Shown here: piece by piece, positions 1 to 64,000 of the stretch | Layout: each line of letters starts with the position of its first letter | Numbering within the stretch: the stretch's first letter is position 1 | IMG/VR virus record: IMGVR_UViG_3300020152_000024 | Span: 1 to 64,000 of that record | Length of the DNA: 64,000 nucleotides | DNA from: a virus | Reading direction: 5' to 3' (one strand) | Notes under the pieces: generated by a model | Databases searched by the model: none | What the model was told of the DNA's origin: nothing | The model's input: the letters and a program-made list of their open reading frames with translations, nothing else | Made by a program: the position numbers and the translations under genes

Positions 1-1
1 C

Positions 2-925
2 CGCGATGACATGGGCTTGTCGCCCTACCTCGTGCCCCGCTACGGCGAGCGCGACGGCCAAGAGCCGCGTCACCGCTCAGTCGAAGAGCCGTACCCCACG
101 GTCGTGGGCACCGGCAACGAAGCGTCATTAGTCGCGCCGATCCTGGTCCGCACCGCGCACGGTGAGCGTGACAGCAAAGGCCGCAAGCGCGGCAAGGGCG
201 AACACACGGTTGAAGAGCCCATCGGCTCGGTGACGCAATCGCCAGATCATGCCGTCGCGGTCGCGCACATCATGAAGATGAACCTCGGCGCCACCGGCCA
301 TGAGATGGATGAGCCGCTCGCGACCGTCACGTCGCACAGCTCACCCAACGGGCGCCATGGGGGCGCGTCTCCCCTCGCCGTGGTCGCGACTTACCTGGCG
401 CAACACAATCTTGGCGAGGAAGGCCATCCAGCCGACCGCCCGGTTTCGACCATCACCAGCAAAGGCAGTCAGCAAGGCGTGGTCGCGGCGCATCTGGTCA
501 ACCTGCGCGGCGAAGATCGCGGCGGCGCCGACATTGAAGCCCCGGCGCCGACCATCACGTCAGCCGGCAATCACTTGGCCGAGGTCCGCGCCTTCCTGAT
601 CAAGTATTACTCCACGGCCGTCGGCCAAGAGCTGAGCGAGCCGGTCGATACCGAGACGACGAAGGCGCGCTTTGGCCTCGTTATGGTGCACGGCGAGCCA
701 TACCAGATCGTCGATATCGGCATGCGGATGTTGACGCCGCGCGAGCGCTTCCGCGCGCAAGGCTTCGATGACGACTACACCATCGACCGCAAGCCCGACG
801 GCTCGCCCATCACCGCCACGAAGCAAGGCTCCTGCGCCGGAAACTCCGTCTCGCCCAACATGGCCGACGCGCTGGTGCGCGCGAACTGTCCGGACCTCGC
901 GCTTACTGAAAGGATCGCAGCATGA
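2..925 (+). CDS. DNA cytosine-5 methyltransferase, C-terminal part (5' truncated by window edge)
   Basis: The reading frame is open from the first bases, so the gene starts outside the window. The catalytic PCQ motif and SAM-binding motifs should lie upstream and are not visible. What is visible is a target-recognition-like region followed by a motif IX-like block (MLTPRERFRAQGF, about nt 728-766) and a motif X-like block (GNSVSPNMADAL, about nt 838-875). These identify a C5-cytosine methylase that would transfer a methyl group from SAM to cytosine in DNA. The region before motif IX is built from about five degenerate repeats centred on E-P-x-x-T-(V/I)-T, an unusual recognition-domain design. 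The gene overlaps the next one by ATGA. Confidence 0.85.
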   Translation, partial: RDDMGLSPYLVPRYGERDGQEPRHRSVEEPYPTVVGTGNEASLVAPILVRTAHGERDSKGRKRGKGEHTVEEPIGSVTQSPDHAVAVAHIMKMNLGATGHEMDEPLATVTSHSSPNGRHGGASPLAVVATYLAQHNLGEEGHPADRPVSTITSKGSQQGVVAAHLVNLRGEDRGGADIEAPAPTITSAGNHLAEVRAFLIKYYSTAVGQELSEPVDTETTKARFGLVMVHGEPYQIVDIGMRMLTPRERFRAQGFDDDYTIDRKPDGSPITATKQGSCAGNSVSPNMADALVRANCPDLALTERIAA

Positions 926-1362
926 GCAGCCCAACCGCTGACCGGCTGACTTCGCTTCTTGCCGATCCGAACTGGCAACCGACGCGTGAGCATGTCGAGG
1001 AAGCGCGCAACGCGCTCACACTCAACGCCGCAACCCTCGAAGAATCGGAAGACGAGGTCGATCGCCTGAGCGAGCTATGTCAAGAGCAGCTCCGCCAACT
1101 GGTGAGATTGCGGCCCGCGCAAGCGGGCATGATCTACGCGGCCGCCAATTATGCCGGCCTCCATGGCGAACTGACCGTGGCTCAATACGAAGCCGTGCAA
1201 GCCGCGCTGAAAGCTGATCGAGACGGCTCCTGGCATTCCATGTGCGAGCAACTCGCCGCAACGCTCGGCGTGGAATTTCCGCACGCCGAGAAGCCCAAAA
1301 AGCCCAAAAAGCCCAAGAAGACGAAGCCATCGCCCGCTTCAGAGGAGTTGGAGCCATCATGA
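922..1362 (+). CDS. hypothetical protein with Lys-Pro-rich tail
   Basis: 146 residues, not recognised. The first 110 residues are predicted mainly helical and acidic (LEESEDEVDRLSEL). The end is a repeated KPKKPKKPKK tail that could bind nucleic acid or act as a flexible linker. The start overlaps the stop of the methylase (ATGA) and the end overlaps the next gene, so it belongs to one translationally coupled early operon. Confidence 0.7.
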   Translation: MSSPTADRLTSLLADPNWQPTREHVEEARNALTLNAATLEESEDEVDRLSELCQEQLRQLVRLRPAQAGMIYAAANYAGLHGELTVAQYEAVQAALKADRDGSWHSMCEQLAATLGVEFPHAEKPKKPKKPKKTKPSPASEELEPS

Positions 1363-1589
1363 CCGCCGGCTGCCTGGAGAAGCGCTCCATGCGCATCAAC
1401 GGCCATCGCACCAGCGTCGCGATCGAGCCGCGCTTCTGGAACGTGATCGAAGCGATGGCAGAGGCGCGAAGCCTCTCCATTCCGAAGCTGATGGCCGAAA
1501 TCGACAAAGCGCGAGCCTCGCAAGGCTCGCTGGCGTCGGCGGTGCGTTGCGCGGCGCTGGACTATGCCGAGCAAAGGAAAGCAGCATGA
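1359..1589 (+). CDS. ribbon-helix-helix domain protein (RHH_4-like)
   Basis: 76 residues. After about ten residues the sequence reads SMRINGHRTSVAIEPRFWN, a short beta strand followed by helices containing AMAEARSLSIPKLMAEID. This is the pattern of the alphaproteobacterial RHH_4 family (PF13467-like). Members are usually small dimeric DNA-binding proteins, so it may be a transcription regulator of the phage. The ATG at 1359 overlaps the upstream stop as ATGA, which supports this start over an in-frame upstream one. The target is unknown. Confidence 0.75.
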   Translation: MTAGCLEKRSMRINGHRTSVAIEPRFWNVIEAMAEARSLSIPKLMAEIDKARASQGSLASAVRCAALDYAEQRKAA

Positions 1590-2092
1590 CTCCCGAACAA
1601 CTCCGCGACTGGATCGCAAAGGATCGACCGCGGCTCGAACGGAGCCTCGCGCGCCACCTCGAGATGATCGCTTCAGACAACGCCGAAATACGCATGGGCG
1701 CGCAAGCGTTCGCCGCGAAGTATGAGCGCGAGCTGGCTATCCTGGCCTACGCCGAGCGCGGGCTAGAGCCGCGGTGGAACACCGACCTTTCGGCAGCGCC
1801 GCGCGATGAAGAACTCGAAGTTCTGATGCCGAAGGTGTGGTGCAATCTCAACGCCAACGTCGGCGACGATGACCGCACCGAGCATGTCGCGTACGTGCGG
1901 GTGTGCGTCGGATTTTTGCAAGGCGTCGATCACTGGCAAGTGCCGGAGCTGGATGGCGAGCCGAGCGGCGAATGGCTTGGTGAAGATGTCGAGTGGGCGG
2001 ACAACCCGCTCGCATGGCGACTGCTCCCGCCTGTGCCGCCCGAGATCGCGGCGCTGATCAAGAAGACGAACCCCACCGAGGATGCAGCATGA
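1586..2092 (+). CDS. hypothetical protein
   Basis: 168 residues from the ATG that overlaps the preceding stop (ATGA). The N-terminal third looks helical (EQLRDWIAKDRPRLERSL) and the C-terminal half is rich in acidic residues and Trp. I do not recognise a family. It sits in the coupled early operon between the RHH protein and the DUF6884-like protein. Confidence 0.7.
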   Translation: MTPEQLRDWIAKDRPRLERSLARHLEMIASDNAEIRMGAQAFAAKYERELAILAYAERGLEPRWNTDLSAAPRDEELEVLMPKVWCNLNANVGDDDRTEHVAYVRVCVGFLQGVDHWQVPELDGEPSGEWLGEDVEWADNPLAWRLLPPVPPEIAALIKKTNPTEDAA

Positions 2093-2520
2093 AGCGCATC
2101 GCCCTCATCTCTTGCTCTGCCACCAAAGGCTTCCGCGCGGCGCCCGCTGAGCAGCTCTACGCCGCGTCCGATCTCTTCGCCAAGTCGAAGGCTTACGCTG
2201 AACAGATCGGCGCGCGCTGGTTCATCCTCTCGGCCAAGCATGGCCTGGTCGATCCTAAGCGCGTGGTCGAGCCCTACGATGTCACGATGCGCGACCTCAC
2301 CGTGCGCGAAAAGAACCTCTGGACCGCGAACGTGCTGGACGCCCTCGCCTCGCGAGAATTGGCGGACAAGCAGACGCACGTCACCATCCTCGCCGACGTC
2401 CTCTATCGCGAGCTGATCGAACAGCCGCTCCGTCGCTGCGGCTGCACCGTCGAAACCCCGCTCGCCAATCTCGCAATCGGCAAGCAGAAGGCGTGGCTTA
2501 AAGCTGCGATAGCCGCATGA
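2089..2520 (+). CDS. DUF6884-like protein
   Basis: 143 residues beginning KRIALISCSATKG, with a later IGARWFILSAKHGLVDP block and a conserved-looking EPYDVTM. This is the arrangement of the DUF6884 family, common in phages and bacteria. The biochemical role of this family is not something I can state from the sequence. The start overlaps the preceding stop (ATGA) and the stop overlaps the next start. It is probably cytoplasmic, as no signal or membrane segment is visible. Confidence 0.75.
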   Translation: MKRIALISCSATKGFRAAPAEQLYAASDLFAKSKAYAEQIGARWFILSAKHGLVDPKRVVEPYDVTMRDLTVREKNLWTANVLDALASRELADKQTHVTILADVLYRELIEQPLRRCGCTVETPLANLAIGKQKAWLKAAIAA

Positions 2521-2768
2521 ACGCCGCCCGCCCTCTCGAAGGCGACGCCCTCGCCTGCCCGATCTGTCACAACCAGAGCATCGTCCCGCCGAACTCGCTC
2601 ACGCTCAAGCGCGGGCAATTCGTCGGGCGCGTGACTTTCGCTTGCGGATATTCCGCGACAGTTGCGCGGAAAATGTCTGGCGCGCGGTTCACTCAGATCG
2701 TGGCTTGCAGAACGGCGCGCGTGCGGCTGGTCGATGCAGACGCCCCAAAAACAGAGGGAGCCCTCTGA
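2517..2768 (+). CDS. small Cys-containing hypothetical protein
   Basis: 83 residues. A CPIC pair near residue 14 and single cysteines further on (FACGYS, VACRTA) suggest a small metal-binding fold, but a second clear CxxC pair is missing. The start overlaps the DUF6884-like gene. Not otherwise recognised. Confidence 0.6.
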   Translation: MNAARPLEGDALACPICHNQSIVPPNSLTLKRGQFVGRVTFACGYSATVARKMSGARFTQIVACRTARVRLVDADAPKTEGAL

Positions 2769-2770
2769 CG

Positions 2771-2944
2771 ATGCCAACAGAGATGGACTCATATCGCCTC
2801 GATGGCTGGCGCGACACCGGCGACAGACGCATCCGCAACACGTGGCGCGGCGCGCTTCTCGAAGCGCGTTGGCAGCATCGAGACGGCGTGTCGCGTTGGC
2901 GTTGTGCCGCGGAGCCGCTGCGCTTCCAGAAGGCGGAGGGCTAG
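2771..2944 (+). CDS. small hypothetical protein
   Basis: 57 residues, beginning MPTEMDSYRLDGWRDTGDRR. It is basic and Trp/Arg-rich. It fills the 180-bp space between two genes, lying 2 bp after the previous stop and ending directly before the next GTG start. No family recognised. Confidence 0.5.
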   Translation: MPTEMDSYRLDGWRDTGDRRIRNTWRGALLEARWQHRDGVSRWRCAAEPLRFQKAEG

Positions 2945-3265
2945 GTGAGCAGCGCCCAAGCATTGGCGAACGAACACGCCGACATTTGCGCCGCGCATCG
3001 GCTGCAAATCCACGACGGCGCGGTCTGGGATGGTGCACGACGATTGTTCAACGTCGGCTACCCTGAAAGCGGTCATACGCTCCGGCGAATGATCGAAGCG
3101 TATCAGGCGGGCGCTGAAGGCTCGAGTTCGGCAGCATTGCGCGAAGCGTTGATCCTGCTCCGCATGGTGCGCAACGCCGGGCCGACCACACTGTTTTGCA
3201 TGGAGGCGGATGATTTTATCGCCCGGGACGATGGCTGTTCGACGAAGGAGCGCGCCGATGGCTGA
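2945..3265 (+). CDS. hypothetical protein
   Basis: 106 residues from a GTG immediately after the preceding stop. The N-terminus (SSAQALANEHADICAAHRLQ) and middle are predicted helical. No motif is recognised. The 3' end overlaps the next gene. Confidence 0.6.
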   Translation: MSSAQALANEHADICAAHRLQIHDGAVWDGARRLFNVGYPESGHTLRRMIEAYQAGAEGSSSAALREALILLRMVRNAGPTTLFCMEADDFIARDDGCSTKERADG

Positions 3266-3557
3266 CGTCTACCAAATCAACATGATCGCCTGCACCGCCA
3301 CCATCTGCGATGAAATCAAGCATCCGGCGATCACGCAGCGCGACGTGGCGATGGCCTACGCGCTCGCGATCAAAAGCGAGGCGCAAGGCGCTGATAAACC
3401 CGACTGGCGTGCGATCAACACCGCGATCCTCAACCGCTGGAGCATGAGCGGCCTGGAGCGGATCAAGAAGCGCGCGATGGATATCCTCGCGGGCAAGGTC
3501 GATCCCTCAGCGCCGATGCACGCGCGCAAGGCGTACGTGCCGACGGAGCGCGTTTGA
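3258..3557 (+). CDS. hypothetical protein
   Basis: 99 residues from the ATG at 3258, which overlaps the end of the upstream gene and follows GAAGGAG. It contains AYALAIKSEAQGADKPDW and a helical KKRAMDILAG stretch. The composition (ITQRDVAMAYALAI) hints at a small helical DNA- or protein-binding fold, but no family is identified. Confidence 0.65.
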   Translation: MADVYQINMIACTATICDEIKHPAITQRDVAMAYALAIKSEAQGADKPDWRAINTAILNRWSMSGLERIKKRAMDILAGKVDPSAPMHARKAYVPTERV

Positions 3558-3808
3558 TGCCCGACAAATGCCCGCGCTGCGGATCGCCTGCACCACACCG
3601 CCACCCTGCCGCTCAACACGAAGGCGAGGTCGAGATTTGCTTCAACGAATTTCACCTTCTCCCGTCGGCGCAAAACACGATGGGCTACATCAACATGGTG
3701 CGCGCGGCGCGGAAGGTCGTGCGTAGCGGATGCTCCGAAATCGCAATCAGCAAGGCACGCGCTGCACAGATTGAAGCGGACCTCCAGAAGGCAGGAGCCG
3801 CCGAATGA
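3557..3808 (+). CDS. small CxxC protein
   Basis: 83 residues beginning PDKCPRCGSPAPHRHPA, a Cys-His-rich start that may bind zinc. A second half (SEIAISKARAAQIEADLQKA) is helical. I chose the ATG at 3557 because it overlaps the upstream stop as TGATG; an alternative TTG lies 3 bp upstream. Confidence 0.6.
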   Translation: MPDKCPRCGSPAPHRHPAAQHEGEVEICFNEFHLLPSAQNTMGYINMVRAARKVVRSGCSEIAISKARAAQIEADLQKAGAAE

Positions 3809-4113
3809 TCGTCGGCAAGTACGTGAAGACGTTCGCTGAAGGCGATATGGGGATGCTGAACGGCGCCAGCCTGAACGCGCCCTACAAATTTCATTGGGTC
3901 TTTGTAACGGCGGTCGATGACGATCACATCGTCTGTAGGGCGGGCCGCGAGGAAATGCGCTTGCCATATCGAAAGACGCCTGCGGGCGATCGAGCGAAAG
4001 TGACAGTGCAAGACCCGATCTTCGGGCCGATCGAGTTTCAGGTTCACCCGTTCCGTCGCAACGACGACGAAGGCTTCACGCCACCCACGCTCTCGACGAA
4101 GGAGCGCGCCTAA
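3805..4113 (+). CDS. hypothetical protein
   Basis: 102 residues, predicted mostly beta (KFHWVFVTAVDDDHIVCRA). No recognised domain. It starts in an ATGA overlap with the upstream gene and stops directly before the next ATG. Confidence 0.6.
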   Translation: MIVGKYVKTFAEGDMGMLNGASLNAPYKFHWVFVTAVDDDHIVCRAGREEMRLPYRKTPAGDRAKVTVQDPIFGPIEFQVHPFRRNDDEGFTPPTLSTKERA

Positions 4114-4428
4114 ATGCGCACCGTTGACCGCCGCATCGATGATGGCTGGGCCACGCGCAAAAACGCGAAGGCCACGCGCTATCGCCCCTGCCCGACTGGC
4201 CTGCACATCGCGCTTCACGATGAAGACGAAAACGAGTTCGTCACCGTGGCGAACCTTCCGTTCCCGACGGCTGAAACGGCGCGCGAGGCCTTCTCCATCG
4301 CGGCGCTTCGCTACGCCGACGTCGAAGCCGATCTCGTTTGCGACCTCTACATCGACGGCGATCTCATCGAGACCTGCGAGCTGTGGCGGCAGCAGATTGA
4401 ACCGTTGCGCAGGGAAGTGCAGCCGTGA
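4114..4428 (+). CDS. hypothetical protein
   Basis: 104 residues. The body is acidic (HDEDENEFVTVANLPFP) and ends in a Trp/Arg-containing helix (CELWRQQIEPLRREVQP). The start abuts the upstream stop and the end overlaps the DUF1643-like gene. Not recognised. Confidence 0.6.
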   Translation: MRTVDRRIDDGWATRKNAKATRYRPCPTGLHIALHDEDENEFVTVANLPFPTAETAREAFSIAALRYADVEADLVCDLYIDGDLIETCELWRQQIEPLRREVQP

Positions 4429-4937
4429 GCGATCTCATACTCGACCGCTCTGCGATTCTCTCGCCGTGCGAGCTATTCCGCTATCGCCTGGAGCGGGCGA
4501 CGGCGACCGCCGGCATCGTCGCGGCCATCCTTGGCGTCAATCCATCAACCGCTGACGCGAAGATCGACGACGCCACCATCCGCAAAGACATGGGCTTTGC
4601 CGCCCGTCTCGGCTGGCGCCGCATCATCAAGGGCAACAAGTTCGCCTTCCGCGCCACCGATGTTCACATCCTGCGCTACGCCGCCGATCCCATCGGGCCG
4701 GAGAACGACGCGCACCTCGAACAGATCATGCGCGATGCTGACGTTGTGGTTGCGGCATGGGGTCCGCTCGCCAAGCTGCCGGTGCAGCTGCGCCCGCGCT
4801 GGCGCGCCGTCGCCGCCATAGCTGATCGCGTCGGCAAGCCCCTTCTCTGCTTTGGCACATGCCAAGACGGTCAGCCGCGCCACACGCTGATGCTGGCCTA
4901 TGACACGCCGCTGATTGAATGGAGCCGACCGACATGA
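4425..4937 (+). CDS. DUF1643 domain protein
   Basis: 170 residues. The signature ILGVNPSTADAKIDDATIRK followed by GFAARLGWRRIIKGNKFAF and PENDAHLEQIMRDAD is typical of DUF1643, a family of unknown function found in bacteria and phages. The late block VVAAWGPLAKLP and the ending with KPLLCFGTCQDGQPRHTLML also fit the family. It starts at a GTG that overlaps the upstream gene. A role in nucleotide or DNA metabolism is only a guess. Confidence 0.85.
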   Translation: MSDLILDRSAILSPCELFRYRLERATATAGIVAAILGVNPSTADAKIDDATIRKDMGFAARLGWRRIIKGNKFAFRATDVHILRYAADPIGPENDAHLEQIMRDADVVVAAWGPLAKLPVQLRPRWRAVAAIADRVGKPLLCFGTCQDGQPRHTLMLAYDTPLIEWSRPT

Positions 4938-5551
4938 GCCAGCGAACCGACGATCTCTACAAGAGGTGCTCGAAGTGCGGCCAGTCCAACAGCAAGCACA
5001 CGATCGGGCGAGGTGAGCCGGGCGGCTGCCCGCGGGTGACCGACGAAGAGATCGCCGACATTCTGCGCGGCGCTCGCGAAGAAATCGTCACGCACCCCGA
5101 CGGCTCGAAGTCGATCCATGTCACCATCGAACGATCCGCGCTCGATCGATTGCACGACCGCTGCCGCGAAGACCTCGGCGGCGCGGTGAGCGTCAGCAGC
5201 GTGATGCTGATGTACTTGATCCAGGTCTATCGCACGTACCGGCCCCGCCTGGTGCGCGCGATTGAAGAACTTCAGCGCCGCGTTGCGGAGCGTCAGGCCT
5301 TCAAAGACTTCGTGCACCGTCGCCTCGACGAAGCGGGCATCCCTACTCACCCCGACGGCCCGCACTCGAAGGAAGGCTGCAGGATCGGCGACAGGCTCGA
5401 CCTCGTGCTGGAGCCGCCCGTGATCGATCGCGATGAGATTGCGCGCGTGCTGGAGATCGTCGCCGACGACGGCCTGCCCGAGCCTCGCGACATCGACGTC
5501 GCCACCGATGCGATCCTTGCCGCCTGCTTTGAAGGGCGCATCCCGACATGA
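4934..5551 (+). CDS. hypothetical protein with N-terminal CxxC
   Basis: 205 residues from the ATG overlapping the DUF1643 stop (ATGA). The N-terminus has CSKCGQ and a further Cys (GGCPRV), then a long helical middle (RPRLVRAIEELQRRVAERQ). No family recognised. It is probably a soluble protein of the early operon. Confidence 0.65.
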   Translation: MSQRTDDLYKRCSKCGQSNSKHTIGRGEPGGCPRVTDEEIADILRGAREEIVTHPDGSKSIHVTIERSALDRLHDRCREDLGGAVSVSSVMLMYLIQVYRTYRPRLVRAIEELQRRVAERQAFKDFVHRRLDEAGIPTHPDGPHSKEGCRIGDRLDLVLEPPVIDRDEIARVLEIVADDGLPEPRDIDVATDAILAACFEGRIPT

Positions 5552-5922
5552 TTTATCGCCTCGTGATCATCGATGATTGCGATTGCCCCGAGCCTCGTAT
5601 GGTCGCGATCACGCGCACGCATGAAGGCGTGTGCGAATGGATGTACGCGAGCGCGTGGAAGCGGCTTAGCCGCTACGGGAAATGGACACGTTCGGAATGT
5701 GCAAACCGGCACACCGACCTTCAGCTTTTCGGCGTGCGCCCGATCATCGAGGTGCGCGATGGCGCGCATTGGCTGCGCGTAGAGCGCATCGGCGAAAGTC
5801 GCGCCACCTACTTCGATGGCGTGCCTCGCCAATGGCAGGGCCGCCCAGACGCGGCGACACCGCTGCGCGAGAAGCTTGTGCCAGACCTTCTCAAATTCAC
5901 CGCGCAGAAAGCAGCCGCGTGA
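5548..5922 (+). CDS. hypothetical protein
   Basis: 124 residues, starting YRLVIIDDCDCPEPRM, which looks like a beta strand followed by a turn. Several Trp and Arg residues are spread through it. It overlaps its neighbours at both ends by 4 bp. Not recognised. Confidence 0.6.
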   Translation: MIYRLVIIDDCDCPEPRMVAITRTHEGVCEWMYASAWKRLSRYGKWTRSECANRHTDLQLFGVRPIIEVRDGAHWLRVERIGESRATYFDGVPRQWQGRPDAATPLREKLVPDLLKFTAQKAAA

Positions 5923-6377
5923 CGCGCCCCCGCTCCTTCGCCGGGCGTCTGTGGAGCGCGCAAGATGGCCGCTGCTATCTGCGCATCACCGAAGCGTGCC
6001 GCGCCCTCGACGGCGCACTGCATGAGTTGCAGCTCGGCAAGGGCTCAGATCACCGCGGCTGGACCTGGGAGCATGTGATCCCGCGCGTGAAGGCAAAGAA
6101 GCTGCTGACGCGCGGCGCCACCATCAGCGCAAGCCTCAAACTCCTCGCCTGCGAGAAGTGCAATCAAGCCAAGGGCGCGAAGCTTCCGGAAGACACGCAC
6201 ATCGATCTGGCGCTAAAAATCTACGCATCGCTCGGGCTCACCAATCCGAGCGGCGACGTCGCCGAGCTGGTGCGCCGCTATCGCGCCTGGCGCAACGGCG
6301 AACACACCATCGCCCCGCCCGTTCCGGACAGCGTCGAAGAAGCCCTCGCGCAAGGCGGGATCATCGTCCGCACGTGA
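5919..6377 (+). CDS. HNH endonuclease
   Basis: 152 residues from a GTG in a GTGA overlap. A core of WTWEHVIPRVKAKK and LLACEKCNQAKGAKLP gives the HNH arrangement: His of the beta-beta-alpha metal fold, CxxCN pair, and a closing basic helix. HNH proteins cut DNA with a metal ion. In phages they serve as homing enzymes, packaging helpers or defence nucleases. Here it sits in an early operon and not next to the terminase, so a packaging role is less likely. The length is normal for a free-standing phage HNH protein. Confidence 0.8.
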   Translation: MTRPRSFAGRLWSAQDGRCYLRITEACRALDGALHELQLGKGSDHRGWTWEHVIPRVKAKKLLTRGATISASLKLLACEKCNQAKGAKLPEDTHIDLALKIYASLGLTNPSGDVAELVRRYRAWRNGEHTIAPPVPDSVEEALAQGGIIVRT

Positions 6378-6529
6378 CAGATCGCGCCGCCCCCTCGCCG
6401 GCGAAAACGCCAGTGCGCTCAGAGCCTAGCACGCTGCGTCGTTGCTCACAGGCCGAGCCCGCGCTTGACAGCCTGCTACGGCTTGCGCGCTTGCTCGGCC
6501 AACAAGCGGCGCGGGAGTCGGGCAAATGA
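6374..6529 (+). CDS. small hypothetical protein
   Basis: 51 residues from a GTG that overlaps the HNH stop (GTGA). The C-terminal half LLRLARLLGQQAARESG is an amphipathic helix. It overlaps the next gene as ATGA, which supports it as a genuine coupled gene. Function unknown. Confidence 0.5.
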   Translation: MTDRAAPSPAKTPVRSEPSTLRRCSQAEPALDSLLRLARLLGQQAARESGK

Positions 6530-6723
6530 ACGGACGGGTCACTGCAACGGAAGAAGTGTTTCATTGGGAAAGTCTCGACGGTTCGCAACAGTTCAAGATC
6601 AGCGCGCACAACGAGGTCCTTGTCATCACCGCAGAGGATAAGGCCCTCGGCACATCGAGCTGCGTCACTCTAGCCACCACGTCCGCGCGTGCGCTCAAAG
6701 CTTGGTTCAACGTGCGACCATGA
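6526..6723 (+). CDS. small hypothetical protein
   Basis: 65 residues, beta-rich (VFHWESLDGSQQFKISAHNE). It is coupled at both ends: its ATG overlaps the upstream stop and its stop overlaps the recombinase start. Not recognised. Confidence 0.6.
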   Translation: MNGRVTATEEVFHWESLDGSQQFKISAHNEVLVITAEDKALGTSSCVTLATTSARALKAWFNVRP

Positions 6724-8369
6724 TCGCCGCCATCTACGCCCGCTATTCATCGGACCTTCAGTCCGAGCGCTCGATCGATGATCAGATCGCGGCGTGCATG
6801 ACGTTTGCGGCGCAGCGCGGACTGCCAGCGCCGACGATGAACTTCGCCGATGCTGCGATCTCCGGCGCATCGATGGCGACGCGGCCACAGCTCTTGGCCC
6901 TGCTCGACCTCGTGCGCGCGCGGCGCATCTCCATCATCATAGCTGAAGCGATCGACCGCCTCTCGCGCGATCAAGCGGACCTCCATCTCATTCGCCGCGC
7001 CTGCGACGCCAACAACGTGAAGCTCTACACCATCTCCGATGGCGAGGTGTCGGGCATGGTCGCAGGTCTGCAAGGCATCATGGCCGAAGCGTTCCTGAAA
7101 AATCTCGCCCAGAAGACACGCCGCGGCATGATGGGCGTCGCCCGCGAAGGCCGCATCGCCGGCGGCCTCTCGTTCGGATATCGCGCCATCGACGGCCGTC
7201 CAGGCGAACGCACGATCGATGAAGCGGAAGCCGGCATCGTGCGGCGCATCTACGCCAGTTATCTCGCCGGCCGTTCCCCCTACGCCATCGCGCGCTCGCT
7301 CAACGCTGAAGGCGTCGCTGGACCGCGCGGGCGCGCCTGGAAGGTCAACACCATCGCAGGCGATGCGCGCATCGGCGATGGCATCCTCTGCAACGAACTC
7401 TATCGCGGGCGCATCGTCTTCAACCGGCGCCGCTACCAGAAGAACCCCGAAACCGGCCGCCGCTCGAGCTTTTTGAACCCGCCCGCCGAATGGCTCATCG
7501 TCGAAAAGCCCGAACTGCGCATTCTCGATGACGACACGTTCGAAGCGGCGATGGCGATGCGCCGGGGCCTGGGCTCGACCCCGCTCCAGAACCGGCGCAA
7601 GCGGCCTCAACGCCTGCTCTCCGGGATCCTGCGCTGCGCCGCGTGCGGCGGCGCCTTCACCATCATCAACCGTGACCGCATGGCCTGCTCCAACGCCATC
7701 GCCGGAACCGGCTCATGCGACGTGCGCCAGCGCCTGCCCGCGGCCGTCGCCGAACGGCGCGTGATCGAGGGGCTGAAGCGCAATCTGCTCAGCCCCGACG
7801 CCATCGCCGCCGGCGTGCGCGGCTACCAGGAACAGCGCAAAGCGATGCGCGGAGAAGAGAACGCCCGCCGCCACGAAGCGACACGCGGCATCGAAGAAGC
7901 CCGCCGCCGCGCCAGCCGAATCGCCGACCAGCTGATCGACACCCCCTCGCCGACGCTCCGGACCAAGCTCGCCGAAGCCGAAGCGCAGGTCACCGCGTTT
8001 GAAGCCGAGCTGGCGGCCATTCCCCCGGCATCGATCGTCGAGCTGCACCCCAACGCCGCCGATGCCTACAAGGCCGTCGTGGCGACGCTGGAGACGGCCC
8101 TAAGCGCCGACGCCGCCCCGGAGATCAGGCAGGCCGTCAGAGGGCTCCTGGAGCGCATAGAAGCCGCTCCAGACGCCGGTGCGCCCGACGGCTGGTCCCT
8201 CGTCATCTACGGCCAGCTCGCGACACTGCTGGCGCTGGCAAACGAAAAAACCCCCGGCGTTTCCGCCGGGGGCCTTCCGCTGATCTCGAGTGCAATCCCA
8301 AGCACTGTAGGGTTGGGTGCGGGAGCCTACACCGGGCGCTACAGTGCGACGGTTCGGCTGGTGGCCTGA
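6720..8369 (+). CDS. large serine recombinase (probable phage integrase)
   Basis: 549 residues. The N-terminal resolvase domain begins AAIYARYSSDLQSERSIDDQ, with the nucleophile expected at Ser10, and has IDRLSRD about residue 80. It is followed by a Recombinase domain (LSFGYRAIDGRPGERTIDE; SPYAIARSLNAEGV), then a zinc beta-ribbon (CAACGGAFTI ... CSN ... SCDVRQR) and a long coiled coil (about residues 370-440). This is the architecture of large serine integrases, which join attP and attB without supercoiling or IHF. The last 50 codons are atypical: they read through a terminator hairpin made for the opposite strand and an inverted repeat at 8302-8347. It is the last gene of the + strand operon and faces the late operon. 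The start overlaps the upstream stop. Confidence 0.92.
   Translation: MIAAIYARYSSDLQSERSIDDQIAACMTFAAQRGLPAPTMNFADAAISGASMATRPQLLALLDLVRARRISIIIAEAIDRLSRDQADLHLIRRACDANNVKLYTISDGEVSGMVAGLQGIMAEAFLKNLAQKTRRGMMGVAREGRIAGGLSFGYRAIDGRPGERTIDEAEAGIVRRIYASYLAGRSPYAIARSLNAEGVAGPRGRAWKVNTIAGDARIGDGILCNELYRGRIVFNRRRYQKNPETGRRSSFLNPPAEWLIVEKPELRILDDDTFEAAMAMRRGLGSTPLQNRRKRPQRLLSGILRCAACGGAFTIINRDRMACSNAIAGTGSCDVRQRLPAAVAERRVIEGLKRNLLSPDAIAAGVRGYQEQRKAMRGEENARRHEATRGIEEARRRASRIADQLIDTPSPTLRTKLAEAEAQVTAFEAELAAIPPASIVELHPNAADAYKAVVATLETALSADAAPEIRQAVRGLLERIEAAPDAGAPDGWSLVIYGQLATLLALANEKTPGVSAGGLPLISSAIPSTVGLGAGAYTGRYSATVRLVA
8245..8272 (-). terminator. rho-independent terminator of the late operon
   Basis: A perfect 9-bp stem (CCCCCGGCG at 8251-8259, CGCCGGGGG at 8264-8272, 4-nt loop) is flanked on its left by six A's, which are six U's after the hairpin when read on the - strand. 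It therefore ends leftward transcription coming from the structural genes. It lies inside the coding sequence of the convergent recombinase. There is no T run on the + side, so it should not stop the recombinase transcript. Confidence 0.85.
8302..8347. repeat. 9-bp inverted repeat, candidate attP core
   Basis: GCACTGTAG (8302-8310) and CTACAGTGC (8339-8347) form a perfect inverted repeat around a 28-bp centre. A roughly 50-bp site with outer inverted arms next to the integrase gene is how large serine integrase attP sites look. The centre is only weakly symmetric. The site lies inside the 3' end of the recombinase gene. The assignment is inference from position and symmetry. Confidence 0.45.
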
Positions 8370-8410
8370 GGTGAGTCGCCACGTGAAACATTCCGGTTTC
8401 ACGGCCCCGC

Positions 8411-8716
8411 CTATTTCACCGTCCCGCCCGGCTTTAGCGCCCTGATCTGCGCCAGCAATTTCTCCAAGGGCGGCCGCGTCCCGAGACGCGCTTTGAGCGG
8501 GGCCAGCTCCACTTTCAGCACGCCGCGACGCCGGCAATAGCGACACCGGAGCCGGGCCAACGTCTCGGCTACCCGGCCCTGCACACCCCAGGCGGCCAAA
8601 GCATTGTCCCGCGACACCGCCACATGCCGCCCGCACAAAGTGCAGCTGAACAAGAGCCCATATTCTGTCGGGACGGCGCCAAAGCGTCCTGGAACCGGGG
8701 GCGTCCAACGGGCCAT
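8411..8716 (-). CDS. small zinc-ribbon protein with LexA box upstream
   Basis: 101 residues, basic. Two CxxC pairs (FSCTLCGRH and LRCRYCRRR), about 31 residues apart, suggest a zinc ribbon; a helical C-terminus follows (PPLEKLLAQIRALKPGG). I do not recognise a named family. An alphaproteobacterial LexA box lies 14 bp upstream of the start, and a terminator upstream separates the gene from the rest of the late operon. This suggests its own SOS-controlled promoter. A role in prophage induction is an inference. The transcript would end at the 8245-8272 terminator. Confidence 0.75.
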   Translation of the reverse strand: MARWTPPVPGRFGAVPTEYGLLFSCTLCGRHVAVSRDNALAAWGVQGRVAETLARLRCRYCRRRGVLKVELAPLKARLGTRPPLEKLLAQIRALKPGGTVK

Positions 8717-8729
8717 GCGCAGCTCATCT

Positions 8730-8744
8730 GTTCTTGTTACGTTC
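8730..8744 (-). promoter_or_regulatory. LexA (SOS) box, GTTC-N7-GTTC
   Basis: GTTC TTGTTAC GTTC is an exact match to the alphaproteobacterial LexA consensus. It lies 14-28 bp upstream of the - strand gene starting at 8716. A -35-like TTGACC (complement of 8748-8753) overlaps its upstream edge, with a weak -10 (ACAGAT) near 8726-8731, so bound LexA would block this promoter. Confidence 0.7.
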
Positions 8745-8766
8745 CAAGGTCAAGCCGCGCGCGGAC

Positions 8767-8802
8767 GAAAAGCAGCCCCGCCACCCTTTCGGACGGCGGG
8801 GC
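8767..8802 (-). terminator. probable terminator after the 8830-9720 gene
   Basis: An 8-bp GC stem (GCCCCGCC 8775-8782 with GGCGGGGC 8795-8802) is followed on the - strand by TGCTTTT. It would insulate the LexA-boxed gene from transcription arriving from the late operon. Confidence 0.6.
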
Positions 8803-8829
8803 CAAGGATGCTGCCATGGAGGGCGCGTT

Positions 8830-9720
8830 TCAGGCGGCCAGTGGCTTTGCCGGCTTGGGATAGCGGTCAGCGAGCTTGACGCCCGCGGCGGCCATCAGGC
8901 GCTCGATCTTGGCCTTGACCTTCGGCTGCTCGATGCCCGTCGCCTCGCTAATGGATTGCGCCAACGGGCGATACGTCACGATTTCACCCCGCGCGGCCAT
9001 GGCGTCGCCGAAACGATACACAACGGCCAAAGTGAGGTCCTGCGTCGTCGCGGCGGGACGTAGCGCCGGTTCCTCATAGCCGGGACGCGCGACGGCGTCA
9101 GGGACGACGGCCCCCTGTCCCGTGACGATGACGGCGGCGCCAGTGACAACCTTTTCCAGGACGCGGCCCGGCCCATGACGATGATCGGCGATGTCGGTCA
9201 CTTTGCCTTCGTCTTGCGCGTCGCGGGCGCGCTGTTCGGCGTCAGCCTTCGCCCGGATGCGGTCCAGCTCGGCTTTGGTTTCAGCGTCCGCCAGCGCCTT
9301 GGCGTTGCGCTGCTCGGTGCGCTTTTCCTCGATGTGTTCGGCCAACAGGAAAAGCCCCGGCTCCAGAGCGGCGAGGAAGATCACCATGGCGATGTTGACC
9401 TCGTTGCCGTTGACCTCCCACGCGTGCTTGACGCCGAGACCTGCCCAGAAAGCGCAGCCGCCCGCGAACACGAGAGCGACCAAGCCAGAGATCAGCATGT
9501 CGGCGGTGAAGGCCCGGCGCGCGAGAATGGCGCACGCGACGGCCAGCACTTGGGCGCCGGCGCACATCGCCGCCCGGAACGGCTCATCGGCCTCAATCCA
9601 GGCGAGACACGAGAACCAGCCGATCAGCACCATGTAGGCGACAGCGGCGATGTGGATCGGCCGATAATCGTCTTTCCAGGGATGATCGACGCCGGACTTG
9701 GGAGCGGTAATGGTGGTCAT
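8830..9720 (-). CDS. membrane protein of unknown function
   Basis: 296 residues. Three to four hydrophobic segments lie in residues about 23-125 (HIAAVAYMVLIGWFSCLAWI; LISGLVALVFAGGCAFWAGL; IAMVIFLAALEPGLFLLAEH). A charged coiled-coil stretch follows (about 130-170), then a soluble tail. The C-terminal 60 residues look like a winged-helix fragment (ITYRPLAQSISEATGIEQP-like pattern). It follows the lysis genes in transcription order, so a holin or accessory lysis role is possible, but the size and soluble tail are unlike typical holins. Confidence 0.65.
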   Translation of the reverse strand: MTTITAPKSGVDHPWKDDYRPIHIAAVAYMVLIGWFSCLAWIEADEPFRAAMCAGAQVLAVACAILARRAFTADMLISGLVALVFAGGCAFWAGLGVKHAWEVNGNEVNIAMVIFLAALEPGLFLLAEHIEEKRTEQRNAKALADAETKAELDRIRAKADAEQRARDAQDEGKVTDIADHRHGPGRVLEKVVTGAAVIVTGQGAVVPDAVARPGYEEPALRPAATTQDLTLAVVYRFGDAMAARGEIVTYRPLAQSISEATGIEQPKVKAKIERLMAAAGVKLADRYPKPAKPLAA

Positions 9721-9810
9721 GATAGCCCCATGCTGGCGGGCATCGCTTCACACTTCGTAAACGCGAATTGACGAAACGTGCGCGCGCCCGCGCGCGAGGC
9801 GGTAACCGCC

Positions 9811-10098
9811 CTAGCGCTTGGCTGTCCGCGAGGCCCTCTGCGCAGGGGAGCGCCGTTCCGGCCGGCTCGCGGTTTTGCGCGCGGCGTTCGGACGCCGGCG
9901 AATTTTCTTGGCCTTGTCGTCGAGCTTCTGCAGCGAAGCCGCCAGCTCGAGCGCCGTCGCCTGTTGCGCCAGGCGCTTGATCTCAGCGCGGAGCTTCTTG
10001 GCCGCGGCGAGCTTTTGCGCCGCGGTAGTGCCGGCCGTCTTCTTGGCCGGCGTTTTCGCGCTTCTGACGCGCTGCTTGGTCTTGGTGGTTTTCTTCAT
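9811..10098 (-). CDS. Lys/Ala-rich basic protein, histone H1-like composition
   Basis: 95 residues, almost a quarter Lys/Arg. The start reads KKTTKTKQRVRSAKTPAKKT, resembling the tails of histone H1 or AlgP-type proteins. The middle is a helix (AAAKKLRAEIKRLAQQA). I chose the ATG at 10098 because AGGAG lies 9 bp upstream; an in-frame ATG further upstream lacks this. It could condense DNA or bind RNA. It sits between a membrane protein gene and the muramidase. Confidence 0.65.
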   Translation of the reverse strand: MKKTTKTKQRVRSAKTPAKKTAGTTAAQKLAAAKKLRAEIKRLAQQATALELAASLQKLDDKAKKIRRRPNAARKTASRPERRSPAQRASRTAKR

Positions 10099-10158
10099 CG
10101 CTGATGCTCCTGGACCGGATGCAAGCAGCGACACTCACGCGCGCGGTCGCGGCGCGGA

Positions 10159-10896
10159 TTAGACGGCGGCCGTCAGCCGTGCATAAGCGGCGGCCATTTT
10201 CTCATCGTAGCGGTTCTGCGCATAGTTCACGCCATTGTAGCGGCGCGCAAAGCCTGCCCAATCCAGCCGCTGAAGTTCGTCGGCGAGATCGTTGGCGCGG
10301 ATGAAGCCTTCGAACGCCTCCAACTGATCACGCTCCGAGCGCGCGAGCTTGGCAACGTAGTCGCGAGCGTTCCCCATGTTGAGGTTCGGATAGTTCTGGC
10401 CCAACACTTGGAAGCGGCCATAGCTTGCGCTCTCCAGCGCCTGTTCCGGCGCAAGCGCGAAGGCTTCAGCGAGCTGCGCCCAGCGCGCCGCCTGTGAGCC
10501 GGGATAGCCGCCGGACTGGCGATTCGAGATATGCGGGTGCGAAGCGTCGAACCGGCGGCCGGTCTTCTTCGAAAAGAGATGGCGCTCAAAAAGGATGATC
10601 GGACGGCCGTCGTCGGCAAAAGCGCCCAACCTGCCCGACTCGACTTGGGCGACAGCCGCCAGCGCTTGCCAACGACAGCCGAGGCGCGCGGCGACCGCTT
10701 CGTAATCTGCGTTGGTGAGCGGGGCGCGGTTTTGCGCCCGCAAGCTCGCGAGGAAGTCGGCCGGCTGCGGCTGTGGCGTCGGGGCCGGGACGGCCGGCTT
10801 GGGCGCCGGCGATCGATGACGCGGCGCCGGTTTGGCCGACGGCCGCGCGAACAATTGGGCGAAGAATTCGGCCAGCCAGGTCAGGAAAGCGCGCAT
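10159..10896 (-). CDS. endolysin, N-acetylmuramidase family
   Basis: 245 residues. The C-terminal 170 residues match the N-acetylmuramidase family (DUF3380/PF11860): a catalytic-Glu region AAVAQVESGRLGAF, then PIILFERHLFSKKTGR, and YGRFQVLGQNYPNLN. The enzyme would cut the glycan backbone of peptidoglycan at the end of infection. The N-terminus (RAFLTWLAEFFAQLFA) is hydrophobic and could be a signal anchor, followed by a Pro/Ala-rich linker. The start at 10896 follows GGGAGG and overlaps the stop of the lipoprotein gene, placing it in the lysis cassette. Confidence 0.85.
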   Translation of the reverse strand: MRAFLTWLAEFFAQLFARPSAKPAPRHRSPAPKPAVPAPTPQPQPADFLASLRAQNRAPLTNADYEAVAARLGCRWQALAAVAQVESGRLGAFADDGRPIILFERHLFSKKTGRRFDASHPHISNRQSGGYPGSQAARWAQLAEAFALAPEQALESASYGRFQVLGQNYPNLNMGNARDYVAKLARSERDQLEAFEGFIRANDLADELQRLDWAGFARRYNGVNYAQNRYDEKMAAAYARLTAAV

Positions 10897-11261
10897 CAGC
10901 GGCGCGCCTCCCGTGAGCAGCGATTGGTGTCGCCGACATGACCAAGCGCTGAATTGAAGCGGGTGCCAGCGCGGGTCATTGCGCCTTCCCATTCAGCGTC
11001 GCGATCGAGCAACGTGCCTTCAAGGCTCTCGGCATAGCGGCGCCACGCCGGGGCGTCCGCATCGTCGGTTGGCCGGGCGCTGAAGCTCGACGCATAATCG
11101 AGCTGGGGCGGGCGGTCGTCGCCTTCAAGGACCGAGGCTGGAACGATAGTCTGACACGGCGGCGGCTCGACTTGCGGCAGCCTGGTCGCGCATGCGCTGA
11201 GCGAAGCTAGCATGCACGCCGATGCGAGCGTCGAGATCAGCCGCCGATTGAAGACTTGCAC
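10896..11261 (-). CDS. outer-membrane spanin lipoprotein (Rz1-like candidate)
   Basis: 121 residues from a GTG with GGAG 7 bp upstream. A lipoprotein signal peptide is clear: basic start VFNRRLIS, hydrophobic run, lipobox LSAC around residue 24. The mature part begins with a Pro-rich segment (LPQVEPPPC). The first 137 bp overlap the 3' end of the 11125-12054 gene in another frame, the classical Rz/Rz1 arrangement. Spanin pairs fuse inner and outer membranes in the last step of Gram-negative host lysis. Confidence 0.7.
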   Translation of the reverse strand: MQVFNRRLISTLASACMLASLSACATRLPQVEPPPCQTIVPASVLEGDDRPPQLDYASSFSARPTDDADAPAWRRYAESLEGTLLDRDAEWEGAMTRAGTRFNSALGHVGDTNRCSREARR

Positions 11262-12054
11262 GCGCGTTCTCCGTTGCTTGTTCGATGTCTGCGAGTTCAG
11301 TGGCGCGCGCGTCGACGCGCACGACGCTTGCGCCGCGCTGATCCGATTCTGCAGCCGAGGTGCGTTCCCGCGCTTCGGCTTGATCACGACGGGCCTCGGC
11401 CGCCACCTCGCGGCCGGAAGGCGGGTCCAGAAAAGGGAGGCGGTCAAAGCAGCTCGCCAAGCTGAGCAGCACCAACGCGACCGCGAGGAAAGCCCAGAAC
11501 TTCCAGTTCAGCAGTGCGCCCAAGAACTTGCCCCAATTGACCCTGGTGCGCCGCGCCACCCGCACCGGCGCGCGCGGCTCTTCCTCGATCTCAGGCTCGA
11601 CAGACGCCAAGCCCATCCGCGCCATACGCTGCGGCTCTTGACCCTTCGCCATGGTCGCACGCGTTGCGGCATTGCGGTTGGCGGTTTCCACGCGGGTGCG
11701 CGTTTCCAGCCACGCTTCGGCGATGGCGGCGACAACACGGGCCCAGACCGGCAGTGCGTGGCGCCGGAGCGAGAGAAAAACGTCGAGGGCCTTGGCCGCG
11801 ATCTCAGCCGACTTTTCCGGCGCAAGTTTACGCAGCTCTCGCCAAAAGCCGGCGAACGAACCCGGCATCGCATAAGCGAAAGCCGCGTAAAGCGTGAGAT
11901 AGATGACGATGCTGGCTAGGGGCCAGGGCATCGTCAGCGCGGCGGCAAGGCCAGCCCAGCCGAAACCGGGCCACACCATGAAGTGAAACCAGCGCTCGAC
12001 CGCGCGTTCGGCAGGTTTAGGCGAGACGCCGCCCAGCGATTGAGCTTGATCCAT
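11125..12054 (-). CDS. inner-membrane spanin-like protein with extra N-terminal membrane region
   Basis: 309 residues. Hydrophobic segments occupy about residues 27-64 and again about 182-203 (FWAFLAVALVLLSLASCF). The last 100 residues are an Ala/Glu/Arg-rich coiled coil (EARRDQAEARERTSAAESD) that would lie in the periplasm. A membrane anchor plus periplasmic coiled coil, overlapped by a lipoprotein gene, is the logic of i-spanin/o-spanin pairs. The long N-terminal half with additional membrane segments is unusual; it may add a holin-like or anchoring function. The family is not recognised by sequence alone. Confidence 0.6.
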   Translation of the reverse strand: MDQAQSLGGVSPKPAERAVERWFHFMVWPGFGWAGLAAALTMPWPLASIVIYLTLYAAFAYAMPGSFAGFWRELRKLAPEKSAEIAAKALDVFLSLRRHALPVWARVVAAIAEAWLETRTRVETANRNAATRATMAKGQEPQRMARMGLASVEPEIEEEPRAPVRVARRTRVNWGKFLGALLNWKFWAFLAVALVLLSLASCFDRLPFLDPPSGREVAAEARRDQAEARERTSAAESDQRGASVVRVDARATELADIEQATENARASLQSAADLDARIGVHASFAQRMRDQAAASRAAAVSDYRSSLGP

Positions 12055-12099
12055 GAAAGCGATGGTCGCTTCCCGGGATGCGGCGCGGATAGGAGCGCT

Positions 12100-12522
12100 T
12101 TACGCCCCGCTGATCACACGCGACGTGAGATCGACGATAGCAGCTGCAACGACAGCGGCGTCACTCACCCGGCGCAGCTCGAGCCGCCCGCGGGCGCGCG
12201 AGATGCCGAGCGCGCTGCGGTCAACGCGCCACATATGCGCCGGATCGCCCCACGAACCGACGGGCCCATCGGTGAAGGCGCCCGAAAGGACGGTCATGCG
12301 CGCTTCGTAATCGCTGACGGATCCGGAGAGCAGCCATTGGCCGAGGATCGAAGTGCCGAGACCTCCGCCCGACGAGACGTTGATGTAGCCCGTGCCCATG
12401 AGCTGATAGAACGTGCCCGCATCGTTGCCGACAATGGCCGTTTCATCGTCCGTGTGATCGAACAGCGCAACGCTGGCGCCGGACGCCGCAGCGGTCACGA
12501 ACACTGCAAGGCCAGGGATCAT
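12100..12522 (-). CDS. probable tail-fibre-associated protein
   Basis: 140 residues, Gly/Ser/Ala-rich and beta-like (INVSSGGGLGTSILGQWLLS; DYEARMTVLSGAFTDGPVG). It starts in an ATGA-type overlap with the stop of the fibre gene upstream, which suggests a fibre accessory or small virion protein. No domain recognised. Confidence 0.6.
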   Translation of the reverse strand: MIPGLAVFVTAAASGASVALFDHTDDETAIVGNDAGTFYQLMGTGYINVSSGGGLGTSILGQWLLSGSVSDYEARMTVLSGAFTDGPVGSWGDPAHMWRVDRSALGISRARGRLELRRVSDAAVVAAAIVDLTSRVISGA

Positions 12523-14192
12523 CGGCGAACATCCTTGTTCATCGCGGCCAGCACTTTGCCGTCAGAGAGACCGATGAAGGTGATCACGTCCTTGGCGTTG
12601 GCGCCCACCGAGAGTGTCGGCACGACGCCGCCGGCGAACTCCCAATTGGTATGCCAAGTCGCGGTCTTGCCGCCGATGGCGTCTTGTCGAATTTCGATCT
12701 TGCCCGATTGGCCGTCGCGGACGTTGGCTGGCGCGTTGAACGTGGCGCTGCCGTTCAGCGTCGCCTTGAAGTTGAAGCCCGCCGCCATATCGACGACGAT
12801 GGCGCCGCTGGACGCGAGGTCCACGCTCGCGGCGGCATCGAACACAGCCTTTGGGTCGAGCATCTTGCTGGCCGTGCCCGCCCGGAATTGGGCGGCGCTC
12901 GCTTTATCGACAGCGATGCTGGGATCGCCATCGACACCGTTGCCGTTGGTGACGGCGATGCCTGCGCCGGCGACGATCGATCGCACCAGAGCCGCGCCAG
13001 GCCCGGCGCGCACGATGATGCCGGCGGTCGAAAGCGCGCTGATGGCGCCGAGCAAGGCGCTGGCGACCTGATAGGAGCCGGCATTGGCGAAGGCCTCGAA
13101 GGTGACTGCGGTCGTGTTTAGCGTGCCGCCCGGCGCCGAAGAGCAGAGCCAGGATGAGCCGCTTTGGGTATCGCCGCCGGCAACCAGCACCATCGCGCCC
13201 GGAAACTCTGCCCACGCATCCATGTCGCCCGCGCGCGCCCATGCGCCGGCGGCCGTCACCCAGACGCCGTTCTCAGCTGGCGCGGTTTGGTTCTTCACCA
13301 GGATGCGCGAGGCGCTGGTGAGGACGCCATCGATCGTCTGTTCACCGGTCAGCGCAACGTTCGCCGTGGTCGCGACGGCGACCTGTTCCTTGATCTGAAT
13401 GCCGGCCGCGAGACTATCGACGTATTGCTTGGGCGCAGCTTCGAGCGGGTTGGCGGGATTGCCCGGCAGCGTGAGCGGCCCGGTCATCGTGCCGCCGGCC
13501 TTGGGCACGTAGCGGGCGTCGCCTGAGCTTTGGCCGATCTTGTCTTGCAGCGTTTCGGTGATGAAGGGCGCGCCCGCATAGAGCGCGATGTCGCCCGAAT
13601 TGATCTGCGTCTGGCCTTGATCGACCGTCACCACCCACGCGCCGATGAAGCCCGCATCCGGCGCCGGCGTCGTCTGCGATCCGGTCGTGGCCGCAACGCC
13701 TGCTTTGACTTGCACCAAAGCTTGCGCTTTGCGGCGCGTCGCGTCCGGCACCGAATTGTTGTTCGGACCCATCCAAGGCTCGGAAGGGTTGGCGGCGTTG
13801 TAATAGGTTCGCACCGTTGGATCGGTGTCGGTCTCGGTGAACGCGATCTGCACCAGGTAATTGATCGAATGCCCGACCGTGCCCGGCGCCGGGCACTCCA
13901 GTTCGGTGGCGTCGAGGATGAGGCCTTGCTTGACGATCTGGTGCAGCACGTCGGCGGCCAGCGAGCCGTAAGGGGTCGCGTCGATGTTCTGGAGCGAGAA
14001 GACTTGCCCCGCGGCGACATTGACTTCGAGCGAGGCCGGCGAGGTCGGCGTGCAGGCAAAACCATGGAGCAGCGTCGAGGAGCCGAAAACCGCCTGCAAC
14101 AACTTGCCGACACCGACCATGGCGGCCTTGTTGGTATCGAGAATGTCGGAGACGAGCGGGATTTGCCCCGGCAGTACGATAATGCGATCCAC
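12519..14192 (-). CDS. phage tail fibre protein
   Basis: 557 residues. The N-terminal 220 residues resemble tail-collar/fibre N-termini that attach to a baseplate (DRIIVLPGQIPLVSDIL). Around residue 230 there is a tail-fibre repeat (KAGGTMTGPLTL ... PKQYVDSLAAG). It is followed by a module (ANVALTGEQTIDGVLTSASR ... AENGVWVTAAGAW) that also occurs twice in the larger fibre protein. The C-terminus is beta-rich. It would be a distal tail structure used in host recognition. It overlaps the following gene by 4 bp. Confidence 0.8.
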   Translation of the reverse strand: MDRIIVLPGQIPLVSDILDTNKAAMVGVGKLLQAVFGSSTLLHGFACTPTSPASLEVNVAAGQVFSLQNIDATPYGSLAADVLHQIVKQGLILDATELECPAPGTVGHSINYLVQIAFTETDTDPTVRTYYNAANPSEPWMGPNNNSVPDATRRKAQALVQVKAGVAATTGSQTTPAPDAGFIGAWVVTVDQGQTQINSGDIALYAGAPFITETLQDKIGQSSGDARYVPKAGGTMTGPLTLPGNPANPLEAAPKQYVDSLAAGIQIKEQVAVATTANVALTGEQTIDGVLTSASRILVKNQTAPAENGVWVTAAGAWARAGDMDAWAEFPGAMVLVAGGDTQSGSSWLCSSAPGGTLNTTAVTFEAFANAGSYQVASALLGAISALSTAGIIVRAGPGAALVRSIVAGAGIAVTNGNGVDGDPSIAVDKASAAQFRAGTASKMLDPKAVFDAAASVDLASSGAIVVDMAAGFNFKATLNGSATFNAPANVRDGQSGKIEIRQDAIGGKTATWHTNWEFAGGVVPTLSVGANAKDVITFIGLSDGKVLAAMNKDVRR

Positions 14193-14253
14193 GTAGCTCT
14201 CCGATGTTCACTGACGGTTTTGGTGGTGCTGGGCCGCTGGCGCGGCTTAAAGT

Positions 14254-14601
14254 TCAGCCCAGGTCTTCTTGATCGTCCCGGAGGTTCGACAACCAGAACA
14301 TTTCACCCGCTGCGACTTTGGCTTCGATGTCGGCATAGGCCTGCTGACGAGGCGGCAGATTGCGGTCGAAGACGACGCCGGCTTTGCAGCGGCCGCGCGC
14401 TTGATCCATCGATTCAGAGGCGCCGCCCTTGAACTCGATGGTTGACATCTCCGGGGCCACCGGAATTTTCGTCCCGCCTTTGGTGTCGAAATACTCAAGC
14501 ACGTAATAGCTGCGGTCGCGCGTATCGCTGACCACAGCTGGAGAGAGATAGACGCTGGCGAGCGTGAGTTGCCCGAGAGTGAGATCGGCTCGCTTGCCCA
14601 T
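14254..14601 (-). CDS. hypothetical tail-region protein
   Basis: 115 residues from the ATG at 14601, with GGAG about 10 bp upstream; a longer in-frame start exists but would run into the divergent acyltransferase gene. It has a YYVLEYFDTKGGTKIPV stretch and ends with an acidic MFWLSNLRDDQEDLG. It lies between two fibre genes and may be a fibre chaperone or small structural protein. Not recognised. Confidence 0.55.
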   Translation of the reverse strand: MGKRADLTLGQLTLASVYLSPAVVSDTRDRSYYVLEYFDTKGGTKIPVAPEMSTIEFKGGASESMDQARGRCKAGVVFDRNLPPRQQAYADIEAKVAAGEMFWLSNLRDDQEDLG

Positions 14602-14623
14602 GAATGGAGGCTCCTGAGGAAAA

Positions 14624-15340
14624 ATGCTGGACCGCGCGTTACTTGCCGCCCGCGGCGTGTTCTTGTCTGAGGACACACATCAACTGCTGATCGACCACCG
14701 CGCGGAGATAGAGCTTCCCATCGCGATACGGCGGCGCGAGACCGCGATCAGCGGCGATGTGCGCATCGGCGCGTTTTCAACCGCGCACGGTTCAATCGAC
14801 GAAAGCGTCGCGCGCGTCGGACGATATTGCTCGATCGCTTGGGGCGTGCACTTCGCCACCTTCGAGCATCCGCTGGACCGCATAACTACGCACGGCATGA
14901 CCTATCACGCCGGCTATTTCGGGCATGGGCCAGCGCCTGCGCCGATCCCGCCGCAAGAGCGCATCGTCATCGAGAACGATGTCTTTGTCGGCGAGCGCGC
15001 CTACATCAAGGGCGGCGTCACGCTGCACACCGGCTGCGTCGTTGGCGCCCACGCGGTCGTGACACGCGATGTCCCGCCTTACGCCGTCGTCGCGGGCAAT
15101 CCTGCCCGCGTGATGAAAATGCGGTTCGATGACGCAACGATTGCACGTCTGCTCGCTTCGCAATGGTGGCGCTTCGATTTAAGGCGCGTTCCGTTCTCGC
15201 TCGGCGATCTGGAGCGCACGCTCACCTTCATCGAAGCCCGACACCTTCCGGTCTATGAAGGCGAGCGCGTCTCCGGAGCGGAATTAGTTCGGGACGCGAA
15301 GAGCCTTGAAGCCGGTCCCGGCGCTATCGTTCGCGCCTAG
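14624..15340 (+). CDS. left-handed beta-helix (hexapeptide) acyltransferase
   Basis: 238 residues on the strand opposite to all neighbours. Hexapeptide repeats are seen as AISGDVRIGAFSTAHGSI, VARVGRYCSIAWG, and IVIENDVFVGERAYIKGG followed by TGCVVGAHAVVTRDVPPY and VVAGNPARVMKMRF. This is the CatB/Vat-like acetyltransferase fold, which uses acetyl-CoA to acetylate sugars or small molecules. Placed between fibre genes, it may modify host surface glycans (superinfection exclusion) or fibre-associated sugars; that is inference. A TGAGGA ribosome site precedes the ATG. Its last 57 bp overlap the end of the convergent fibre gene. Confidence 0.85.
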   Translation: MLDRALLAARGVFLSEDTHQLLIDHRAEIELPIAIRRRETAISGDVRIGAFSTAHGSIDESVARVGRYCSIAWGVHFATFEHPLDRITTHGMTYHAGYFGHGPAPAPIPPQERIVIENDVFVGERAYIKGGVTLHTGCVVGAHAVVTRDVPPYAVVAGNPARVMKMRFDDATIARLLASQWWRFDLRRVPFSLGDLERTLTFIEARHLPVYEGERVSGAELVRDAKSLEAGPGAIVRA

Positions 15341-18300
15341 CGAGACCTGCGCGCCGCCAACCAGAAGCTCGGTCACGGCCGGGAGCGAAAGCTTGCCGCT
15401 GCCGGCCAGGCGCGATGGCGTCAGGTTGCCGCTGGCGATCCGCAAGCACCAGATGTTGGTGCCATCGCTGATGTATTGGTGCTGCTCGGATGTGTTGTAA
15501 ACGTAGAGCGAACCGCTAACGGCCTCAGCCGCGGCTCGCGCCAGCGCCGCGTTGCCCATAGTTTCGCCGACGCCCAGTTTCTCCAAACACCAGCCGACGC
15601 CGCGGCCCCACGAATCCATGACCATGATCTGCGCGCCCGTGCCGCCCGTTGGGCGCGGCGTGCCGTTGGAGTCGTCGAGCTGATCGATGCGGATGCGGGC
15701 GGCCGTGGTGACGTCGGTGTCGCCCGTACCTTCGACGTAGCCCGCATTGGTGGCGGTCAAGAAGCCAATCACCAGGCCTTCGGTGTACTTGCCGACCTCG
15801 AGCTTGGAGCCCGCGACGCGGAACGGCTTGCCGGTGCTGACAGAGGCCGAGCGGATGGTATCGACGAAGAGGTTGTCGGCGTTCTGGAAGTAGACGAGGT
15901 CGGCCGAGCCGTGCGAGCCATTGATGTGGATGCCGCGCCGGTTGATCGACGTGTTGGCGTTCGATGCGCCGGCGAAGACGACGCCGCGACACGCCAGCGC
16001 CGCCGCCGTGTCCAGAAGACGCATGACGACGTCGAGATAGAACGATTGATTGTCGCCCGCCTCGCCGAGATCAGTGCCACTGACGAGACTATCGAACAGG
16101 ACCGCCTCAGCGCCCTCGCAATTTTGGATGTAAATTTTGTAGGTGCCGAAAAGCCGGCTGGTGACCTGCAGCGCACGGGTCATCAGATTGCCGGACAGCA
16201 CCGAGAAATTCTCGAACCCGCCGCCCTGCTTGCGGCGCGTCGTGGCGTTGCCGCTTGGCGAACGGTGCTTCAGCGCCGTGATCGCGGCCGTGCACAAAAG
16301 GGCTGTGCCCCATTTGGGCACGCCGACGTCGTGGTTTTCGCCTCTGCCGGCGCCCTGCACCAGAACGTTGTCGTAGATGTTGTCGAGGCCGGTATTGATC
16401 GCGATCGCGCTGGCCCCCGTTGGCGGCAATTGCAGGATGCCGCCGCCACGCTCGTCGAGCCGCTCCATCAATTCTTGGAGCCTCGCCGATTGGCTGGTCG
16501 AGCCATCGACCACCAGGCCGAAATCCTTGCCGGCGATGGCGATGCGCTGCGCCCAGCGGGTCGCATCCGTCCGTGCAACGGCAACGGCCGATGAAAGCGC
16601 GGTCGTGCCTGGATTGTCTACGGCGTAGCTCTTGGCCTGAAACTGCGCATCGGCGGCGGTGATGGAGTAAAAGTCCGTGCCCGCCTCAAGGTCGAGCAGC
16701 GCCCGCATGGCCGCATAGTTCGCCGCACTCAACAACGATTGCACGTTGGCCGCCGGGGCGATGGCCGCGAAGGTCGCGAGGTTGGCGCTGTAGGCTTGGA
16801 CGTTGGTCCCGATCACGAGCCCAAGCGCGGTGCGGATAGCGGCATAATCGGCCGCCTGCAGAATCGTCTGCACGTTCGCCGACGGGCTCGACAATGCCGC
16901 GTAGGCGTCAAGCACCGAAGATTTGGCCTGATAGGCGCCGGTGCCGCCGAACTGCGTCCAGCTGATCGCGGTCGTGCCCAGCGTGCCGCCTGCATTGGCC
17001 GTGCACACGAAAGCGCGGTCGCCGTTGGCCGTGCCTTCTTCCACCCAGACATTCGCGCCCGGCGTTTCGGACCAGGCGTCCATATCAGCCGCGCGCGCCC
17101 AGGATCCAGAAGCGGCGACATAGATGCCGTTTTCGGCGGCTGCAGATTGGTTTTTCACCAGCACCCGATCGCCGGCGATGATCGAAACGCCATCGATCGT
17201 CTGCGCGCCCGAAAGCGAGATGTTGGCGGTCGTTGCCGCCCTCACGCTGGGCTTCACATCGAAGCCGGCGGCAAGGTTATCGACGTATTGCTTGGTCGCC
17301 GCATGCAGCGCGCTCGAAGGGTCAGCGTGGAGCGTGACGGGGCCCGTCAGCGTGCCGCCTGACTTCGCCAAGAACTGCGCATCGGCGCCGGTCATGGAAT
17401 AAAAGTCAGTCCCGGCTTCGAGGTCCAAGTCCGCGCGCATCTGCGCGAACGTGTGGCCAAGCAGCGTCTGAGCGTTGGCGTGCGGCGCGATGCCGGCGAA
17501 CGTCGAAAGGTTCGCGCTGAACGCCTGAACGTTGGCCCCGATGACAAGGCCAAGCAGCGTGCGCATGGCCGCATAGTCGCCGGCCGCGGCGAAGCTCTGC
17601 ACATTCGCCGACGGCGCTATGCCCGCCCACGTCGTCAAGTTCGCCGACGCCGCCTGCTTGCCCGCCAGCAGCGCATCGGCTGCCGAGACGGCATAAAAGT
17701 CAGTACCCGGCTCCAGGTCGAGCAGCGCGCGAATGGCGGCGTAGTTGGCAGCGCCGTTCAGCGCCTGCACGTTCGCGCTTGGCGCGATCGTCGCCCAGGT
17801 CGTCAGATTGGCTGAGGCCGCCTGCTTTCCAGCCAGCGCCGAATCGACCGCCCCGATGGAATAAAAATCGACGCCGACTTCGAGGTCGAGCAAGCCACGC
17901 ATGGCGGCGTAGTTCGCCGCGCCCAACAGCGACAGCACGTTGGCGCCCGGACTGACGCCGGCGAAGGCGGTCAGATTGGCGCTGTAGGCCTGGACGTCGG
18001 TTCCGATTTCAAGGTCGAGATCGGCCCGCATCTGCGCGAAGGTGTGGTTGATCAGCGTCGCGCCGTTGGCGCTGATCTCGCTTTCCAGCTTGTACTGGCC
18101 GTGCGGGTCCGCCTCGCCAACGTGATCGGCCACAGCCTCTTCGCCGCCGCCGCTTTCGACGCCGGCAATGAGCGCATCCACTTCCGCTTGGCTGTAGAGG
18201 CTGAGCGCCGTGCGCACATCGCCGGCGCCGCCCAGCTTGGCCACCAGGTCGGCGAGGTCCGCCGCCGCCATTAGCGGGCCGCCATACGCCGTCGCTGCGG

Positions 18301-19036
18301 CAAGATAGCCCCAGCGCACCGAATTGATTGAGCCAGACGACACCTGCACGAACGGGATTGCGGTGACATCAAGCTCGCCGCCAGCGTCGGCGCTCGATTG
18401 CCAGGCGCTATCGGCGTGCGTAGCGCCTTGCTGCACGGTGATGATCGCGCCAGGGATTTCCGCCCACGCATTGAACGAAGCGGTGCGCTCCCACGCGCCT
18501 GCCGAAACGGCATAGACCCCGTTAGCCGCGGCGCTCGACTGGTCTTTGACCAGCACCAGCTCGCCTTCGCTCAAGGCTACGCCGTCGATGGTTTGCTCAC
18601 CAGAAAGTGTGATATTGGCCGTCGTCGCAGCCCGCACGATGATGGCGCTTTCACCGGAGCCGCCGACGACATCGACCCAGCTTGCGCCCTCGCGATAGCG
18701 GTGCACTTGGACGTCTTGGATGAACGCCATCATGCCGGGCTTGGGCGTCACCTGGAGCCAGCCGCTGGCGAGATAAACCGCGACGTTGCCCGCGGTGTAG
18801 CTGCCCCAGGCTGCGCCCGCGGCCGCGCCGGTCATGATGTAGGCGTCGCCAACCTCAGGATCGTTCGGCTGGGCATCGACGCTGGCCGAGATCACGGTGA
18901 GGTTCGTCAGCGTTTCCAGCAGCGCAAAGAGCGCGCGCACTTGTGACTTATCGACGTCATGGACGCCGCTCGACGCTTCGCCGTCGATCCAATAATCACG
19001 CCACGCCTGATTGGCCAATGCACGAATAGCGCTCAT
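15284..19036 (-). CDS. large tail fibre/tailspike protein
   Basis: 1250 residues. The N-terminus has a DUF2793-like module (GDAYIMTGAAAGAAWGSYTA; VAVYLASGWLQVTPKPGMMA). Then come two copies of a TIDGV...VLVKDQ(S)...NGVY module, separated by about eight repeats of the form (Y/F)AxxRxxLxLxxGxD, each followed by ANLTTWA-like or KQAAS segments. The C-terminal about 400 residues look like a beta-helix receptor-binding or tailspike domain (ILQLPPTGASAIAINTGLDN; GRGVGWCLEKLG). It is probably the main host-binding fibre, perhaps with polysaccharide depolymerase activity. It ends inside the convergent acyltransferase gene. Confidence 0.85.
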   Translation of the reverse strand: MSAIRALANQAWRDYWIDGEASSGVHDVDKSQVRALFALLETLTNLTVISASVDAQPNDPEVGDAYIMTGAAAGAAWGSYTAGNVAVYLASGWLQVTPKPGMMAFIQDVQVHRYREGASWVDVVGGSGESAIIVRAATTANITLSGEQTIDGVALSEGELVLVKDQSSAAANGVYAVSAGAWERTASFNAWAEIPGAIITVQQGATHADSAWQSSADAGGELDVTAIPFVQVSSGSINSVRWGYLAAATAYGGPLMAAADLADLVAKLGGAGDVRTALSLYSQAEVDALIAGVESGGGEEAVADHVGEADPHGQYKLESEISANGATLINHTFAQMRADLDLEIGTDVQAYSANLTAFAGVSPGANVLSLLGAANYAAMRGLLDLEVGVDFYSIGAVDSALAGKQAASANLTTWATIAPSANVQALNGAANYAAIRALLDLEPGTDFYAVSAADALLAGKQAASANLTTWAGIAPSANVQSFAAAGDYAAMRTLLGLVIGANVQAFSANLSTFAGIAPHANAQTLLGHTFAQMRADLDLEAGTDFYSMTGADAQFLAKSGGTLTGPVTLHADPSSALHAATKQYVDNLAAGFDVKPSVRAATTANISLSGAQTIDGVSIIAGDRVLVKNQSAAAENGIYVAASGSWARAADMDAWSETPGANVWVEEGTANGDRAFVCTANAGGTLGTTAISWTQFGGTGAYQAKSSVLDAYAALSSPSANVQTILQAADYAAIRTALGLVIGTNVQAYSANLATFAAIAPAANVQSLLSAANYAAMRALLDLEAGTDFYSITAADAQFQAKSYAVDNPGTTALSSAVAVARTDATRWAQRIAIAGKDFGLVVDGSTSQSARLQELMERLDERGGGILQLPPTGASAIAINTGLDNIYDNVLVQGAGRGENHDVGVPKWGTALLCTAAITALKHRSPSGNATTRRKQGGGFENFSVLSGNLMTRALQVTSRLFGTYKIYIQNCEGAEAVLFDSLVSGTDLGEAGDNQSFYLDVVMRLLDTAAALACRGVVFAGASNANTSINRRGIHINGSHGSADLVYFQNADNLFVDTIRSASVSTGKPFRVAGSKLEVGKYTEGLVIGFLTATNAGYVEGTGDTDVTTAARIRIDQLDDSNGTPRPTGGTGAQIMVMDSWGRGVGWCLEKLGVGETMGNAALARAAAEAVSGSLYVYNTSEQHQYISDGTNIWCLRIASGNLTPSRLAGSGKLSLPAVTELLVGGAQVSLGANDSAGTGFKALRVPN

Positions 19037-19047
19037 CGGTAACCTCG

Positions 19048-19812
19048 TTAGGCCAGCGCGGTCGGCTGGTAGTGTTGTGCGCCGTCGGAATAGCCGGAGC
19101 CGTCGGAGAAGAGCGAACCGCCGCCGACGATGGTGAATTCATCGAAGCGCGAGACGATGCGGGTCCACACCGTGACGCCAACCGGCCGCACGCGATCGAT
19201 GGCGGCGTAGATTTGCGCATCGACGACGCTGACGGGATCGAGATCGGCGCTCCATTCTAGCGGCGATGCGGTGTCGAACGCGCCGTAAGGATGATTGTAG
19301 CCGGAGACATCGGGCACGCCGGCCGGGCGCGGGCGCAGCACTTCGACGAAGAGCTGCGCCGTCATGCCGTGACAGCCATAACCGCCGGCCACGTCATAGC
19401 CGCACCCGCCGACATCGTAAGCGCCGGTGTCGGCCGCCCGTTGCGGCTCGAAAATGCGCGGCGGCGCGCCGGTCAACAGCGTAACCCGCATCGAGAGCGC
19501 CGCCCGCGTGGCCATCGGCTTGAAAAGATGGGCGATGATGGCGATGCGAAACGATGCGTCACTCTGGCCTTGCGCCCGCTTCAGATCGCCGCCGAAAAAG
19601 TCGAGCGCGATGAGATCAAGCCAGCCGCCTGTCGCGGTGGCGATGCGGGTTTGCAGTCTGGCGTAGGCGTAAAGCTCATGCACCCAGGCGAGCGCTACAG
19701 CCGGCCCTTGCAGCAAGCCGTCTAGGACGGGCGTCGGCCCGTGATCTTGGCCAAACCAGCGGGGCAACAGCCGCTTCAGGCGCGCCACGATATCGGATGC
19801 ATCGCCGATCAT
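19048..19812 (-). CDS. baseplate/tail protein, Mu gp48 / P2 gpI type
   Basis: 254 residues. LKRLLPRWFGQ at the start and LQTRIATATGGWLDLIALDF match the Mu gp48/YmfQ family of tail proteins encoded just after baseplate J. The C-terminal part (AIDRVRPVGVTVWTRIV) resembles the end of J-type proteins. It would link baseplate wedges to the tail fibres. It overlaps the J gene by ATGA. Confidence 0.8.
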   Translation of the reverse strand: MIGDASDIVARLKRLLPRWFGQDHGPTPVLDGLLQGPAVALAWVHELYAYARLQTRIATATGGWLDLIALDFFGGDLKRAQGQSDASFRIAIIAHLFKPMATRAALSMRVTLLTGAPPRIFEPQRAADTGAYDVGGCGYDVAGGYGCHGMTAQLFVEVLRPRPAGVPDVSGYNHPYGAFDTASPLEWSADLDPVSVVDAQIYAAIDRVRPVGVTVWTRIVSRFDEFTIVGGGSLFSDGSGYSDGAQHYQPTALA

Positions 19813-20939
19813 ACGACAGTCACCGTGATGAGGCCTGCCCGCGGCAGCTGCTTGGCGCTCGCGACCACATCGGCGGTCTGGCTATTCAGCGTCACGCCGG
19901 TCACGTTGGTGATGAGATCGGAAGCGCCGTAAGCCACTTGTGCGATGCGGGTGAGGCGCACCGCCCCGCCCATGCTGAGCGCATCGATATATTGCTCAAC
20001 CGCCAGCGAAACCGCCGCCATTACGGCGGCGGCGTCGGTCGTGTCCGAAAGATGGATAGAGAGGCCCACATTCACATCGACGATGTTGGGCGCGAACACG
20101 CCGAAAGTGATGCCGACGGGACGCACGCGATCGATCGCCGCCATGACGAGGCTCAACGTCTCCGACGTGGGGCTTCCCGTGCCGTCGTTGACGATGACGT
20201 AGAAATGGCCCCGGCGCGCTTCGCCGTCATAGGTTTCGTTCTCGACCAGGACGTGCGTCAGGTTCTGCTCGAGCGAGGCGATGGCGTAGGCCACCGCAGG
20301 TTTGACCGCGAGCGAGAGCGAGGCGATGAAGAGCTGGAAGCGGGCGCGGAAGGCGATATCGGTTTCAGGATCGGCGCCGGAAAAGAAGCTCGCCGCATTC
20401 GTCACCTGGTCAACGCCCGGGACCGCCGAAGCGATGATGGTGACCGCCCCCGCCGCGGCGTTTCCTGAAGCGCCTGGCGTTTCAGCTTCGACCGGCACCG
20501 TCACGCTGGTGACGCCGGCGCCCATCACATAGGCTTGGCGCGCGGCGACCCATGAGGAATTGCCCGTATCGAGCGCCACCAGATAGCTCTCCGAGCCGTC
20601 GGCGGTCTCGACCCGGACGTTGAGCGGGATCGAAGCTTCGCCGCTGCCGCTGAAACGCGAGAACGTCACATCGCCGAGCGCCGGCATCGCCGCTTCGCGC
20701 GACAGGCCATAATCGGCCATCCAGCTGTCGAGATCGGCGCCGCGCGAGGTCGAAGCGCGGGTGGCGGCCAGAAGATTGAGGATGAGCCCCTGCAGCCAGA
20801 GCGCCACTTGGGCGACGGCTTCGGCCAGCGCCCGCAGGATAGAGCCGATGCTGAAATCTACCAGGCCAGAGGCCGAGCCCTGCACGGCCGTCGCCTGCTC
20901 ACGCACGAGCTGTGTGTAGGTCTTCGGGATCAGCGCCAT
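19809..20939 (-). CDS. baseplate assembly protein J
   Basis: 376 residues of the baseplate J family (PF04865, Mu gp47-like). Recognisable blocks are an N-terminal FSIGSILRALAEAVAQVALW, ADLDSWMADYGLSRE, and GDVTFSRFSGSGEASIPLNV with ETDIAFRARFQLFIASLS later. It is a wedge component of contractile-tail baseplates. It starts directly at the stop of the gp46-like gene. Confidence 0.92.
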   Translation of the reverse strand: MALIPKTYTQLVREQATAVQGSASGLVDFSIGSILRALAEAVAQVALWLQGLILNLLAATRASTSRGADLDSWMADYGLSREAAMPALGDVTFSRFSGSGEASIPLNVRVETADGSESYLVALDTGNSSWVAARQAYVMGAGVTSVTVPVEAETPGASGNAAAGAVTIIASAVPGVDQVTNAASFFSGADPETDIAFRARFQLFIASLSLAVKPAVAYAIASLEQNLTHVLVENETYDGEARRGHFYVIVNDGTGSPTSETLSLVMAAIDRVRPVGITFGVFAPNIVDVNVGLSIHLSDTTDAAAVMAAVSLAVEQYIDALSMGGAVRLTRIAQVAYGASDLITNVTGVTLNSQTADVVASAKQLPRAGLITVTVV

Positions 20940-21310
20940 TACTCACTCACATCGAAAGCGAGAACGGCCCGCACGCCCGGCGCGGTTTCGTACTCGATGT
21001 TGGCGCGCACGCCGTTCGCGATCGGCGTCACCTGGATGCGCGGCGGCGGCGTCTCGCGAACAGATCGCTCCTTTAGCATTTCGCCGGCGATGAGGCCGCG
21101 CACGCGGGGCGCTTCGAGGTTCTTGCCGACTTCGCTGGGCAGGCCTGCGCCATAAGCAGGGTGCGCCAGATAATCGCCATCCGCCGTCATCAGGCGGCGA
21201 AGCACACGCTGGCGTGAGCGGACGGCGCGCTCGACGCGCATCAGATCGCCGGTGTTCGACACGATGAGGTCGCTGCCGTACCAGTGCCCGATGTCGGCAA
21301 CGTCGCTCAT
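20939..21310 (-). CDS. baseplate wedge protein, Mu gp46 / gp25-like
   Basis: 123 residues. SRQRVLRRLMTADGDYLAHP and GAGLPSEVGKNLEAPRV are typical of the gp46/GPW-gp25 family that forms the inner wedge and sheath-initiation site. It lies between the spike (V) gene and J as in Mu-like phages. Confidence 0.88.
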   Translation of the reverse strand: MSDVADIGHWYGSDLIVSNTGDLMRVERAVRSRQRVLRRLMTADGDYLAHPAYGAGLPSEVGKNLEAPRVRGLIAGEMLKERSVRETPPPRIQVTPIANGVRANIEYETAPGVRAVLAFDVSE

Positions 21311-21313
21311 GGC

Positions 21314-21898
21314 CTACTCCGCTGGCTGGTCCGTCGTCTGTGTCTGGCCCGAGCCCGTATCGACACCGCCATGCTTGTGGGCGTTGTAGGTGTCGCGGAG
21401 CGCCTTCACGGTGACACCGTTGCCGGGCGTGTTGTCGGTGACGTCCTTCGTCACCGTGAGATTGCCGGTGATGTTGACGTCGCCTTCAAGCTCAAAGCCG
21501 GCGACGGCCTTGCCATAGAAGCGGCCCGAATTCTCCAGCCGCAGGCAAGTGCCGCTCTGATGCACCAGCCAGAACTCGCCTTCGGGACAATCGAGCGGGC
21601 GGTGCGCATCGTCGAAGATCGCCCCGGTGATGATGCCGATCTCCGGATTTGACTCCGAGAAGATCACCTCAACCTGTGTGCCCACCGGGATCGGCGCAAA
21701 GAGCCCCCAGCCTGCCCCGACCCACACCGAAGCGATAGGAAGCCAGCCTGTCTCGACGCCGTCGGGCTCGATGCGCACCTTGGCGCAGTAATTGGCGCTG
21801 TCGAGCGAGGTGATGACGCCAAGGCATGGATCTGTGTAAGCGCCCCGCGCCAGCATCGCTTGGCGGCGCATGTGATCTTGCAAGCCGGCGACGCTCAT
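21314..21898 (-). CDS. baseplate spike protein V (Mu gp45-like)
   Basis: 194 residues. It has an N-terminal OB-like part (GVITSLDSANYCAKVRIEPD), a beta-helix stretch (GFELEGDVNITGNLTVTKD), and a His-rich tip (YNAHKHGGVDTG), which binds metal in known spike proteins. It forms the membrane-piercing central spike. Context fits: hub gene upstream, gp46-like gene downstream. Confidence 0.9.
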   Translation of the reverse strand: MSVAGLQDHMRRQAMLARGAYTDPCLGVITSLDSANYCAKVRIEPDGVETGWLPIASVWVGAGWGLFAPIPVGTQVEVIFSESNPEIGIITGAIFDDAHRPLDCPEGEFWLVHQSGTCLRLENSGRFYGKAVAGFELEGDVNITGNLTVTKDVTDNTPGNGVTVKALRDTYNAHKHGGVDTGSGQTQTTDQPAE

Positions 21899-22941
21899 GA
21901 CTTACCCCGGCTCTGGTTTTTGGCTTCGACGCTCCAGCAATAGCCTTCGCGCGCATTGAGCCACCGGCGGATCGCTTCAGGATAGAACACCTGATCGAAC
22001 GGACCCGCGCCGCGCACCTGGATGACATCGGCAAGCGAAAGATCATCGCCCGCCGGTCCATCGAACCGGAGCCGCATCGCGTGCTGCGTCAGCTCGGTGT
22101 AAATCTGCTCAGCGCGCGCTTGCGCCTGATCGGCGGTGAGGCCGGGGATTGAATACTCATACTGCGGATCAGAATCGCCCCCTGGCCCGGCCCGCTTTAC
22201 ATGGCGCACGCCTTGGCGATGGTTCCAGGAGCGCACGGTCACGCGAATGTCACGCGCGAGGTTGAGGGCCTTTTCCAATTTGACGCGCGTCTGATCAGCG
22301 CTGGGCGGCCCGCCTATCGCCTTCGGCGCGCGCCATTCGACCAGATAGGGCTCTTGCTCTGCGCTCGGGCGCGGGCCGAACACCAGCTCGCGGCCGCGCA
22401 CATAGACGACAAAATCTTCTTCGCGCGCGAGCCAGGTCAGCAAGTCCCACTCGCTGCGCCGGCTTTGCTGGCGCACCTGATCGATTTGATAATAGGACCC
22501 GATCCGGGTCCGCGTCTCTGTGACGACGGGCGTCAGCCCATGCTTGGCGGCAAGCTCGGTCACAACGCGCGATGCGGTTGAATTGGTGTAGCGCTCGCTG
22601 GTGCGGCTATCGATCAGGCTTGCGGTGAGATCGCGCGCGTTGAGGATGATGGCTTGGCCGTTGAGGTCGTACTCGAAGCGGTCAATCTTGCCGAAGAAGA
22701 TCGACGGCAGCTGCGCAGCGGTGAACTTGCCCCCATCGGTGAGCCCTGCCCGGACCTCGACATCGAAGCTCGGCTGGCCAGCGAGCCAATCCAGGCCCCG
22801 ATCTGCCGGCAGTTGCGAAACCGGCAGCAGGATGCGCGCCTTGTCCGCTTCGGCGAAGGCGTTGTTCTCGACTTCGAACTCGGTATAGGGCGCTGAGACG
22901 CCGTCCAGCAGGACCGCGCCGCGCGGATGGCGGACGTTCAT
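21895..22941 (-). CDS. baseplate hub protein (Mu gp44 / P2 gpD-like)
   Basis: 348 residues from the ATG at 22941, which overlaps the upstream stop. Blocks such as FFGKIDRFEYDLNGQAIILNARD, shortened here to its start FFGKIDRFEYDLNGQ, then ASRVVTELAAKHGLTPVV and WDLLTWLAREEDFVVYVRGR match tail hub proteins of the gpD/gp44 type. The hub closes the tube and carries the spike. An upstream in-frame extension exists but has no start signal. Confidence 0.85.
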   Translation of the reverse strand: MNVRHPRGAVLLDGVSAPYTEFEVENNAFAEADKARILLPVSQLPADRGLDWLAGQPSFDVEVRAGLTDGGKFTAAQLPSIFFGKIDRFEYDLNGQAIILNARDLTASLIDSRTSERYTNSTASRVVTELAAKHGLTPVVTETRTRIGSYYQIDQVRQQSRRSEWDLLTWLAREEDFVVYVRGRELVFGPRPSAEQEPYLVEWRAPKAIGGPPSADQTRVKLEKALNLARDIRVTVRSWNHRQGVRHVKRAGPGGDSDPQYEYSIPGLTADQAQARAEQIYTELTQHAMRLRFDGPAGDDLSLADVIQVRGAGPFDQVFYPEAIRRWLNAREGYCWSVEAKNQSRGKS

Positions 22942-23912
22942 CCGCCGGGACCAGGCGCGGCCGTCAGCACACCATCGGCGCCGCTCGCGGCAGGCGGCAG
23001 TATCAGCTCTTTGACGCCGCTGATCATCGGATCGGTTTCGCCATTGGCGCGGGCGATATCGACCCAAGCCGCGGCGTCGCCATAGCGGTCGGCCGCGAGC
23101 TGGTAGAGGTCGCCGCCCGCCTGGACGATGACCTCGCCGCTGGCGCCGATCGATCGCAGGTTCGTGGTGATGCGCGAGAGCGTGCTATCGAGCGCATAAA
23201 GCTCGCCAAGCTGGCCCATGCTGGTGAGTTGATTGGCAAAGCCGTCAGCGGTGTCGGCGATGCGCCCAAGCGCCCCCGACATGATCGCGCCAACAGGATC
23301 CTCGCCAATATTCTCGATGTTGCGGATGATGCTTTGAACCGTATCGCGCGCTTCAAGCACCGGGGCGATCACGCGCTGGATTTCCTCGGTTGTCGAAGTG
23401 ACGAAGTTCTGCACATCGCGCACGGTGTCGGCGATGGAACGGATAGCCCCGGTTACGCTGTCCAGATTGATCCGGCCGGCGCGGTCGGAAGCGTCGGCGA
23501 CATCGCCTTTAATGGCGCGGTCGGCATCGACCGGTTCGGCGCTTTTGGGCCGACCGTTATTCTGCACCACCAAGCAGGTGATCCGGTACGGGATCATGTA
23601 GAAGCGCTGGAAGTCCAGTTCGAGCGTTTCGATCACGACCGTATAGGATTGTTCGTGCCACTTAAGCTTCAGCGGCAAACCTGCGACGCGCATGGTGTCG
23701 AGCTGGAGCGCGCGGGCATAGGCGTTCGCGCCTTGGAAGAGCCCCGACCAGGATTTGTCGCGCTCGACCGCGCCCATCACGTCGATAACCTTGCCGCCGC
23801 CCGGCAATAGATGCGTGTTCAGCATCTGATTGCCGCCGAACGGCATTTCCGCCGGCACTTCAAAGCGCTCGAAGGCGAACTCGCCCAGCGTGACGACGAA
23901 ATCGGGCTTCAT
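22938..23912 (-). CDS. LysM-containing tail/baseplate protein (gp53-like)
   Basis: 324 residues. The N-terminal half (NQMLNTHLLPGGGKVIDVMG; YTVVIETLELDFQRFYMIPY) resembles DNA-circularisation/tail-adaptor proteins. The C-terminus is a LysM-like fold (VIVQAGGDLYQLAADRYGDA ... WVDIARANGETDP). In myophages such proteins attach the hub to the tube and sometimes touch peptidoglycan. It lies between tape measure and hub as expected. Confidence 0.8.
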   Translation of the reverse strand: MKPDFVVTLGEFAFERFEVPAEMPFGGNQMLNTHLLPGGGKVIDVMGAVERDKSWSGLFQGANAYARALQLDTMRVAGLPLKLKWHEQSYTVVIETLELDFQRFYMIPYRITCLVVQNNGRPKSAEPVDADRAIKGDVADASDRAGRINLDSVTGAIRSIADTVRDVQNFVTSTTEEIQRVIAPVLEARDTVQSIIRNIENIGEDPVGAIMSGALGRIADTADGFANQLTSMGQLGELYALDSTLSRITTNLRSIGASGEVIVQAGGDLYQLAADRYGDAAAWVDIARANGETDPMISGVKELILPPAASGADGVLTAAPGPGG

Positions 23913-23924
23913 CGGGAAGCCTCC

Positions 23925-26078
23925 TTAGCGCGGGGCGTAGGGCATCGCAGCGGGCGGCGCGGCGCGATTCTGATCCGGCCGTGCGGCGGCGACGGCTGCA
24001 GAGCGCATATCGCTGTTCATGCGGTCGGCGACCACCGAACCGACGATGCGGCCGTCGAGATAGACATCGCCGCTGGGCGTGTTCTCATTAGATGGCCGCA
24101 GCCGAACGTAAGGCGACGGACCCTCTCGATTGACCCAAGGCGGCGTGGCGTCCGCGCCGCGATCGCCATACCAACTTCCGTTTGCGTTGAAGCCTCGCGT
24201 GAGCGCCTCGTTTGCTGCATCACTCTGACGGCGAAACTCCCACCACCTGCGCGTCGCTTCATAATCCTCTGGAGCTTGAAAGCGCGCGGTGGCCCAGGCG
24301 TCACGAACTGATGGCTGGCCCGACGGATTGAGGGCGGGATTGCCGGTTTCCCACCAACGCGCGAGCATGGCCGTGACACTGTGCGGCGCCACGATGGCCG
24401 GACGACCATCGCTACCAGTGAGCCGCTCTAGCAGCGGCCGCGCCTTCTCCGTAAGCCAGTCGAGCATCCGAGAGAGATGCCCGATTATTCCATCGACAGC
24501 GTTTCGGAACGGCTCGACATTGTCGTAAAACCACTTGCCCAGCAATCCGAGCGCAATCACAAGCCCACCGATCAACAGCGCCGGCCAGCCAAGCACGCCT
24601 GCGAGGGCCGTCAGCGCTGGGATGAGCCCCATCGACAGCATCCGAATACCCGCAAGCAGAGCGCCACGGCCAAACAGCAAACTCAATGCCAACCCCAGGC
24701 CCCGGAACGCCGCCGAAAGCAAAAGCACAACGCCACCGAACAACATCGAACCCGACAACGCGACAAATGCAGTCACCAGCACGCGCACCTTACCCGGATT
24801 GCGCGTAACCCACTGCTCCATGCTTTCGAGCATCGGCACTAGAGCCTGCATGCCGGCGACCGCCATCGGCAGCACGGCTTGACCCAACCGGACCATCAGG
24901 TCGTGCCACTTCTTCGAGGTGCCGATCTCAAGCCCGCGCTCGGTATCCATTGCAGCGTAATAGGCTTGGTCGATGTTCATCGCGCCGCGCGCCATCGTGA
25001 TGCCGCGATTGATCACGCCGTTCTGCACGCGGAAGATGTCGAGCAGACGCGAACCGGTGCGGCCGCCGATCAGCGAGTTGGTGCGGAAGAACTCGGCTTC
25101 GGTGTCGATGCCGGCGCGCGCATAAGCTGGCGCAAGCACTTCGTTGTACCAGCGATAGGGATCGCTGATGAGAAGGTCTTGGCCCATCAGCGGGCTTGCG
25201 CCCGGCCGATAGCGGCGAAAGCCCCCGCGATGGTCAAACTCGACGCCAGAGCGATCGAGCAAGCCCAGGCGCAGCATTTCTTCGCCCGCGAGCTTGCCGC
25301 CGGAGCCCACGAACTGACCGAGCGACAAACGCCGCGCCAGCGTCTGCCAAGCCGTACCCGCGCGCGGGCCGCCCATCTCCTGGATGATCGGCTCAAAGGC
25401 GAAGAAGAGCGCTTCGTTCGAAAGCGAGCGGCCCGTGGTGCCGGCCGTCTGCATGAACGCCAACAGCGCTTGCGGATTGACCCGGTTGCCAGAGGTCGTG
25501 ATCGCCTGGAAGGCGTAGTTCATCTGCTCGCGGGCCGCCTCTTCCGAGACGAGACCGCCGCGCAATTCCATCACGCGCAAGAGGTCCATGAACTGACGCT
25601 CATTCTGAGCGTGGCCGCCATGCTCGCCGCCGTAGAGCGTCTCCATCGCAAAGCGCATGCGCGCCAGCGTCGGCGTCACCATCTCGGCATGGTGCATGTC
25701 GCCGCGGAAGACGGTCGCGGCGTCGCGGAAGAGCGCCATCTTCTCCGTCAGCGAGGTGCCGATTTCATCCATCGCCGCGGTGAAGTGGAGCGCTTCCTCG
25801 CGGGCATGGTCGCCGAGCCCGAGCGCATTGAAGCGCGCGACTTCAGTGTTGAAATTGCGCGCCGCTTCGTACGGCCCGCGCAAGGTCATCAGCCCAAAGA
25901 GGCCGACGGCGCCCACGGCAAAGCCCGACATCGCGGTCAACCGGATTTGGTTGAGCTGTCGCTGCAGCGCCGCGGCGTGGCCGTGCGTGCGCGCGAACTG
26001 GTGCGACAAATGCACCAAGCCGCCCGACACATGGTCGAGCAGACGAAGGCGGACCGCGACGTGATAGGCCTCGAACAT
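23925..26078 (-). CDS. tail tape measure protein
   Basis: 717 residues. It starts in a coiled-coil region and has hydrophobic segments in the middle (about residues 420-530: LVTAFVALSGSMLFGGVVLL; PALLIGGLVIALGLLGKWFY), the usual plan of tape measure proteins that set tail length and pass into the host envelope. The length is short for the family and would predict a tail of roughly 100 nm if the usual residue-length relation holds. It lies between the tail chaperone genes and the hub genes. Confidence 0.88.
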   Translation of the reverse strand: MFEAYHVAVRLRLLDHVSGGLVHLSHQFARTHGHAAALQRQLNQIRLTAMSGFAVGAVGLFGLMTLRGPYEAARNFNTEVARFNALGLGDHAREEALHFTAAMDEIGTSLTEKMALFRDAATVFRGDMHHAEMVTPTLARMRFAMETLYGGEHGGHAQNERQFMDLLRVMELRGGLVSEEAAREQMNYAFQAITTSGNRVNPQALLAFMQTAGTTGRSLSNEALFFAFEPIIQEMGGPRAGTAWQTLARRLSLGQFVGSGGKLAGEEMLRLGLLDRSGVEFDHRGGFRRYRPGASPLMGQDLLISDPYRWYNEVLAPAYARAGIDTEAEFFRTNSLIGGRTGSRLLDIFRVQNGVINRGITMARGAMNIDQAYYAAMDTERGLEIGTSKKWHDLMVRLGQAVLPMAVAGMQALVPMLESMEQWVTRNPGKVRVLVTAFVALSGSMLFGGVVLLLSAAFRGLGLALSLLFGRGALLAGIRMLSMGLIPALTALAGVLGWPALLIGGLVIALGLLGKWFYDNVEPFRNAVDGIIGHLSRMLDWLTEKARPLLERLTGSDGRPAIVAPHSVTAMLARWWETGNPALNPSGQPSVRDAWATARFQAPEDYEATRRWWEFRRQSDAANEALTRGFNANGSWYGDRGADATPPWVNREGPSPYVRLRPSNENTPSGDVYLDGRIVGSVVADRMNSDMRSAAVAAARPDQNRAAPPAAMPYAPR

Positions 26079-26169
26079 GGGCCAAAGAGTGCGAGCCGCG
26101 CCGCTGGCGCGGACTGGGCGCTGACGGAATTGGTTGCCGGGCCGCCAGAGCGCCCTAGCGTGGCCGTCG

Positions 26170-26493
26170 ATGGCCCGCCGCGCCCGATCCTACGCCCGCG
26201 ACTTCGAAGACCTCCATGGTCAAGCCTGGCCGCCGCACGAGGCGTCGCGCCCAGAGGGACCGCGGCCAGAAAAGCCGCGTGTCGTGCACGTGATCGACGA
26301 AAACGGCGTCGTTCTGGAAACGCGGCAAGAACCGCACAGGCAAGACCGGCTTCCGCGCGTGCGCCTCAACCTCCCTGCCCGCATCTTCGCCGTGATCGCG
26401 ATCCTCTACAGCATGGGCGTTGCCGCCGCCGCGTTCGGTGTCGTCGGCGTGCTGGCGTTCGTGTTTCTCTCAGCCCTGTTTGGGGCGCCTTAG
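26170..26493 (+). CDS. small membrane protein on the strand opposite to the late operon
   Basis: 107 residues from the ATG at 26170 (a TTG at 26134 is possible). An N-terminal polar part (RVVHVIDENGVVLETRQEP) is followed by one long hydrophobic segment (IFAVIAILYSMGVAAAAFGV and on to the end), so the protein is probably anchored with its N-terminus in the cytoplasm. Its end overlaps the end of the next - strand gene by 24 bp. Opposite orientation inside a structural operon suggests a separately expressed moron gene. Not recognised. Confidence 0.5.
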   Translation: MARRARSYARDFEDLHGQAWPPHEASRPEGPRPEKPRVVHVIDENGVVLETRQEPHRQDRLPRVRLNLPARIFAVIAILYSMGVAAAAFGVVGVLAFVFLSALFGAP

Positions 26494-26856
26494 CGCATCG
26501 CGCTGCACCCAGCCTTCGCCAACGCCTTCAAGCCGCACGCGCACGAGGCTCGGGCGCGCGCCGACGCCTAAGACGGTCGCCCGCAGCGGCGCACCTGCCC
26601 GCCAGCAGCCAGTGATGAGCGGCGCATCCGGGGCGGCCAACGCCGCATCGATCGATTGCTCAAAGAGCGCCTCTGAGCTGCAGAACCGCGCGCCGACGCC
26701 AAGCACCAGCTCATCGCCTTCGGCGACCGCCGCCGCTGACGGCCGCAGCGCCAGCCATAGGAAGGCTGCGAGCGCCAGCGCCGCCAGGATTGCGATGGTC
26801 GCGATCATCGGGAACGCCCTTGCGCGCTCACGCGCGCGATCTCGAGCTGTCGCCAT
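26470..26856 (-). CDS. small membrane-anchored protein
   Basis: 128 residues from the ATG at 26856 (GGAG 8 bp upstream). One transmembrane segment at about residues 18-40 (MIATIAILAALALAAFLWLA) is followed by a soluble part with VLGVGARPSLVRVRLEGVG, possibly a small beta domain. It lies between the neck/tail-completion gene and tape measure, overlapping the opposite-strand gene. Not recognised. Confidence 0.55.
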   Translation of the reverse strand: MATARDRARERARAFPMIATIAILAALALAAFLWLALRPSAAAVAEGDELVLGVGARFCSSEALFEQSIDAALAAPDAPLITGCWRAGAPLRATVLGVGARPSLVRVRLEGVGEGWVQRDALRRPKQG

Positions 26857-26917
26857 GCCCTTCACTCCGACCCGGCGCCAGCCAAAGCCAGCGCCGCGCG
26901 GCCGTCAAGGCAAACCG

Positions 26918-27451
26918 TCACCAGGATTGGATATCCACATCATCGCCCGGCCGGCCGATTGCTCGACCGTCGCGCCGGCCGAGATCGACGTCCAGGACGC
27001 CCGACATGGCGACATTGCCGAGAATCCGCTGCACCGCATCGCGGCTCTCGAAAGCGGCGGGACCAAGCACCGGGCGCGGCGGAATGTGTCCGTCACGCGT
27101 GCCCAATTCCTGATACGCCATGACCGGGTCTTCCGAACCGATGGCCGCCTCAAGGCCCCAGACTTCGTGATTGATCGACTTACGCAGCTCTCCGGAACGC
27201 ACCAACGGATCGTTTTCGGTGTACCCTGCACCGACACGTTGGGCCTTAGTGCTATCGGCAAGCTCGACCCAGCCGGCATAGCCGCCGACGGACGGCTGGT
27301 AATCGCCCATTTTCGCCTTGGCGTTGGCTTCAATCACGCGCGACGCGGCATGAAGGCCCGCTTGTGCGCGCGCATAGAAGCGCACCGCCGCGCCCGCGAA
27401 GTGACCCGCCGCTTGTCCGAGATCGAGTTGGCGAACGCCGTGCATCAGCAT
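26918..27451 (-). CDS. HK97 gp10-like tail completion/neck protein
   Basis: 177 residues starting at the ATG that overlaps the stop of the frameshifted chaperone (TGATG). ENDPLVRSGELRKSINHEVW and YQELGTRDGHIPPRPVLGPA are the usual signature of gp10-like virion morphogenesis proteins. It would act at the head-tail or tail-end interface. Its place after the tail chaperones and not next to the head genes is slightly unusual. Confidence 0.7.
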   Translation of the reverse strand: MLMHGVRQLDLGQAAGHFAGAAVRFYARAQAGLHAASRVIEANAKAKMGDYQPSVGGYAGWVELADSTKAQRVGAGYTENDPLVRSGELRKSINHEVWGLEAAIGSEDPVMAYQELGTRDGHIPPRPVLGPAAFESRDAVQRILGNVAMSGVLDVDLGRRDGRAIGRPGDDVDIQSW

Positions 27452-28172
27452 CACTTTTGCTCCTCAAACGTGAAGCTGTCCCAGTTGAATTTACTGCCGT
27501 GAAAGCCGGAGAAGACGATGGAGAACGCCGCGCGCGTCTCCTCATTCATCTGGATGGCGGTCTCCAACGGGATGTTGTTGAACACCAGCCACAGCACCTC
27601 CTGAATGGCGCTGTGGCAGGCTATTTTTTTATTTCGAGTTTCTGCGCCTCCAGGACCTCATCGGCGGTGAGGATGCGCGGCTGGCCCGTCAATGGATCCG
27701 GCACCACGCCGTTGAAGTGCTTGGTGACGGCAAGACAGACATTGCCGACGCCTTCTTCGTCGAGACGCTGGATCAGCGCTTCGACTTCGCGGTCGGTTTG
27801 CGGAAAACCGATAGGATGCGCCCCTTCCCCGTCGCCGTCGTCGATGCTCTTGATGTAGAGCAGCGGCAAGATCATCTGCATGTAGGTATGGTTGGCCGCG
27901 AGCGGGCCAAGCATCTTCGTCAGACGAAACTGCGCCAACACGCCAGGCTTGCCGAGCGTGATGACGCGGCCGCGCGAATCGGGCGGCAGGCGCACCTCCT
28001 TGTCGCCTTCGAGAAAGAGCCGCAGCACATCGGCTGACGAATTCTGCGCCGGCTGCGCGGACGCCACCGATGCGGTCGCCACGCCCTCAGCCGCTCGCGG
28101 CGCATCCTCCGTCGTCTCGGTGTCGTGCACGATGACTTTAGCCGCCGCGGCGGCTGTTGGTTTTCTGGCCAC
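27451..28172 (-). CDS. tail assembly chaperone, -1 frameshifted long form
   Basis: Slipping back one base on the seven A's at 27624-27630 lets translation continue without a stop for 57 more codons, from ATA GCC to the TGA at 27451-27453. The extension contains EVLWLVFNNIPLETAIQMNE and ends WDSFTFEEQK. It has no start codon of its own and fills the otherwise empty 170-bp gap before the next gene, whose ATG overlaps its stop. Programmed -1 frameshifting between two overlapping frames is a conserved feature of long-tailed phage chaperones (lambda G/GT type). Confidence 0.75.
27621..28172 (-). CDS. tail assembly chaperone, unshifted form
   Basis: 183 residues. After a low-complexity Ala-rich start, the core (RVITLGKPGVLAQFRLTKML; YMQMILPLLYIKSI) resembles tail assembly chaperones found between tube and tape measure genes. 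It ends in ATA AAA AAA TAG, so the stop immediately follows a seven-A slippery run. The chaperone would coat the tape measure protein during tail assembly. Confidence 0.75.
   Translation of the reverse strand: MARKPTAAAAAKVIVHDTETTEDAPRAAEGVATASVASAQPAQNSSADVLRLFLEGDKEVRLPPDSRGRVITLGKPGVLAQFRLTKMLGPLAANHTYMQMILPLLYIKSIDDGDGEGAHPIGFPQTDREVEALIQRLDEEGVGNVCLAVTKHFNGVVPDPLTGQPRILTADEVLEAQKLEIKK
27624..27630 (-). promoter_or_regulatory. slippery heptamer A AAA AAA
   Basis: Seven A's on the - strand in phase as A AAA AAA, followed directly by the zero-frame TAG stop. This is an optimal -1 slippage sequence in bacteria. I did not find an obvious strong stimulatory hairpin right behind it, but the adjacent stop may help. 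Confidence 0.75.
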
Positions 28173-28183
28173 TTGGGCGCTCC

Positions 28184-28615
28184 TTAGCTGACTTTGATGC
28201 GGCGCGAGGCGAAGGCGGTCGTCTTCTGCTTCACCGTGGTGAGGCCTTCCTTGGCGCCCGCGCTGTCGTACTTCAGCATCGCGTTGACATAGCGATACTG
28301 CGAGACCTTGCCGTCGGGTTCGGTGATCGTCTCCGTCACCGACAGCGGTTGGAGGTTTTCGCCGCGATAGAACGCGGCTTCCCGCTCGGCGAAATAATCA
28401 TCGATCTCCGGACCTTGACGCTCATAATCCCAGGAGAGGTTCCAGCCCGCCGGGACCTCGAGCCCATCGACGACGCCGTCCATGCGGTTGACCTTCGAGG
28501 ACTGGAATTCCGGCTTCGCCTCGAAGCCGGTTTTGACCTTGAAGCGCAGCGGGCCGTTCGGGCCGATAAGGTCCACCACGATATCGCGGCCGACGGTGTA
28601 ACCGTTGACGCTCAT
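28184..28615 (-). CDS. tail tube protein
   Basis: 143 residues encoded between sheath and tail chaperone genes, the usual place for the tube protein. The sequence is beta-rich (RDIVVDLIGPNGPLRFKVKT; PEFQSSKVNRMDGVVDGLEV), in line with Mu gpM/XkdM-like tubes. It would form the inner channel of the contractile tail. Confidence 0.78.
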   Translation of the reverse strand: MSVNGYTVGRDIVVDLIGPNGPLRFKVKTGFEAKPEFQSSKVNRMDGVVDGLEVPAGWNLSWDYERQGPEIDDYFAEREAAFYRGENLQPLSVTETITEPDGKVSQYRYVNAMLKYDSAGAKEGLTTVKQKTTAFASRRIKVS

Positions 28616-28668
28616 TGCGTTCTCCTGAAGATGATGATCGATCGATCAAACTGCGAGATATGACCGAG

Positions 28669-28703
28669 CGGGTATGGCTTGGCGGCGATACCCGTTCGGG
28701 TAT
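28669..28703 (-). repeat. alternative hairpin element between sheath and tube genes
   Basis: CGGGTAT (28669-28675), ATACCCG (28688-28694) and CGGGTAT (28697-28703) can form two mutually exclusive 7-bp hairpins; the right one has a 2-nt loop and touches the sheath stop codon. It may act as an attenuator or RNA stabiliser between two highly expressed genes. Confidence 0.55.
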
Positions 28704-30265
28704 TAGGCCGCGAGCTGCGTCGTCAGGCGGTCGATGCGCACGCCCTGCCCGCCCTGCACGTTGGCCACGAAATGCTCGACCACCGAGAGATAGGTCACCT
28801 TGCAATCGGCCTGCATGATGCCCTGCGCCACGCGATGCACCGGATTGTTCGTGCCTGCCTTTTGCGGATCGTCGATCCTGTTCTGGAAGTCGTCGATCAT
28901 GTTGGCGAACTGCATGCCCTCGAACAGCGCATCGAGCGACACCTTGGCCTCGCGGCGGGTATCGTCGCCCGGCTGCTGCGATTGATTGCGGCCGACAAAG
29001 CGCCCGAGCCCTGCGTCGAGGGTGGCGGCGATGTAGTTCGTCATCCGCGTGTAAGTGTCGTTGTGGATGTCGTGGCGCGAAGCGGCGTTGCGCCCAAAGC
29101 GCGCCGCGAAATAGCGCCCGCCGGGCACGGGATTGGTGATGACATCGATGCCGGCGACGCCAAGCTGCTGCAGTTCGGCGGCGCTATAGACCTGGTTAGC
29201 GAACGTCTTCTGTGTGCCGACGATGCCGTAGAGCGGCTTGTTGAGGCTCGACACTTCCGGGCTCGAGTTCGCCAGAGCGCCGGCGACAAAGCCTTGCGGG
29301 CTGATCAGGCGCGTCTGGCCGTTCACGGTGTCCTGGAAGTAGCACCAGTCGCCGTGCAGAATCTTGATCGCATAGCTGTCGATGCCAGCCGTGGCCTTGA
29401 GGTCCACCACGCCCGTCGTGCCGTTGGCGATGGCTACGCCCGCAGGCGCGACAGCGATCATGTAGATGCCTTCGGCGACGCCGAACGCCGTCTGCGCCGC
29501 CCAGGTCGTGCTGTCGTCGAGATCGGCCAGAAGCGCGATCGACGCGCCCGCGCTGCGCAGCGCATACATGCCCGTGCGGCCGCCGGCAGTGTCGGCCCCT
29601 ACCAGATCGTCCTTATCGACGCCGGTTGCGCCATCGGCGCCGTTCGCGAGCGTGTAGGTCGCCGTCGCCGGCGCAGTAACGCCGACGCCGGCCGTCGCCA
29701 CGATCAGCTCAGACGGCCCCCGCGCGCCCACTTGACCCAGATTGATCGCGTTGGCGATAGCGGCCCAAAGCGCCGCGCCCGATACGCCAAGGCCGATATT
29801 GTCGAACACTTCCGGCATCCGGCCCGAGCGCAGCACGGTCGCTTTGAACGTGCCCGTCTGTGCGCCCGGCTCGATGCGCACTTGATCGCCGTTGGCGCGC
29901 GAGCCGGTGTATTTCGAGGTGAAGGTGATGCAATTGGTCTGGACCGCGATCGATGCGGCCACATCGGTGCCGTCAGTGACGCGCACGCCCAGAATGTTGT
30001 TCGCGCCTTGCAGGACAGCCGCGGCCATCGCCGTCAGCATGTCATACTTGCGCGCATTGATCGGGCCGAACAGCGCCGCGGCGTCTTCCATCGTCGAGAT
30101 GGGCGCCGGCGAATTCTTCGGGCCCCAGGAGGCCGAACCGACGATGCCCAGCACGTTGGAGGGCACGCCATTGAGCTGCGTCACGTTCGGCGGCTGGATG
30201 ACGACGTGAAGATCGGGGACGATGAGCGCGGTGAGATTGAGCGCGCCGGCGGCGTAGATGGTCAT
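28703..30265 (-). CDS. tail sheath protein
   Basis: 520 residues of the contractile sheath family. The start (LTALIVPDLHVVIQPPNVTQ), GIVGSASWGPKN and the C-terminal domain (RYFAARFGRNAASRHDIHND; TRMTNYIAATLDAGLGRFVG) fit Mu gpL/P2 FI-like sheaths. Contraction drives the tube through the host envelope. GGAG lies upstream of the ATG. Confidence 0.9.
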   Translation of the reverse strand: MTIYAAGALNLTALIVPDLHVVIQPPNVTQLNGVPSNVLGIVGSASWGPKNSPAPISTMEDAAALFGPINARKYDMLTAMAAAVLQGANNILGVRVTDGTDVAASIAVQTNCITFTSKYTGSRANGDQVRIEPGAQTGTFKATVLRSGRMPEVFDNIGLGVSGAALWAAIANAINLGQVGARGPSELIVATAGVGVTAPATATYTLANGADGATGVDKDDLVGADTAGGRTGMYALRSAGASIALLADLDDSTTWAAQTAFGVAEGIYMIAVAPAGVAIANGTTGVVDLKATAGIDSYAIKILHGDWCYFQDTVNGQTRLISPQGFVAGALANSSPEVSSLNKPLYGIVGTQKTFANQVYSAAELQQLGVAGIDVITNPVPGGRYFAARFGRNAASRHDIHNDTYTRMTNYIAATLDAGLGRFVGRNQSQQPGDDTRREAKVSLDALFEGMQFANMIDDFQNRIDDPQKAGTNNPVHRVAQGIMQADCKVTYLSVVEHFVANVQGGQGVRIDRLTTQLAA

Positions 30266-30333
30266 GGGGTCAAGCTCCTTTGGGCTTCACTTCGACCGCG
30301 TTGGCGCGGCGCGGAATTTCAGGCTGGTTCGGG

Positions 30334-30504
30334 TTAGGTCTTGGCGTCGTCTTTGCCGCTCTTCTTCGGCGTATCCGGGATTGCGACCGCCACCACATTG
30401 GCGGCGTTCTCACGCTCGGCGGCTTCGACGGCGGCGGTCTCTTCGATGCGGTCGCCCTTGGCGTATGCGCCGAACGGCTGAGTGACGATGAGATGGCGGG
30501 CCAT
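30334..30504 (-). CDS. small hypothetical protein upstream of sheath
   Basis: 56 residues, beginning ARHLIVTQPFGAYAKGDRIE and ending in a Lys/Asp-rich tail. A strong AAAAGGAG lies 7 bp before the ATG. It has the same place as the DUF2635-type small genes seen before sheath genes in Mu-like phages, but I cannot confirm family membership. Confidence 0.65.
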   Translation of the reverse strand: MARHLIVTQPFGAYAKGDRIEETAAVEAAERENAANVVAVAIPDTPKKSGKDDAKT

Positions 30505-30517
30505 GGTTTGCTCCTTT

Positions 30518-32122
30518 TCAGATCGCGCCCAAGGCGTAGAGGAAGGCGCGGAAGGCGGTGTGTGCGTCGGCGTGCTGCTGTGTCGTCAGCGCAGCACCCG
30601 CGAACACGAGAGCGAATTGCGCCGCTGCGAAGGTCGTGTCGGAGACACCCAGCGAGAGCGTGCCTTCTTTCAAGCCGTCCGAACCCTCGCTTGGCGCGCC
30701 GATCAGCACGCCGTTGCGATAGATCATCAGCTCGAGCTGGCCCGTGCGTGAGGCCGATACAAAGCCGCGCGCATCGGCGATGGGCGGGGCGCCATAGCGC
30801 TGGGCCACCTGGTTCACGCGAACCGAGGGCATGCCCTGCTCGGCGTGCCGCGGGTTGATCGAAAAGCCCACTGCACTGCCGGAAAGCGAGAGCGGCGCGT
30901 TGATCCACGATCCGTTCGCGACGCACCAGCCGCCGATTGAGGCGCTGTTGCGCTGCAGTTTCACCCCATCGATCGGCCGCCAGCCGAAAGACAAGACGGA
31001 TGCTGCGCCGTCGGTGGCGTAGCCCCGGTCGGTTGTGAAGACCGGCCCATCGATCTCGGTCGCGGTGAACGTCGCCGGGTTGATCCAGTTGAGCCGCGCG
31101 GCTTGCGCATCGTGCGCCGCGAGCATGTAGAGCAGGTCGAGTTTCGACCAGACGCCGGCCGCTTTCAGCGCGGCGATCAGCACCTTGATGCGGGCCTTGC
31201 GCACATCGCTCGGGGCCACGTCCATGGCGGCGAAGAGCGCATCGGCGTCGGCGTCTTCGATCTCCACCTGCGTTGGCGCTTCTTCGCCCACGCTGACGCT
31301 GGCGCCGGCAAAGATGATTTCGGCGGCGGCCGTTGTCGTTTCTGTGGTCGCGTACTCGATGCTGACGATGATGTCGCGCCGGTAAACCCCGTGCGCCTGG
31401 GCGTCGTCATCCTCGATCCCGCCGACGTTGCGCAGGTGCGCAGCATAGCCGTCGGCGAGCATGATGCGGTCGAGCCCGTTGGGCTGGCCCTTGCCTTTCA
31501 GAACGCCGTCGATGAAGCCGCCGGCGGCATCGCGCGCATCAGGGGTCGAAGCCCAGACGATGACCTGCCACTGCCCCTCTTGGCGCGACAGCTCGCGGAT
31601 CAGCGTGCCGGCCCCGCCGACACGCGCTTCGATGCTGGCCACCCCTTCGATGGTGAGAACGGCGCCCGCGCTCGATGCCGGCAGGTCTTCGCTGATCTGC
31701 GCCGCAAGCCCTGCGGCGATAATTGCCAGCGTGTCGCTCGGCTGCACCGGGTGCACGTAGACTTTGCCGTTGACGATGGCGGCGACGTTCTGCGGCGTCG
31801 AGACCGTACCCGTGAGCGTGATCGAGCCGGCTTCTGCATCGAGGGTCGCTTCGATGGTGCGCGTTGCGGCCGTCAGCTCCTGCCACTCGCGGCCGGAGCG
31901 GGTTGTGTTGCGTTCGCCCGGGCGCTTCCAGATCGAGACGACGACGCGCCCGGCTTTCAGGTCCTGGTGCAGTTCTTCCTTCTGCGGCCAGCCGCGCATG
32001 ACGGCGCTCGCCAACGGCGTCGCGCCCTGCAGCATCGCTGAAGGCTGTGCGGTGCCGTTTGGATAGATGGCGCCGACGATGATGGCTTTGAGCGCGCTCG
32101 CGACATCGCTCATGTCGGCCAT
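30518..32122 (-). CDS. tail protein with C-terminal LamG-like module
   Basis: 534 residues from the ATG at 32122. The first 330 residues (SALKAIIVGAIYPNGTAQPS; RGWPQKEELHQDLKAGRVVV; ITLTGTVSTPQNVAAIVNGK) look like a tail-terminator or tail-completion protein with an inserted beta domain. The C-terminal 170 residues (RGYATDGAASVLSFGWRPID ... YRNGVLIGAPSEGSDGL) resemble concanavalin/LamG-like folds that bind sugars or decorate virions. It lies between head-completion genes and the sheath. The longer upstream frame is a shadow of the neighbouring gene. Confidence 0.6.
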   Translation of the reverse strand: MADMSDVASALKAIIVGAIYPNGTAQPSAMLQGATPLASAVMRGWPQKEELHQDLKAGRVVVSIWKRPGERNTTRSGREWQELTAATRTIEATLDAEAGSITLTGTVSTPQNVAAIVNGKVYVHPVQPSDTLAIIAAGLAAQISEDLPASSAGAVLTIEGVASIEARVGGAGTLIRELSRQEGQWQVIVWASTPDARDAAGGFIDGVLKGKGQPNGLDRIMLADGYAAHLRNVGGIEDDDAQAHGVYRRDIIVSIEYATTETTTAAAEIIFAGASVSVGEEAPTQVEIEDADADALFAAMDVAPSDVRKARIKVLIAALKAAGVWSKLDLLYMLAAHDAQAARLNWINPATFTATEIDGPVFTTDRGYATDGAASVLSFGWRPIDGVKLQRNSASIGGWCVANGSWINAPLSLSGSAVGFSINPRHAEQGMPSVRVNQVAQRYGAPPIADARGFVSASRTGQLELMIYRNGVLIGAPSEGSDGLKEGTLSLGVSDTTFAAAQFALVFAGAALTTQQHADAHTAFRAFLYALGAI

Positions 32123-32123
32123 G

Positions 32124-32474
32124 TCACGGCTCCAGCAATAGGCAGCGCGCCTGGAACCCGCGTGAGGTCCAGATCGGCGCTTCGACCTGCAAGCGGCGGC
32201 CGTTATTGTCGATGATGATGTCGGCGCGCTTGACGACGTCTTGGCCGATGCCGGCCGTGTGCGGGACCAGCACCATCCAGGTGTTGAGTTTCGGCTCGCC
32301 GGGCAGCTCTGTCGGGCTCCTGCCCTTCGCCGCTGGCTGGATGCCGGCCGGGATCGGCCCTTCGAGAACGATGGTTTCGGTCGCCGCCTTGGCCCCGCCA
32401 TAGCCGCGGTCGCCAACAGCTGCGCTTGCAGCGGGCCGACGCACCGAGATCGTGAACGGATAGAGGAAGCTCAC
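32124..32474 (-). CDS. probable head-tail joining protein
   Basis: 116 residues, beta-rich (PFTISVRRPAASAAVGDRGY; WMVLVPHTAGIGQDVVKRAD; GRRLQVEAPIWTSRGFQ). The place between the connector and tail genes and the size match head-closure or stopper proteins. Sequence similarity is not clear enough to name a family. Confidence 0.55.
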   Translation of the reverse strand: MSFLYPFTISVRRPAASAAVGDRGYGGAKAATETIVLEGPIPAGIQPAAKGRSPTELPGEPKLNTWMVLVPHTAGIGQDVVKRADIIIDNNGRRLQVEAPIWTSRGFQARCLLLEP

Positions 32475-32683
32475 ATCGACATCGCTGCGGCAGGCGAGCG
32501 TTCCTCTGATGGATCTGCGGAGACACCGGCTTTGTCGCCGCCGCCGTCAAGGCGAAAGAGGCACTCAGCGCAGCTGACGCGCTCACGCTGGCTGGATGAG
32601 ATCACCGACTGACGCGGCGCGCCATTGACGCCAGCACAGAGAATGCCGCCCGTGAGGCGGCGGAAGTGAACGTTGCGCAGCAT
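32471..32683 (-). CDS. small Cys-containing protein
   Basis: 70 residues from the ATG at 32683. It contains ILCAGVNGAPRQSVISSSQ and SCAECLFRL. The ATG overlaps the TAA of the upstream small gene and the 3' end overlaps the next gene. Not recognised. Confidence 0.5.
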   Translation of the reverse strand: MLRNVHFRRLTGGILCAGVNGAPRQSVISSSQRERVSCAECLFRLDGGGDKAGVSADPSEERSPAAAMSM

Positions 32684-32832
32684 TAGAGCCACTCCAGGTG
32701 CGCGCCATCGGGACCGCGCGCGAAGGCTTCGACATGGGTGGCCCATGCCCGCTCCCAGCCGCCGCGGCCCACGCCCAGCGCATAGGCCATGTCGCAGAGA
32801 TCGCGCACGCGCGGGCGGGAGAGCTTCAGCAT
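32683..32832 (-). CDS. small hypothetical protein
   Basis: 49 residues, beginning LKLSRPRVRDLCDMAYALGV. It overlaps both neighbours, which suggests coupled translation. Not recognised. Confidence 0.45.
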   Translation of the reverse strand: MLKLSRPRVRDLCDMAYALGVGRGGWERAWATHVEAFARGPDGAHLEWL

Positions 32833-33425
32833 GGAACGACGCGGCGATGCGGCTTCAGCATCGAAGTGATGGCCGGCGTCACGCACCCGCTCGCAAGCGC
32901 GCTGATGCCGCCGAAGTCGATCTCGTGATCGCCGGCTTTCAAACGCACAGCGCCCGGCTCGGCGCGGCCATAATCGGCGAAGATGGAGCGCAGCGCCTCA
33001 TGCACAGCGCGCACCAGGTCGAGCGGGATGATCGCATGCCCGCCCGTGTAGGCGATCTCGATGTTCTGCACGCCGCGCTCGGCGAAGTAGCCGCGCAAAT
33101 AAATGCACTCGCGCGCCAAGACGTAGCCATGGTCACGGCCCGTCTGCGCTTCCGGCACATCAACGCCGCTGATTTTCAGCGAGGCGATGGCGGTGAGCGG
33201 CGTGTTCGGCAGGTGGATGATCGGCTCGCCTTTGCCGGAGAGGCGCGCCTCATAATCCTGCGACGGGATGCGCCGGCAGAGATGTGATTGCAGCTCTGCC
33301 GACACAGCCGTGATCAGCGCTTCCAGCACCGCATCGGTGGCGGAAGCGGGCAGCGTCACGCCTGCGCCCGCCAAGTAAGCCTTGGCGGCGGCCAGCGTGG
33401 TGAGATCAACGGCTGCGTCGGCCAT
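32826..33425 (-). CDS. head-tail connector protein, gp6-like
   Basis: 199 residues. A helical start (TTLAAAKAYLAGAGVTLPAS; DAVLEALITAVSAELQSHLC), then SQDYEARLSGKGEPIIHLPN and a C-terminal helix (LDLVRAVHEALRSIFADYGR) are typical of gp6-like (HK97) connectors that form a ring under the portal. Located two genes after the capsid as expected. Confidence 0.8.
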   Translation of the reverse strand: MADAAVDLTTLAAAKAYLAGAGVTLPASATDAVLEALITAVSAELQSHLCRRIPSQDYEARLSGKGEPIIHLPNTPLTAIASLKISGVDVPEAQTGRDHGYVLARECIYLRGYFAERGVQNIEIAYTGGHAIIPLDLVRAVHEALRSIFADYGRAEPGAVRLKAGDHEIDFGGISALASGCVTPAITSMLKPHRRVVPC

Positions 33426-33428
33426 GGC

Positions 33429-33755
33429 TTAGGCGACCTTGAAGCCGCAGCCTTGCAGATGCACGAGGGCGGCTGCGGGGGCGAGAATCGCGCCGTCCTT
33501 GCCGGGCGTCAGCGCCTCGCCGTTGAAGCTGGCGCTGGCCTTTGGATCGTCGTGCTTCATGCGCACCAGACCGGCCGGCGTCGGCTCGCTCTTTACGGCA
33601 TCGCCCGCGTCCGAGCTGTGCTTTTCGGCCGCTTCGATCGCGGTCGCATCGTCGAGACCCGCGACCGCATCAGCGGCGACACCTGCAACGGCAGTGAGAT
33701 ATTCACGCGCCTTGTCGGCGGTGAACACCTCGGCTTTGACTTTCGGCTTGGACAT
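33429..33755 (-). CDS. hypothetical protein after the capsid gene
   Basis: 108 residues, acidic/Lys-rich start (KPKVKAEVFTADKAREYLTA) and an Ala-rich end. No family recognised. It is the first gene after the strong hairpin that follows the capsid gene. It could be a head decoration or fibre protein. Confidence 0.55.
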   Translation of the reverse strand: MSKPKVKAEVFTADKAREYLTAVAGVAADAVAGLDDATAIEAAEKHSSDAGDAVKSEPTPAGLVRMKHDDPKASASFNGEALTPGKDGAILAPAAALVHLQGCGFKVA

Positions 33756-33806
33756 GGACGCCTCCTTCTACATCGCCCCTCCCCTGGAAGGAGAAGCGGT
33801 GAAGAA

Positions 33807-33846
33807 GGAGGCGCGCGCGGGTGACACAAGGTCCGCGCGCGCCTCC
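33807..33846 (-). terminator. strong hairpin after the capsid gene (attenuator)
   Basis: A perfect 14-bp stem (GGAGGCGCGCGCGG 33807-33820 with CCGCGCGCGCCTCC 33833-33846, 12-nt loop). On the - strand it lies 30 bp past the capsid stop and is followed by TTCTTCACCG, not a full U run. It is more likely a partial terminator or mRNA-end protector that keeps capsid expression above that of downstream genes. Confidence 0.6.
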
Positions 33847-33875
33847 TCTTGCTCGCGTTCTGCGAGCTGGCGCGA

Positions 33876-35414
33876 TTACTTCGCGATGTTCGTGATCATC
33901 GCCATGGTGAACGGTGCATAGACCGCGAGCGTGCCCTCGGCGTAGATGCCGCGCATGCGCTCACGCGTCGTGACCGGCCAGTCGATCTGGTAATAATCCT
34001 GGCGCATCAGCATCTCGGCGACGTGCGGAACGTCGGGAGATTGATACTGGATCGGCAGCTCATCCGGCTCGATGTAGATCGTGCCCGGCGGCAGGTTCGG
34101 GTGGATGTTGATCGGGATGACCTGATCGCCCGCTTCCGCGATCTTGAACGGGTTGTAGTAAGCGACCGCAACGCCATTCGCGACGATCTTGTGCGCCTTG
34201 TCGCCGCGATTGATGTTGAGCGCCGGGTTCGAACCCCCGCTCAGCACCGCCGCAGTAATGGCGCGCTGCTCTTGGCTGTTGCACCAGATGGCGCGGGCCG
34301 AGACCTGATTGTCATCCCAGAGCTGCTGCAAGATGTCATCGATCTCGATGACGCCGGCTTGGCCAGAAGCGGTGAGCTTCGTGCCGGTGCCGGGCGTACC
34401 GTTGGCGAGCGTCTTGATGATGGCGCCCGAGCCAGCTTTCAGCGCGTGCGTCATCAAGCCATTGAAGGCGAGCGTGTTGGTCGATTTGTCGCCGGTGATG
34501 GTCGAGGCCGCCTGGCCCGTGCCGACGAGCGGCGCGGAGAAGGCGGTGTGCGCCACCGTGGTGACACGCTCGAGCTTTTCGGCGCCCGCCGTGCCGACGA
34601 ACCAAGCATAGGCGAACGCGCCCTGGATCGGCGTCGTCTGCATGAAGAGCGTCTGGCCCAAGGTCACGGCTTGCGAGCCCGCCGCCGACTTGTTGGACGA
34701 GCCGCCATTGATCGAGAACGTGCGCCCGTCGGCGCCGTTCACGGTCTGGCTTTCAGTGATCGCGCCCGAGGCCAGATAGTTCTGGTAGCCCTCGAACGAG
34801 AGCGCCACGACGATGGGCGTGTAGGTCGCGGCCGGAAGCGTCGCGCCAGCGCCCGAGGCGGACGTGGTTGGTGTCGTCGGCGTGCCCAGAGCGAGGTCTT
34901 CGTTGCCGCCGAGGATCGCCATTTCCTCTTTGTAGAAGACCTTTTGCAACAAGCGCACGGCGTTGCGCGCTTGCAGGTCTTCAAAGCCTTGCGCGGCGTT
35001 GATGGCCTCGAAGGTCGCGCCGATTTCTTCGCCGATCGATTTGTAGCTCGCCGCCTTGTTATCGACGGTGAAGCTCATTTGACCGGCGCGCTGGCCTTCC
35101 GGCACCCAGCCCATGGCGTTGAAGCCAGAGCCAGTGAGCTTGCGGATTTGCTTCCAGTTCGTCGCCGTGCCGATGCCGCCCGGCGTGCGGGTGATGCGGT
35201 TACGGAACGGGGTGTAGCTCGGATAGAGCTGCTTGGCCGGCGCTTGCAGATCGTAGGCGACAAGGCCGGTGCCGGTGGTAATGGCGCGTTCGATCTCAGT
35301 CGGGTTGTAGCCGACCTTGGCCATCATCCAGCGGGCGATGTCTTCGTTCTGCTTGCCGACGTCACCGCCGCCGGTGAACGCCGAACGCAGCATTTCGTGC
35401 AGTTCCTTACTCAA
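33876..35414 (-). CDS. major capsid protein
   Basis: 512 residues. The order protease, capsid, connector and the sequence (LYPSYTPFRNRITRTPGGIG; AASYKSIGEEIGATFEAINA; VAEMLMRQDYYQIDWPVTTR) support an HK97-fold major capsid protein of the larger myophage type. Translation appears to start at TTG (35412-35414) with GAGGAGG 5 bp upstream; no better ATG is available. Its mRNA is flanked by hairpins. Confidence 0.85.
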   Translation of the reverse strand: MSKELHEMLRSAFTGGGDVGKQNEDIARWMMAKVGYNPTEIERAITTGTGLVAYDLQAPAKQLYPSYTPFRNRITRTPGGIGTATNWKQIRKLTGSGFNAMGWVPEGQRAGQMSFTVDNKAASYKSIGEEIGATFEAINAAQGFEDLQARNAVRLLQKVFYKEEMAILGGNEDLALGTPTTPTTSASGAGATLPAATYTPIVVALSFEGYQNYLASGAITESQTVNGADGRTFSINGGSSNKSAAGSQAVTLGQTLFMQTTPIQGAFAYAWFVGTAGAEKLERVTTVAHTAFSAPLVGTGQAASTITGDKSTNTLAFNGLMTHALKAGSGAIIKTLANGTPGTGTKLTASGQAGVIEIDDILQQLWDDNQVSARAIWCNSQEQRAITAAVLSGGSNPALNINRGDKAHKIVANGVAVAYYNPFKIAEAGDQVIPINIHPNLPPGTIYIEPDELPIQYQSPDVPHVAEMLMRQDYYQIDWPVTTRERMRGIYAEGTLAVYAPFTMAMITNIAK

Positions 35415-35507
35415 TTGAGCCTCCTCAGTTTGGGGCGCGTGGAGAGAAGCCGCTCCCCGTGGAGACGGCTGGAAGCACCGGCTTTCACCGGTATCGGTTG
35501 GCCCGCT

Positions 35508-37061
35508 TTAAGCGGCGGGGCGTGGGATGGTGGCGCGCGGGGCCTGGTGCGCTGCACGCATGAGGATCACGGCGCGCTCTGCCGGCGGCAGCGCATCGAA
35601 AGCGCGCTGCACGTCTTCAGCCGAATGCGCGGGCGTTGAGGGCGCGCCTGCAGAATCAGGCCCCTTCTCGACCGGCTGCACGTGCGCCGATGCTGCGCCC
35701 TTAGCGGGCGCTGGCGAGGCCAGCACCGCTTCCAGGCGGCGCGTCACTTCGGCGAAGCCGTCGCTCAGCGTCTTCACTTCGCCGGTGAGGCGTTCGTTGT
35801 CGGCCATAACGCGCTTCACGTCTTCCGGCGTTTCCGGCGGCGCGGCGGGCGCGGGCAGAAGCAGTTCGAAGCCGCGCTTTGAGAATTGATCCAAGACACG
35901 CTGCATGCTGGCCTTGTCGGCGTCGGTAAGCGCCTCGCCCTCAGCGGCGATGGAGAGATGCGCGATGGCCACGTCGGCCGCACGCGAGACGCCGGCGCTC
36001 GCCAAGAGCTGCTCGACCTCTTGGGCCGAGAGCTGCTTGAAGCCCTCGCCGATCAGTTTCAGACCGGCGCGCAGCTTCTCCGGCACGGCGCTGTCTTCGC
36101 CTTCGATGGCGGCTTCCCAGGCGGTGTCGTTGATGATCCAGGCGAGTTGTTGCAGCACGTGCGACAGCTCGCGCACGGTCCAGAGCGAGCGGCAGACGTG
36201 CTGCTCCGGCAGGCCGGCGACGCGCACCAGGCTCTCGCCTTCCGGCAAGCGCGACTGCTCCAGGCGCTCGACAGCAGCCATGGCGCTTGCATGCGCCGCG
36301 CGCGCCGCTTCGGAGAGAGGATCGGCCTCCGCGCTCGCCGCGGCCGGCGCGGGGTCAGCCGGCGGATCAGCGGCTGGTTCGGTCACCGGCGCCGCCGGAT
36401 CGGCTTCCACAGGCGGGTCATCGCCTTTGCCATCGTCGCCCGCGCCTTCCGGTTTTTCGCCGCCAGCGGCCACCGCTTCGGCAGGCGCAGCGGGCGCAGA
36501 TACTTGCGTGGCGGTCGCGGCCGTCGGCTGCGTGGCGGGCTTGCTCATGTCGGGCTCCTCTGAACTGGCGAAACGCCACACGTCGATTGCGCCGCCAGCG
36601 CGCTCGATCTCGTCGAACACGCATTCATCATCGGCCGGGATGTCCACCAGCGACGCTTCGATGACGCGGAATTTGGTAACCAGGGTTTTGTCGAAGGGAT
36701 CAACTTCGAGGATGATGAAGCGAACCGAGAACGCCTTGTAGACGCCCTTATCGACCTTCAACCAGGCGACCGGATCGACGACATGAACGCCGGCATAAGC
36801 GCCCTTTTCGTCGATCCGCTGATCTTCCATCGCGACGCCAACCGCCTGCGGCTGGTGCATCTCGCGAATGTTGCCCCACTTCCACCAGACGCCGAACGCC
36901 TCCTCGATCGCCGGCTGCGAGAGAACGAAGCCGTCGGTGGCGCGGTTGGTGGTGGCGAGATAGCCCCACACCATTTGACGCTTGGCGTCGCGCCGGGCGA
37001 TCTCGCCGATGAAGGTGCGCACGACCTGCTTGGGCGCGGCGTTGGCGACATGAGCGCTCAT
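35508..37061 (-). CDS. prohead protease fused to scaffold
   Basis: 517 residues. The first 170 residues match prohead protease/XkdF-like proteins (MVWGYLATTNRATDGFVLSQ; NIREMHQPQAVGVAM; YKAFSVRF; EASLVDIPADDECVF). The His in REMHQP and the Ser in KAFSVRF are the likely catalytic pair. The remaining 340 residues are Ala/Pro/Glu-rich and helical, as in scaffolds. Scaffold and maturation protease would be one chain, cleaved after head assembly. Overlaps the portal gene by 4 bp. Confidence 0.82.
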   Translation of the reverse strand: MSAHVANAAPKQVVRTFIGEIARRDAKRQMVWGYLATTNRATDGFVLSQPAIEEAFGVWWKWGNIREMHQPQAVGVAMEDQRIDEKGAYAGVHVVDPVAWLKVDKGVYKAFSVRFIILEVDPFDKTLVTKFRVIEASLVDIPADDECVFDEIERAGGAIDVWRFASSEEPDMSKPATQPTAATATQVSAPAAPAEAVAAGGEKPEGAGDDGKGDDPPVEADPAAPVTEPAADPPADPAPAAASAEADPLSEAARAAHASAMAAVERLEQSRLPEGESLVRVAGLPEQHVCRSLWTVRELSHVLQQLAWIINDTAWEAAIEGEDSAVPEKLRAGLKLIGEGFKQLSAQEVEQLLASAGVSRAADVAIAHLSIAAEGEALTDADKASMQRVLDQFSKRGFELLLPAPAAPPETPEDVKRVMADNERLTGEVKTLSDGFAEVTRRLEAVLASPAPAKGAASAHVQPVEKGPDSAGAPSTPAHSAEDVQRAFDALPPAERAVILMRAAHQAPRATIPRPAA

Positions 37062-38452
37062 GCATCGACCTCTTCGTCAGCAGGTTCGGTGGGTTCGCCT
37101 TCGCCGCCATCGCCCTCTTTCGGCTCAGGCTTTGCGCCCAGCTCGACCGGGCCTTTGGCGGTGTAAACGTAGTTTTTGTCGCCGCCCGGAACGGGCTCTT
37201 GACCCAGTTCGTCGCGCACTTCGTTGACCCGGAGGATGCCCGTCTTCACGTAGCGCTCGTTGGCTTCCGACTTCTTGACCGGGTCGATTTCTTCGGGCGT
37301 GATCCACGACCATTCGAGATCGGCAAAGCCCAGCTCGTCTGCGATCACCTCATCAGCGATGCGCTTCCACCAGAGCATCAGCGGCTCGCGCCCCTCTTCA
37401 AGCGCAGCGTTATCGGAGGTCTCAGCGGTCGAGCGGTTGAGCTGGCGGATGAACGGCGTCGGTGAAAGCGAGAAGGCAAAGCAGACGATGCGCGCCAGCC
37501 ATTCATCGAACTCGTCTTTGATTGGCGCCGCTTTGAACGGTTCGAACTTCGCCCCGTGCGGACCCCAGATGAGCTTGGCGCGCTCGGCTGCATTGCCCGA
37601 CAGAAGTGCGTTGAACCAGGTCTGAAACTCGCCGATCTGTTTGGCGTCCCAGCCTTCCGGCACCGTCGCCATGCCTTGCGGCAGGTTGCCCTCGGTGAAG
37701 TAGGCAAGCTGTGCCATCTGCCGCTGGATCGCGACGTTGACGGTGACGATGATCTGCTCGACTGGCGAGAAGCCATAGACCTTGCCGGCGCGCTTGTTGC
37801 GCGGTGCATAGATCAAATCCAGCGTGGACATATTCGCCCACACATTGCCCTTGATCACCTGCTGATAGGCGGGCGCCGGCGGCAATGGCGTGCGCCCGGT
37901 CTGATCGACCAAGAGCTTGAAAGTGTCGCCCGGCAAAACGTCGAGGCCGATCAGACCACCGCCATAGTTGCGCCGCTTCTCGATCGCTGGCGCATCCAGG
38001 ACCAGCAAATCTTCGAGCGCCGCGCGCAGCCAGGTCGCAAACGGCGTGACGCCATCGGGCTTGCGGAAGAACTTCTCGGCCGCCCGCACATCGGCGTCAT
38101 GGCGCGCACGCTTCTTGCGCCCCTCGCGCGTCTTGATACGCCAGTCGAGACGTTCGATCTGATCCTTGCGCGTTTCGATGCAGAGCCGCACCAGCTCGGT
38201 GTTGCCGAACGCTTTCAGCGCCGAAAAGCCGAACGGCTCGCCCGCGCGCGGCGTGTAATTGAGGTTGGTCCCAACCGGGAAATCGATCGCGCGCGGCGCT
38301 TGCGGGTGGGTCGGCGCGACCGGCTCACCGGGCGACATAAAGCCCGTGCCGCCACTGGCGACAGGTCCGCCCGCCTGCTGATACTCGAGCGAGCCGACGG
38401 CCGCCGACAGCGATGTTGCGACGCCGCCGCCTTTGGAAGCCCGCTCACTCAT
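37058..38452 (-). CDS. portal protein
   Basis: 464 residues from the ATG at 38452. LVRLCIETRKDQIERLDWRI, PYRS-type middle replaced by GGLIGLDVLPGDTFKLLVDQ, and AFSLSPTPFIRQLNRSTAET are typical of portal proteins. It forms the dodecameric DNA channel at one vertex of the head. A longer upstream frame overlaps the terminase gene and is not needed. Confidence 0.88.
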   Translation of the reverse strand: MSERASKGGGVATSLSAAVGSLEYQQAGGPVASGGTGFMSPGEPVAPTHPQAPRAIDFPVGTNLNYTPRAGEPFGFSALKAFGNTELVRLCIETRKDQIERLDWRIKTREGRKKRARHDADVRAAEKFFRKPDGVTPFATWLRAALEDLLVLDAPAIEKRRNYGGGLIGLDVLPGDTFKLLVDQTGRTPLPPAPAYQQVIKGNVWANMSTLDLIYAPRNKRAGKVYGFSPVEQIIVTVNVAIQRQMAQLAYFTEGNLPQGMATVPEGWDAKQIGEFQTWFNALLSGNAAERAKLIWGPHGAKFEPFKAAPIKDEFDEWLARIVCFAFSLSPTPFIRQLNRSTAETSDNAALEEGREPLMLWWKRIADEVIADELGFADLEWSWITPEEIDPVKKSEANERYVKTGILRVNEVRDELGQEPVPGGDKNYVYTAKGPVELGAKPEPKEGDGGEGEPTEPADEEVDA

Positions 38453-38468
38453 GCGCGACCTCCCCGCT

Positions 38469-40016
38469 TCATGCGGCGTTGGCCGCCCGCAATGCTTCGA
38501 ACCATTCTGCTGACCCGACAGCGACTGCCGGATCCGTGGGCTTACCCGCCGCTTCCGCCTCGGCTTTGGCCTTAGCGTCCGCCTGCTCACGCATGAGGTC
38601 GAAGAGACCCTGGCCCTTCATCGCGTGGCGCAGCGCCTCGATGGCGTAGCGGAGCGCGTCGATGACGTGGTTGTCTTTGTCGAGCAGAACCGGCAGCACC
38701 TCGCCGGTTTTCTTGTCCGTCTTCCAGCTGTAGCGGATCAGCTCGTTGATGGTCGCCGGGCAGTGCTTGGAGTGCACCACGATGTCGAAGTTCTTGAGGA
38801 ACTCGATGCCTTCGGCGACGCTGTCCGGCCCCTTCTTCGAGGGCACAACGCGAAAGCCGCGGCGCACCAGATAAGCGATGGTGTCTGGCCTCGAGCTGTC
38901 GGCCGTGATCGGCCACTGCAGCGCGCCTGGGATGCCGGGAAAGCGCGGGCGGCTTTCATCGCCGAACTTGCCGTTCTCCCAGCGTGGCGGGACGTGCGTG
39001 TCATCGCCCGCGAAGAACGCAGGCAGGTAATCGATCTCGACGCCAACCTTGTGCGCTTCGCGATCGATGTAGAGCGTGCGCTTCTTCCAATCGATCCAGC
39101 AGCGGATAAGCACCGCAGGATCGATGGCGAAACCGAAGTCGCCGCCGAAGTAGAAGCGCTCGACATTGTCCGGCGTTTCGAACTCTTCTTCACGCCAGTT
39201 ACGGAAGACGCGCGCTTCGGAGTTGCGCTTATATTCGCCGAGCCAGACGTGCGCGTAGAGGTCGGGGTCGCGCCGGCGCGCATCCTCCATTTCCTCGCGG
39301 AGCTTGTCCGGGAAGAAGGGATTGGCGTCCCAATTGATGTTCTTGCCGATCGATCGCGGCGGCGGTCCCGCTGGCGAGCGGAACATCACATCGACCGGAT
39401 CGTCTTCGTTCTCCGGGTTCCAGGTCCACCAGATTTCCGAACCGGGCTTGCGGATCGTCGGGACCAGCTTCTGGATCGAGACCTTCGAGACGCTGGACGC
39501 CTCTTCAACCCAGACGATATCGACGCCCTCGGCGCCCTTCAAACTGTCAGGCCGCGACCACATCCCCTTGAAGGAGAAGCGCGTGCCGTTGAGGCCGATG
39601 ATCGACGTCTTGGTCGATTTGTAGAACCAGGAGAGCCCCAGCTCTTTGATCTTGTCTTCGAGCAGCGTTTTGACGCTGTCTTCGATCGAGTCCTGAATTT
39701 CGCGCAGGCACAGGATGCGCAAGCGCCGGCCGCGTCCCAGCAGCACCAGCGCCATCGCGAAGGAATGCGACTTCGCCGAACCGCGGCCGCCATAGGCGTA
39801 GCGGTGCGCGTACTTGCCGAGCGGCTCGAACAGGAAGCCGAACTCTTCCGGGATGCGCACCCGCCGGCGCGCCTCGCCAGCATCGCGCGGATCGCCGCCA
39901 CGTCGCCGGCGGCCGTCGGGCTGGGTTAGCGCATAGCGGCCGCGATACGGCGCGGGGGCCTGAACTGGCGTTACATCTTCATCGATGCGCCGCTTGCGCG
40001 CTGGCCTTAGGCGCAT
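38469..40016 (-). CDS. terminase large subunit
   Basis: 515 residues. Walker A is seen as YGGRGSAKSHSFAM about residue 75, Walker B as VDIVWVEEASSVS about 165, and a coupling-type TWNPENEDDPVD follows. The nuclease domain has the acidic GGDFGFAIDPAVLIRCWIDW. It pumps DNA into the head and cuts it. It belongs to the PBSX/Terminase_3-like group. It directly follows the small subunit gene. Confidence 0.93.
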   Translation of the reverse strand: MRLRPARKRRIDEDVTPVQAPAPYRGRYALTQPDGRRRRGGDPRDAGEARRRVRIPEEFGFLFEPLGKYAHRYAYGGRGSAKSHSFAMALVLLGRGRRLRILCLREIQDSIEDSVKTLLEDKIKELGLSWFYKSTKTSIIGLNGTRFSFKGMWSRPDSLKGAEGVDIVWVEEASSVSKVSIQKLVPTIRKPGSEIWWTWNPENEDDPVDVMFRSPAGPPPRSIGKNINWDANPFFPDKLREEMEDARRRDPDLYAHVWLGEYKRNSEARVFRNWREEEFETPDNVERFYFGGDFGFAIDPAVLIRCWIDWKKRTLYIDREAHKVGVEIDYLPAFFAGDDTHVPPRWENGKFGDESRPRFPGIPGALQWPITADSSRPDTIAYLVRRGFRVVPSKKGPDSVAEGIEFLKNFDIVVHSKHCPATINELIRYSWKTDKKTGEVLPVLLDKDNHVIDALRYAIEALRHAMKGQGLFDLMREQADAKAKAEAEAAGKPTDPAVAVGSAEWFEALRAANAA

Positions 40017-40017
40017 A

Positions 40018-40521
40018 TCAGTTCACCGGGGCGCCATCCTTCGCGCGCACGAACTCCACGTCGAAGCCGCCGTGATGATCTTCGCCAGCACCCTCGCCTT
40101 CACCTTCGCCGAAGAAGGCGCCCAAGCCCACGCCGCGTTTGGCGTAGAAGTCGTTTTGCATCTTCTCGGCTTCGATGATGGTGTTGCGCGCCTCGACCAG
40201 GTTTCCCCGCTCCATGAAGAGGTGGAAGATGCGCTCCATGCGCGCGAGGCGCACCAGCCTGTCGCTCATGCCGATCTCGGCAACGCCATTCTCGATAGCG
40301 GCGCGCGTGCTTTCGTAGAGCGTGATCCACTTCTCAGCGAGCGACTTGCCACGCCGGGCCATCTTCACCGGGTCGTAACCCTCAACCGTCTGGCGGGTGA
40401 TGGTGATGGCGAATTCTTCTTTGACCTGGTTGGCGATGGAGGTCGGGCTGTCACGCCAGGCGAGGCGCGTCACGATGAACGCGCGCATCTCGTCGGTAAG
40501 TTTATGGTCGGGCTTGGCCAT
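40018..40521 (-). CDS. terminase small subunit, DUF2280 type
   Basis: 167 residues. TDEMRAFIVTRLAWRDSPTS and ANQVKEEFAITITRQTVEGY match the DUF2280 family, usually found directly upstream of large terminase genes. It has a helix-turn-helix for recognising the packaging site, then a central coiled coil and an acidic Gly-rich tail. It would bring phage DNA to the large subunit. Confidence 0.85.
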   Translation of the reverse strand: MAKPDHKLTDEMRAFIVTRLAWRDSPTSIANQVKEEFAITITRQTVEGYDPVKMARRGKSLAEKWITLYESTRAAIENGVAEIGMSDRLVRLARMERIFHLFMERGNLVEARNTIIEAEKMQNDFYAKRGVGLGAFFGEGEGEGAGEDHHGGFDVEFVRAKDGAPVN

Positions 40522-40525
40522 CTCG

Positions 40526-41176
40526 TCACACTGCTTTCAGATGACAAGTGCCACAGGCTTGAGCGATGCGGACTGGAGCGATCTCAGGACCGGCAAGGAT
40601 TGCCGACACCATTTCGCGCATCGCCTCCGAGGTTGACCCGTATCGCTTCACCACCCCGACGTGTTCTTCGACATCATGGCCCTTGATGGCGAACTTATAC
40701 TCCCCCTCCTGGGTGAAGACGGGATGGCCGTATTCGTCCCTCTCGACTGCGGCGTGATAAAGCTCATGCTCAACCAGGGCGCAGAAGTCGATGTCGCTGG
40801 CGTCGGCGCAATAGGAAGCGTCGAGCGTGATGACGAAATCCGGTTCAGAACCAAACCACTGGCGCAACTGCCACTCGGCTCGAGCCTTTGCCCATTTGCC
40901 CATGGCCATCGGCTTGCCGCGTTCACACTGGCCGACGATGCGGCGCATGTGCCGGCTATTGTCGGCGGTGGTCCAGAGGAAGCCGATCTGCGCACGCTCC
41001 AGGTGCGCGTGATCCCCGTTCCAGAGCGGCGCGCCGGGCGTGATGAAGGTGTCGAACACCCAGGTCTGCAGGTCGGGCGCGGGCCTAAACTCCCCGTTCG
41101 GATCGAGGTCTTCGGGCGGCATCGGTCGGCGCTTCAGCGCGCTGGCCTGCGCCTTCGCCTTGCGCGCTGCGCCCAT
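40526..41176 (-). CDS. putative phage metallopeptidase
   Basis: 216 residues from the ATG at 41176 (AGGTGG about 9 bp upstream). The zinc motif appears as ALVEHELYHAAVERDEYGHP, an HExxH site in a helix, with a later KGHDVEEHVGVVKRYG. This matches the putative phage metallopeptidase family (PF18894-like), often found next to terminase genes. The C-terminus has a CGTC pair. The substrate is unknown; a role in head assembly or host takeover is possible. Confidence 0.82.
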   Translation of the reverse strand: MGAARKAKAQASALKRRPMPPEDLDPNGEFRPAPDLQTWVFDTFITPGAPLWNGDHAHLERAQIGFLWTTADNSRHMRRIVGQCERGKPMAMGKWAKARAEWQLRQWFGSEPDFVITLDASYCADASDIDFCALVEHELYHAAVERDEYGHPVFTQEGEYKFAIKGHDVEEHVGVVKRYGSTSEAMREMVSAILAGPEIAPVRIAQACGTCHLKAV

Positions 41177-41272
41177 GGGATAATCCACCTGACGGGAGTC
41201 GGCGTGAGGTGAGGTCCGCGAGCGTGACGCGCCGCCTACCTAGCCAACCCGGAATATCGAAGTCGGGCACGA

Positions 41273-41434
41273 TCAAGCGACGCGGCGAAGCGGCGCGTAG
41301 ACCGTCGGCGGCGGCTCGCCTTTCGGCATCAGCACCACCACCCGGCACTCAGCGAGACGAACATGGATGCGCGTGCCGTCGAGTAGCTCGATGCGCTGAT
41401 TGCCGACGTGATCGATCGCGCGGTCCTTGATCAT
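41273..41434 (-). CDS. small hypothetical protein
   Basis: 53 residues from an ATG with GGAG 6 bp upstream. The beta-like sequence (RIELLDGTRIHVRLAECRVV) suggests a small barrel. It is the first recognisable gene of the late operon. Not recognised. Confidence 0.5.
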   Translation of the reverse strand: MIKDRAIDHVGNQRIELLDGTRIHVRLAECRVVVLMPKGEPPPTVYAPLRRVA

Positions 41435-41529
41435 AAGTAACTCCAGCACCAGACGGCGGCGCGCCGGGGAGCGCTCCACAATGGCCAGGGCAGGCAAGTT
41501 CAGCGCAAAGCGCGCCGCCGTCTGATAGG

Positions 41530-41635
41530 GTTTTCACCGCCGCCGCGCTTGCGACGCCTAGGCGCGAGGTGACGCGCGTGGTTGGCGTCTGGCGCGCGAC
41601 GGCAGGCCGATCTACGGGCGCAGCGGCGGTGAAAC
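41530..41635. repeat. long imperfect inverted repeat
   Basis: GTTTTCACCGCCGCCGCG (41530-41547) pairs with CGCAGCGGCGGTGAAAC (41619-41635), with one bulge and one mismatch. Inside, GACGCC (41553-41558) pairs with GGCGTC (41584-41589). The nested symmetry suggests a structured RNA or a DNA site such as an origin or packaging site. Confidence 0.5.
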
Positions 41636-41756
41636 TTGATCGGCGACGCGGCAGCGTATCTCGGTTGCACCGGGCGGAGAGCCAGGCGCGCGGCCGGAAG
41701 CCGCCCTGCTCTCGCTGCAACGGATAGAGGCCGCCGCCTCGCCGAACTGAAGAGGT

Positions 41757-41781
41757 GGCCCGTCATCTGGGGTGACGGGCC
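41757..41781. repeat. 9-bp hairpin
   Basis: GGCCCGTCA (41757-41765) and TGACGGGCC (41773-41781) form a perfect stem with a 7-nt loop. No T run follows on either strand, so it is not a standard terminator. Confidence 0.5.
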
Positions 41782-41910
41782 GCGCATCGCTTGGACCGGC
41801 GGGGGTGTTGCGGGTTTGCGATGCGGTCTTGATCGACGGCTACGGCAGGCTTGCCGCTCCATGGCCGGCGTGAAGGCCGTTCACACGCCGGGCGCACAAC
41901 TGTCGAACTT

Positions 41911-41994
41911 TGGAGCGGGGAGTAGGATTTGAACCGACGACCTTCAGCGCGGATGGAAACACGCTGACGCTCTACCAGGCTGAGCTAGCCCCGC
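41911..41994 (-). tRNA. tRNA-Gly(UCC)-like gene with enlarged anticodon arm
   Basis: Read on the - strand it has a 7-nt acceptor arm GCGGGGC pairing with CCCCGC plus one mismatch, a standard D arm (GCTC/GAGC), a T arm (TTCAAAT loop, one stem mismatch) and an encoded CCA. G1-C72, C2-G71 and U73 are GlyRS-type identity features. The anticodon arm is 24 nt instead of 17: TCAGCGTG pairs with CGCGCTGA (8 bp, one G-U) around TTTCCATC. Within this, TTTCCAT would be a normal 7-nt loop with anticodon UCC. It may be a modified functional tRNA or a degenerate copy. Confidence 0.65.
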
Positions 41995-42000
41995 ATGTGC

Positions 42001-42404
42001 AATTGTCTGAGGGGAAGAACCGGCGGCCCCGTCGGCCTGCTCACAGTTCGTCTACATTGGCGTTTGTGCACGAGGTTCGTTTAAACGGAGTAAACGTCTC
42101 CGCTAACCAATCGGAGCGGCGACACTGGCGGGCGCTGATGCGCCAAGTGAGTCACGCACAGAGGAAATCGCGAAACGATCCTTGCAGGGCAAGGCGTGCA
42201 GCCGAGTTCACGGCGCGCAGCGCATCGGTGTGCGCACCGTATCGACGCCGGATCGATACCCTTCACAGCAGGGGTAACGATCCGGCGCGCCCTGCAAAAA
42301 AATCGCGGGTCGGCTGCGCCGACGTCACTTCCCCTCCCCAGTTCCGCGCCACCCCTCCCCGCACGGGGGCGCAAGTGGGGGACTTCCCCCATGCCGATCC
42401 CCCG
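42001..42404. other. non-coding region before the first GGGGCCCC promoter
   Basis: About 400 bp without a convincing gene. It includes a GTTTAAAC palindrome near 42080-42090, the inverted repeat at 42247-42286, an A7 run, pyrimidine-rich stretches, and a GGGGG-ACTT-CCCCC hairpin just before the promoter. I see no protein signal in it. Confidence 0.5.
42247..42286. repeat. interrupted inverted repeat
   Basis: GCCGGATCG-A-TACCC (42247-42261) pairs with GGGTA-A-CGATCCGGC (42272-42286), 14 of 15 positions, 10-nt loop. An A run follows on the + strand, so it is not a terminator in either direction. It could be a regulatory or replication site. Confidence 0.5.
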
Positions 42405-42433
42405 TTGACACTGCGTCTAGGGGCCCCTATACA
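42405..42433 (+). promoter_or_regulatory. sigma70-like promoter with TAGGGGCCCCTA operator
   Basis: TTGACA (42405-42410), 17-bp spacer, TATACA (42428-42433). The perfect 12-bp palindrome TAGGGGCCCCTA (42418-42429) fills the spacer and overlaps the -10. The start of transcription would be about 42440, 18 bp before the ATG of the DUF6573 gene. A bound protein would block the promoter. Confidence 0.85.
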
Positions 42434-42457
42434 GGATGCATCGAAACGGAGATCGCA

Positions 42458-42880
42458 ATGACCATGACCGACGAACCCCTCTTCACCGCCGATGATATCG
42501 TCAGCGTCTACACCCGCGCCCAAGCGATCGAGGACGGCGTGCTGGTCGATGTCTCGGCGAAAGCCAATGGCATCTGGAAGTTTCCAGTCGCGCTCACCAG
42601 CGCCGCCTGGGAAGATTTCGTGGCCTGGTCGGATGCAGACACGCTCCGCAAGACATGGCCCCAAGACGAAGACGGCCGGCTCTGGGACGTTCTCTACATG
42701 GGCGCTATGGCGGCCCGGAAGCCCACGAACAATCAAGCCGACCGCCGCAGCTTCACCTTCACACGCGTACCCCGTGAAGGCGCTAGCCGCCGCCCCGTCG
42801 AAGTCGAGGCGCTGATCCATTGCGGCCCCGGCGACAATGGCGAGCCGGTCATCACCATCATGCTGCCGCACGAGGACTGA
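42458..42880 (+). CDS. DUF6573 protein
   Basis: 140 residues. SVYTRAQAIEDGVLVDVS, GIWKFPVALTSAAWEDFVAW and DEDGRLWDVLYMG are the signature of DUF6573, found on plasmids and phages of alphaproteobacteria. Function unknown. It is the first gene behind the operator-promoter at 42405 and is followed after 4 bp by the RHH gene. Confidence 0.85.
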   Translation: MTMTDEPLFTADDIVSVYTRAQAIEDGVLVDVSAKANGIWKFPVALTSAAWEDFVAWSDADTLRKTWPQDEDGRLWDVLYMGAMAARKPTNNQADRRSFTFTRVPREGASRRPVEVEALIHCGPGDNGEPVITIMLPHED

Positions 42881-42884
42881 GCCT

Positions 42885-43199
42885 ATGGCCGACGAAGCAG
42901 CGCCCCCGGCTCCGGCTGGGGGCAACGCCGTTCCGGGCGGACAACATCAGTTGACGGAAGCTAGGGGCCCCACTAGTCCCGACTCCATGGCGAGGAGTGA
43001 AGACGCGATCAAGCGGGCCTGGCAAAAGCAGGAGCAGACCGACCCTGCGCGCGCCAACAACAAGGTGCGCCTGAGGCCGGAAGCGATCGATGATATCGAC
43101 GCCCTGATGGCGCCAATGGGCGCAGAGACCCGCGCCGGCGTGATCTACCAGCTGATCGAAGACGGCAAGCTGAAGTACGGCAAGAAGCGCAAGCGCTGA
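42885..43199 (+). CDS. ribbon-helix-helix protein, candidate regulator of the GGGGCCCC promoters
   Basis: 104 residues. The C-terminal half reads NNKVRLRPEAIDDIDALMAP then ETRAGVIYQLIEDGKLKYGK: a short strand, a helix, a turn and a second helix, as in RHH dimers, ending in a basic tail. RHH dimers bind short palindromes. The gene is in the operon driven by one such palindrome, and its own coding region contains the half-site TAGGGGCCCC at 42962-42971, with an in-frame ATG at 42987 that could start a shorter form. That it is the regulator is inference. Confidence 0.7.
   Translation: MADEAAPPAPAGGNAVPGGQHQLTEARGPTSPDSMARSEDAIKRAWQKQEQTDPARANNKVRLRPEAIDDIDALMAPMGAETRAGVIYQLIEDGKLKYGKKRKR
42951..42977 (+). 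promoter_or_regulatory. internal degenerate copy of the GGGGCCCC promoter/operator
   Basis: TTGACG (42951-42956) is followed by TAGGGGCCCC (42962-42971) and ACTAGT (42972-42977); the spacer is 15 bp instead of 17 and the right end of the palindrome is changed. It lies inside the RHH gene just before an in-frame ATG. Confidence 0.4.
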
Positions 43200-43218
43200 T
43201 CGTCTCGCGCGCGCGACA

Positions 43219-43246
43219 TTCACACTAATTTAGGGGCCCCTATCTT
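43219..43246 (+). promoter_or_regulatory. second TAGGGGCCCCTA operator with weak promoter
   Basis: A perfect palindrome at 43231-43242, between TTCACA (43219-43224) and TATCTT (43241-43246), 16-bp spacer. Its centre is 35 bp from that of the next copy, so the two may act together in front of the 43306 gene. Confidence 0.6.
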
Positions 43247-43252
43247 TTCCGT

Positions 43253-43281
43253 TTGACACGTCGTCTAGGGGCCCCTATACC
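43253..43281 (+). promoter_or_regulatory. sigma70-like promoter with TAGGGGCCCCTA operator
   Basis: TTGACA (43253-43258), 17-bp spacer, TATACC (43276-43281), palindrome at 43266-43277. The geometry is identical to the copy at 42405, and the downstream GATGCATCGAA leader is also shared. It drives the LPD29 gene. Confidence 0.85.
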
Positions 43282-43305
43282 AGATGCATCGAAGGAGCGA
43301 CACCG

Positions 43306-43638
43306 ATGCAAGCCCAAGCCGTAAACGAGAACGCCAAAGCTTCCCCGCGCTACCTCAGCGCAGCCGAGACGGCGAAGGAAATCCGCGCCGCGCTGAAGCA
43401 ACACTTTCCCAAGCAGAAGTTTTCGGTGCGAACGTCGGTCTATTCGATGGGCGCCTCGATCGACGTGCGCTGGGTTGGCGGCCCCGATCATGGCGCGGTG
43501 AACTCGGTGTGCGCGTTCTTCGCCGGCAGCGAGTTCGACGGCATGACCGACAGCAAGACCTCGAAGAAGGCGGTCATGCTGCGCGGCGAATGGGTGAAGT
43601 TCTGCGCCGATTTCGTCTTCTGCAAGCGGGAGGACTGA
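43306..43638 (+). CDS. LPD29-domain protein
   Basis: 110 residues. SAAETAKEIRAALKQHFPKQ, KFSVRTSVYSMGASIDVRWV and GGPDHGAVNSVCAFFAG match the large polyvalent protein-associated domain 29, common on phages and plasmids. GAAGGAG lies 8 bp before the ATG. The biochemical role is unknown. First gene of the second GGGGCCCC-controlled operon. Confidence 0.82.
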   Translation: MQAQAVNENAKASPRYLSAAETAKEIRAALKQHFPKQKFSVRTSVYSMGASIDVRWVGGPDHGAVNSVCAFFAGSEFDGMTDSKTSKKAVMLRGEWVKFCADFVFCKRED

Positions 43639-43641
43639 TCG

Positions 43642-43893
43642 ATGGCCCTCTCTGAAAAGACCGCCGCCGCCCTCGCCGAGATCGAACGCGCCGCCGCTGA
43701 AGGCTGCCACACCATCGCGCCGGTGATCATCACGCACTTCTACGGCCGCGCCGCGACGGCCGCTGCGTTCCGGGTCGCGCTGCGCAAGAAGATCGTTGAA
43801 GTCGCCTACACCAGCGCGATGGGAACGCCGGTCTATCGGCCAGCGGGCACCGCCGCCGCCCTTGAAGAGTTGAAGTCAGCGAGGCTCCAATGA
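43642..43893 (+). CDS. hypothetical protein, possible small HTH
   Basis: 83 residues, helical (AAALAEIERAAAEGCHTIAP; AFRVALRKKIVEVAYTS). It follows the LPD29 gene after 3 bp and overlaps the next gene. The VALRKKIVEVAY pattern could be a recognition helix of a small winged-helix fold, but this is weak. Confidence 0.55.
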   Translation: MALSEKTAAALAEIERAAAEGCHTIAPVIITHFYGRAATAAAFRVALRKKIVEVAYTSAMGTPVYRPAGTAAALEELKSARLQ

Positions 43894-44111
43894 TCCACGC
43901 CATCGTCCGCGAACTCGAGCTGCACATCGGCGAGGCCCTGCCCTCGCGGCTCTACATCACCAGCGTGACGCCCGTCACCGGCGGGGTGCTGGTGAAGGCG
44001 CAAGACGTGCGCGGCCGCAAGTTCGAGCGCACCGCCCGCTCACCCGCCGACGTGCGCGCGATTCTGTGGTCGCCCGCTCTCGCCGACACCCGCTTCGCCT
44101 ACGCGATCTAG
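43890..44111 (+). CDS. small hypothetical protein
   Basis: 73 residues, beta-rich (LYITSVTPVTGGVLVKAQDV; KFERTARSPADVRAILW). Overlaps the upstream gene as ATGA. Not recognised. Confidence 0.6.
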   Translation: MIHAIVRELELHIGEALPSRLYITSVTPVTGGVLVKAQDVRGRKFERTARSPADVRAILWSPALADTRFAYAI

Positions 44112-44122
44112 GAGGATCCGTC

Positions 44123-44272
44123 ATGCTGATCGACAAGCGCCGCAATGCACCGATCGCCAATGAGCGCTTTGAAGGCCTGCGCCCAGCTGGCGTCTCGCTC
44201 GACGCCATCGTAAAAGGCTTGCGCGCGCCGCTCGACCTGAAGCCGCCGCGGAAGCTGGAGAAGGTGAAGTGA
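44123..44272 (+). CDS. small hypothetical protein
   Basis: 49 residues beginning LIDKRRNAPIANERFEGLRP. A good GGAGG lies 8 bp upstream of the ATG. Basic C-terminus. Not recognised. Confidence 0.6.
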   Translation: MLIDKRRNAPIANERFEGLRPAGVSLDAIVKGLRAPLDLKPPRKLEKVK

Positions 44273-44448
44273 CGAACAACCACCCGAAGACTGCCGCGTT
44301 CATCGCCGAGCTGCGATACGTCTATCAGAAGCACCAGATGTCGTTAGCCGCCGATGCGGATGGCTTCACCCTCGTCCCTTTGCGCGACGCTGCGGCCGAT
44401 CGACTGGACGATGCCTATATCTCGGATGAGTTGCTGCTGAAACTGTAG
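44269..44448 (+). CDS. small hypothetical protein
   Basis: 59 residues from a GTG overlapping the upstream stop (GTGA). Helical start (TAAFIAELRYVYQKHQMSLA). It is the last gene of this + strand operon and ends 5 bp before the stop of the convergent - strand gene; no terminator is visible between them. Confidence 0.55.
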   Translation: MTNNHPKTAAFIAELRYVYQKHQMSLAADADGFTLVPLRDAAADRLDDAYISDELLLKL

Positions 44449-44453
44449 CGCGT

Positions 44454-44942
44454 TCAGGCGCCGGCGTGCGCGCCCGACCGCGTCTTGATCCCCAACCGTT
44501 CGATCAGCTTCGCGGCCACCAGGTCTGGCATTTGATCGAACAGCGTCTTGATGTCCCGCTTCATTGCCGCGATGTCGGTGATGGCCTGATCCCAGCGCGA
44601 GCCGTTGCGATCCTTCCAATCCTTCAGCACCGCGACTTCGGCTTTGAGTTCGTCGCAATCGTGGCTCATGCGCTCGACGGCCGTCAGCCGCGCCAACACC
44701 GCCGCCATCGCCTCTGCTTGCCCGTGCGTGCGATCCTCGACCTTCTCGGCTCTGCCGCCGCGCTCGATCGTGAGTGCGTTCAGCGCCGCCACCAGGCGGT
44801 CGGTGTCGGTTTGCTTGTCGGCGGTCTTGTCGGTTTGCTTTTCAGTTCGGCCCATGCGCGCCAGCATCAGACCTAGAACGATGTTGCCCAGCGCGCCGGC
44901 TACGCCCACACACGCGAGGATGATCTGAAACGTGTCGCCCAT
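44454..44942 (-). CDS. membrane-anchored coiled-coil protein
   Basis: 162 residues from ATG 44942 (a GTG 24 bp upstream is also possible). One transmembrane helix (FQIILACVGVAGALGNIVLG) is followed by a long coiled coil (EKQTDKTADKQTDTDRLVAA; ERMSHDCDELKAEVAVLKD) and a basic tail. It is the last gene of the cro-side operon. Similar proteins are sometimes called holin or lysis accessory proteins, but I cannot support that here. Confidence 0.6.
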   Translation of the reverse strand: MGDTFQIILACVGVAGALGNIVLGLMLARMGRTEKQTDKTADKQTDTDRLVAALNALTIERGGRAEKVEDRTHGQAEAMAAVLARLTAVERMSHDCDELKAEVAVLKDWKDRNGSRWDQAITDIAAMKRDIKTLFDQMPDLVAAKLIERLGIKTRSGAHAGA

Positions 44943-44987
44943 GGAGGGGGACGTTGGCTTGCTCACAGGGCGCGCGGATTTAAGCGC

Positions 44988-45320
44988 TCACACCGCGCTC
45001 CACACCTGTCCATTGCCGCGCCGCATGACGCGCACGCGGCCCTGCTCCACCAATTCGTTGAGAACGGCCCGCACGGTCGCTACGCTAACATCTTCGAGCG
45101 CGTCGGCCACCGCAGTTGTCGTCATGGGCCCGTCGGCGGCGCGAAGCAGTTGCATCACCTCGGCGGGGAGAGGCACCCGCCTCGCGGGCGTCTTTCGAGT
45201 GCCATACTTTTTCGGCGCCCAGGGATTGATCGGCGCCCAGGGTTCCTTTGCTGCGATCGTCGCCCGCGCTTTGGCGATCGATGCTTGGCTGCGACTGCGG
45301 CGGCCGTCGATCATAATCAC
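44988..45320 (-). CDS. winged-helix protein
   Basis: 110 residues from a GTG overlapping the upstream stop. A basic N-terminal half (RRSRSQASIAKARATIAAKE) leads to a winged helix: EVMQLLRAADGPMTTTAVAD, SVATVRAVLNELVEQGRVRV and a wing with RRGNGQVW. It probably binds DNA and may be a regulator or helper of replication. It resembles the 49481-49711 protein in layout. Confidence 0.65.
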   Translation of the reverse strand: MIMIDGRRSRSQASIAKARATIAAKEPWAPINPWAPKKYGTRKTPARRVPLPAEVMQLLRAADGPMTTTAVADALEDVSVATVRAVLNELVEQGRVRVMRRGNGQVWSAV

Positions 45321-46009
45321 GCCGCGCTCGCGCGCATGTGTTCGTTCCCCGCCGCGTCGAGCCGATCCTTGCGCAGGTTGAAGCGCGCCTTCTCGCGGCG
45401 ATCGATCTCGCCTTGCACGTCGGCCAGCGCCTGCGCCGCCTGGCGCAGCACCGTGCCCTGCGACATGGCGTTCGTCTCGCCGCTCACGCGCGTGACGATG
45501 GCGCGCCAGTCTTCGGCCGGCGCTTCAGGATCGAGCAGCGCCGACAGGATGCGGCTTGACGGCGGGCCGACGAGCTGAAGCGCGTCTTCCACGCGAGAGC
45601 GCGCTTCGAGCATGTAGTCGACCGCGCCGGCAGCGTCGCCTTGGCGATCGACCACGACATATTCGTCGCCCTCGCCCATGCCGAACCCAGCGGCCCGGAT
45701 CATGTCGGCTTGGAGTTCGCGCACCGCGGCGTGCTGCGCTTGGGTCAGGTTGTTGCGCTTGAACATCTGCTCCCAGACGTCGAGCTTCTGAGCGTAGGTG
45801 ATGCGACCTGCAGAATCGGTGCGCACTTCAGCGCCGTGGCGCTCCAGCGCTTCGAGCCGGTCCTTGCTGGCGCGATCTTCACCCCAGCGCGCGGGGTTGA
45901 TCTCTCGCGCGGCGGCGTCGTTCTTAGCCTGCTGTGCGCGCAGCTCGCGCGCGCGCTCGGCCTCGACCGGATCATAGGGCTTGCGCCCGTTCGTGCGTTT
46001 CTTCTTCAC
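45317..46009 (-). CDS. hypothetical protein
   Basis: 230 residues from a GTG (KKKRTNGRKPYDPVEAERAR). Highly charged N-terminus, then a helical core with QMFKRNNLTQAQHAAVRELQ and VEDALQLVGPPSSRILSALL, and a basic tail. Several alphaproteobacterial phages carry charged helical proteins like this next to replication genes; no function is assigned. Confidence 0.6.
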   Translation of the reverse strand: MKKKRTNGRKPYDPVEAERARELRAQQAKNDAAAREINPARWGEDRASKDRLEALERHGAEVRTDSAGRITYAQKLDVWEQMFKRNNLTQAQHAAVRELQADMIRAAGFGMGEGDEYVVVDRQGDAAGAVDYMLEARSRVEDALQLVGPPSSRILSALLDPEAPAEDWRAIVTRVSGETNAMSQGTVLRQAAQALADVQGEIDRREKARFNLRKDRLDAAGNEHMRASAA

Positions 46010-46116
46010 CAGGCCGCCCCCGCGTGCTGTGCGAAGGAAAGAACCGCGGCGGCCCCAAGTTCGATGACGGCGGCATCCCGGCGTCCAGGTTTATCAATGA
46101 GTGTCGGAGCGCTCAT
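46006..46116 (-). CDS. very small coupled ORF
   Basis: 36 residues beginning SAPTLIDKPGRRDAAVIELG. It is held by an ATGA overlap with the upstream stop and a GTGA overlap with the downstream start, which is the only support for it. It could be a real short protein or simply a bridge for translational coupling. Confidence 0.4.
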   Translation of the reverse strand: MSAPTLIDKPGRRDAAVIELGAAAVLSFAQHAGAAW

Positions 46117-46649
46117 CTCACCATGGAAATCGCCGCGGTTCTTCCCAAGGCTGGCGCAATCCGAAGAGTGGCCTGCCACCCGCCCAAGTTGGGCGCGTGA
46201 CCGATCTCGCGGAAACGCACGTCCCGGCCGATCGCAGAGAGCAAATCGCTCATCGCCTCGGCGGCTTCCTCGAGCCTGTGCTTGGAGTGCGCGACGCGAT
46301 GAATGAGCCGAATCACAAGGCCGCGCTCGCTTTGCTCCAGTTCGAGCAGCGTCGGCGCCTTGGTCGTGATCTTCGCGTCCGGATTCTTCGGCCGCTCCCA
46401 AAGCTCGGGCAAACCGACGGCGGCGCAAAAGCGCAGCGCCGCTTTGATCACCCCGACCAGGCCGTCCGGTTTCGGCGGCGCCGTCGGCGTTCGGATATCG
46501 CGATGCGCAGTCGCCATCGCATCGCGGAAGGTCGCGAGAGCGAGCCCCGGCTGGTTGCGCCGCGGCCAGATCGTGCGGCGAAGGTTCGGGTCTTGGCGCG
46601 CGGGCCGCGCCGCCGGCGCGCGTGTCGATTTGCGTTGAGCTTGTGCCAT
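46113..46649 (-). CDS. hypothetical protein
   Basis: 178 residues from ATG 46649. A basic Arg/Ala/Pro N-terminus (RKSTRAPAARPARQDPNLRR) precedes a helical core (GLVGVIKAALRFCAAVGLPE; LLELEQSERGLVIRLIHRVA). Not recognised. No strong ribosome site is visible, so the start is uncertain. Confidence 0.55.
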   Translation of the reverse strand: MAQAQRKSTRAPAARPARQDPNLRRTIWPRRNQPGLALATFRDAMATAHRDIRTPTAPPKPDGLVGVIKAALRFCAAVGLPELWERPKNPDAKITTKAPTLLELEQSERGLVIRLIHRVAHSKHRLEEAAEAMSDLLSAIGRDVRFREIGHAPNLGGWQATLRIAPALGRTAAISMVR

Positions 46650-46691
46650 GGACACGAGCGATGCGCTGCATCGGTGAAGAGAGCGTTTCCA

Positions 46692-47027
46692 TTATGCCGA
46701 TTTCCTCGCGCGTTTCTCACGCCGCGCAATTTTCCGCGCCGCCTTTTTCGCTTCGATCTCACGCCGCGCCGTAAGCATCGCATCAGTGCCGGCGATGTAA
46801 TGAGCGCGGCTCGCATCATCGGCGCGGATGACGACGCCGTGCGCCGTGATCGCATCGGCGCAATCGCGATTGATATGCGCGACGCCGCTGTCCGACGTCC
46901 AGACGACGCAATCCTCGAACTGGCACGTGATCGAAGACAACCACGAGCGCACGTAGCCGTCACCGCGCGCCGCGCGCACGTCGGCGACGAAGCGTCCGGT
47001 GCGACCGATGGGTTCGTTACACCGCAT
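46692..47027 (-). CDS. hypothetical protein
   Basis: 111 residues. It has a cysteine-containing middle (WLSSITCQFEDCVVWTSDSG) and a very basic end (KKAARKIARREKRARKSA). It overlaps the upstream gene by 11 bp. Not recognised. Confidence 0.55.
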   Translation of the reverse strand: MRCNEPIGRTGRFVADVRAARGDGYVRSWLSSITCQFEDCVVWTSDSGVAHINRDCADAITAHGVVIRADDASRAHYIAGTDAMLTARREIEAKKAARKIARREKRARKSA

Positions 47028-47241
47028 CCCAAGTCCTCTCCTGCTTGCAGAGGCCTTGCGCGCGCTCGCGCAGCAGATCGTACCCAGCCGAACCGATGCG
47101 CTCCTGCACTTCGGAAAACGTCACGCGCACGATGTGTTCGTGCAGACCGCATTCGAGGCACGTGACTTTGCCGCGCACCTCGCCGCCGGCAATGTCGATG
47201 ACCATCGCCATCGTCGCGCCGCAGGCTTGCCGGGTCTTCAT
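47017..47241 (-). CDS. small CxxC zinc-finger-like protein
   Basis: 74 residues from ATG 47241, which overlaps the upstream stop. GKVTCLECGLHEHIVRVTFS gives one CxxC pair with a nearby His; the first Cys (RQACGATM) and a late Cys (GLCKQE) could complete a metal site. Function unknown. Confidence 0.55.
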   Translation of the reverse strand: MKTRQACGATMAMVIDIAGGEVRGKVTCLECGLHEHIVRVTFSEVQERIGSAGYDLLRERAQGLCKQERTWDAV

Positions 47242-48152
47242 GCCGCCACCGCCTTCGCCGCCGCGGCGCATCGGGCGGCGAACGCCTCATCGCTTTCGCT
47301 TGGCGACTGGATCAGCACCGGCGGTCTGGTCAGCCTCGATGCGATGCGGGCTTGCATCGCCAGCGGACCCACCGGCTCTTCCTCGCGTTCGGCGCGCTCG
47401 CCGCCCGATAGGGTGGCGGGCGAGTGCGCCGGGCGCTGCTGGTTGATTGGATTCTTCTCTGGAAGATGGAAGATAGAAGATAGATAGGGCGATACCGGCG
47501 TGACACCGTTGTTATCGCTCGCATTGTGTAACGTTACATCGGCCCCCTGTAACGTGACAGTCACGGGGGGTGTAACGTTGCCTGTCACGCTCTCCGGCGT
47601 GACACCTCGGCCCTCATTGCGCGCGTTCGCCGCGGCCATGTGTTCGAACGCGCGCATCTGATCGAGCGTCCGCTCGGCGCGCTTCTTAGCCCGCGATCGA
47701 TTGGTGCGGGCACGCTGCTTGGCCTTGCGGTCTTCCTCCTTGTGCGCGATTTCCAATGACTGCTTGACGGCGTAGTCAACGAGTTCGCGCTCCGTCGGCG
47801 TCGCCTCCCCCTCGGCCTTCTCCTTGGCCTTCTTGGCCTGCTCACGGACCATGCGGCGGCAGTAAATCAGCTCGCCATCGCGCGAGAGGACGCCACGCGC
47901 CTCCAACTCGGCGAGCATGGGCGGCAACGTCTCGACCGGCTTGCCCCACAGCGACGCTAGATCCGCCATGGACGGCGACGTGCCGTTGTCGAGCAGGAAG
48001 TAGCCCCGGCGCGGGCTATGCCAGCAGATGCGCAGCATGCGCATCCACACCCCCTGCGCCGCGAAGGAGCAGAGTTTCAGCGCCGGATCGTTTTCGTAAT
48101 CATCCCAGCACCACCACTGGAACGGTTGTTTCGGTTTGGCTGCGCCGGTCAT
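47238..48152 (-). CDS. probable replication initiation/primosome winged-helix protein
   Basis: 304 residues. The N-terminal 105 residues (FQWWCWDDYENDPALKLCSF; LASLWGKPVETLPPMLAELE; GVLSRDGELIYCRRMVREQ) look like the DnaA/YdaU-like winged-helix domain (DUF1376-type) that starts phage replication modules. The middle is a charged helix, and a Thr/Val-rich low-complexity linker and a short C-terminal motif follow. In such proteins the C-terminus often recruits the host helicase. No origin repeats are obvious in the gene. GAGGGG precedes the ATG. Confidence 0.6.
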   Translation of the reverse strand: MTGAAKPKQPFQWWCWDDYENDPALKLCSFAAQGVWMRMLRICWHSPRRGYFLLDNGTSPSMADLASLWGKPVETLPPMLAELEARGVLSRDGELIYCRRMVREQAKKAKEKAEGEATPTERELVDYAVKQSLEIAHKEEDRKAKQRARTNRSRAKKRAERTLDQMRAFEHMAAANARNEGRGVTPESVTGNVTPPVTVTLQGADVTLHNASDNNGVTPVSPYLSSIFHLPEKNPINQQRPAHSPATLSGGERAEREEEPVGPLAMQARIASRLTRPPVLIQSPSESDEAFAARCAAAAKAVAA

Positions 48153-48170
48153 GCACAGCCCCTCAACATC

Positions 48171-48199
48171 TTGTCAGCAGCGAACAAATCGTGCATAGA
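48171..48199 (+). promoter_or_regulatory. promoter-like element for a + strand small RNA
   Basis: TTGTCA (48171-48176), exact 17-bp spacer, CATAGA (48194-48199). The -10 is weak. It lies in the 108-bp gap between two - strand genes and points toward the terminator at 48228-48261. Confidence 0.4.
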
Positions 48200-48205
48200 T
48201 CGTCT

Positions 48206-48261
48206 CGTTAAAGGTTAGAGTTTCTTTGGGCGCCGGCTTCCCCCGGCGCCCTTCGTTTTTT
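48206..48261 (+). ncRNA. candidate small RNA
   Basis: A promoter-like element followed 22 bp later by a strong intrinsic terminator on the + strand would give an RNA of about 56 nt, with an A/G-rich single-stranded 5' part (about 48206-48227) and the terminator stem. No open reading frame on the + strand runs into this terminator. It is opposite the intergenic space of the - strand operon. Confidence 0.4.
48228..48261 (+). terminator. rho-independent terminator on the + strand
   Basis: Perfect 9-bp stem GGGCGCCGG (48228-48236) with CCGGCGCCC (48243-48251), 6-nt loop, then TTCG and six T's (48256-48261). On the - strand the hairpin is followed by AAAGAAA, so it works only for + strand RNA, although all nearby genes are on the - strand. 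Confidence 0.8.
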
Positions 48262-48812
48262 CAGACACGTGCGCGTGTGCGCTTGCGCTCCTCCTTCAGC
48301 TTGGCGCGCGCCGCATCGAGACGCTGGCGCATCGCGCGATTGCGCACGAAATGTTCCACCACCTGTTCGCAGAGCCATTCGATCTCCGCGCTCGCGTCTG
48401 GCGAGGCGTCGCAAAGGTCCTGGATGTGGTGGCAGGCGTTGGCGATGGTGTCGTGATGGATGGCGCTGTTGCGCAATTTCCAGGCGCTCATGCGCTTCTT
48501 GAAACTGTCCGGCGTCTCTCGCTTGGCCTTGACCGGCTGCGGCTCGCTGCCCGGTTCGACACGCAAACCCAGATCCATCATCACCGCAGTCATCGCGCGG
48601 GCAATGTCAGCTTCTGAGATATCGAGCGCGATGCGCGTGCAGAAAATCCACACGTGCCGCCAATAGGTTTCCTCTGTCGCGCCGCGCGCGTCGTAGAGAA
48701 TGAGCGGGTCGAGATCGGCGTGGAAGCCGATCAGCAAGGCGCAGCGCCGCAGGGCCTCCTTAGCGCGATCGAGCGTGCCCTCGCCCGGCAATAATTCCGA
48801 AATGTTGCTCAC
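48261..48812 (-). CDS. hypothetical protein
   Basis: 183 residues from a GTG (48812) with GGAG 9 bp upstream, overlapping the stop of the small membrane gene. It has a helical core (LDRAKEALRRCALLIGFHAD; AIHHDTIANACHHIQDLCDA), several His/Cys residues and a basic C-terminus (LKEERKRTRARV). Not recognised. Confidence 0.6.
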   Translation of the reverse strand: MSNISELLPGEGTLDRAKEALRRCALLIGFHADLDPLILYDARGATEETYWRHVWIFCTRIALDISEADIARAMTAVMMDLGLRVEPGSEPQPVKAKRETPDSFKKRMSAWKLRNSAIHHDTIANACHHIQDLCDASPDASAEIEWLCEQVVEHFVRNRAMRQRLDAARAKLKEERKRTRARV

Positions 48813-48964
48813 TGCCAATGGCTCCAGTCGCGATGCATCGCCGCCAACACCAGCGCGATCAGCAAACAGATGACGACGGGAGACACCGCCGCCTCGATGG
48901 TCGCGCGCAATGCATCGGCGCGCTGCGCCGCTTCGATGCGTTCGGCGATCTGCAGCGTGGTCAT
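48809..48964 (-). CDS. small single-pass membrane protein
   Basis: 51 residues, beginning TTLQIAERIEAAQRADALRA and followed by one transmembrane helix (PVVICLLIALVLAAMH). The ATG overlaps the upstream gene and the TGA overlaps the next GTG, so it is coupled at both ends. Not recognised. Confidence 0.6.
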   Translation of the reverse strand: MTTLQIAERIEAAQRADALRATIEAAVSPVVICLLIALVLAAMHRDWSHWQ

Positions 48965-49308
48965 GCCACCGCCCTTCCCTCACGGCGGCGGCGATGCTTG
49001 ATGACGTTCCGCTTCTGCGTGCGCTGGATTGTCTTCACCCTCACGCCGCCGCGGCCATGCTCCTGGACAGCGACGCGCCAGGCGGCCAGCTCGGCGACTG
49101 GGACCTCCAATTGCTTGGCCGCCACATCGAGCCCGAGGCGAGCGGCCAACTCCACCGCGGCGAGTTTGCGGCTCGCAGTCCAGCGCGGCGGCTTCACTGG
49201 AAGCCTCCCTTGGCCCACTCGGAAAAGTAGATGCCGACGCCGACGCCAAGCCCCGAACGCGCCGAGCATCAGCATCGCCAGCGCCCCCACGGGGACCATC
49301 AACGTCAT
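48961..49308 (-). CDS. membrane-tethered helix-turn-helix-like protein
   Basis: 115 residues. A hydrophobic N-terminus (TLMVPVGALAMLMLGAFGAW) could be a membrane anchor. It is followed by a basic segment and a possible HTH (KLAAVELAARLGLDVAAKQL, then EVPVAELAAWRVAV). The C-terminus is very basic. A DNA-binding protein held at the membrane is one reading; the HTH call is tentative. Confidence 0.5.
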   Translation of the reverse strand: MTLMVPVGALAMLMLGAFGAWRRRRHLLFRVGQGRLPVKPPRWTASRKLAAVELAARLGLDVAAKQLEVPVAELAAWRVAVQEHGRGGVRVKTIQRTQKRNVIKHRRRREGRAVA

Positions 49309-49484
49309 CTGCGCACCTCCCGTGTCGACGCATCAGGCCCGCCGCGCGCGAGGAAGGATTCAGCGCGCTCAGCCAGCTCCTGAAAGGCGTCGATCAGGAT
49401 CACGGCGTCATCGCCATCTGCGGCGTCCAACGCCGCCGCGAGGCGATCCAATGCGTTGCGGCCGACGTCTTTGTCGGCGCTCAT
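49305..49484 (-). CDS. small acidic hypothetical protein
   Basis: 59 residues from ATG 49484 with GGGAGG 4-5 bp upstream. Helical (ALDRLAAALDAADGDDAVIL; AFQELAERAESFLARGG). Overlaps both neighbours. Not recognised. Confidence 0.5.
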   Translation of the reverse strand: MSADKDVGRNALDRLAAALDAADGDDAVILIDAFQELAERAESFLARGGPDASTREVRR

Positions 49485-49711
49485 GCAGCCTCCCACAAAA
49501 ACCGCGGCGTCTTAGCCTGAACGGCGCGCGCTCTGTTCGGCACCCGCCGCGCCTTTCCATCGATCGCAAGCTCCGTCAGCACGACGCGAAGCGTGGTGTG
49601 ATCCAGCCCAGTGGCGCGGCCGAGCGCGCCATAGCCAAGCGGCTCCTTGCCGGCGCGGAGCGCAGTCAGGACGGCGCGGCCATAGCGGGCGACAAGAGAA
49701 GGCGCCGTCAT
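49481..49711 (-). CDS. small winged-helix DNA-binding protein
   Basis: 76 residues. RYGRAVLTALRAGKEPLGYG, GRATGLDHTTLRVVLTELAI and a short wing (KARRVPNRARA) make a compact winged helix. It follows directly after the helicase-methyltransferase gene (4-bp overlap) and may regulate it or bind DNA with it. Confidence 0.65.
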   Translation of the reverse strand: MTAPSLVARYGRAVLTALRAGKEPLGYGALGRATGLDHTTLRVVLTELAIDGKARRVPNRARAVQAKTPRFLWEAA

Positions 49712-52700
49712 GCCGCCTCGCCCTCGCTGGAGCTTTCAGCGTCCGCTTCACTTTCGGCGCCCAGCAAGCCGAACAAGGTCGGCGTCATCGCCTCACGCTC
49801 GGCAGAGCCAAGATAATAGCAAGCGTCGCGGAAGCTTTGCGGGTTAAGCTCAGACCCCGCGCCGCGCCTGCCTTTCTTCACTGCGACATAGGGCACGGTG
49901 CCGAGACCGGCGAACGGATCGAACACTAGCTCACCGGCTTGCGAATACATCGTGATCAGCCGCTCGACGATATCGAGCTGGAGCGGGCAGACGTGCATCT
50001 CGACACGCCGCCGGCTCTGCTCGCTATTGAGCGTCAGCATCCGGTTGATGTCGTGCCACACTTCCGGATGGTGCGAGCCGGGCGCGATCGACATGAAGGT
50101 GGCCGGCAACGCGCCGCGCTTTTCCAGCTCTTCGCCGATGTGCACGTGCGCGTCGTAATCATAGACCTCGGTGAGGCTCCACGACGTGAAGGCCTTGGCC
50201 AACTTGTCGGGCCCGAGGCGCGCCAACTCTTCGACACTGATCAGGCGGTTGCCGCTGGAGCGCCAAAAGGCGTGCGCGTCGATCTGCCAGCGCGCGCGCG
50301 AATAGCCGTCGGGGTTGATCCACGCGCCGTCGGCCGACTCCTTCTTCGGCTTCGCCACCGGGTCATCGGCGTAGCCCTTCGAGCGGTCGCTCTGGGGCTT
50401 CCTGAAATGCAGGATGTATTCGGGCATGCCCGAGCCCATCTTGGTGGCGTCCTTGGCGTTCTCCGTCCAGCCGAGGCGATAGGTCTGGTTGTTCTCGCGC
50501 ACGACGTCGGTCACAACCGTGACCATGCCCATGTAATCGAAGCCCGCCGCCTGGAAGTGGCGGATCGTGTCGGCATGGAAGGGATAGACCGTCGGCGCGC
50601 CCGTGCCGGCGACAGCGCCGAACACGATGCGGTCCTTGACGTGGATTTCGCAGCGCCGGCCGGGCTTCAACACGCGCAACAGCTCGCGTGTCAGAAAGCT
50701 CATTTGGCCGAAGAATTCTTCGTTGGTGTCAACGTGGCCGAAATCTTCGTAAGCCTCGCAATACTCATACTGCGAGCTGAACGGGATCGAGGAGACGATG
50801 AGATCGACGCTGTTGTCGTCCATCGCGCGCGCCTCGGCGACGCAATCGTTGTTAGCGATCCAGTAGCGCTCACCCCTCGCCTCGCGGCGCTCGACGCCCA
50901 TGGTGCGGGTGAGCTGGCCCACCATCACCTCATGATCCAAACCAAAGCGGCGGATCAGTTCGGCCATGCGGGTCTGCATCTCGTCATGCAGTTGCCACTT
51001 GCGCTTTAAGTCGGCGACGATGAGGCGTTCGGCCTCCGAGTAGATGATGTCGATTCTGCAGGGCCGCTTCTGGCCGAACCGCTGCACCCGGTGGATGGCC
51101 TGGATGAAGTCGTGAAACTTGAAGCCGACGCCGACGAAGATTTCCCAGGCGCAGTGGCGCTGGAAGTTGCAGCCCGCGCCAGAAAGAATTGGCTTGGTCG
51201 CGAAGGTGGCGATCTCGCCTTTCGCGAACGCGATCACGCGCCGCTCGCGTTCGTCAAGGTCCATGGATCCGTGGATGGTGACCACGCCATCGCCCAGCGC
51301 CGCTTCAATCGCCTCGCGCTCAGCTTCGAGATCATGCCACAAAACGACATGATCGGCGGCCTGTTCGGCGCGCAGCTCGAGCATCTTCGCCACGCGCGAT
51401 GGCAGTGAGTCCCGCTTCTCTGCGGCCGCGGCTTGGACGCCCAGCGCCGCATCCCGGAACAGCAGCTTCTGCCCGTCCTTTTCTTCGCCGGCTTGCTTGT
51501 GATCGGTCGGCACTTCGTGCCAGCGCACGTCGAGCGGCGGCAGATTGAAGCCTTCATCGGAGAAGCCGAGGTCGGACGGCTTTTGCAGCCACACCGACCA
51601 GGACTGCACCCAAATCCAGAACTCCTCTTCCTTGTGCGGATAGAGCGTGAGGTCGTTGGCCTTCTCGCTGTTGCGCTGGAAGAAGCGCGTCAAGGCATGG
51701 CCGGTGTCCATCACGCCAAGGAAGCCCGCGTAGTGGATCAGTTCTTTCAGGCGGTTCGGCGAGGGCGTCGCGGTGGCGACGAAGCGAAAGCGCACGCCCT
51801 CGAAGAGCGGGAGAAATTCTTGGTAGGTCTTCGAGCCGAAACTGCGCAGCACCGCAGCTTCGTCGAGCGAGGCGGCGATGAACAGGCGCGGATCAAGTTT
51901 GCCTTCACGAACGCTCTCATAGTTCGAGAGGTAAATCGTCGGAACGCCAAGGTCGGCATGCCGCTGGCGCGCCTCGGCGTCGTCATGAAACTCAGCATCC
52001 GTGCGGATGAAGACAAGCCGCACCGCGTAATCGCCGGTGAAGCGCTCGCTCGCTTCGCTCGTGAACTCTTGGCGCACGCCCAGCGGCAAAACGATGAGCG
52101 GCGAGCCCGGCTCATAGTTCGCGATCTGGCGCATGATCTCGATTTGCGTCGCGGTCTTGTGCAAGCCGAATGACGCGAACACTGCGCGCCGCCCACCCTT
52201 CAGCGCCCAACGCACGATCGCACGCGCGTGCGGCGCGAGCGCGGGGTTGATCTCCGCGAGGGGCTCGATGCCTTCAAACGGCGCGAGCTTGATCTTGCTT
52301 TCGAGGAAGCGTCGGTAGTCGCCGCTCATCATCTCGGCAATCGTTGGGATCGGCAGAAACTCAACTACGGCGGTGATGCGCCCGTCCGTCACGTTCTGGC
52401 AGATTGAACAAGCACACTTCGACGGCGGCGGCGCATCGATCGCGCGCCCCGCGTGCGCCACGATCATCTCCATGCCGAGCGTCGCGAGTGTCGTCTCGCC
52501 CTCATCATCGATGAAGAAGCCGCCGCGCTCGGTCAGCGAAGCGAAGGCGTCATCTGTCCAGGCCGGCCACTTGCCCCACGCGCTGCCCACGTCCCACAGA
52601 TGCAGCACCGCCGCATCGATAAGCTCACGCTCCAGCGCGAGCATTCTGCCCGGCCCCGCGAAGGCTTCTTGCGCACGCGCAAGCACCGTCTGGATTTTTG

Positions 52701-52788
52701 CGACGGGCGACGGCGCATCAGCGTGCGCCTCAATGGCGCTCTCCAGCGCCCCGCCCTTCAATCCTTTTTTCGCCCCCCGCTTGGCCAT
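49708..52788 (-). CDS. SNF2-like helicase fused to beta-class DNA methyltransferase
   Basis: 1026 residues. The helicase part (about 190-640) has a motif I-like FASFGLHKTATQIE, a DEAx-like SLDEAAVLRSFGSKT, motif III-like VATATPSPNRLKE, and motif VI QAIHRVQRFGQKRPC. The Gly before the Walker Lys is replaced by His. The methylase part (about 660-1000) has SSIPFSSQYEY in place of DPPY, then the SAM site VFDPFAGLGTVPY near the C-terminus, an order typical of beta-class amino-methylases (N6-A or N4-C). A small Cys cluster (CACSICQNV) lies near residue 125. It starts at ATG overlapping the cro stop and is the largest early-left gene. Confidence 0.85.
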   Translation of the reverse strand: MAKRGAKKGLKGGALESAIEAHADAPSPVAKIQTVLARAQEAFAGPGRMLALERELIDAAVLHLWDVGSAWGKWPAWTDDAFASLTERGGFFIDDEGETTLATLGMEMIVAHAGRAIDAPPPSKCACSICQNVTDGRITAVVEFLPIPTIAEMMSGDYRRFLESKIKLAPFEGIEPLAEINPALAPHARAIVRWALKGGRRAVFASFGLHKTATQIEIMRQIANYEPGSPLIVLPLGVRQEFTSEASERFTGDYAVRLVFIRTDAEFHDDAEARQRHADLGVPTIYLSNYESVREGKLDPRLFIAASLDEAAVLRSFGSKTYQEFLPLFEGVRFRFVATATPSPNRLKELIHYAGFLGVMDTGHALTRFFQRNSEKANDLTLYPHKEEEFWIWVQSWSVWLQKPSDLGFSDEGFNLPPLDVRWHEVPTDHKQAGEEKDGQKLLFRDAALGVQAAAAEKRDSLPSRVAKMLELRAEQAADHVVLWHDLEAEREAIEAALGDGVVTIHGSMDLDERERRVIAFAKGEIATFATKPILSGAGCNFQRHCAWEIFVGVGFKFHDFIQAIHRVQRFGQKRPCRIDIIYSEAERLIVADLKRKWQLHDEMQTRMAELIRRFGLDHEVMVGQLTRTMGVERREARGERYWIANNDCVAEARAMDDNSVDLIVSSIPFSSQYEYCEAYEDFGHVDTNEEFFGQMSFLTRELLRVLKPGRRCEIHVKDRIVFGAVAGTGAPTVYPFHADTIRHFQAAGFDYMGMVTVVTDVVRENNQTYRLGWTENAKDATKMGSGMPEYILHFRKPQSDRSKGYADDPVAKPKKESADGAWINPDGYSRARWQIDAHAFWRSSGNRLISVEELARLGPDKLAKAFTSWSLTEVYDYDAHVHIGEELEKRGALPATFMSIAPGSHHPEVWHDINRMLTLNSEQSRRRVEMHVCPLQLDIVERLITMYSQAGELVFDPFAGLGTVPYVAVKKGRRGAGSELNPQSFRDACYYLGSAEREAMTPTLFGLLGAESEADAESSSEGEAA

Positions 52789-53090
52789 CAGACGCTCGCC
52801 TCAGCATCTGAGGCAGCACTCGCCCGCTTGGCGCGCTCGCTTTCGTAAGAATGCGACGCGAGCATTTTCAGGCACGCGGTGAACCCTATGATCCCGGCTT
52901 CATCCGCAAGCGTGGCGACTGGGTCCCAATACTCACTGGGGATCGAATCGTTCTGCGCCCAGCGGGAGACGCCCATGCCGGTGATCGTGAGGTCGAACCG
53001 CGCGAGCTGGCGGGACAATTCGGCGTAGGTTTCCCAACGGGTTAGAAGGTCCCGATGGGTTGACGGCGGGGGCGGTAGTGACGCGTTCAT
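52788..53090 (-). CDS. Cro-like regulator
   Basis: 100 residues. THRDLLTRWETYAELSRQLA and SRWAQNDSIPSEYWDPVATL fit the small HTH family (YdaS/carph-isopro type) that takes the Cro place in many Gram-negative prophages. It is divergent from the repressor gene at 53176, with two operators in between. It is the first gene of the early-left operon and would turn off the repressor promoter. Confidence 0.75.
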   Translation of the reverse strand: MNASLPPPPSTHRDLLTRWETYAELSRQLARFDLTITGMGVSRWAQNDSIPSEYWDPVATLADEAGIIGFTACLKMLASHSYESERAKRASAASDAEASV

Positions 53091-53101
53091 TAGGCCACCG
53101 T

Positions 53102-53116
53102 AGCATGCTTCGTGCT
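53102..53116. promoter_or_regulatory. repressor operator O1
   Basis: AGCAT-GCTTC-GTGCT, inside the longer inverted repeat 53100-53118 (GTAGCA/TGCTAC arms). It lies just upstream of the cro-like ATG and matches the consensus AGCAC-N5-GTGCT with one change. Confidence 0.7.
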
Positions 53117-53123
53117 ACGTCAA

Positions 53124-53138
53124 AGCATGAAACGTCGT
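53124..53138. promoter_or_regulatory. repressor operator O2 (degenerate)
   Basis: AGCAT-GAAAC-GTCGT, three changes from the consensus. Its centre (53131) is exactly 22 bp from that of O1 (53109), the same distance as between O3 and O4, which supports it as a real weak site. Confidence 0.5.
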
Positions 53139-53175
53139 TAGCCCCCAACCGACTCCGCGCGATAAGCGCGACTCC

Positions 53176-53790
53176 ATGAAGGTCGGGGATTGGATCGCGG
53201 CGCAACGGCAGAAACGCCGACCGCCAGAGAACACTCAGAAGTGGCTGGGGGAGCAGGTTGGCGTAGCGCAAACGACCATTTCCAAATGGGAAAAAGGCAA
53301 GAGCGATGTCTCCCGCGAAGAGCTAGCCCGTTTGGAGGATGTCTTTGGAACTACTTACGCTGCTGACAAATTTTCTCCACTTGCGGTAGCACAGCCGCTA
53401 AGGCTCCCGGTCATGGGGATAGTTCGCGCCCGGCAGTTGGTAGAACAAGCGCCTCTCGACGCGCTTGAATACATTGCCGCGCCGCCCGGAACACCTGAAG
53501 GCGCCCGTTGCCTCATCGTTCGGGGCGCATCATTTCCTCCCCACAAGGATGGGACCGCCCTCGTCTTCTGGGCTTTCGTTGAAGACCCTGCCGCTTTCCT
53601 GGGCGAACTCTGCTTCGTGCGCCTGCTCGACGGCGCCGAGTATGTCCGCGAGATCGCCCGCGGCGACACGCCCAAAACCTGGACCCTGATCAGCCCCGTG
53701 GGCGAACCCACGATCCGCAATGTCGAGATCGAGTGCGCCGCCCTGATCGAGATGACCGTCCGCAGGCCGCAGTGGATAACGCCTGCTTAG
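53176..53790 (+). CDS. CI-type repressor with degenerate S24 domain
   Basis: 204 residues. Residues 1-60 form an XRE HTH (WLGEQVGVAQTTISKWEKGK). The C-terminal part is S24/LexA-like: RLPVMGIVRARQ in the hinge, CLIVRGASFPPHKDG with the Ser of the GxSM position, and LCFVRLLDGAEYVREIARG. The catalytic Lys is replaced by Arg (YVRE where lambda has FKK), and no Ala-Gly cleavage pair is visible. So it probably dimerises but does not cleave itself after DNA damage. It should hold the lysogenic state by binding the four operators around its gene. Confidence 0.85.
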   Translation: MKVGDWIAAQRQKRRPPENTQKWLGEQVGVAQTTISKWEKGKSDVSREELARLEDVFGTTYAADKFSPLAVAQPLRLPVMGIVRARQLVEQAPLDALEYIAAPPGTPEGARCLIVRGASFPPHKDGTALVFWAFVEDPAAFLGELCFVRLLDGAEYVREIARGDTPKTWTLISPVGEPTIRNVEIECAALIEMTVRRPQWITPA

Positions 53791-53802
53791 ATATCTGTGG
53801 AT

Positions 53803-53817
53803 AGCACGTTTCGTGCT
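53803..53817. promoter_or_regulatory. repressor operator O3
   Basis: AGCAC-GTTTC-GTGCT, a perfect copy of the consensus, located directly after the repressor gene and upstream of the early-right operon. Confidence 0.75.
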
Positions 53818-53824
53818 GGCATTA

Positions 53825-53839
53825 AGCACGAATAGTGCT
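53825..53839. promoter_or_regulatory. repressor operator O4
   Basis: AGCAC-GAATA-GTGCT, a perfect copy, centre 22 bp from O3. It lies about 40 bp before the first early-right gene and should overlap its promoter. Confidence 0.75.
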
Positions 53840-53879
53840 ACCGTCCTTTCCCTGAGACTGATGGATCAGGGGGCGGAAA

Positions 53880-54323
53880 ATGCAAGCTGCAAGGCGCGAA
53901 GAGCGCGCGATCGATGTTGGCCAGCCGGCCTCGCCTCCGCTCAATGACAGGGCTTACGACCAAGCCCAGCGGCGGCTTCGCCACCAGCTCGATCTGGCCG
54001 AGCGCGGCGACATCAACGCCAGGCTGGCGATCATCGAAGCCGCCGCGGCCGACACCCTCCGCGTCAACCTCGCCCGCGTCGCCACCGCTGCGCACAAAGT
54101 CGCGCCGAGCGTTGACGAGATTAAAATTCTGCGCGGCCAGTTCACGGCCGATCAGACTGAACTTCGGTTCGCCGTCGATGCCTCGCACGATGCGCTGAGC
54201 CAAGCCGCCGGACGCGTTGTCGAGCCTGTGGCCATCGCGCCTGCGGCGCAGACGGAAAAGCCTGAGCCCGATCCCCGCGCCGATAGCGGCGAGTTTCCGC
54301 ATCCGGCGCCGATCGATGGCTAA
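53880..54323 (+). CDS. hypothetical protein, first gene of the early-right operon
   Basis: 147 residues from an ATG preceded by GGGGGCGG. Helical and Arg/Ala/Asp-rich (NDRAYDQAQRRLRHQLDLAE; NARLAIIEAAAADTLRVNLA). No family recognised. Being first after the operators, it may be an early regulator or a replication helper. Confidence 0.6.
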   Translation: MQAARREERAIDVGQPASPPLNDRAYDQAQRRLRHQLDLAERGDINARLAIIEAAAADTLRVNLARVATAAHKVAPSVDEIKILRGQFTADQTELRFAVDASHDALSQAAGRVVEPVAIAPAAQTEKPEPDPRADSGEFPHPAPIDG

Positions 54324-54564
54324 GCGGCCCGCGAAATCCGCCAAGGCCGACGACGAGCCGCGCAAGTTTCCACCGGGCACGCCCGAGTGGAAGAGGCGCA
54401 AGTGCGGCCTCTGCGGCGCTGAGCCCGGCGACAATTGCTTCAACCTCGCCGCCGCCACCGGCGGTGCGCTTGGCGGCCGTCCCGGCAAGGACGGCGCGAT
54501 GGTGAAGGTGAAAACCCTCGCCCCACGCCAGAACGATCCACACCAGCCAAGGACACGCGCATGA
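54316..54564 (+). CDS. small zinc-binding-like protein
   Basis: 82 residues from ATG 54316, overlapping the upstream gene. CGLCGAEPGDNCFN is a CxxC...C cluster of the small phage zinc-finger type, preceded by a Lys/Arg-rich N-terminus and followed by a basic region. Not further assignable. Confidence 0.6.
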   Translation: MAKRPAKSAKADDEPRKFPPGTPEWKRRKCGLCGAEPGDNCFNLAAATGGALGGRPGKDGAMVKVKTLAPRQNDPHQPRTRA

Positions 54565-55064
54565 CCGCGACGAACTCGCTCGACCTCTCGAAGGTGCCGC
54601 ATCTGGAGGAGCGCCGGCAGCTGCTGGAGCAATTCAACCCACGCCGCGCCATCGAGCGCGAGCGCGATGCCGCCATCGAACCCTTCCAGGTGCGCCGTCG
54701 TGCGACGCTGAAGACGCACACGGCGCGGATACTCGCGATCCGCGAGGAGCTGGCGAAGGCCATTGGCGCGCGCGACGACGAACTTAACGTCATCGACGCT
54801 GAGGAAGGCCCTGTCGCGCTGGCATTCTCACAGCGCCTGGAAGCCTGGGACGACGCATTTCAAGAGGCGCTACGGGACGATCATTCGTGGCGACTCGGCG
54901 ACGATGAGCCCATCGAGTTCTGCACGCTGACCGGCCTGCCGCTGCACGATGATGACGACGTGCTTGACGACGACGCATTCGGCGGCCGCATCCTGCGGGC
55001 CGCACTCCCCTTCCCCAACGCCGGCGGGCAGCCCGACGACGCCGACGAAGCGGAAGCCGCGTGA
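54561..55064 (+). CDS. hypothetical coiled-coil protein with acidic tail
   Basis: 167 residues. A helical N-terminus (LEERRQLLEQFNPRRAIERE; AATLKTHTARILAIREELAK-like) is followed by an acidic C-terminal part (LHDDDDVLDDDAFGG). ATGA overlap with the upstream gene. Not recognised. Confidence 0.6.
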   Translation: MTATNSLDLSKVPHLEERRQLLEQFNPRRAIERERDAAIEPFQVRRRATLKTHTARILAIREELAKAIGARDDELNVIDAEEGPVALAFSQRLEAWDDAFQEALRDDHSWRLGDDEPIEFCTLTGLPLHDDDDVLDDDAFGGRILRAALPFPNAGGQPDDADEAEAA

Positions 55065-55513
55065 TCAAAGGCCTATCCGCCCGAGCCCGCGGCTACATCG
55101 CCCGCGCGAAGCGTCACGGTGTCGAGTTCGAAGAGATCGAGCCCGACGATATTTTCGCGCGCGATGATCTCTGGTGCATGGAATATCCCGGCAAGCCCTG
55201 CGCGTGCGCCCAGCGTGCGCGCACCGACGTTGACACCGACCATCCAGACTACGCCACGCTCGGCCACTTCCCGGCGATGACGAACGGCGGGCCGCACTTC
55301 CGCGCCAACGTCTTCACCCAGCGTTGGCAATGCAACGCCAAGCAAAACGCCGAGGTCGATCAGCCGACGCGCGCCAAGTGGCGCCGGCAGGCGCGCCTCA
55401 CCGGCCCGCAATCGGACCAGGCCAGGGCCAAGAAGCGCCCGATCCCCTCGCGCGGCTTCCAGGGCTCGCGCGGGCTGTCGTCGGGTCAGATCAAGTGGAA
55501 GGGGCGCACATGA
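55061..55513 (+). CDS. HNH-like nuclease or zinc protein
   Basis: 150 residues. LWCMEYPGKPCACAQRA, then TDHPDYATLGHFPAMTNGGP and NVFTQRWQCNAKQNAEVD resemble the Cys-His, GGxH and CN..KN parts of HNH proteins, though not perfectly. The C-terminus is basic (RAKKRPIPSRGFQGSRG). It ends the first part of the early-right operon; a new promoter follows. Confidence 0.5.
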   Translation: MIKGLSARARGYIARAKRHGVEFEEIEPDDIFARDDLWCMEYPGKPCACAQRARTDVDTDHPDYATLGHFPAMTNGGPHFRANVFTQRWQCNAKQNAEVDQPTRAKWRRQARLTGPQSDQARAKKRPIPSRGFQGSRGLSSGQIKWKGRT

Positions 55514-55542
55514 TTTTCGTTTCGCTCCTTAACACTTTTAGC

Positions 55543-55571
55543 TTGCATCGCGGTCTAGGGGCCCCTATACC
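55543..55571 (+). promoter_or_regulatory. sigma70-like promoter with TAGGGGCCCCTA operator
   Basis: TTGCAT (55543-55548), 17-bp spacer, TATACC (55566-55571), palindrome at 55556-55567. The core GTCTAGGGGCCCCTATACC is shared with the copy at 43253, 12 kb away. It drives the recombination genes starting at 55599. Confidence 0.82.
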
Positions 55572-55598
55572 ATCCGCACGAACGATGGAGAGTGCGTG

Positions 55599-56360
55599 AT
55601 GAGTATCCACGAAGGCCACGCCGCAGGCGGCAACAACGACTTCCGCGACGCGGGGCAAATGTTTCGCGATGAACTGAAAAAGTTCGAGGACGACTGCGCT
55701 GCGCTGGCGAAGCTTGCGGTTAAGGCGAATGGCGACTTAGACGAAGAGGCCATCGCCGCCAACCAGAAGCGATTCGCGGACCTGGTCGGACGCGAGTGCG
55801 AGCTTCGCAAAACGGCGATCAGCCGAAAGGACGAAGAGAAGAAGCCATATTGGGATGAGTGCCAGCGCATCGACGCCGCGCACCGCAACGTCATCGCCAA
55901 ACTCGCCGATGCGCTCAAGAGTGCGAAGTCGAAGTTCGATGCGTGGATTCTGGCCGAAGACGCTAAGCGGGAAGTCGCCGAGAAGGAAGCGCGCGCGGCG
56001 GTCGAGCGCGCAGAGCGTGAAGCGGAGGCCGTTGAAGCCAAAGCCGCAGCCGGCCACGACCCATTCGCCGCGTTCGAGGCGCAGGAAGAAGTATTCGCCG
56101 CACGCAACAACGCGCAACAAGCCAGCTTCGCCGCCGCCGCCATCCCTGAGCGCACGAAGATCGCCAGTAACGTGGGCCGCTCGGTCAGCGTGCGCACCTC
56201 GCAAACGGTCGAGGTCATCGATTATGCGGCGGCGTTCGCCACCGTCGCTGAGAACAAGGCGGTCAAGGAAGCTATCGAGAAGGCGGTGAAAGCTGCGCAC
56301 AAGGCGACAGGCGCCGTGCCGGCCGGCTGCAAGCTCGTCGAAGTCAAGGCGGTGCGGTGA
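55599..56360 (+). CDS. coiled-coil protein, partner of the ERF-FEN recombinase
   Basis: 253 residues from ATG 55599 (GGAG 8 bp upstream; a GTG lies 3 bp before). A long charged coiled coil (ELRKTAISRKDEEKKPYWDE; VAEKEARAAVERAEREAEAV) and a C-terminal domain (VRTSQTVEVIDYAAAFATVA; KATGAVPAGCKLVEVKAVR). Genes with this plan often precede ERF/RecT genes in phages (DUF1351-like), probably as recombination partners. It overlaps the fusion gene by one base. Confidence 0.65.
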   Translation: MSIHEGHAAGGNNDFRDAGQMFRDELKKFEDDCAALAKLAVKANGDLDEEAIAANQKRFADLVGRECELRKTAISRKDEEKKPYWDECQRIDAAHRNVIAKLADALKSAKSKFDAWILAEDAKREVAEKEARAAVERAEREAEAVEAKAAAGHDPFAAFEAQEEVFAARNNAQQASFAAAAIPERTKIASNVGRSVSVRTSQTVEVIDYAAAFATVAENKAVKEAIEKAVKAAHKATGAVPAGCKLVEVKAVR

Positions 56361-58060
56361 TGGCGCACGACCTTCAACACACTGCGCCCGCGGCGGACGG
56401 CATCGATCACACGGCCGTCGTGGTTGAGAGCGCGGCGCCGGCTGCGCGTGCAGAACAGTCGGCAACCTCCTCCCCAGCGGAGAAGCCGGCGGCTGGCTTA
56501 GCAGCCCAGCCGCCGGCCGTGGCGCTCGAACACAAGACGCTGGCGCTCGCCCTGCTTGCGGCGCAGCGCGACGCGAAAGAAATCGTCAAGGACGCGCGCA
56601 ACGAAGGCGGGCCAAACCAGCAGGCCTATGATTACGCCACGCTGCCGAACGTCTATGCGCAGGCGCGCTCCGTTATCAACGCGCACGGCCTCATCTTGAG
56701 TCATCACGGGCGCATGCGCGATGTCGCGGGCGCCGGCATGTACGTGATGGAAACGCGCATCACGCACGCCAAGAGCGGCAAGTCCGAGGTGTGCGAGTTT
56801 CCCATCTGCAAAGGCTTTTTGCCGCCTCGCCAGACCGGCGAGCTGATGACCTATGCGCAGCGTTACAACACGCTCGCGATCCTGGCGCTTGCGCCGAAGG
56901 AACGCGACACAGACGGCGACGGCGTGGGTTCGACCGCCAGTCCGAAACGCGATGGCCCCACCGCCGCGTTGCCCGCGCCGTCGTCTGCCGCCCGCGAGCG
57001 CCTGATGCTGATCGACGCGTCGGGCCTCATCTATCGCGCCTATCACGCCTGCCCGGCGCTGGTGCGCGAAAGCGACGGCCAGCCGGTCGGCGCCGTGCTG
57101 GGCTTCGTCGGCATGCTCTCGAAACTCTTGAGCGATGCGCCCGAGCGCGTCGCCGTCGTGTTCGATGCCGGCAAGCGGACGTTCCGGCATGCGCTCTTTG
57201 CCGATTACAAGGCCAACCGTCCGCCGACGCCAGATGATCTTTCGCGCCAGATGCCGCTCTTTCGCGACGCCGCCCGCGCCATGGGCCTTGCTGTGGTGGA
57301 GACGGCAGGCTTCGAGGCTGACGATATCCTCGCCACCTATGCCCGCGCGGCGGCGAGTGACGGCGCTCATGTCACCGTCGTGTCTGCTGATAAAGACTTG
57401 ATGCAGCTCGTCAGCGAGCGCATCGCGCTCTACGATCCCAAGGCCGAGCGCTTCATCGACCGCCAAGCGGTGATCGATAAATTGGGCGTCGGCCCCGAGC
57501 GCGCGATCGATGCGCAAGCGCTGATCGGCGACACCGCCGACAACGTGCCGGGCGCACCCGGCATCGGCGCGGTCTGGGCGAGCGAATTGCTCGGCAAGTT
57601 CGGTACGGTCGAAGCGATGATCGCCCGCGCCGATGAGATCGATGGCTCCAAGCGCGATGTCATCGTCACCCACGCCGCCCAGATCATGCTCTCCAAGCGC
57701 CTTGTGGCGCTCGCCACCGACGTTCCGATGGCGACGCCATGGCAGAGCCTCACCCGCGCCGACGCCGACGTGAGCGCGTTTATCGAGGGCCTGGGGCCGC
57801 ACGCTGAAGCCAGCGCCGCTCCCTCCCCACCTCCCCCCTCTGAGGGGGAGGCGCGCGAAGAAGGCGACGCCAAGTTCTACACTTCGATGCTGCAGCATCT
57901 GTCGCGCTGTCACACCGCGCCTGAGTTCGATGCGTGGCTCGCCATGTGCACGATGGATGCGCTGAAGAAGTGCACCAAGGCGCAGCGCGACAGCTTGCGC
58001 TCCGAGCATGAGCGCCAGCGCGCGCAAAAGCTTGGCGCCGCCATGGCGGGAGGCGTGTGA
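56360..58060 (+). CDS. ERF single-strand annealing protein fused to PolA-type 5'-3' exonuclease
   Basis: 566 residues from the ATG overlapping the upstream stop. After a Pro/Ala-rich start, residues about 55-190 are an ERF domain (YDYATLPNVYAQARSVINAH; GELMTYAQRYNTLAILALAP; ERDTDGDG). Residues about 212-450 are a complete FEN/PolA exonuclease domain with all acidic motifs: LMLIDASGLIYRAYH, VVFDAGKRTF, FEADDILATYAR, VVSADKDLMQLVS, and GDTADNVPGAPGIG. The last 60 residues are a further helical part (EFDAWLAMCTMDALKKC). Annealing protein and exonuclease, normally two proteins as in lambda Red, appear as one chain. Confidence 0.88.
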   Translation: MAHDLQHTAPAADGIDHTAVVVESAAPAARAEQSATSSPAEKPAAGLAAQPPAVALEHKTLALALLAAQRDAKEIVKDARNEGGPNQQAYDYATLPNVYAQARSVINAHGLILSHHGRMRDVAGAGMYVMETRITHAKSGKSEVCEFPICKGFLPPRQTGELMTYAQRYNTLAILALAPKERDTDGDGVGSTASPKRDGPTAALPAPSSAARERLMLIDASGLIYRAYHACPALVRESDGQPVGAVLGFVGMLSKLLSDAPERVAVVFDAGKRTFRHALFADYKANRPPTPDDLSRQMPLFRDAARAMGLAVVETAGFEADDILATYARAAASDGAHVTVVSADKDLMQLVSERIALYDPKAERFIDRQAVIDKLGVGPERAIDAQALIGDTADNVPGAPGIGAVWASELLGKFGTVEAMIARADEIDGSKRDVIVTHAAQIMLSKRLVALATDVPMATPWQSLTRADADVSAFIEGLGPHAEASAAPSPPPPSEGEAREEGDAKFYTSMLQHLSRCHTAPEFDAWLAMCTMDALKKCTKAQRDSLRSEHERQRAQKLGAAMAGGV

Positions 58061-58302
58061 TGGCGCGCCGCTCCACCACCAAGCCCGAAGTCAATTACCT
58101 CGGCAACAAGGCCCTCGCTGAGCGCCAAGCCGAGCGCATCCGCACCAAGTGGCGCGCGCTGGGCTACGAGGTGAAGGTCGAGGTCATTCCGGGCGAGTTC
58201 ACGCCCGCTTGGCGCTGCACCCCCTACTTCATCCGCTCCGATCTCACGCTCAGCGGACGCCCGCCGGAATCGGCGCGCATCAGCGAAGGAAAAACGCAAT
58301 GA
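58060..58302 (+). CDS. small basic hypothetical protein
   Basis: 80 residues from the ATG overlapping the fusion gene stop. LAERQAERIRTKWRALGYEV then KVEVIPGEFTPAWRCTPYFI: a helix followed by a beta part. It could be a small DNA-binding or helper protein of the recombination/clamp module. Not recognised. Confidence 0.6.
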   Translation: MARRSTTKPEVNYLGNKALAERQAERIRTKWRALGYEVKVEVIPGEFTPAWRCTPYFIRSDLTLSGRPPESARISEGKTQ

Positions 58303-59816
58303 GCAACGCCGCACAGACGAAGTCGCAATTCGACGGCGTCGATAGCTACGATCTTGTCAGAGAGCTGGTTGACCGCGGCCATGCGCCCAAGGTGCTGGCC
58401 GATATCAAGACGACGACCTTAGTGGATGAGATGGGCGACCGCATTGGCGACGGCGCGGTCTTACAATTCATCGATCGCCACGCCGATCACAGCGGGTGCT
58501 TGGACGAAGACGACATTATCCCGCTCGCATCGGCCAGCGCTGACGAGCTGCTTGAAGCGCTCGCCGAACACGCCTGGGGGGGGGGGGATATGCGGTCCGC
58601 TGATGTCGTCGCCGCCTATGGGCGAATGGTTTTCGACGCGCCGATCGTGCGTGTCGGCGGGCTGCCGGATGCGTCCCTCGAAGACGGCGCGCTCGTAATC
58701 GCCGCCGGCGACCTCGCTCATGCGTTGACGCAGGTCGCATCGGTTATCGAGCGGCGAAACACCATCCCGATCCTGGGCGATGTGCGCGTCGAAGCGGGCG
58801 CTGGCTATGTCACCTTCATCGGCACCGATCTCGATATCGAAATCCGCACGCGCTTCGATCTCCACCGGTGCGTTGGCAAATCCTTCAAGGCGTGCTTCCA
58901 GCCGCACGCCCTGCTCGCCTTGGCGCGCCGGCTGCATGTCGAGGCCCTCATCACCTTGCGCGTCGTCGCCGACGAAGGCCGCGTCCTGGTCGAGTGGATG
59001 GGCGGGACGCTCACCCTTGCTTATCGCGATGTCGCCGACTTCCCGGAGTTTCACGTCGAGGGCGCGCACTTCCTCAAGGGCGAATCCAATGGCGAACTGA
59101 TCGAGGCCTTCGACCGGCTGAGCCATTACATCTCCACCGAAGAGACGCGCTATTACCTGAACGGCATCGCCATCAGCGGCGACATGGGCGCGCCGGCCGC
59201 GGTGGCGACGGACGGTCATCGGCTCTATGCCCTGCCCGCCGCGCTGCCCGAAGAAATCGCAGCGCATCGCATCATCATTCCTCGCAAGACGATTGAAACC
59301 GTTCGCCGGCTGCTGCGCGGGCTCGGCGCCTTTGATGTTTCGGTTCACGGCGCCGAGCCCGACCGCATCTGCTTCACAGGTCCTGGAATTGCCGTGCGCT
59401 CCAAACTGATCGACGGCAAGTTTCCCGAATGGGACAAAGTGGTGCGCCCGACGCTCACGCAGCCGCGCACCACCAGCATCGATCGGATGGCCCTGCTCAG
59501 CGCAGTCGAGCAGGCGATCCCGTTCGGACCTGAGCGCAGCGCTTCTGTTCGCCTGCAGGCCGTCGGCGGGCGCTTGCTGATCTCAGCCAGCAATCCCGAT
59601 GTCGGCGCCGCGAAGGTCGATGTGGGACCGGTTGAAGGCGATCTCCTGGACGGCGATCCGGTGGGCTTCAATGGCGGCTATCTCCGCACCGCGCTGCAGC
59701 AGCTGCGCGGCGAGCGCCTCACGCTTCGCGCTGGCGATGTGTCCAGCCCCTGCCTCTTCACCACGGAAGCGACCGCCGACGGCGAGTTCTGCATCCTCAT
59801 GCCACTGCGGGTGTGA
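58299..59816 (+). CDS. DNA polymerase III beta sliding clamp with N-terminal extension
   Basis: 505 residues from ATG 58299 (GAAGGA upstream, ATGA overlap). Residues about 115-505 are a beta clamp: AHALTQVASVIERRNTIPIL, TFIGTDLDIEIRTRF, TRYYLNGIAIS, AVATDGHRLYALP, PRKTIETVRRLLRG and the terminal FCILMPLRV. It would ring DNA and hold the polymerase or other partners. The first 92 residues (DSYDLVRELVDRGHAPKVLA; LVDEMGDRIGDGAVLQFIDR) are a separate small domain not found in bacterial clamps. The junction is a run of 12 G's (58576-58587) coding for three Gly, where slippage could split or join the two parts. Confidence 0.9.
   Translation: MSNAAQTKSQFDGVDSYDLVRELVDRGHAPKVLADIKTTTLVDEMGDRIGDGAVLQFIDRHADHSGCLDEDDIIPLASASADELLEALAEHAWGGGDMRSADVVAAYGRMVFDAPIVRVGGLPDASLEDGALVIAAGDLAHALTQVASVIERRNTIPILGDVRVEAGAGYVTFIGTDLDIEIRTRFDLHRCVGKSFKACFQPHALLALARRLHVEALITLRVVADEGRVLVEWMGGTLTLAYRDVADFPEFHVEGAHFLKGESNGELIEAFDRLSHYISTEETRYYLNGIAISGDMGAPAAVATDGHRLYALPAALPEEIAAHRIIIPRKTIETVRRLLRGLGAFDVSVHGAEPDRICFTGPGIAVRSKLIDGKFPEWDKVVRPTLTQPRTTSIDRMALLSAVEQAIPFGPERSASVRLQAVGGRLLISASNPDVGAAKVDVGPVEGDLLDGDPVGFNGGYLRTALQQLRGERLTLRAGDVSSPCLFTTEATADGEFCILMPLRV
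58576..58587 (+). repeat. G12 homopolymer in the clamp gene
   Basis: Twelve consecutive G's in frame TGG GGG GGG GGG GAT at the border between N-terminal extension and clamp domain. It is slippage-prone in replication, transcription and sequencing; one base more or less would stop the clamp frame. Confidence 0.8.
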
Positions 59817-59818
59817 TC

Positions 59819-60010
59819 ATGGCATTCGATGAAAGCGAAGCGGCCGTCGCGCTCGAAGAGGCGCTCGAACTTCAGATCGTCGCCCGAACGCTGAAGGATG
59901 TGCATCTCGCCCAGCGCGGCTCGTTCGACAAAACCGCCGATAGCTTGGCGCGCATCGAACGCCACTTCGAGCGGCTCGGCGAGCATCTGCGCGCGGGCGC
60001 ATCGTCGTGA
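59819..60010 (+). CDS. small helical hypothetical protein
   Basis: 63 residues from ATG 59819 (a GTG 6 bp earlier overlaps the clamp stop). Acidic start, then ALEEALELQIVARTLKDVHL and LARIERHFERLGEHLRAG: two helices. Not recognised. Confidence 0.6.
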   Translation: MAFDESEAAVALEEALELQIVARTLKDVHLAQRGSFDKTADSLARIERHFERLGEHLRAGASS

Positions 60011-60270
60011 GAAACGTCCGCCTCACCGATGAGCAGATCAGCATATTGATCCTGATGCTCGATAAGGGCGCGGTGTCCGAAGGCGCGAGCGCCACCATGG
60101 GCGAACTCGACATGCCTCAGGGGCGCGGGCCGCTGACGCGTCTGCGCAGCTTTGGCCTGGTGCGCTCGCTGCAGGAAGACAAGACCTACCGGTCGGGAAG
60201 CATCCGCTACTGGCTTTCCGAACGCGGTCTGGAGCGCGCCCAATTCGAGAAGGGAGCGATGGCGGCATGA
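60007..60270 (+). CDS. winged-helix protein
   Basis: 87 residues from a GTG in a GTGA overlap. Helical start (LTDEQISILILMLDKGAVSE), then GPLTRLRSFGLVRSLQEDKT and a wing (RSGSIRYWLSERG) suggest a MarR/PadR-like winged helix. It may regulate the early operon. Confidence 0.6.
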   Translation: MRNVRLTDEQISILILMLDKGAVSEGASATMGELDMPQGRGPLTRLRSFGLVRSLQEDKTYRSGSIRYWLSERGLERAQFEKGAMAA

Positions 60271-60434
60271 AGCCTTGGGCCTCTCTCCTGCGCGTCTCCG
60301 AATTCTACGCCGCCATCATGGTGAAGGTGGAATGTGGCTGCGGATCGGTGCGCGGCGACCGCGCAATGGTTCAACGCGATGCGCATGACCGCTACCGGCT
60401 GCGGCTGCGCTGTGTGGAGCATGTACCGGCATGA
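60267..60434 (+). CDS. small Cys-rich hypothetical protein
   Basis: 55 residues, with VKVECGCGSVRGDRA and a late RCVEHV: three Cys that may bind zinc. ATGA overlaps at both ends support it as a real coupled gene. Confidence 0.55.
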   Translation: MKPWASLLRVSEFYAAIMVKVECGCGSVRGDRAMVQRDAHDRYRLRLRCVEHVPA

Positions 60435-60640
60435 GCAACCTGGAAATCTTCATGCTGCTCGCCGCCGGCATCTGCTTCGTCGAGATGCTGCGCCGGGCCA
60501 CCTTCTGGGCGGGCGATAATCCGGAGCTGCTGCTTTCGCGCACGCCGCTGCTCGAATGGGCGAAGATGAACATGCTCCTGCTCACCAGCATCGTGCTGAT
60601 TGTCGTGGTGGCGTCGCGCGCGTTTCGAGGCGCGCCATGA
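60431..60640 (+). CDS. small two-helix membrane protein
   Basis: 69 residues with hydrophobic segments at about 5-18 (EIFMLLAAGICFVEML) and 46-62 (NMLLLTSIVLIVVVASRAF). A holin-like size, but it lies in an early operon next to a nuclease, so superinfection or membrane anchoring roles are as likely. Coupled to both neighbours. Confidence 0.6.
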   Translation: MSNLEIFMLLAAGICFVEMLRRATFWAGDNPELLLSRTPLLEWAKMNMLLLTSIVLIVVVASRAFRGAP

Positions 60641-61038
60641 GCGACCGCGCCTATCCTCTACCCCGGCGCGTCGGCCAAGTGTCGGCGCTGGAAATCGTCG
60701 ATGTGTTGAAGCGTGCGCGATGCAACCTCTCGAGCGAGACGCGCACGCAAGCTGAATTGTTCGAACACCTAAAGCGAGAGCTGCCGGCCGTCGCCGACGC
60801 CTTCCAGCGCGAGGTGCGCCTCTCTTCGAAGGAGCGCGTCGATATCTGGATCAACGGTATCGTCATCGAAGTGAAGCTCGATGGCTCGGCCTTCAGCATC
60901 TACCGCCAGCTCGTGCGCTACGCCGAAAAGCCGGCGGTCGAGGCGATCATCCTCGCCACCAACAAGACCATGTGTCTGCCCGACAAGATCGAGGGCAAGC
61001 CCGCTTTCACCGTGAGCCTAGGATTGGGATGGATCTGA
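60637..61038 (+). CDS. PD-(D/E)XK nuclease-like protein
   Basis: 133 residues from ATG 60637. A helical N-terminus (TQAELFEHLKRELPAVADAF) leads to the core SSKERVDIWINGIVIEVKLD: Asp, then Glu-x-Lys at the end of a strand, followed by the helix FSIYRQLVRYAEKPAVEAII and strand. This is a minimal PD-(D/E)XK fold as in resolvases and restriction-type nucleases. It may process recombination or replication intermediates. Confidence 0.7.
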   Translation: MSDRAYPLPRRVGQVSALEIVDVLKRARCNLSSETRTQAELFEHLKRELPAVADAFQREVRLSSKERVDIWINGIVIEVKLDGSAFSIYRQLVRYAEKPAVEAIILATNKTMCLPDKIEGKPAFTVSLGLGWI

Positions 61039-61250
61039 TGCAGTACGTTCAATGCGCGTTCGGCGAGAGCAAGCGCGGCTACACCTACGTGAACGAAGGC
61101 GACCGGCTCGAAGTCGGCGCCCGCGTACTGGTCGAGCGAAACGGCAAACAAATTCCCGTCACCGTGACCGCGATAGACGTGGCGCCGCTCGATGTTGCCA
61201 AGCCGGTCCTCGGCCCGGCGCCGGCGAAAGACGCGGCGGTGGCGCCATGA
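61038..61250 (+). CDS. small beta-barrel-like hypothetical protein
   Basis: 70 residues from the ATG overlapping the nuclease stop as TGATG (an ATG 9 bp upstream is also possible). YTYVNEGDRLEVGARVLVER and KQIPVTVTAIDVAP form a short KOW/primosomal-type barrel pattern. Function unknown. Confidence 0.55.
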   Translation: MQYVQCAFGESKRGYTYVNEGDRLEVGARVLVERNGKQIPVTVTAIDVAPLDVAKPVLGPAPAKDAAVAP

Positions 61251-61510
61251 GCCGCGTCGCCACCCGCATCGATCGCAAGGTCGGCGCGCGCGTGCGCAAG
61301 CGCCGCCTCGAATTGCGCATCTCCCAAGAGCGCTTCGCCGACTTGCTGAGCGTGACCTTCCAGCAGGTGCAAAAGTACGAGAAGGGCACAAACCGCATCG
61401 CCGCGTCCCGGCTCTACCGGATGACGCAAGTCCTGGACGTGAACGCAGCCTATTTCTTCCAGGACCTCGACCGCGTGCATCGCCGGGCCAGTGAGGAGGC
61501 GCGCCGCTGA
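61247..61510 (+). CDS. XRE-family helix-turn-helix protein
   Basis: 87 residues. GARVRKRRLELRISQERFAD, then SVTFQQVQKYEKGTNRIAAS form a standard XRE HTH; the C-terminus (YFFQDLDRVHRR) is helical. It is a second HTH regulator besides the repressor and may control middle or late functions. Overlaps both neighbours. Confidence 0.82.
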   Translation: MSRVATRIDRKVGARVRKRRLELRISQERFADLLSVTFQQVQKYEKGTNRIAASRLYRMTQVLDVNAAYFFQDLDRVHRRASEEARR

Positions 61511-63189
61511 TGCGACGCACCTACGGCGCCCTCTCCTACACGCCGCACGGCGGCGAATGGATCATGGCTGAGGTCGAACCTCACGTCGTGATCCAGCTGA
61601 AGGCTCTATTCCGGCACATCCCGAAGGCCTCGCCTGCGCCGTTCGTGTTTCCGGACAGCCTCGACAACGCGATGAACCTCGAATGGTTCACACAGCGCTA
61701 TCCGATGCGCATCAGCGAAGACGATCTCGCCCGGCTCCAGAACGGGCGCTTCGCCTTCGACAACATGCAAGCCGAGATGAACCGGATTCTGCAGCCGGAA
61801 TATCAGTCGCCCGGCTATGCGGGCCTGCGCCCCAATTTCGAGATACGGAACTACCAAGCCCAAGCCATCGAAGTGCTGCGCCGCTCACATGGTCTGGCGC
61901 TCTGCGATGAGGTCGGGCTCGGAAAGACCTACGCGACGGCCGGCGCATGCCTGATGGACGATGCGCTGCCGGCGATCATCGTCTGCTCCACGCACCTGCA
62001 AAAGCAATGGGCGCAGGTGATGGCGAAATTCACCACGCTCTGGCCCTACTGCATCCGCGGCACCCAGCCCTACACCCTGCCGCGCGCCGATGTTTACATC
62101 TTCCGCTACTCACAGATCGTCGGCTGGGCCGATCAGTTCGAACTGATCAAGCCAAAGCTCGTGGCCTTCGATGAAGTCCAGGACCTGCGCTCGGGCATCG
62201 GCACCGAAAGCCAGCGCGTGCAAAAGGGCCTAGCGGCGCTGCGCCTGGCGCGCCTCGCCAAATACAAGCTCGGCCTCAGCGCCACGCCGATCTACAATTA
62301 CGGCTCTGAAATCTTCAACATCATGATGTTCCTCAATGAGCAGGTGTTGGGGCCGCGCGAAGACTTCATGCGCGAGTGGTGCACCGGGCGTCACATCAAC
62401 GACGGCGAAGCGCTGGGCGCTTATCTGCGCGACCAATTCTGTTTCCTGCGGCGGACCAAAAAGGACGTCGGTCAGGAAATGCCGCCGGTCAACCGCATCG
62501 TCAAAACCATCGACTATGACGAAGCCGCGGTGCGCGCGATCGATGAGCTGGCGCGCAAGCTCGCGACGCAAGCCACCACAGGATCGTTCACCGAGCGCGG
62601 CCAAGCGGTGCGCGAGCTGGACATGCGCGTGCGCCAACAAACCGGCGTCGCGAAAGCCAAGAGCGTCGCCGCCTTCGTGCGCATCTTGGTTGAAGGCGGA
62701 ACGCCGGTGCTGCTCACCGGCTGGCACCGCGAAGTCTACGACATCTGGACCAAGGAATTAGAAGACCTCAAACCGGCCATGTATACGGGCTCGGAGAGCG
62801 CAGCGCGCAAGAACAGCGAGGCGCTTCGCTTCCTCGAAGGCGACACCGACATTCTGATCATGAGCCTGCGCTCCGGCGCAGGTCTCGACGGTTTGCAGCA
62901 ACGCTGCTCGACCGTCGTCTTCGGTGAACTCGATTGGTCGCCGGGCGTGCATCACCAGGTCATCGGCCGGCTCGACCGTGAGGGCCAGAAGGATCCGGTG
63001 ACGGCGCTCTTCCTCGTGGTCGAAGACGGCTCCGATCCGCCGATGATGGACATTCTCGGCCTCAAAGCGAGCGAAGCTGCGCAAATTCTCGATCCCACCT
63101 TGGGCGTGCAAGCCGCACACACCGATGAAAGCCATCTGCGCTCGCTGGTCGAGCGCTACCTCACGAAAAAGAAGGGACGCAACGCATGA
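61510..63189 (+). CDS. SNF2/DEAD-type helicase
   Basis: 559 residues. NYQAQAIEVLRRSHGLALCD, Walker A DEVGLGKTYATAG, motif II VAFDEVQDLRS, motif III LGLSATPIYNYG and motifs V/VI (SLRSGAGLDGLQQ; HHQVIGRLDREGQKDPV) are all present, unlike in the helicase-methylase fusion. It would use ATP to move on DNA or remodel DNA-protein complexes during replication and recombination. The start overlaps the XRE gene stop as TGATG. Confidence 0.9.
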   Translation: MRRTYGALSYTPHGGEWIMAEVEPHVVIQLKALFRHIPKASPAPFVFPDSLDNAMNLEWFTQRYPMRISEDDLARLQNGRFAFDNMQAEMNRILQPEYQSPGYAGLRPNFEIRNYQAQAIEVLRRSHGLALCDEVGLGKTYATAGACLMDDALPAIIVCSTHLQKQWAQVMAKFTTLWPYCIRGTQPYTLPRADVYIFRYSQIVGWADQFELIKPKLVAFDEVQDLRSGIGTESQRVQKGLAALRLARLAKYKLGLSATPIYNYGSEIFNIMMFLNEQVLGPREDFMREWCTGRHINDGEALGAYLRDQFCFLRRTKKDVGQEMPPVNRIVKTIDYDEAAVRAIDELARKLATQATTGSFTERGQAVRELDMRVRQQTGVAKAKSVAAFVRILVEGGTPVLLTGWHREVYDIWTKELEDLKPAMYTGSESAARKNSEALRFLEGDTDILIMSLRSGAGLDGLQQRCSTVVFGELDWSPGVHHQVIGRLDREGQKDPVTALFLVVEDGSDPPMMDILGLKASEAAQILDPTLGVQAAHTDESHLRSLVERYLTKKKGRNA

Positions 63190-63506
63190 GCCCCGACTCG
63201 AGCGAGTGCATGGAGCGGGCTAAGAAGCTGCTCGCCGCCACGCGCAAGCAAAACAGCGCCGATGCGCCCTCTCCGGAAGCGGCCGAGGAAGCAGCATTGG
63301 GCGTGGCGCTCATGTGCATTCTGTCGGCTTCGACTGAGCGCGTGCCGAGTGCTGATCGGATCAGCGCGATGGTCGGCGTCATCCTCACCATCGCGCACCA
63401 TCAGAACGATCCGCCCGAGGCAGTCGCTTCAACGCTGCTTGCTTGCGTGGCGCGGCTCGCCCCGACCGTCGATTTCGTCAACGCCAAAGGGATGACACCA
63501 CAATGA
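63186..63506 (+). CDS. hypothetical protein
   Basis: 106 residues, helical and Ala-rich (ECMERAKKLLAATRKQNSAD; MVGVILTIAHHQNDPPEAVA). Coupled to both neighbours by ATGA. Not recognised. Confidence 0.6.
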   Translation: MSPDSSECMERAKKLLAATRKQNSADAPSPEAAEEAALGVALMCILSASTERVPSADRISAMVGVILTIAHHQNDPPEAVASTLLACVARLAPTVDFVNAKGMTPQ

Positions 63507-64000
63507 AGCGGGCCGAAGTCGACAACAAAGCCAAGATATTGCTGCACACGCTGCGCAAGGCGATGCGCGCTGAAGCCGGGCCAGACGCAGACGATGCGCT
63601 GATCGATCGCGCTGCGGTCGGCCGCGCCGTGGTGGCGCTGATCGAAGCCGATGTAGAGCGCGGCAGTAAAGACCCGATCGGCGCCATTCTCGGCGGCATC
63701 GTCATGACGCAGCAAGCCGCCGGCTTCACTGAAGCCGAGGCGCGCTTCCAGGTGGAAGCCAAGTTCACCGATGTCTGGGGCCAAGGCGGCGAAAAGCTCG
63801 AAGCAGACGCAGCGTTTGCCGCCGGCGATCATTACGCCACGCGCACCATGCAGGGCCTCCTCTTCTCGCTCGCGCCGGGAAATCACGTTGACATGCTGAT
63901 GGGCATGCTGAGCGCGATCTTAGAAGCGTTCTGGGCTGCGCGCGATGAAGCCCAGCCGCCCGAAATCATCCGCGCCAAGATGGAAACCATGTGCCGGTCG
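63503..64000 (+). CDS. hypothetical protein (3' truncated by window edge)
   Basis: At least 166 residues; the frame runs off the window. Helical N-terminus (VDNKAKILLHTLRKAMRAEA), then GAILGGIVMTQQAAGFTEAE and AMLFSL-type hydrophobic helices (TMQGLLFSLAPGNHVDMLMG). Not recognised. It continues the early-right operon. Confidence 0.6.
   Translation, partial: MKRAEVDNKAKILLHTLRKAMRAEAGPDADDALIDRAAVGRAVVALIEADVERGSKDPIGAILGGIVMTQQAAGFTEAEARFQVEAKFTDVWGQGGEKLEADAAFAAGDHYATRTMQGLLFSLAPGNHVDMLMGMLSAILEAFWAARDEAQPPEIIRAKMETMCRS

Follow-up and report, generated by a model that had tools for sequence, protein, structure and literature searches.

A single-chain candidate recombinase joining an ERF annealase to a PolA-type 5'-3' exonuclease in a temperate phage contig

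One uninterrupted reading frame in a metagenomic virus record of 65,381 bases, of which we analysed a window of 64,000 bases (all positions refer to this window unless stated otherwise), encodes an ERF single-strand annealing core, a complete PolA-type 5'-3' exonuclease and an ERF-type tail (56360 to 58060, + strand; 566 aa, 60 kDa). We regard this protein as probably a single-chain version of the two-component recombinases of the Red/RecET type, but with a nuclease from a different family. The original prediction, made from the DNA letters alone, had described the frame as an ERF domain joined to a PolA-type exonuclease with its acidic residues intact and had contrasted it with the two-protein Red/RecET systems. 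Pfam, PHROGs and an alignment with Taq polymerase agree on both domains, and annealase and exonuclease, which are separate proteins in Red/RecET, are indeed encoded by one frame here. What would be new is thus a two-component phage recombination system contained in one chain and relying on another family of nucleases.

The frame starts at GTG 56357 or ATG 56360, ends with the stop codon at 58060 and has no internal stop. It lies in a rightward operon consisting of a gene for a 254-aa coiled-coil protein, the fusion gene, a small gene and the gene for a DNA polymerase III beta clamp. The encoded protein begins with an Ala/Pro-rich extension (56360 to 56518), followed by the ERF core (residues 65-198, 56549 to 56950) and, after a short Ala/Pro-rich linker (residues 199-214, 56951 to 56998), by the N-terminal catalytic domain (residues 215-377, 56999 to 57487) and the C-terminal helix-hairpin-helix (SAM-fold) domain (residues 378-471, 57488 to 57769) of the exonuclease. 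A second low-complexity linker (SPPPPSEGEAREEGD, 57785 to 57871), which holds an imperfect palindrome of a C-run and a G-run (57819-57851), leads to an annealase-type C-terminal helical tail (residues 506-567, 57872 to 58057), all on the + strand. The N-terminal extension and both linkers, the latter recognised from their sequence, are predicted to be disordered (AlphaFold2 pLDDT <50). All three Pfam families proposed for a check in the original prediction were matched (PF04404, E 8.4e-14; PF02739, E 1.1e-53; PF01367, E 1.7e-22), and PHROGs concur with an Erf-like annealing protein (E 7e-17) and an exonuclease (E 4e-35). Of the two observations named in advance as speaking against the fusion, a missing ERF domain and a frameshift between the domains, neither was made: ERF was found at residues 65-198, and no frameshift is visible in the open frame with its uniform codon usage. 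Along the chain, codon usage and GC content by codon position are similar in all three parts (ERF, exonuclease and tail) and resemble those of the neighbouring genes; both a frameshift and the insertion of foreign DNA by misassembly are thereby made less likely.

With 52 bits compared to a cut-off of 25, the PF04404 match spans profile positions 4-137 of 153, and every residue that is invariant across 30 aligned viral ERF cores is kept in the fusion, including the TYAxRY motif. This significant profile match and the conserved core residues place the annealing part, as judged by sequence, in the ERF family. For structure prediction, the ERF core was folded without the mixed ERF and exonuclease alignment, in which the domains were misaligned. 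The resulting AlphaFold2 model (mean pLDDT 86) consists of a three-stranded sheet and a traversing helix, and its top fold match in the PDB was human RAD52 (E 4.8e-3, probability 1.00), with a TM score of only 0.41. The core is therefore predicted to adopt a Rad52-like fold, RAD52 being the best match of a confident model in spite of the low TM score.

Pfam coverage of the exonuclease is complete and in order (PF02739 positions 1-164 of 164, PF01367 positions 1-95 of 97), and the domain was modelled at a pLDDT of about 95. The alignment with Taq polymerase (E 5e-52) showed all nine metal-binding acids to be intact (D220, D270, E320, D322, D323, D345, D347, D392 and D395), and these carboxylates are near-invariant across 122 relatives. 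The domain is 49-55% identical to alphaproteobacterial PolA, and PolA models are matched by the exonuclease part only (positions 1-266 of about 890). Sequence, fold and catalytic residues are thus like those of the 5'-3' exonuclease domain of DNA polymerase I, but the fusion has neither a polymerase nor a 3'-5' exonuclease domain: the exonuclease is embedded in an ERF protein, and a tail of other origin stands where the polymerase domain would follow.

This tail was described in the original prediction as a third, helical part of the protein. A distinct C-terminal part is present, but phmmer searches and alignment identify it as an ERF-type annealase tail rather than a separate third component. 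The last approximately 55 residues have no Pfam or PHROG match. In a search set in which the tails of viral ERF proteins were mixed with approximately 3000 unrelated control tails, the ERF tails of the contigs L237 (E 1.6e-4) and L243 (E 3.5e-4) ranked first, compared to an E value of 0.34 for the best control. The aligned tails follow the pattern L..C.t..El.aW......R..L....r...L, which is also found in the RecT protein of L111 and in a PHROG 3657 protein of L112, and among PDB entries the tail profile matched best the corresponding tail of Gp77, an Erf protein of known structure (E 0.036). A profile built by eye was weak (fusion tail E 1.1, second among approximately 5000 controls); the assignment is based on the pairwise phmmer matches and not on this profile. 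The fusion tail alone had no match in the phage records. According to a survey (PMC8093625), several annealase families have an extra C-terminal domain that remotely resembles that of Red-beta; the latter domain has been determined structurally in complex with lambda exonuclease (Caldwell 2019, as cited in PMC7496540). With an ERF-type tail at its C-terminus, the protein runs from ERF core through exonuclease to ERF tail, the nuclease lying inside the annealase; a simple end-to-end joining of ERF and exonuclease is ruled out on these grounds. The conserved TYAxRY core and C-terminal helical tail are features shared with P22 Erf and other ERF proteins, but core and tail are contiguous in the sampled viral ERFs, whereas the nuclease intervenes in the fusion.

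The gene directly upstream (55596 to 56360, + strand), whose stop codon overlaps the start of the fusion gene (GTGATG), encodes the coiled-coil protein that the original prediction had proposed as a partner. It matches PHROG 10477 (E 8e-8) and a local profile of this family (E 1.2e-12), so that the protein would be a member of PHROG 10477, its coiled-coil composition (bias 25) making the score less secure. Counterparts in L105, L108, L111, L303 and L305 match the same family (E 2e-8 to 1e-48). Members directly adjoin ERF genes in at least 10 viral contigs (second and third scans combined); of 28 loci from alphaproteobacterial genomes, 10 have a member in the vicinity of ERF. This recurrent neighbourhood with annealase genes bears out the proposed partnership, and upstream accessory genes are described as typical of erf modules in the same survey (PMC8093625). 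The PHROGs label of the family is 'exonuclease'; Pfam detected no nuclease domain in the members scanned, which included that of the window as well as L303:6352-7068 and L305:10183-10884, and the label may have been inherited from neighbouring genes.

In a survey of viral contigs that were scanned with the exonuclease alignment (a sample) and with local profiles, the same components were found as separate genes. L108 and L111 carry a PHROG 10477 gene, RecT and the exonuclease in this order, L105 the exonuclease, a PHROG 10477 gene and ERF, and L112 a split PHROG 10477 gene, a PHROG 3657 gene and the exonuclease; in L193, an ERF gene overlaps the exonuclease gene downstream of it. The cases are few, and the layout in the window appears to be that of this three-part cassette with the annealase and exonuclease genes merged. 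In cultured phages, an exonuclease VIII gene is followed immediately by a separate gene for the RecT relative, and ERF genes adjoin separate exonuclease genes, so that the PolA-type domain occupies the place of the recombination exonuclease. The nuclease seems to be optional in the cassette, since 8 loci in alphaproteobacteria that combine ERF with a PHROG 10477 gene had no PolA-type exonuclease within approximately 8 kb. Queries with the coiled-coil gene, with the gene of the beta clamp or with the ERF domain on its own retrieved no viral relatives; these single-sequence patterns were probably too specific. Two further observations were made in these contigs. First, the PHROG 3657 protein of L112 (L112:4366-5598), with its annealase-like tail, occupies the annealase position in the cassette and is a candidate for a new annealase family. 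Second, the exonucleases L110:5896-7275, L116:1887-3293, L122:6001-7284, L123:6007-7389 and L130:5788-7335 have a C-terminal extension of approximately 170 aa in common, which in L122, L123 and L130 (and weakly in L110) matches the N-terminal domain of PHROG 10477; these five group weakly with the exonuclease of the window (91/86), and L122 also has RecT nearby.

In the sampled viral contigs, a RecT domain follows the exonuclease in the same chain in at least 34 of 98 exonuclease ORFs, corresponding to at least 13 clusters at 50% identity. Pfam or PHROG confirmed RecT in L003, L004, L161 and others, and some were recognised by the local profile only; the metal ligands of the exonuclease are kept. 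The contigs listed with such proteins are L003, L004, L005, L010, L012, L135, L139, L141, L143, L145, L147, L148, L150, L151, L154, L156-L161, L163, L166-L171, L173-L176, L178 and L179. Two examples searched against 50,697 phage records gave no match covering 80% of the sequence. In the exonuclease tree, these proteins form one clade of 35 rows (support 100/95), two members of which lack RecT and run into contig ends. The exonuclease of the window lies outside this clade, in one of 56 rows together with alphaproteobacterial PolA-like exonucleases (99/98), and its annealase is an N-terminal ERF. Like the ERF fusion, the proteins of these uncultured viruses covalently join a PolA-type exonuclease to an annealase, but they differ in the opposite domain order, in having RecT instead of ERF and in their separate exonuclease clade. 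A shared origin of the two kinds of fusion is ruled out by the tree, and the position of the window's exonuclease outside the clade implies that the two functions were joined at least twice independently. Judging from these sequences, exonuclease-annealase fusions of independent origin appear to be common in uncultured viruses. The ERF fusion is therefore part of a wider pattern of cassettes and RecT fusions which could not be seen from the window alone. As to whether PolA/FEN-type exonucleases are general, overlooked partners of annealases in a three-part cassette, fused at least twice, in opposite orders and to different annealases, we see an even chance. In the passages of annealase reviews that were read, this nuclease family is not named as an annealase partner, and a literature search, mostly of non-subscription papers, yielded no publication on a fusion of ERF or RecT to a PolA-type exonuclease.

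The ERF version is carried by one contig only among the collections searched. A search for other proteins with both domains, as suggested in the original prediction, gave no second ERF-exonuclease chain among the matches listed: none was present among 158 listed viral ERF loci (some contigs being fetched twice), whose ERF ORFs measure 144-435 aa, among the 31 ERFs of 1,078 alphaproteobacterial genomes, or among the listed matches from 50,697 phage and 72,556 plasmid records. No prophage copy was detected in host genomes, the best 80 loci having the exonuclease inside PolA-like frames. Two candidates were dismissed: a Shinella plasmid match to residues 128-465 is PolA, and L139, matching from residue 115, is one of the exonuclease-RecT proteins.

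Based on the domain content, we infer exonuclease and annealing activities, a hand-over of the strand between them and roles for the tail and the coiled-coil protein as follows. Starting from DNA ends, nicks or flaps, the PolA-type exonuclease would degrade the strand with the 5' end, and the tethered ERF part would bind the emerging 3'-ended single strand, ERF parts assembling on it as it is exposed, and anneal it to a complementary strand. By annealing, the phage could repair its genome, circularise it or form concatemers. For the annealase tail, binding to a partner protein is probable; the PHROG 10477 protein, translated just before the fusion, may act as a conserved accessory that also contacts partners. 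The gene probably originated by fusion of the annealase and exonuclease genes of the recurrent three-gene cassette, in which the exonuclease became inserted between the core and the tail of ERF.

To our knowledge, the known phage recombination systems split the nuclease and annealing jobs between separate proteins. Lambda Red (lambda exonuclease and Red-beta) and RecET likewise pair a 5'-3' exonuclease with an annealase of the Rad52 superfamily, but they consist of two proteins, whereas the fusion is one chain with a PolA/FEN-type nuclease and a 1:1 ratio by construction. Nucleases of the lambda Exo/RecE type are PD-(D/E)XK enzymes. That of the fusion is PolA-type and not of the lambda Exo/RecE/YqaJ type, and no PD-(D/E)XK exonuclease was recognised among the other phage genes scanned. 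In T7, the FEN-type 5' exonuclease gp6 acts in recombination together with the annealing protein gp2.5, as separate proteins, and gp2.5 is an OB-fold and not a Rad52-like protein.

The main rival explanation, which we consider unlikely and which is compatible with a role in recombination, is that the nuclease works with the beta clamp at phage replication forks to remove RNA primers or flaps, ERF only bringing the nuclease to single-stranded DNA or annealed junctions. PolA-type exonucleases are usually regarded as removers of primers and flaps and not as strong end-resecting enzymes, which counts against resection; the part of alphaproteobacterial PolA that processes Okazaki fragments is the nearest relative of the domain, and the beta clamp gene follows almost directly downstream. 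On the other hand, PolA-type exonucleases adjoin, or are fused to, ERF and RecT annealases in the place of the recombination exonuclease, and a role at forks only would leave the fusion to an annealase unexplained. It is improbable, in our estimate, that ERF anneals and the tethered exonuclease merely trims 5' flaps at the joint with no prior resection of ends: PolA/FEN-type nucleases are best known for cutting flaps, and the tether would hold the exonuclease at annealed junctions, but the phage would then have no recognised end-resecting nuclease and depend on one of the host. Among the phage genes scanned, no recombination exonuclease other than the fusion, no SSB and no DNA polymerase were recognised. 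That two genes were joined by misassembly or a base error, as the single metagenomic contig and the C-run/G-run palindrome in the second linker might suggest, is very improbable given the open frame with phage-like codon usage throughout, the tightly packed flanking operon genes and the ERF-type tail behind the exonuclease, which would require two such joins.

If PolA/FEN-type exonucleases are indeed such general partners and were fused to annealases at least twice, the physical coupling of resection and annealing would be under selection, with the 1:1 stoichiometry that has been observed and is structurally unexplained in lambda Red. There, a trimeric exonuclease and a large-ring annealase are reported to bind 1:1, and how this is possible is called an open question (PMC7496540). 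In a natural single chain, 1:1 coupling is given and can be tested directly, and the exonuclease-RecT clade offers dozens more natural examples for such tests. Recombineering with double-stranded DNA, particularly in alphaproteobacteria, would likewise gain a convenient tool in an exonuclease-annealase encoded by a single gene.

Just 5' of the coiled-coil gene, the palindrome TAGGGGCCCCTATACC followed by a -10-like TATACC (55556 to 55571, + strand) forms a putative operator/promoter, which the original prediction had taken as the operon's own. The motif GGGGCCCC is over-represented in the window, with 5 exact copies compared to 1.19 expected and none of 100 shuffles reaching 5, and it lies in promoter-like sites: the copies at 42420 and 43268 form the end of the spacer (17 bases) in a promoter that matches TTGACA-N17-TATACA/C perfectly. 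It is not exclusive to the operon, however. Four of the five copies are at 42.4-43.3 kb, and at 55558 the -10 box is kept and the -35 box is weak (3 of 6 positions matching), so that the motif marks shared phage promoters. The palindrome TAGGGGCCCCTA abuts the -10 box of several promoter-like sites (42418-43275 and 55556) and is likely to be the operator of a phage regulon. At the other end of the operon, the beta clamp (58296 to 59816, + strand; TIGR00663, E 2e-42; Pfam DNA_pol3_beta) is not part of the fusion and has an N-terminal extension of approximately 130 aa. A run of approximately 11 G between this extension and the clamp domains (58577-58588), inside the frame, is possibly a sequencing error or a slippage site.

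The source of the record is a temperate phage with a contractile tail, since terminase, portal, tail sheath, tape measure, integrase and CI-like repressor genes are present. Several phages of marine alphaproteobacteria were among the best terminase matches; together with alphaproteobacterial PolA as the nearest relative of the exonuclease domain, this makes an alphaproteobacterial host likely. Methyltransferase frames seem to occupy both ends of the record (11-925 of the window and record bases 64260-65381, equal to L103:2260-3382), and the genome may therefore be circular or circularly permuted. On the - strand, the window also encodes a 1026-aa protein (49708-52788) in which an SNF2-like helicase is joined to an N6/N4 DNA methyltransferase domain.
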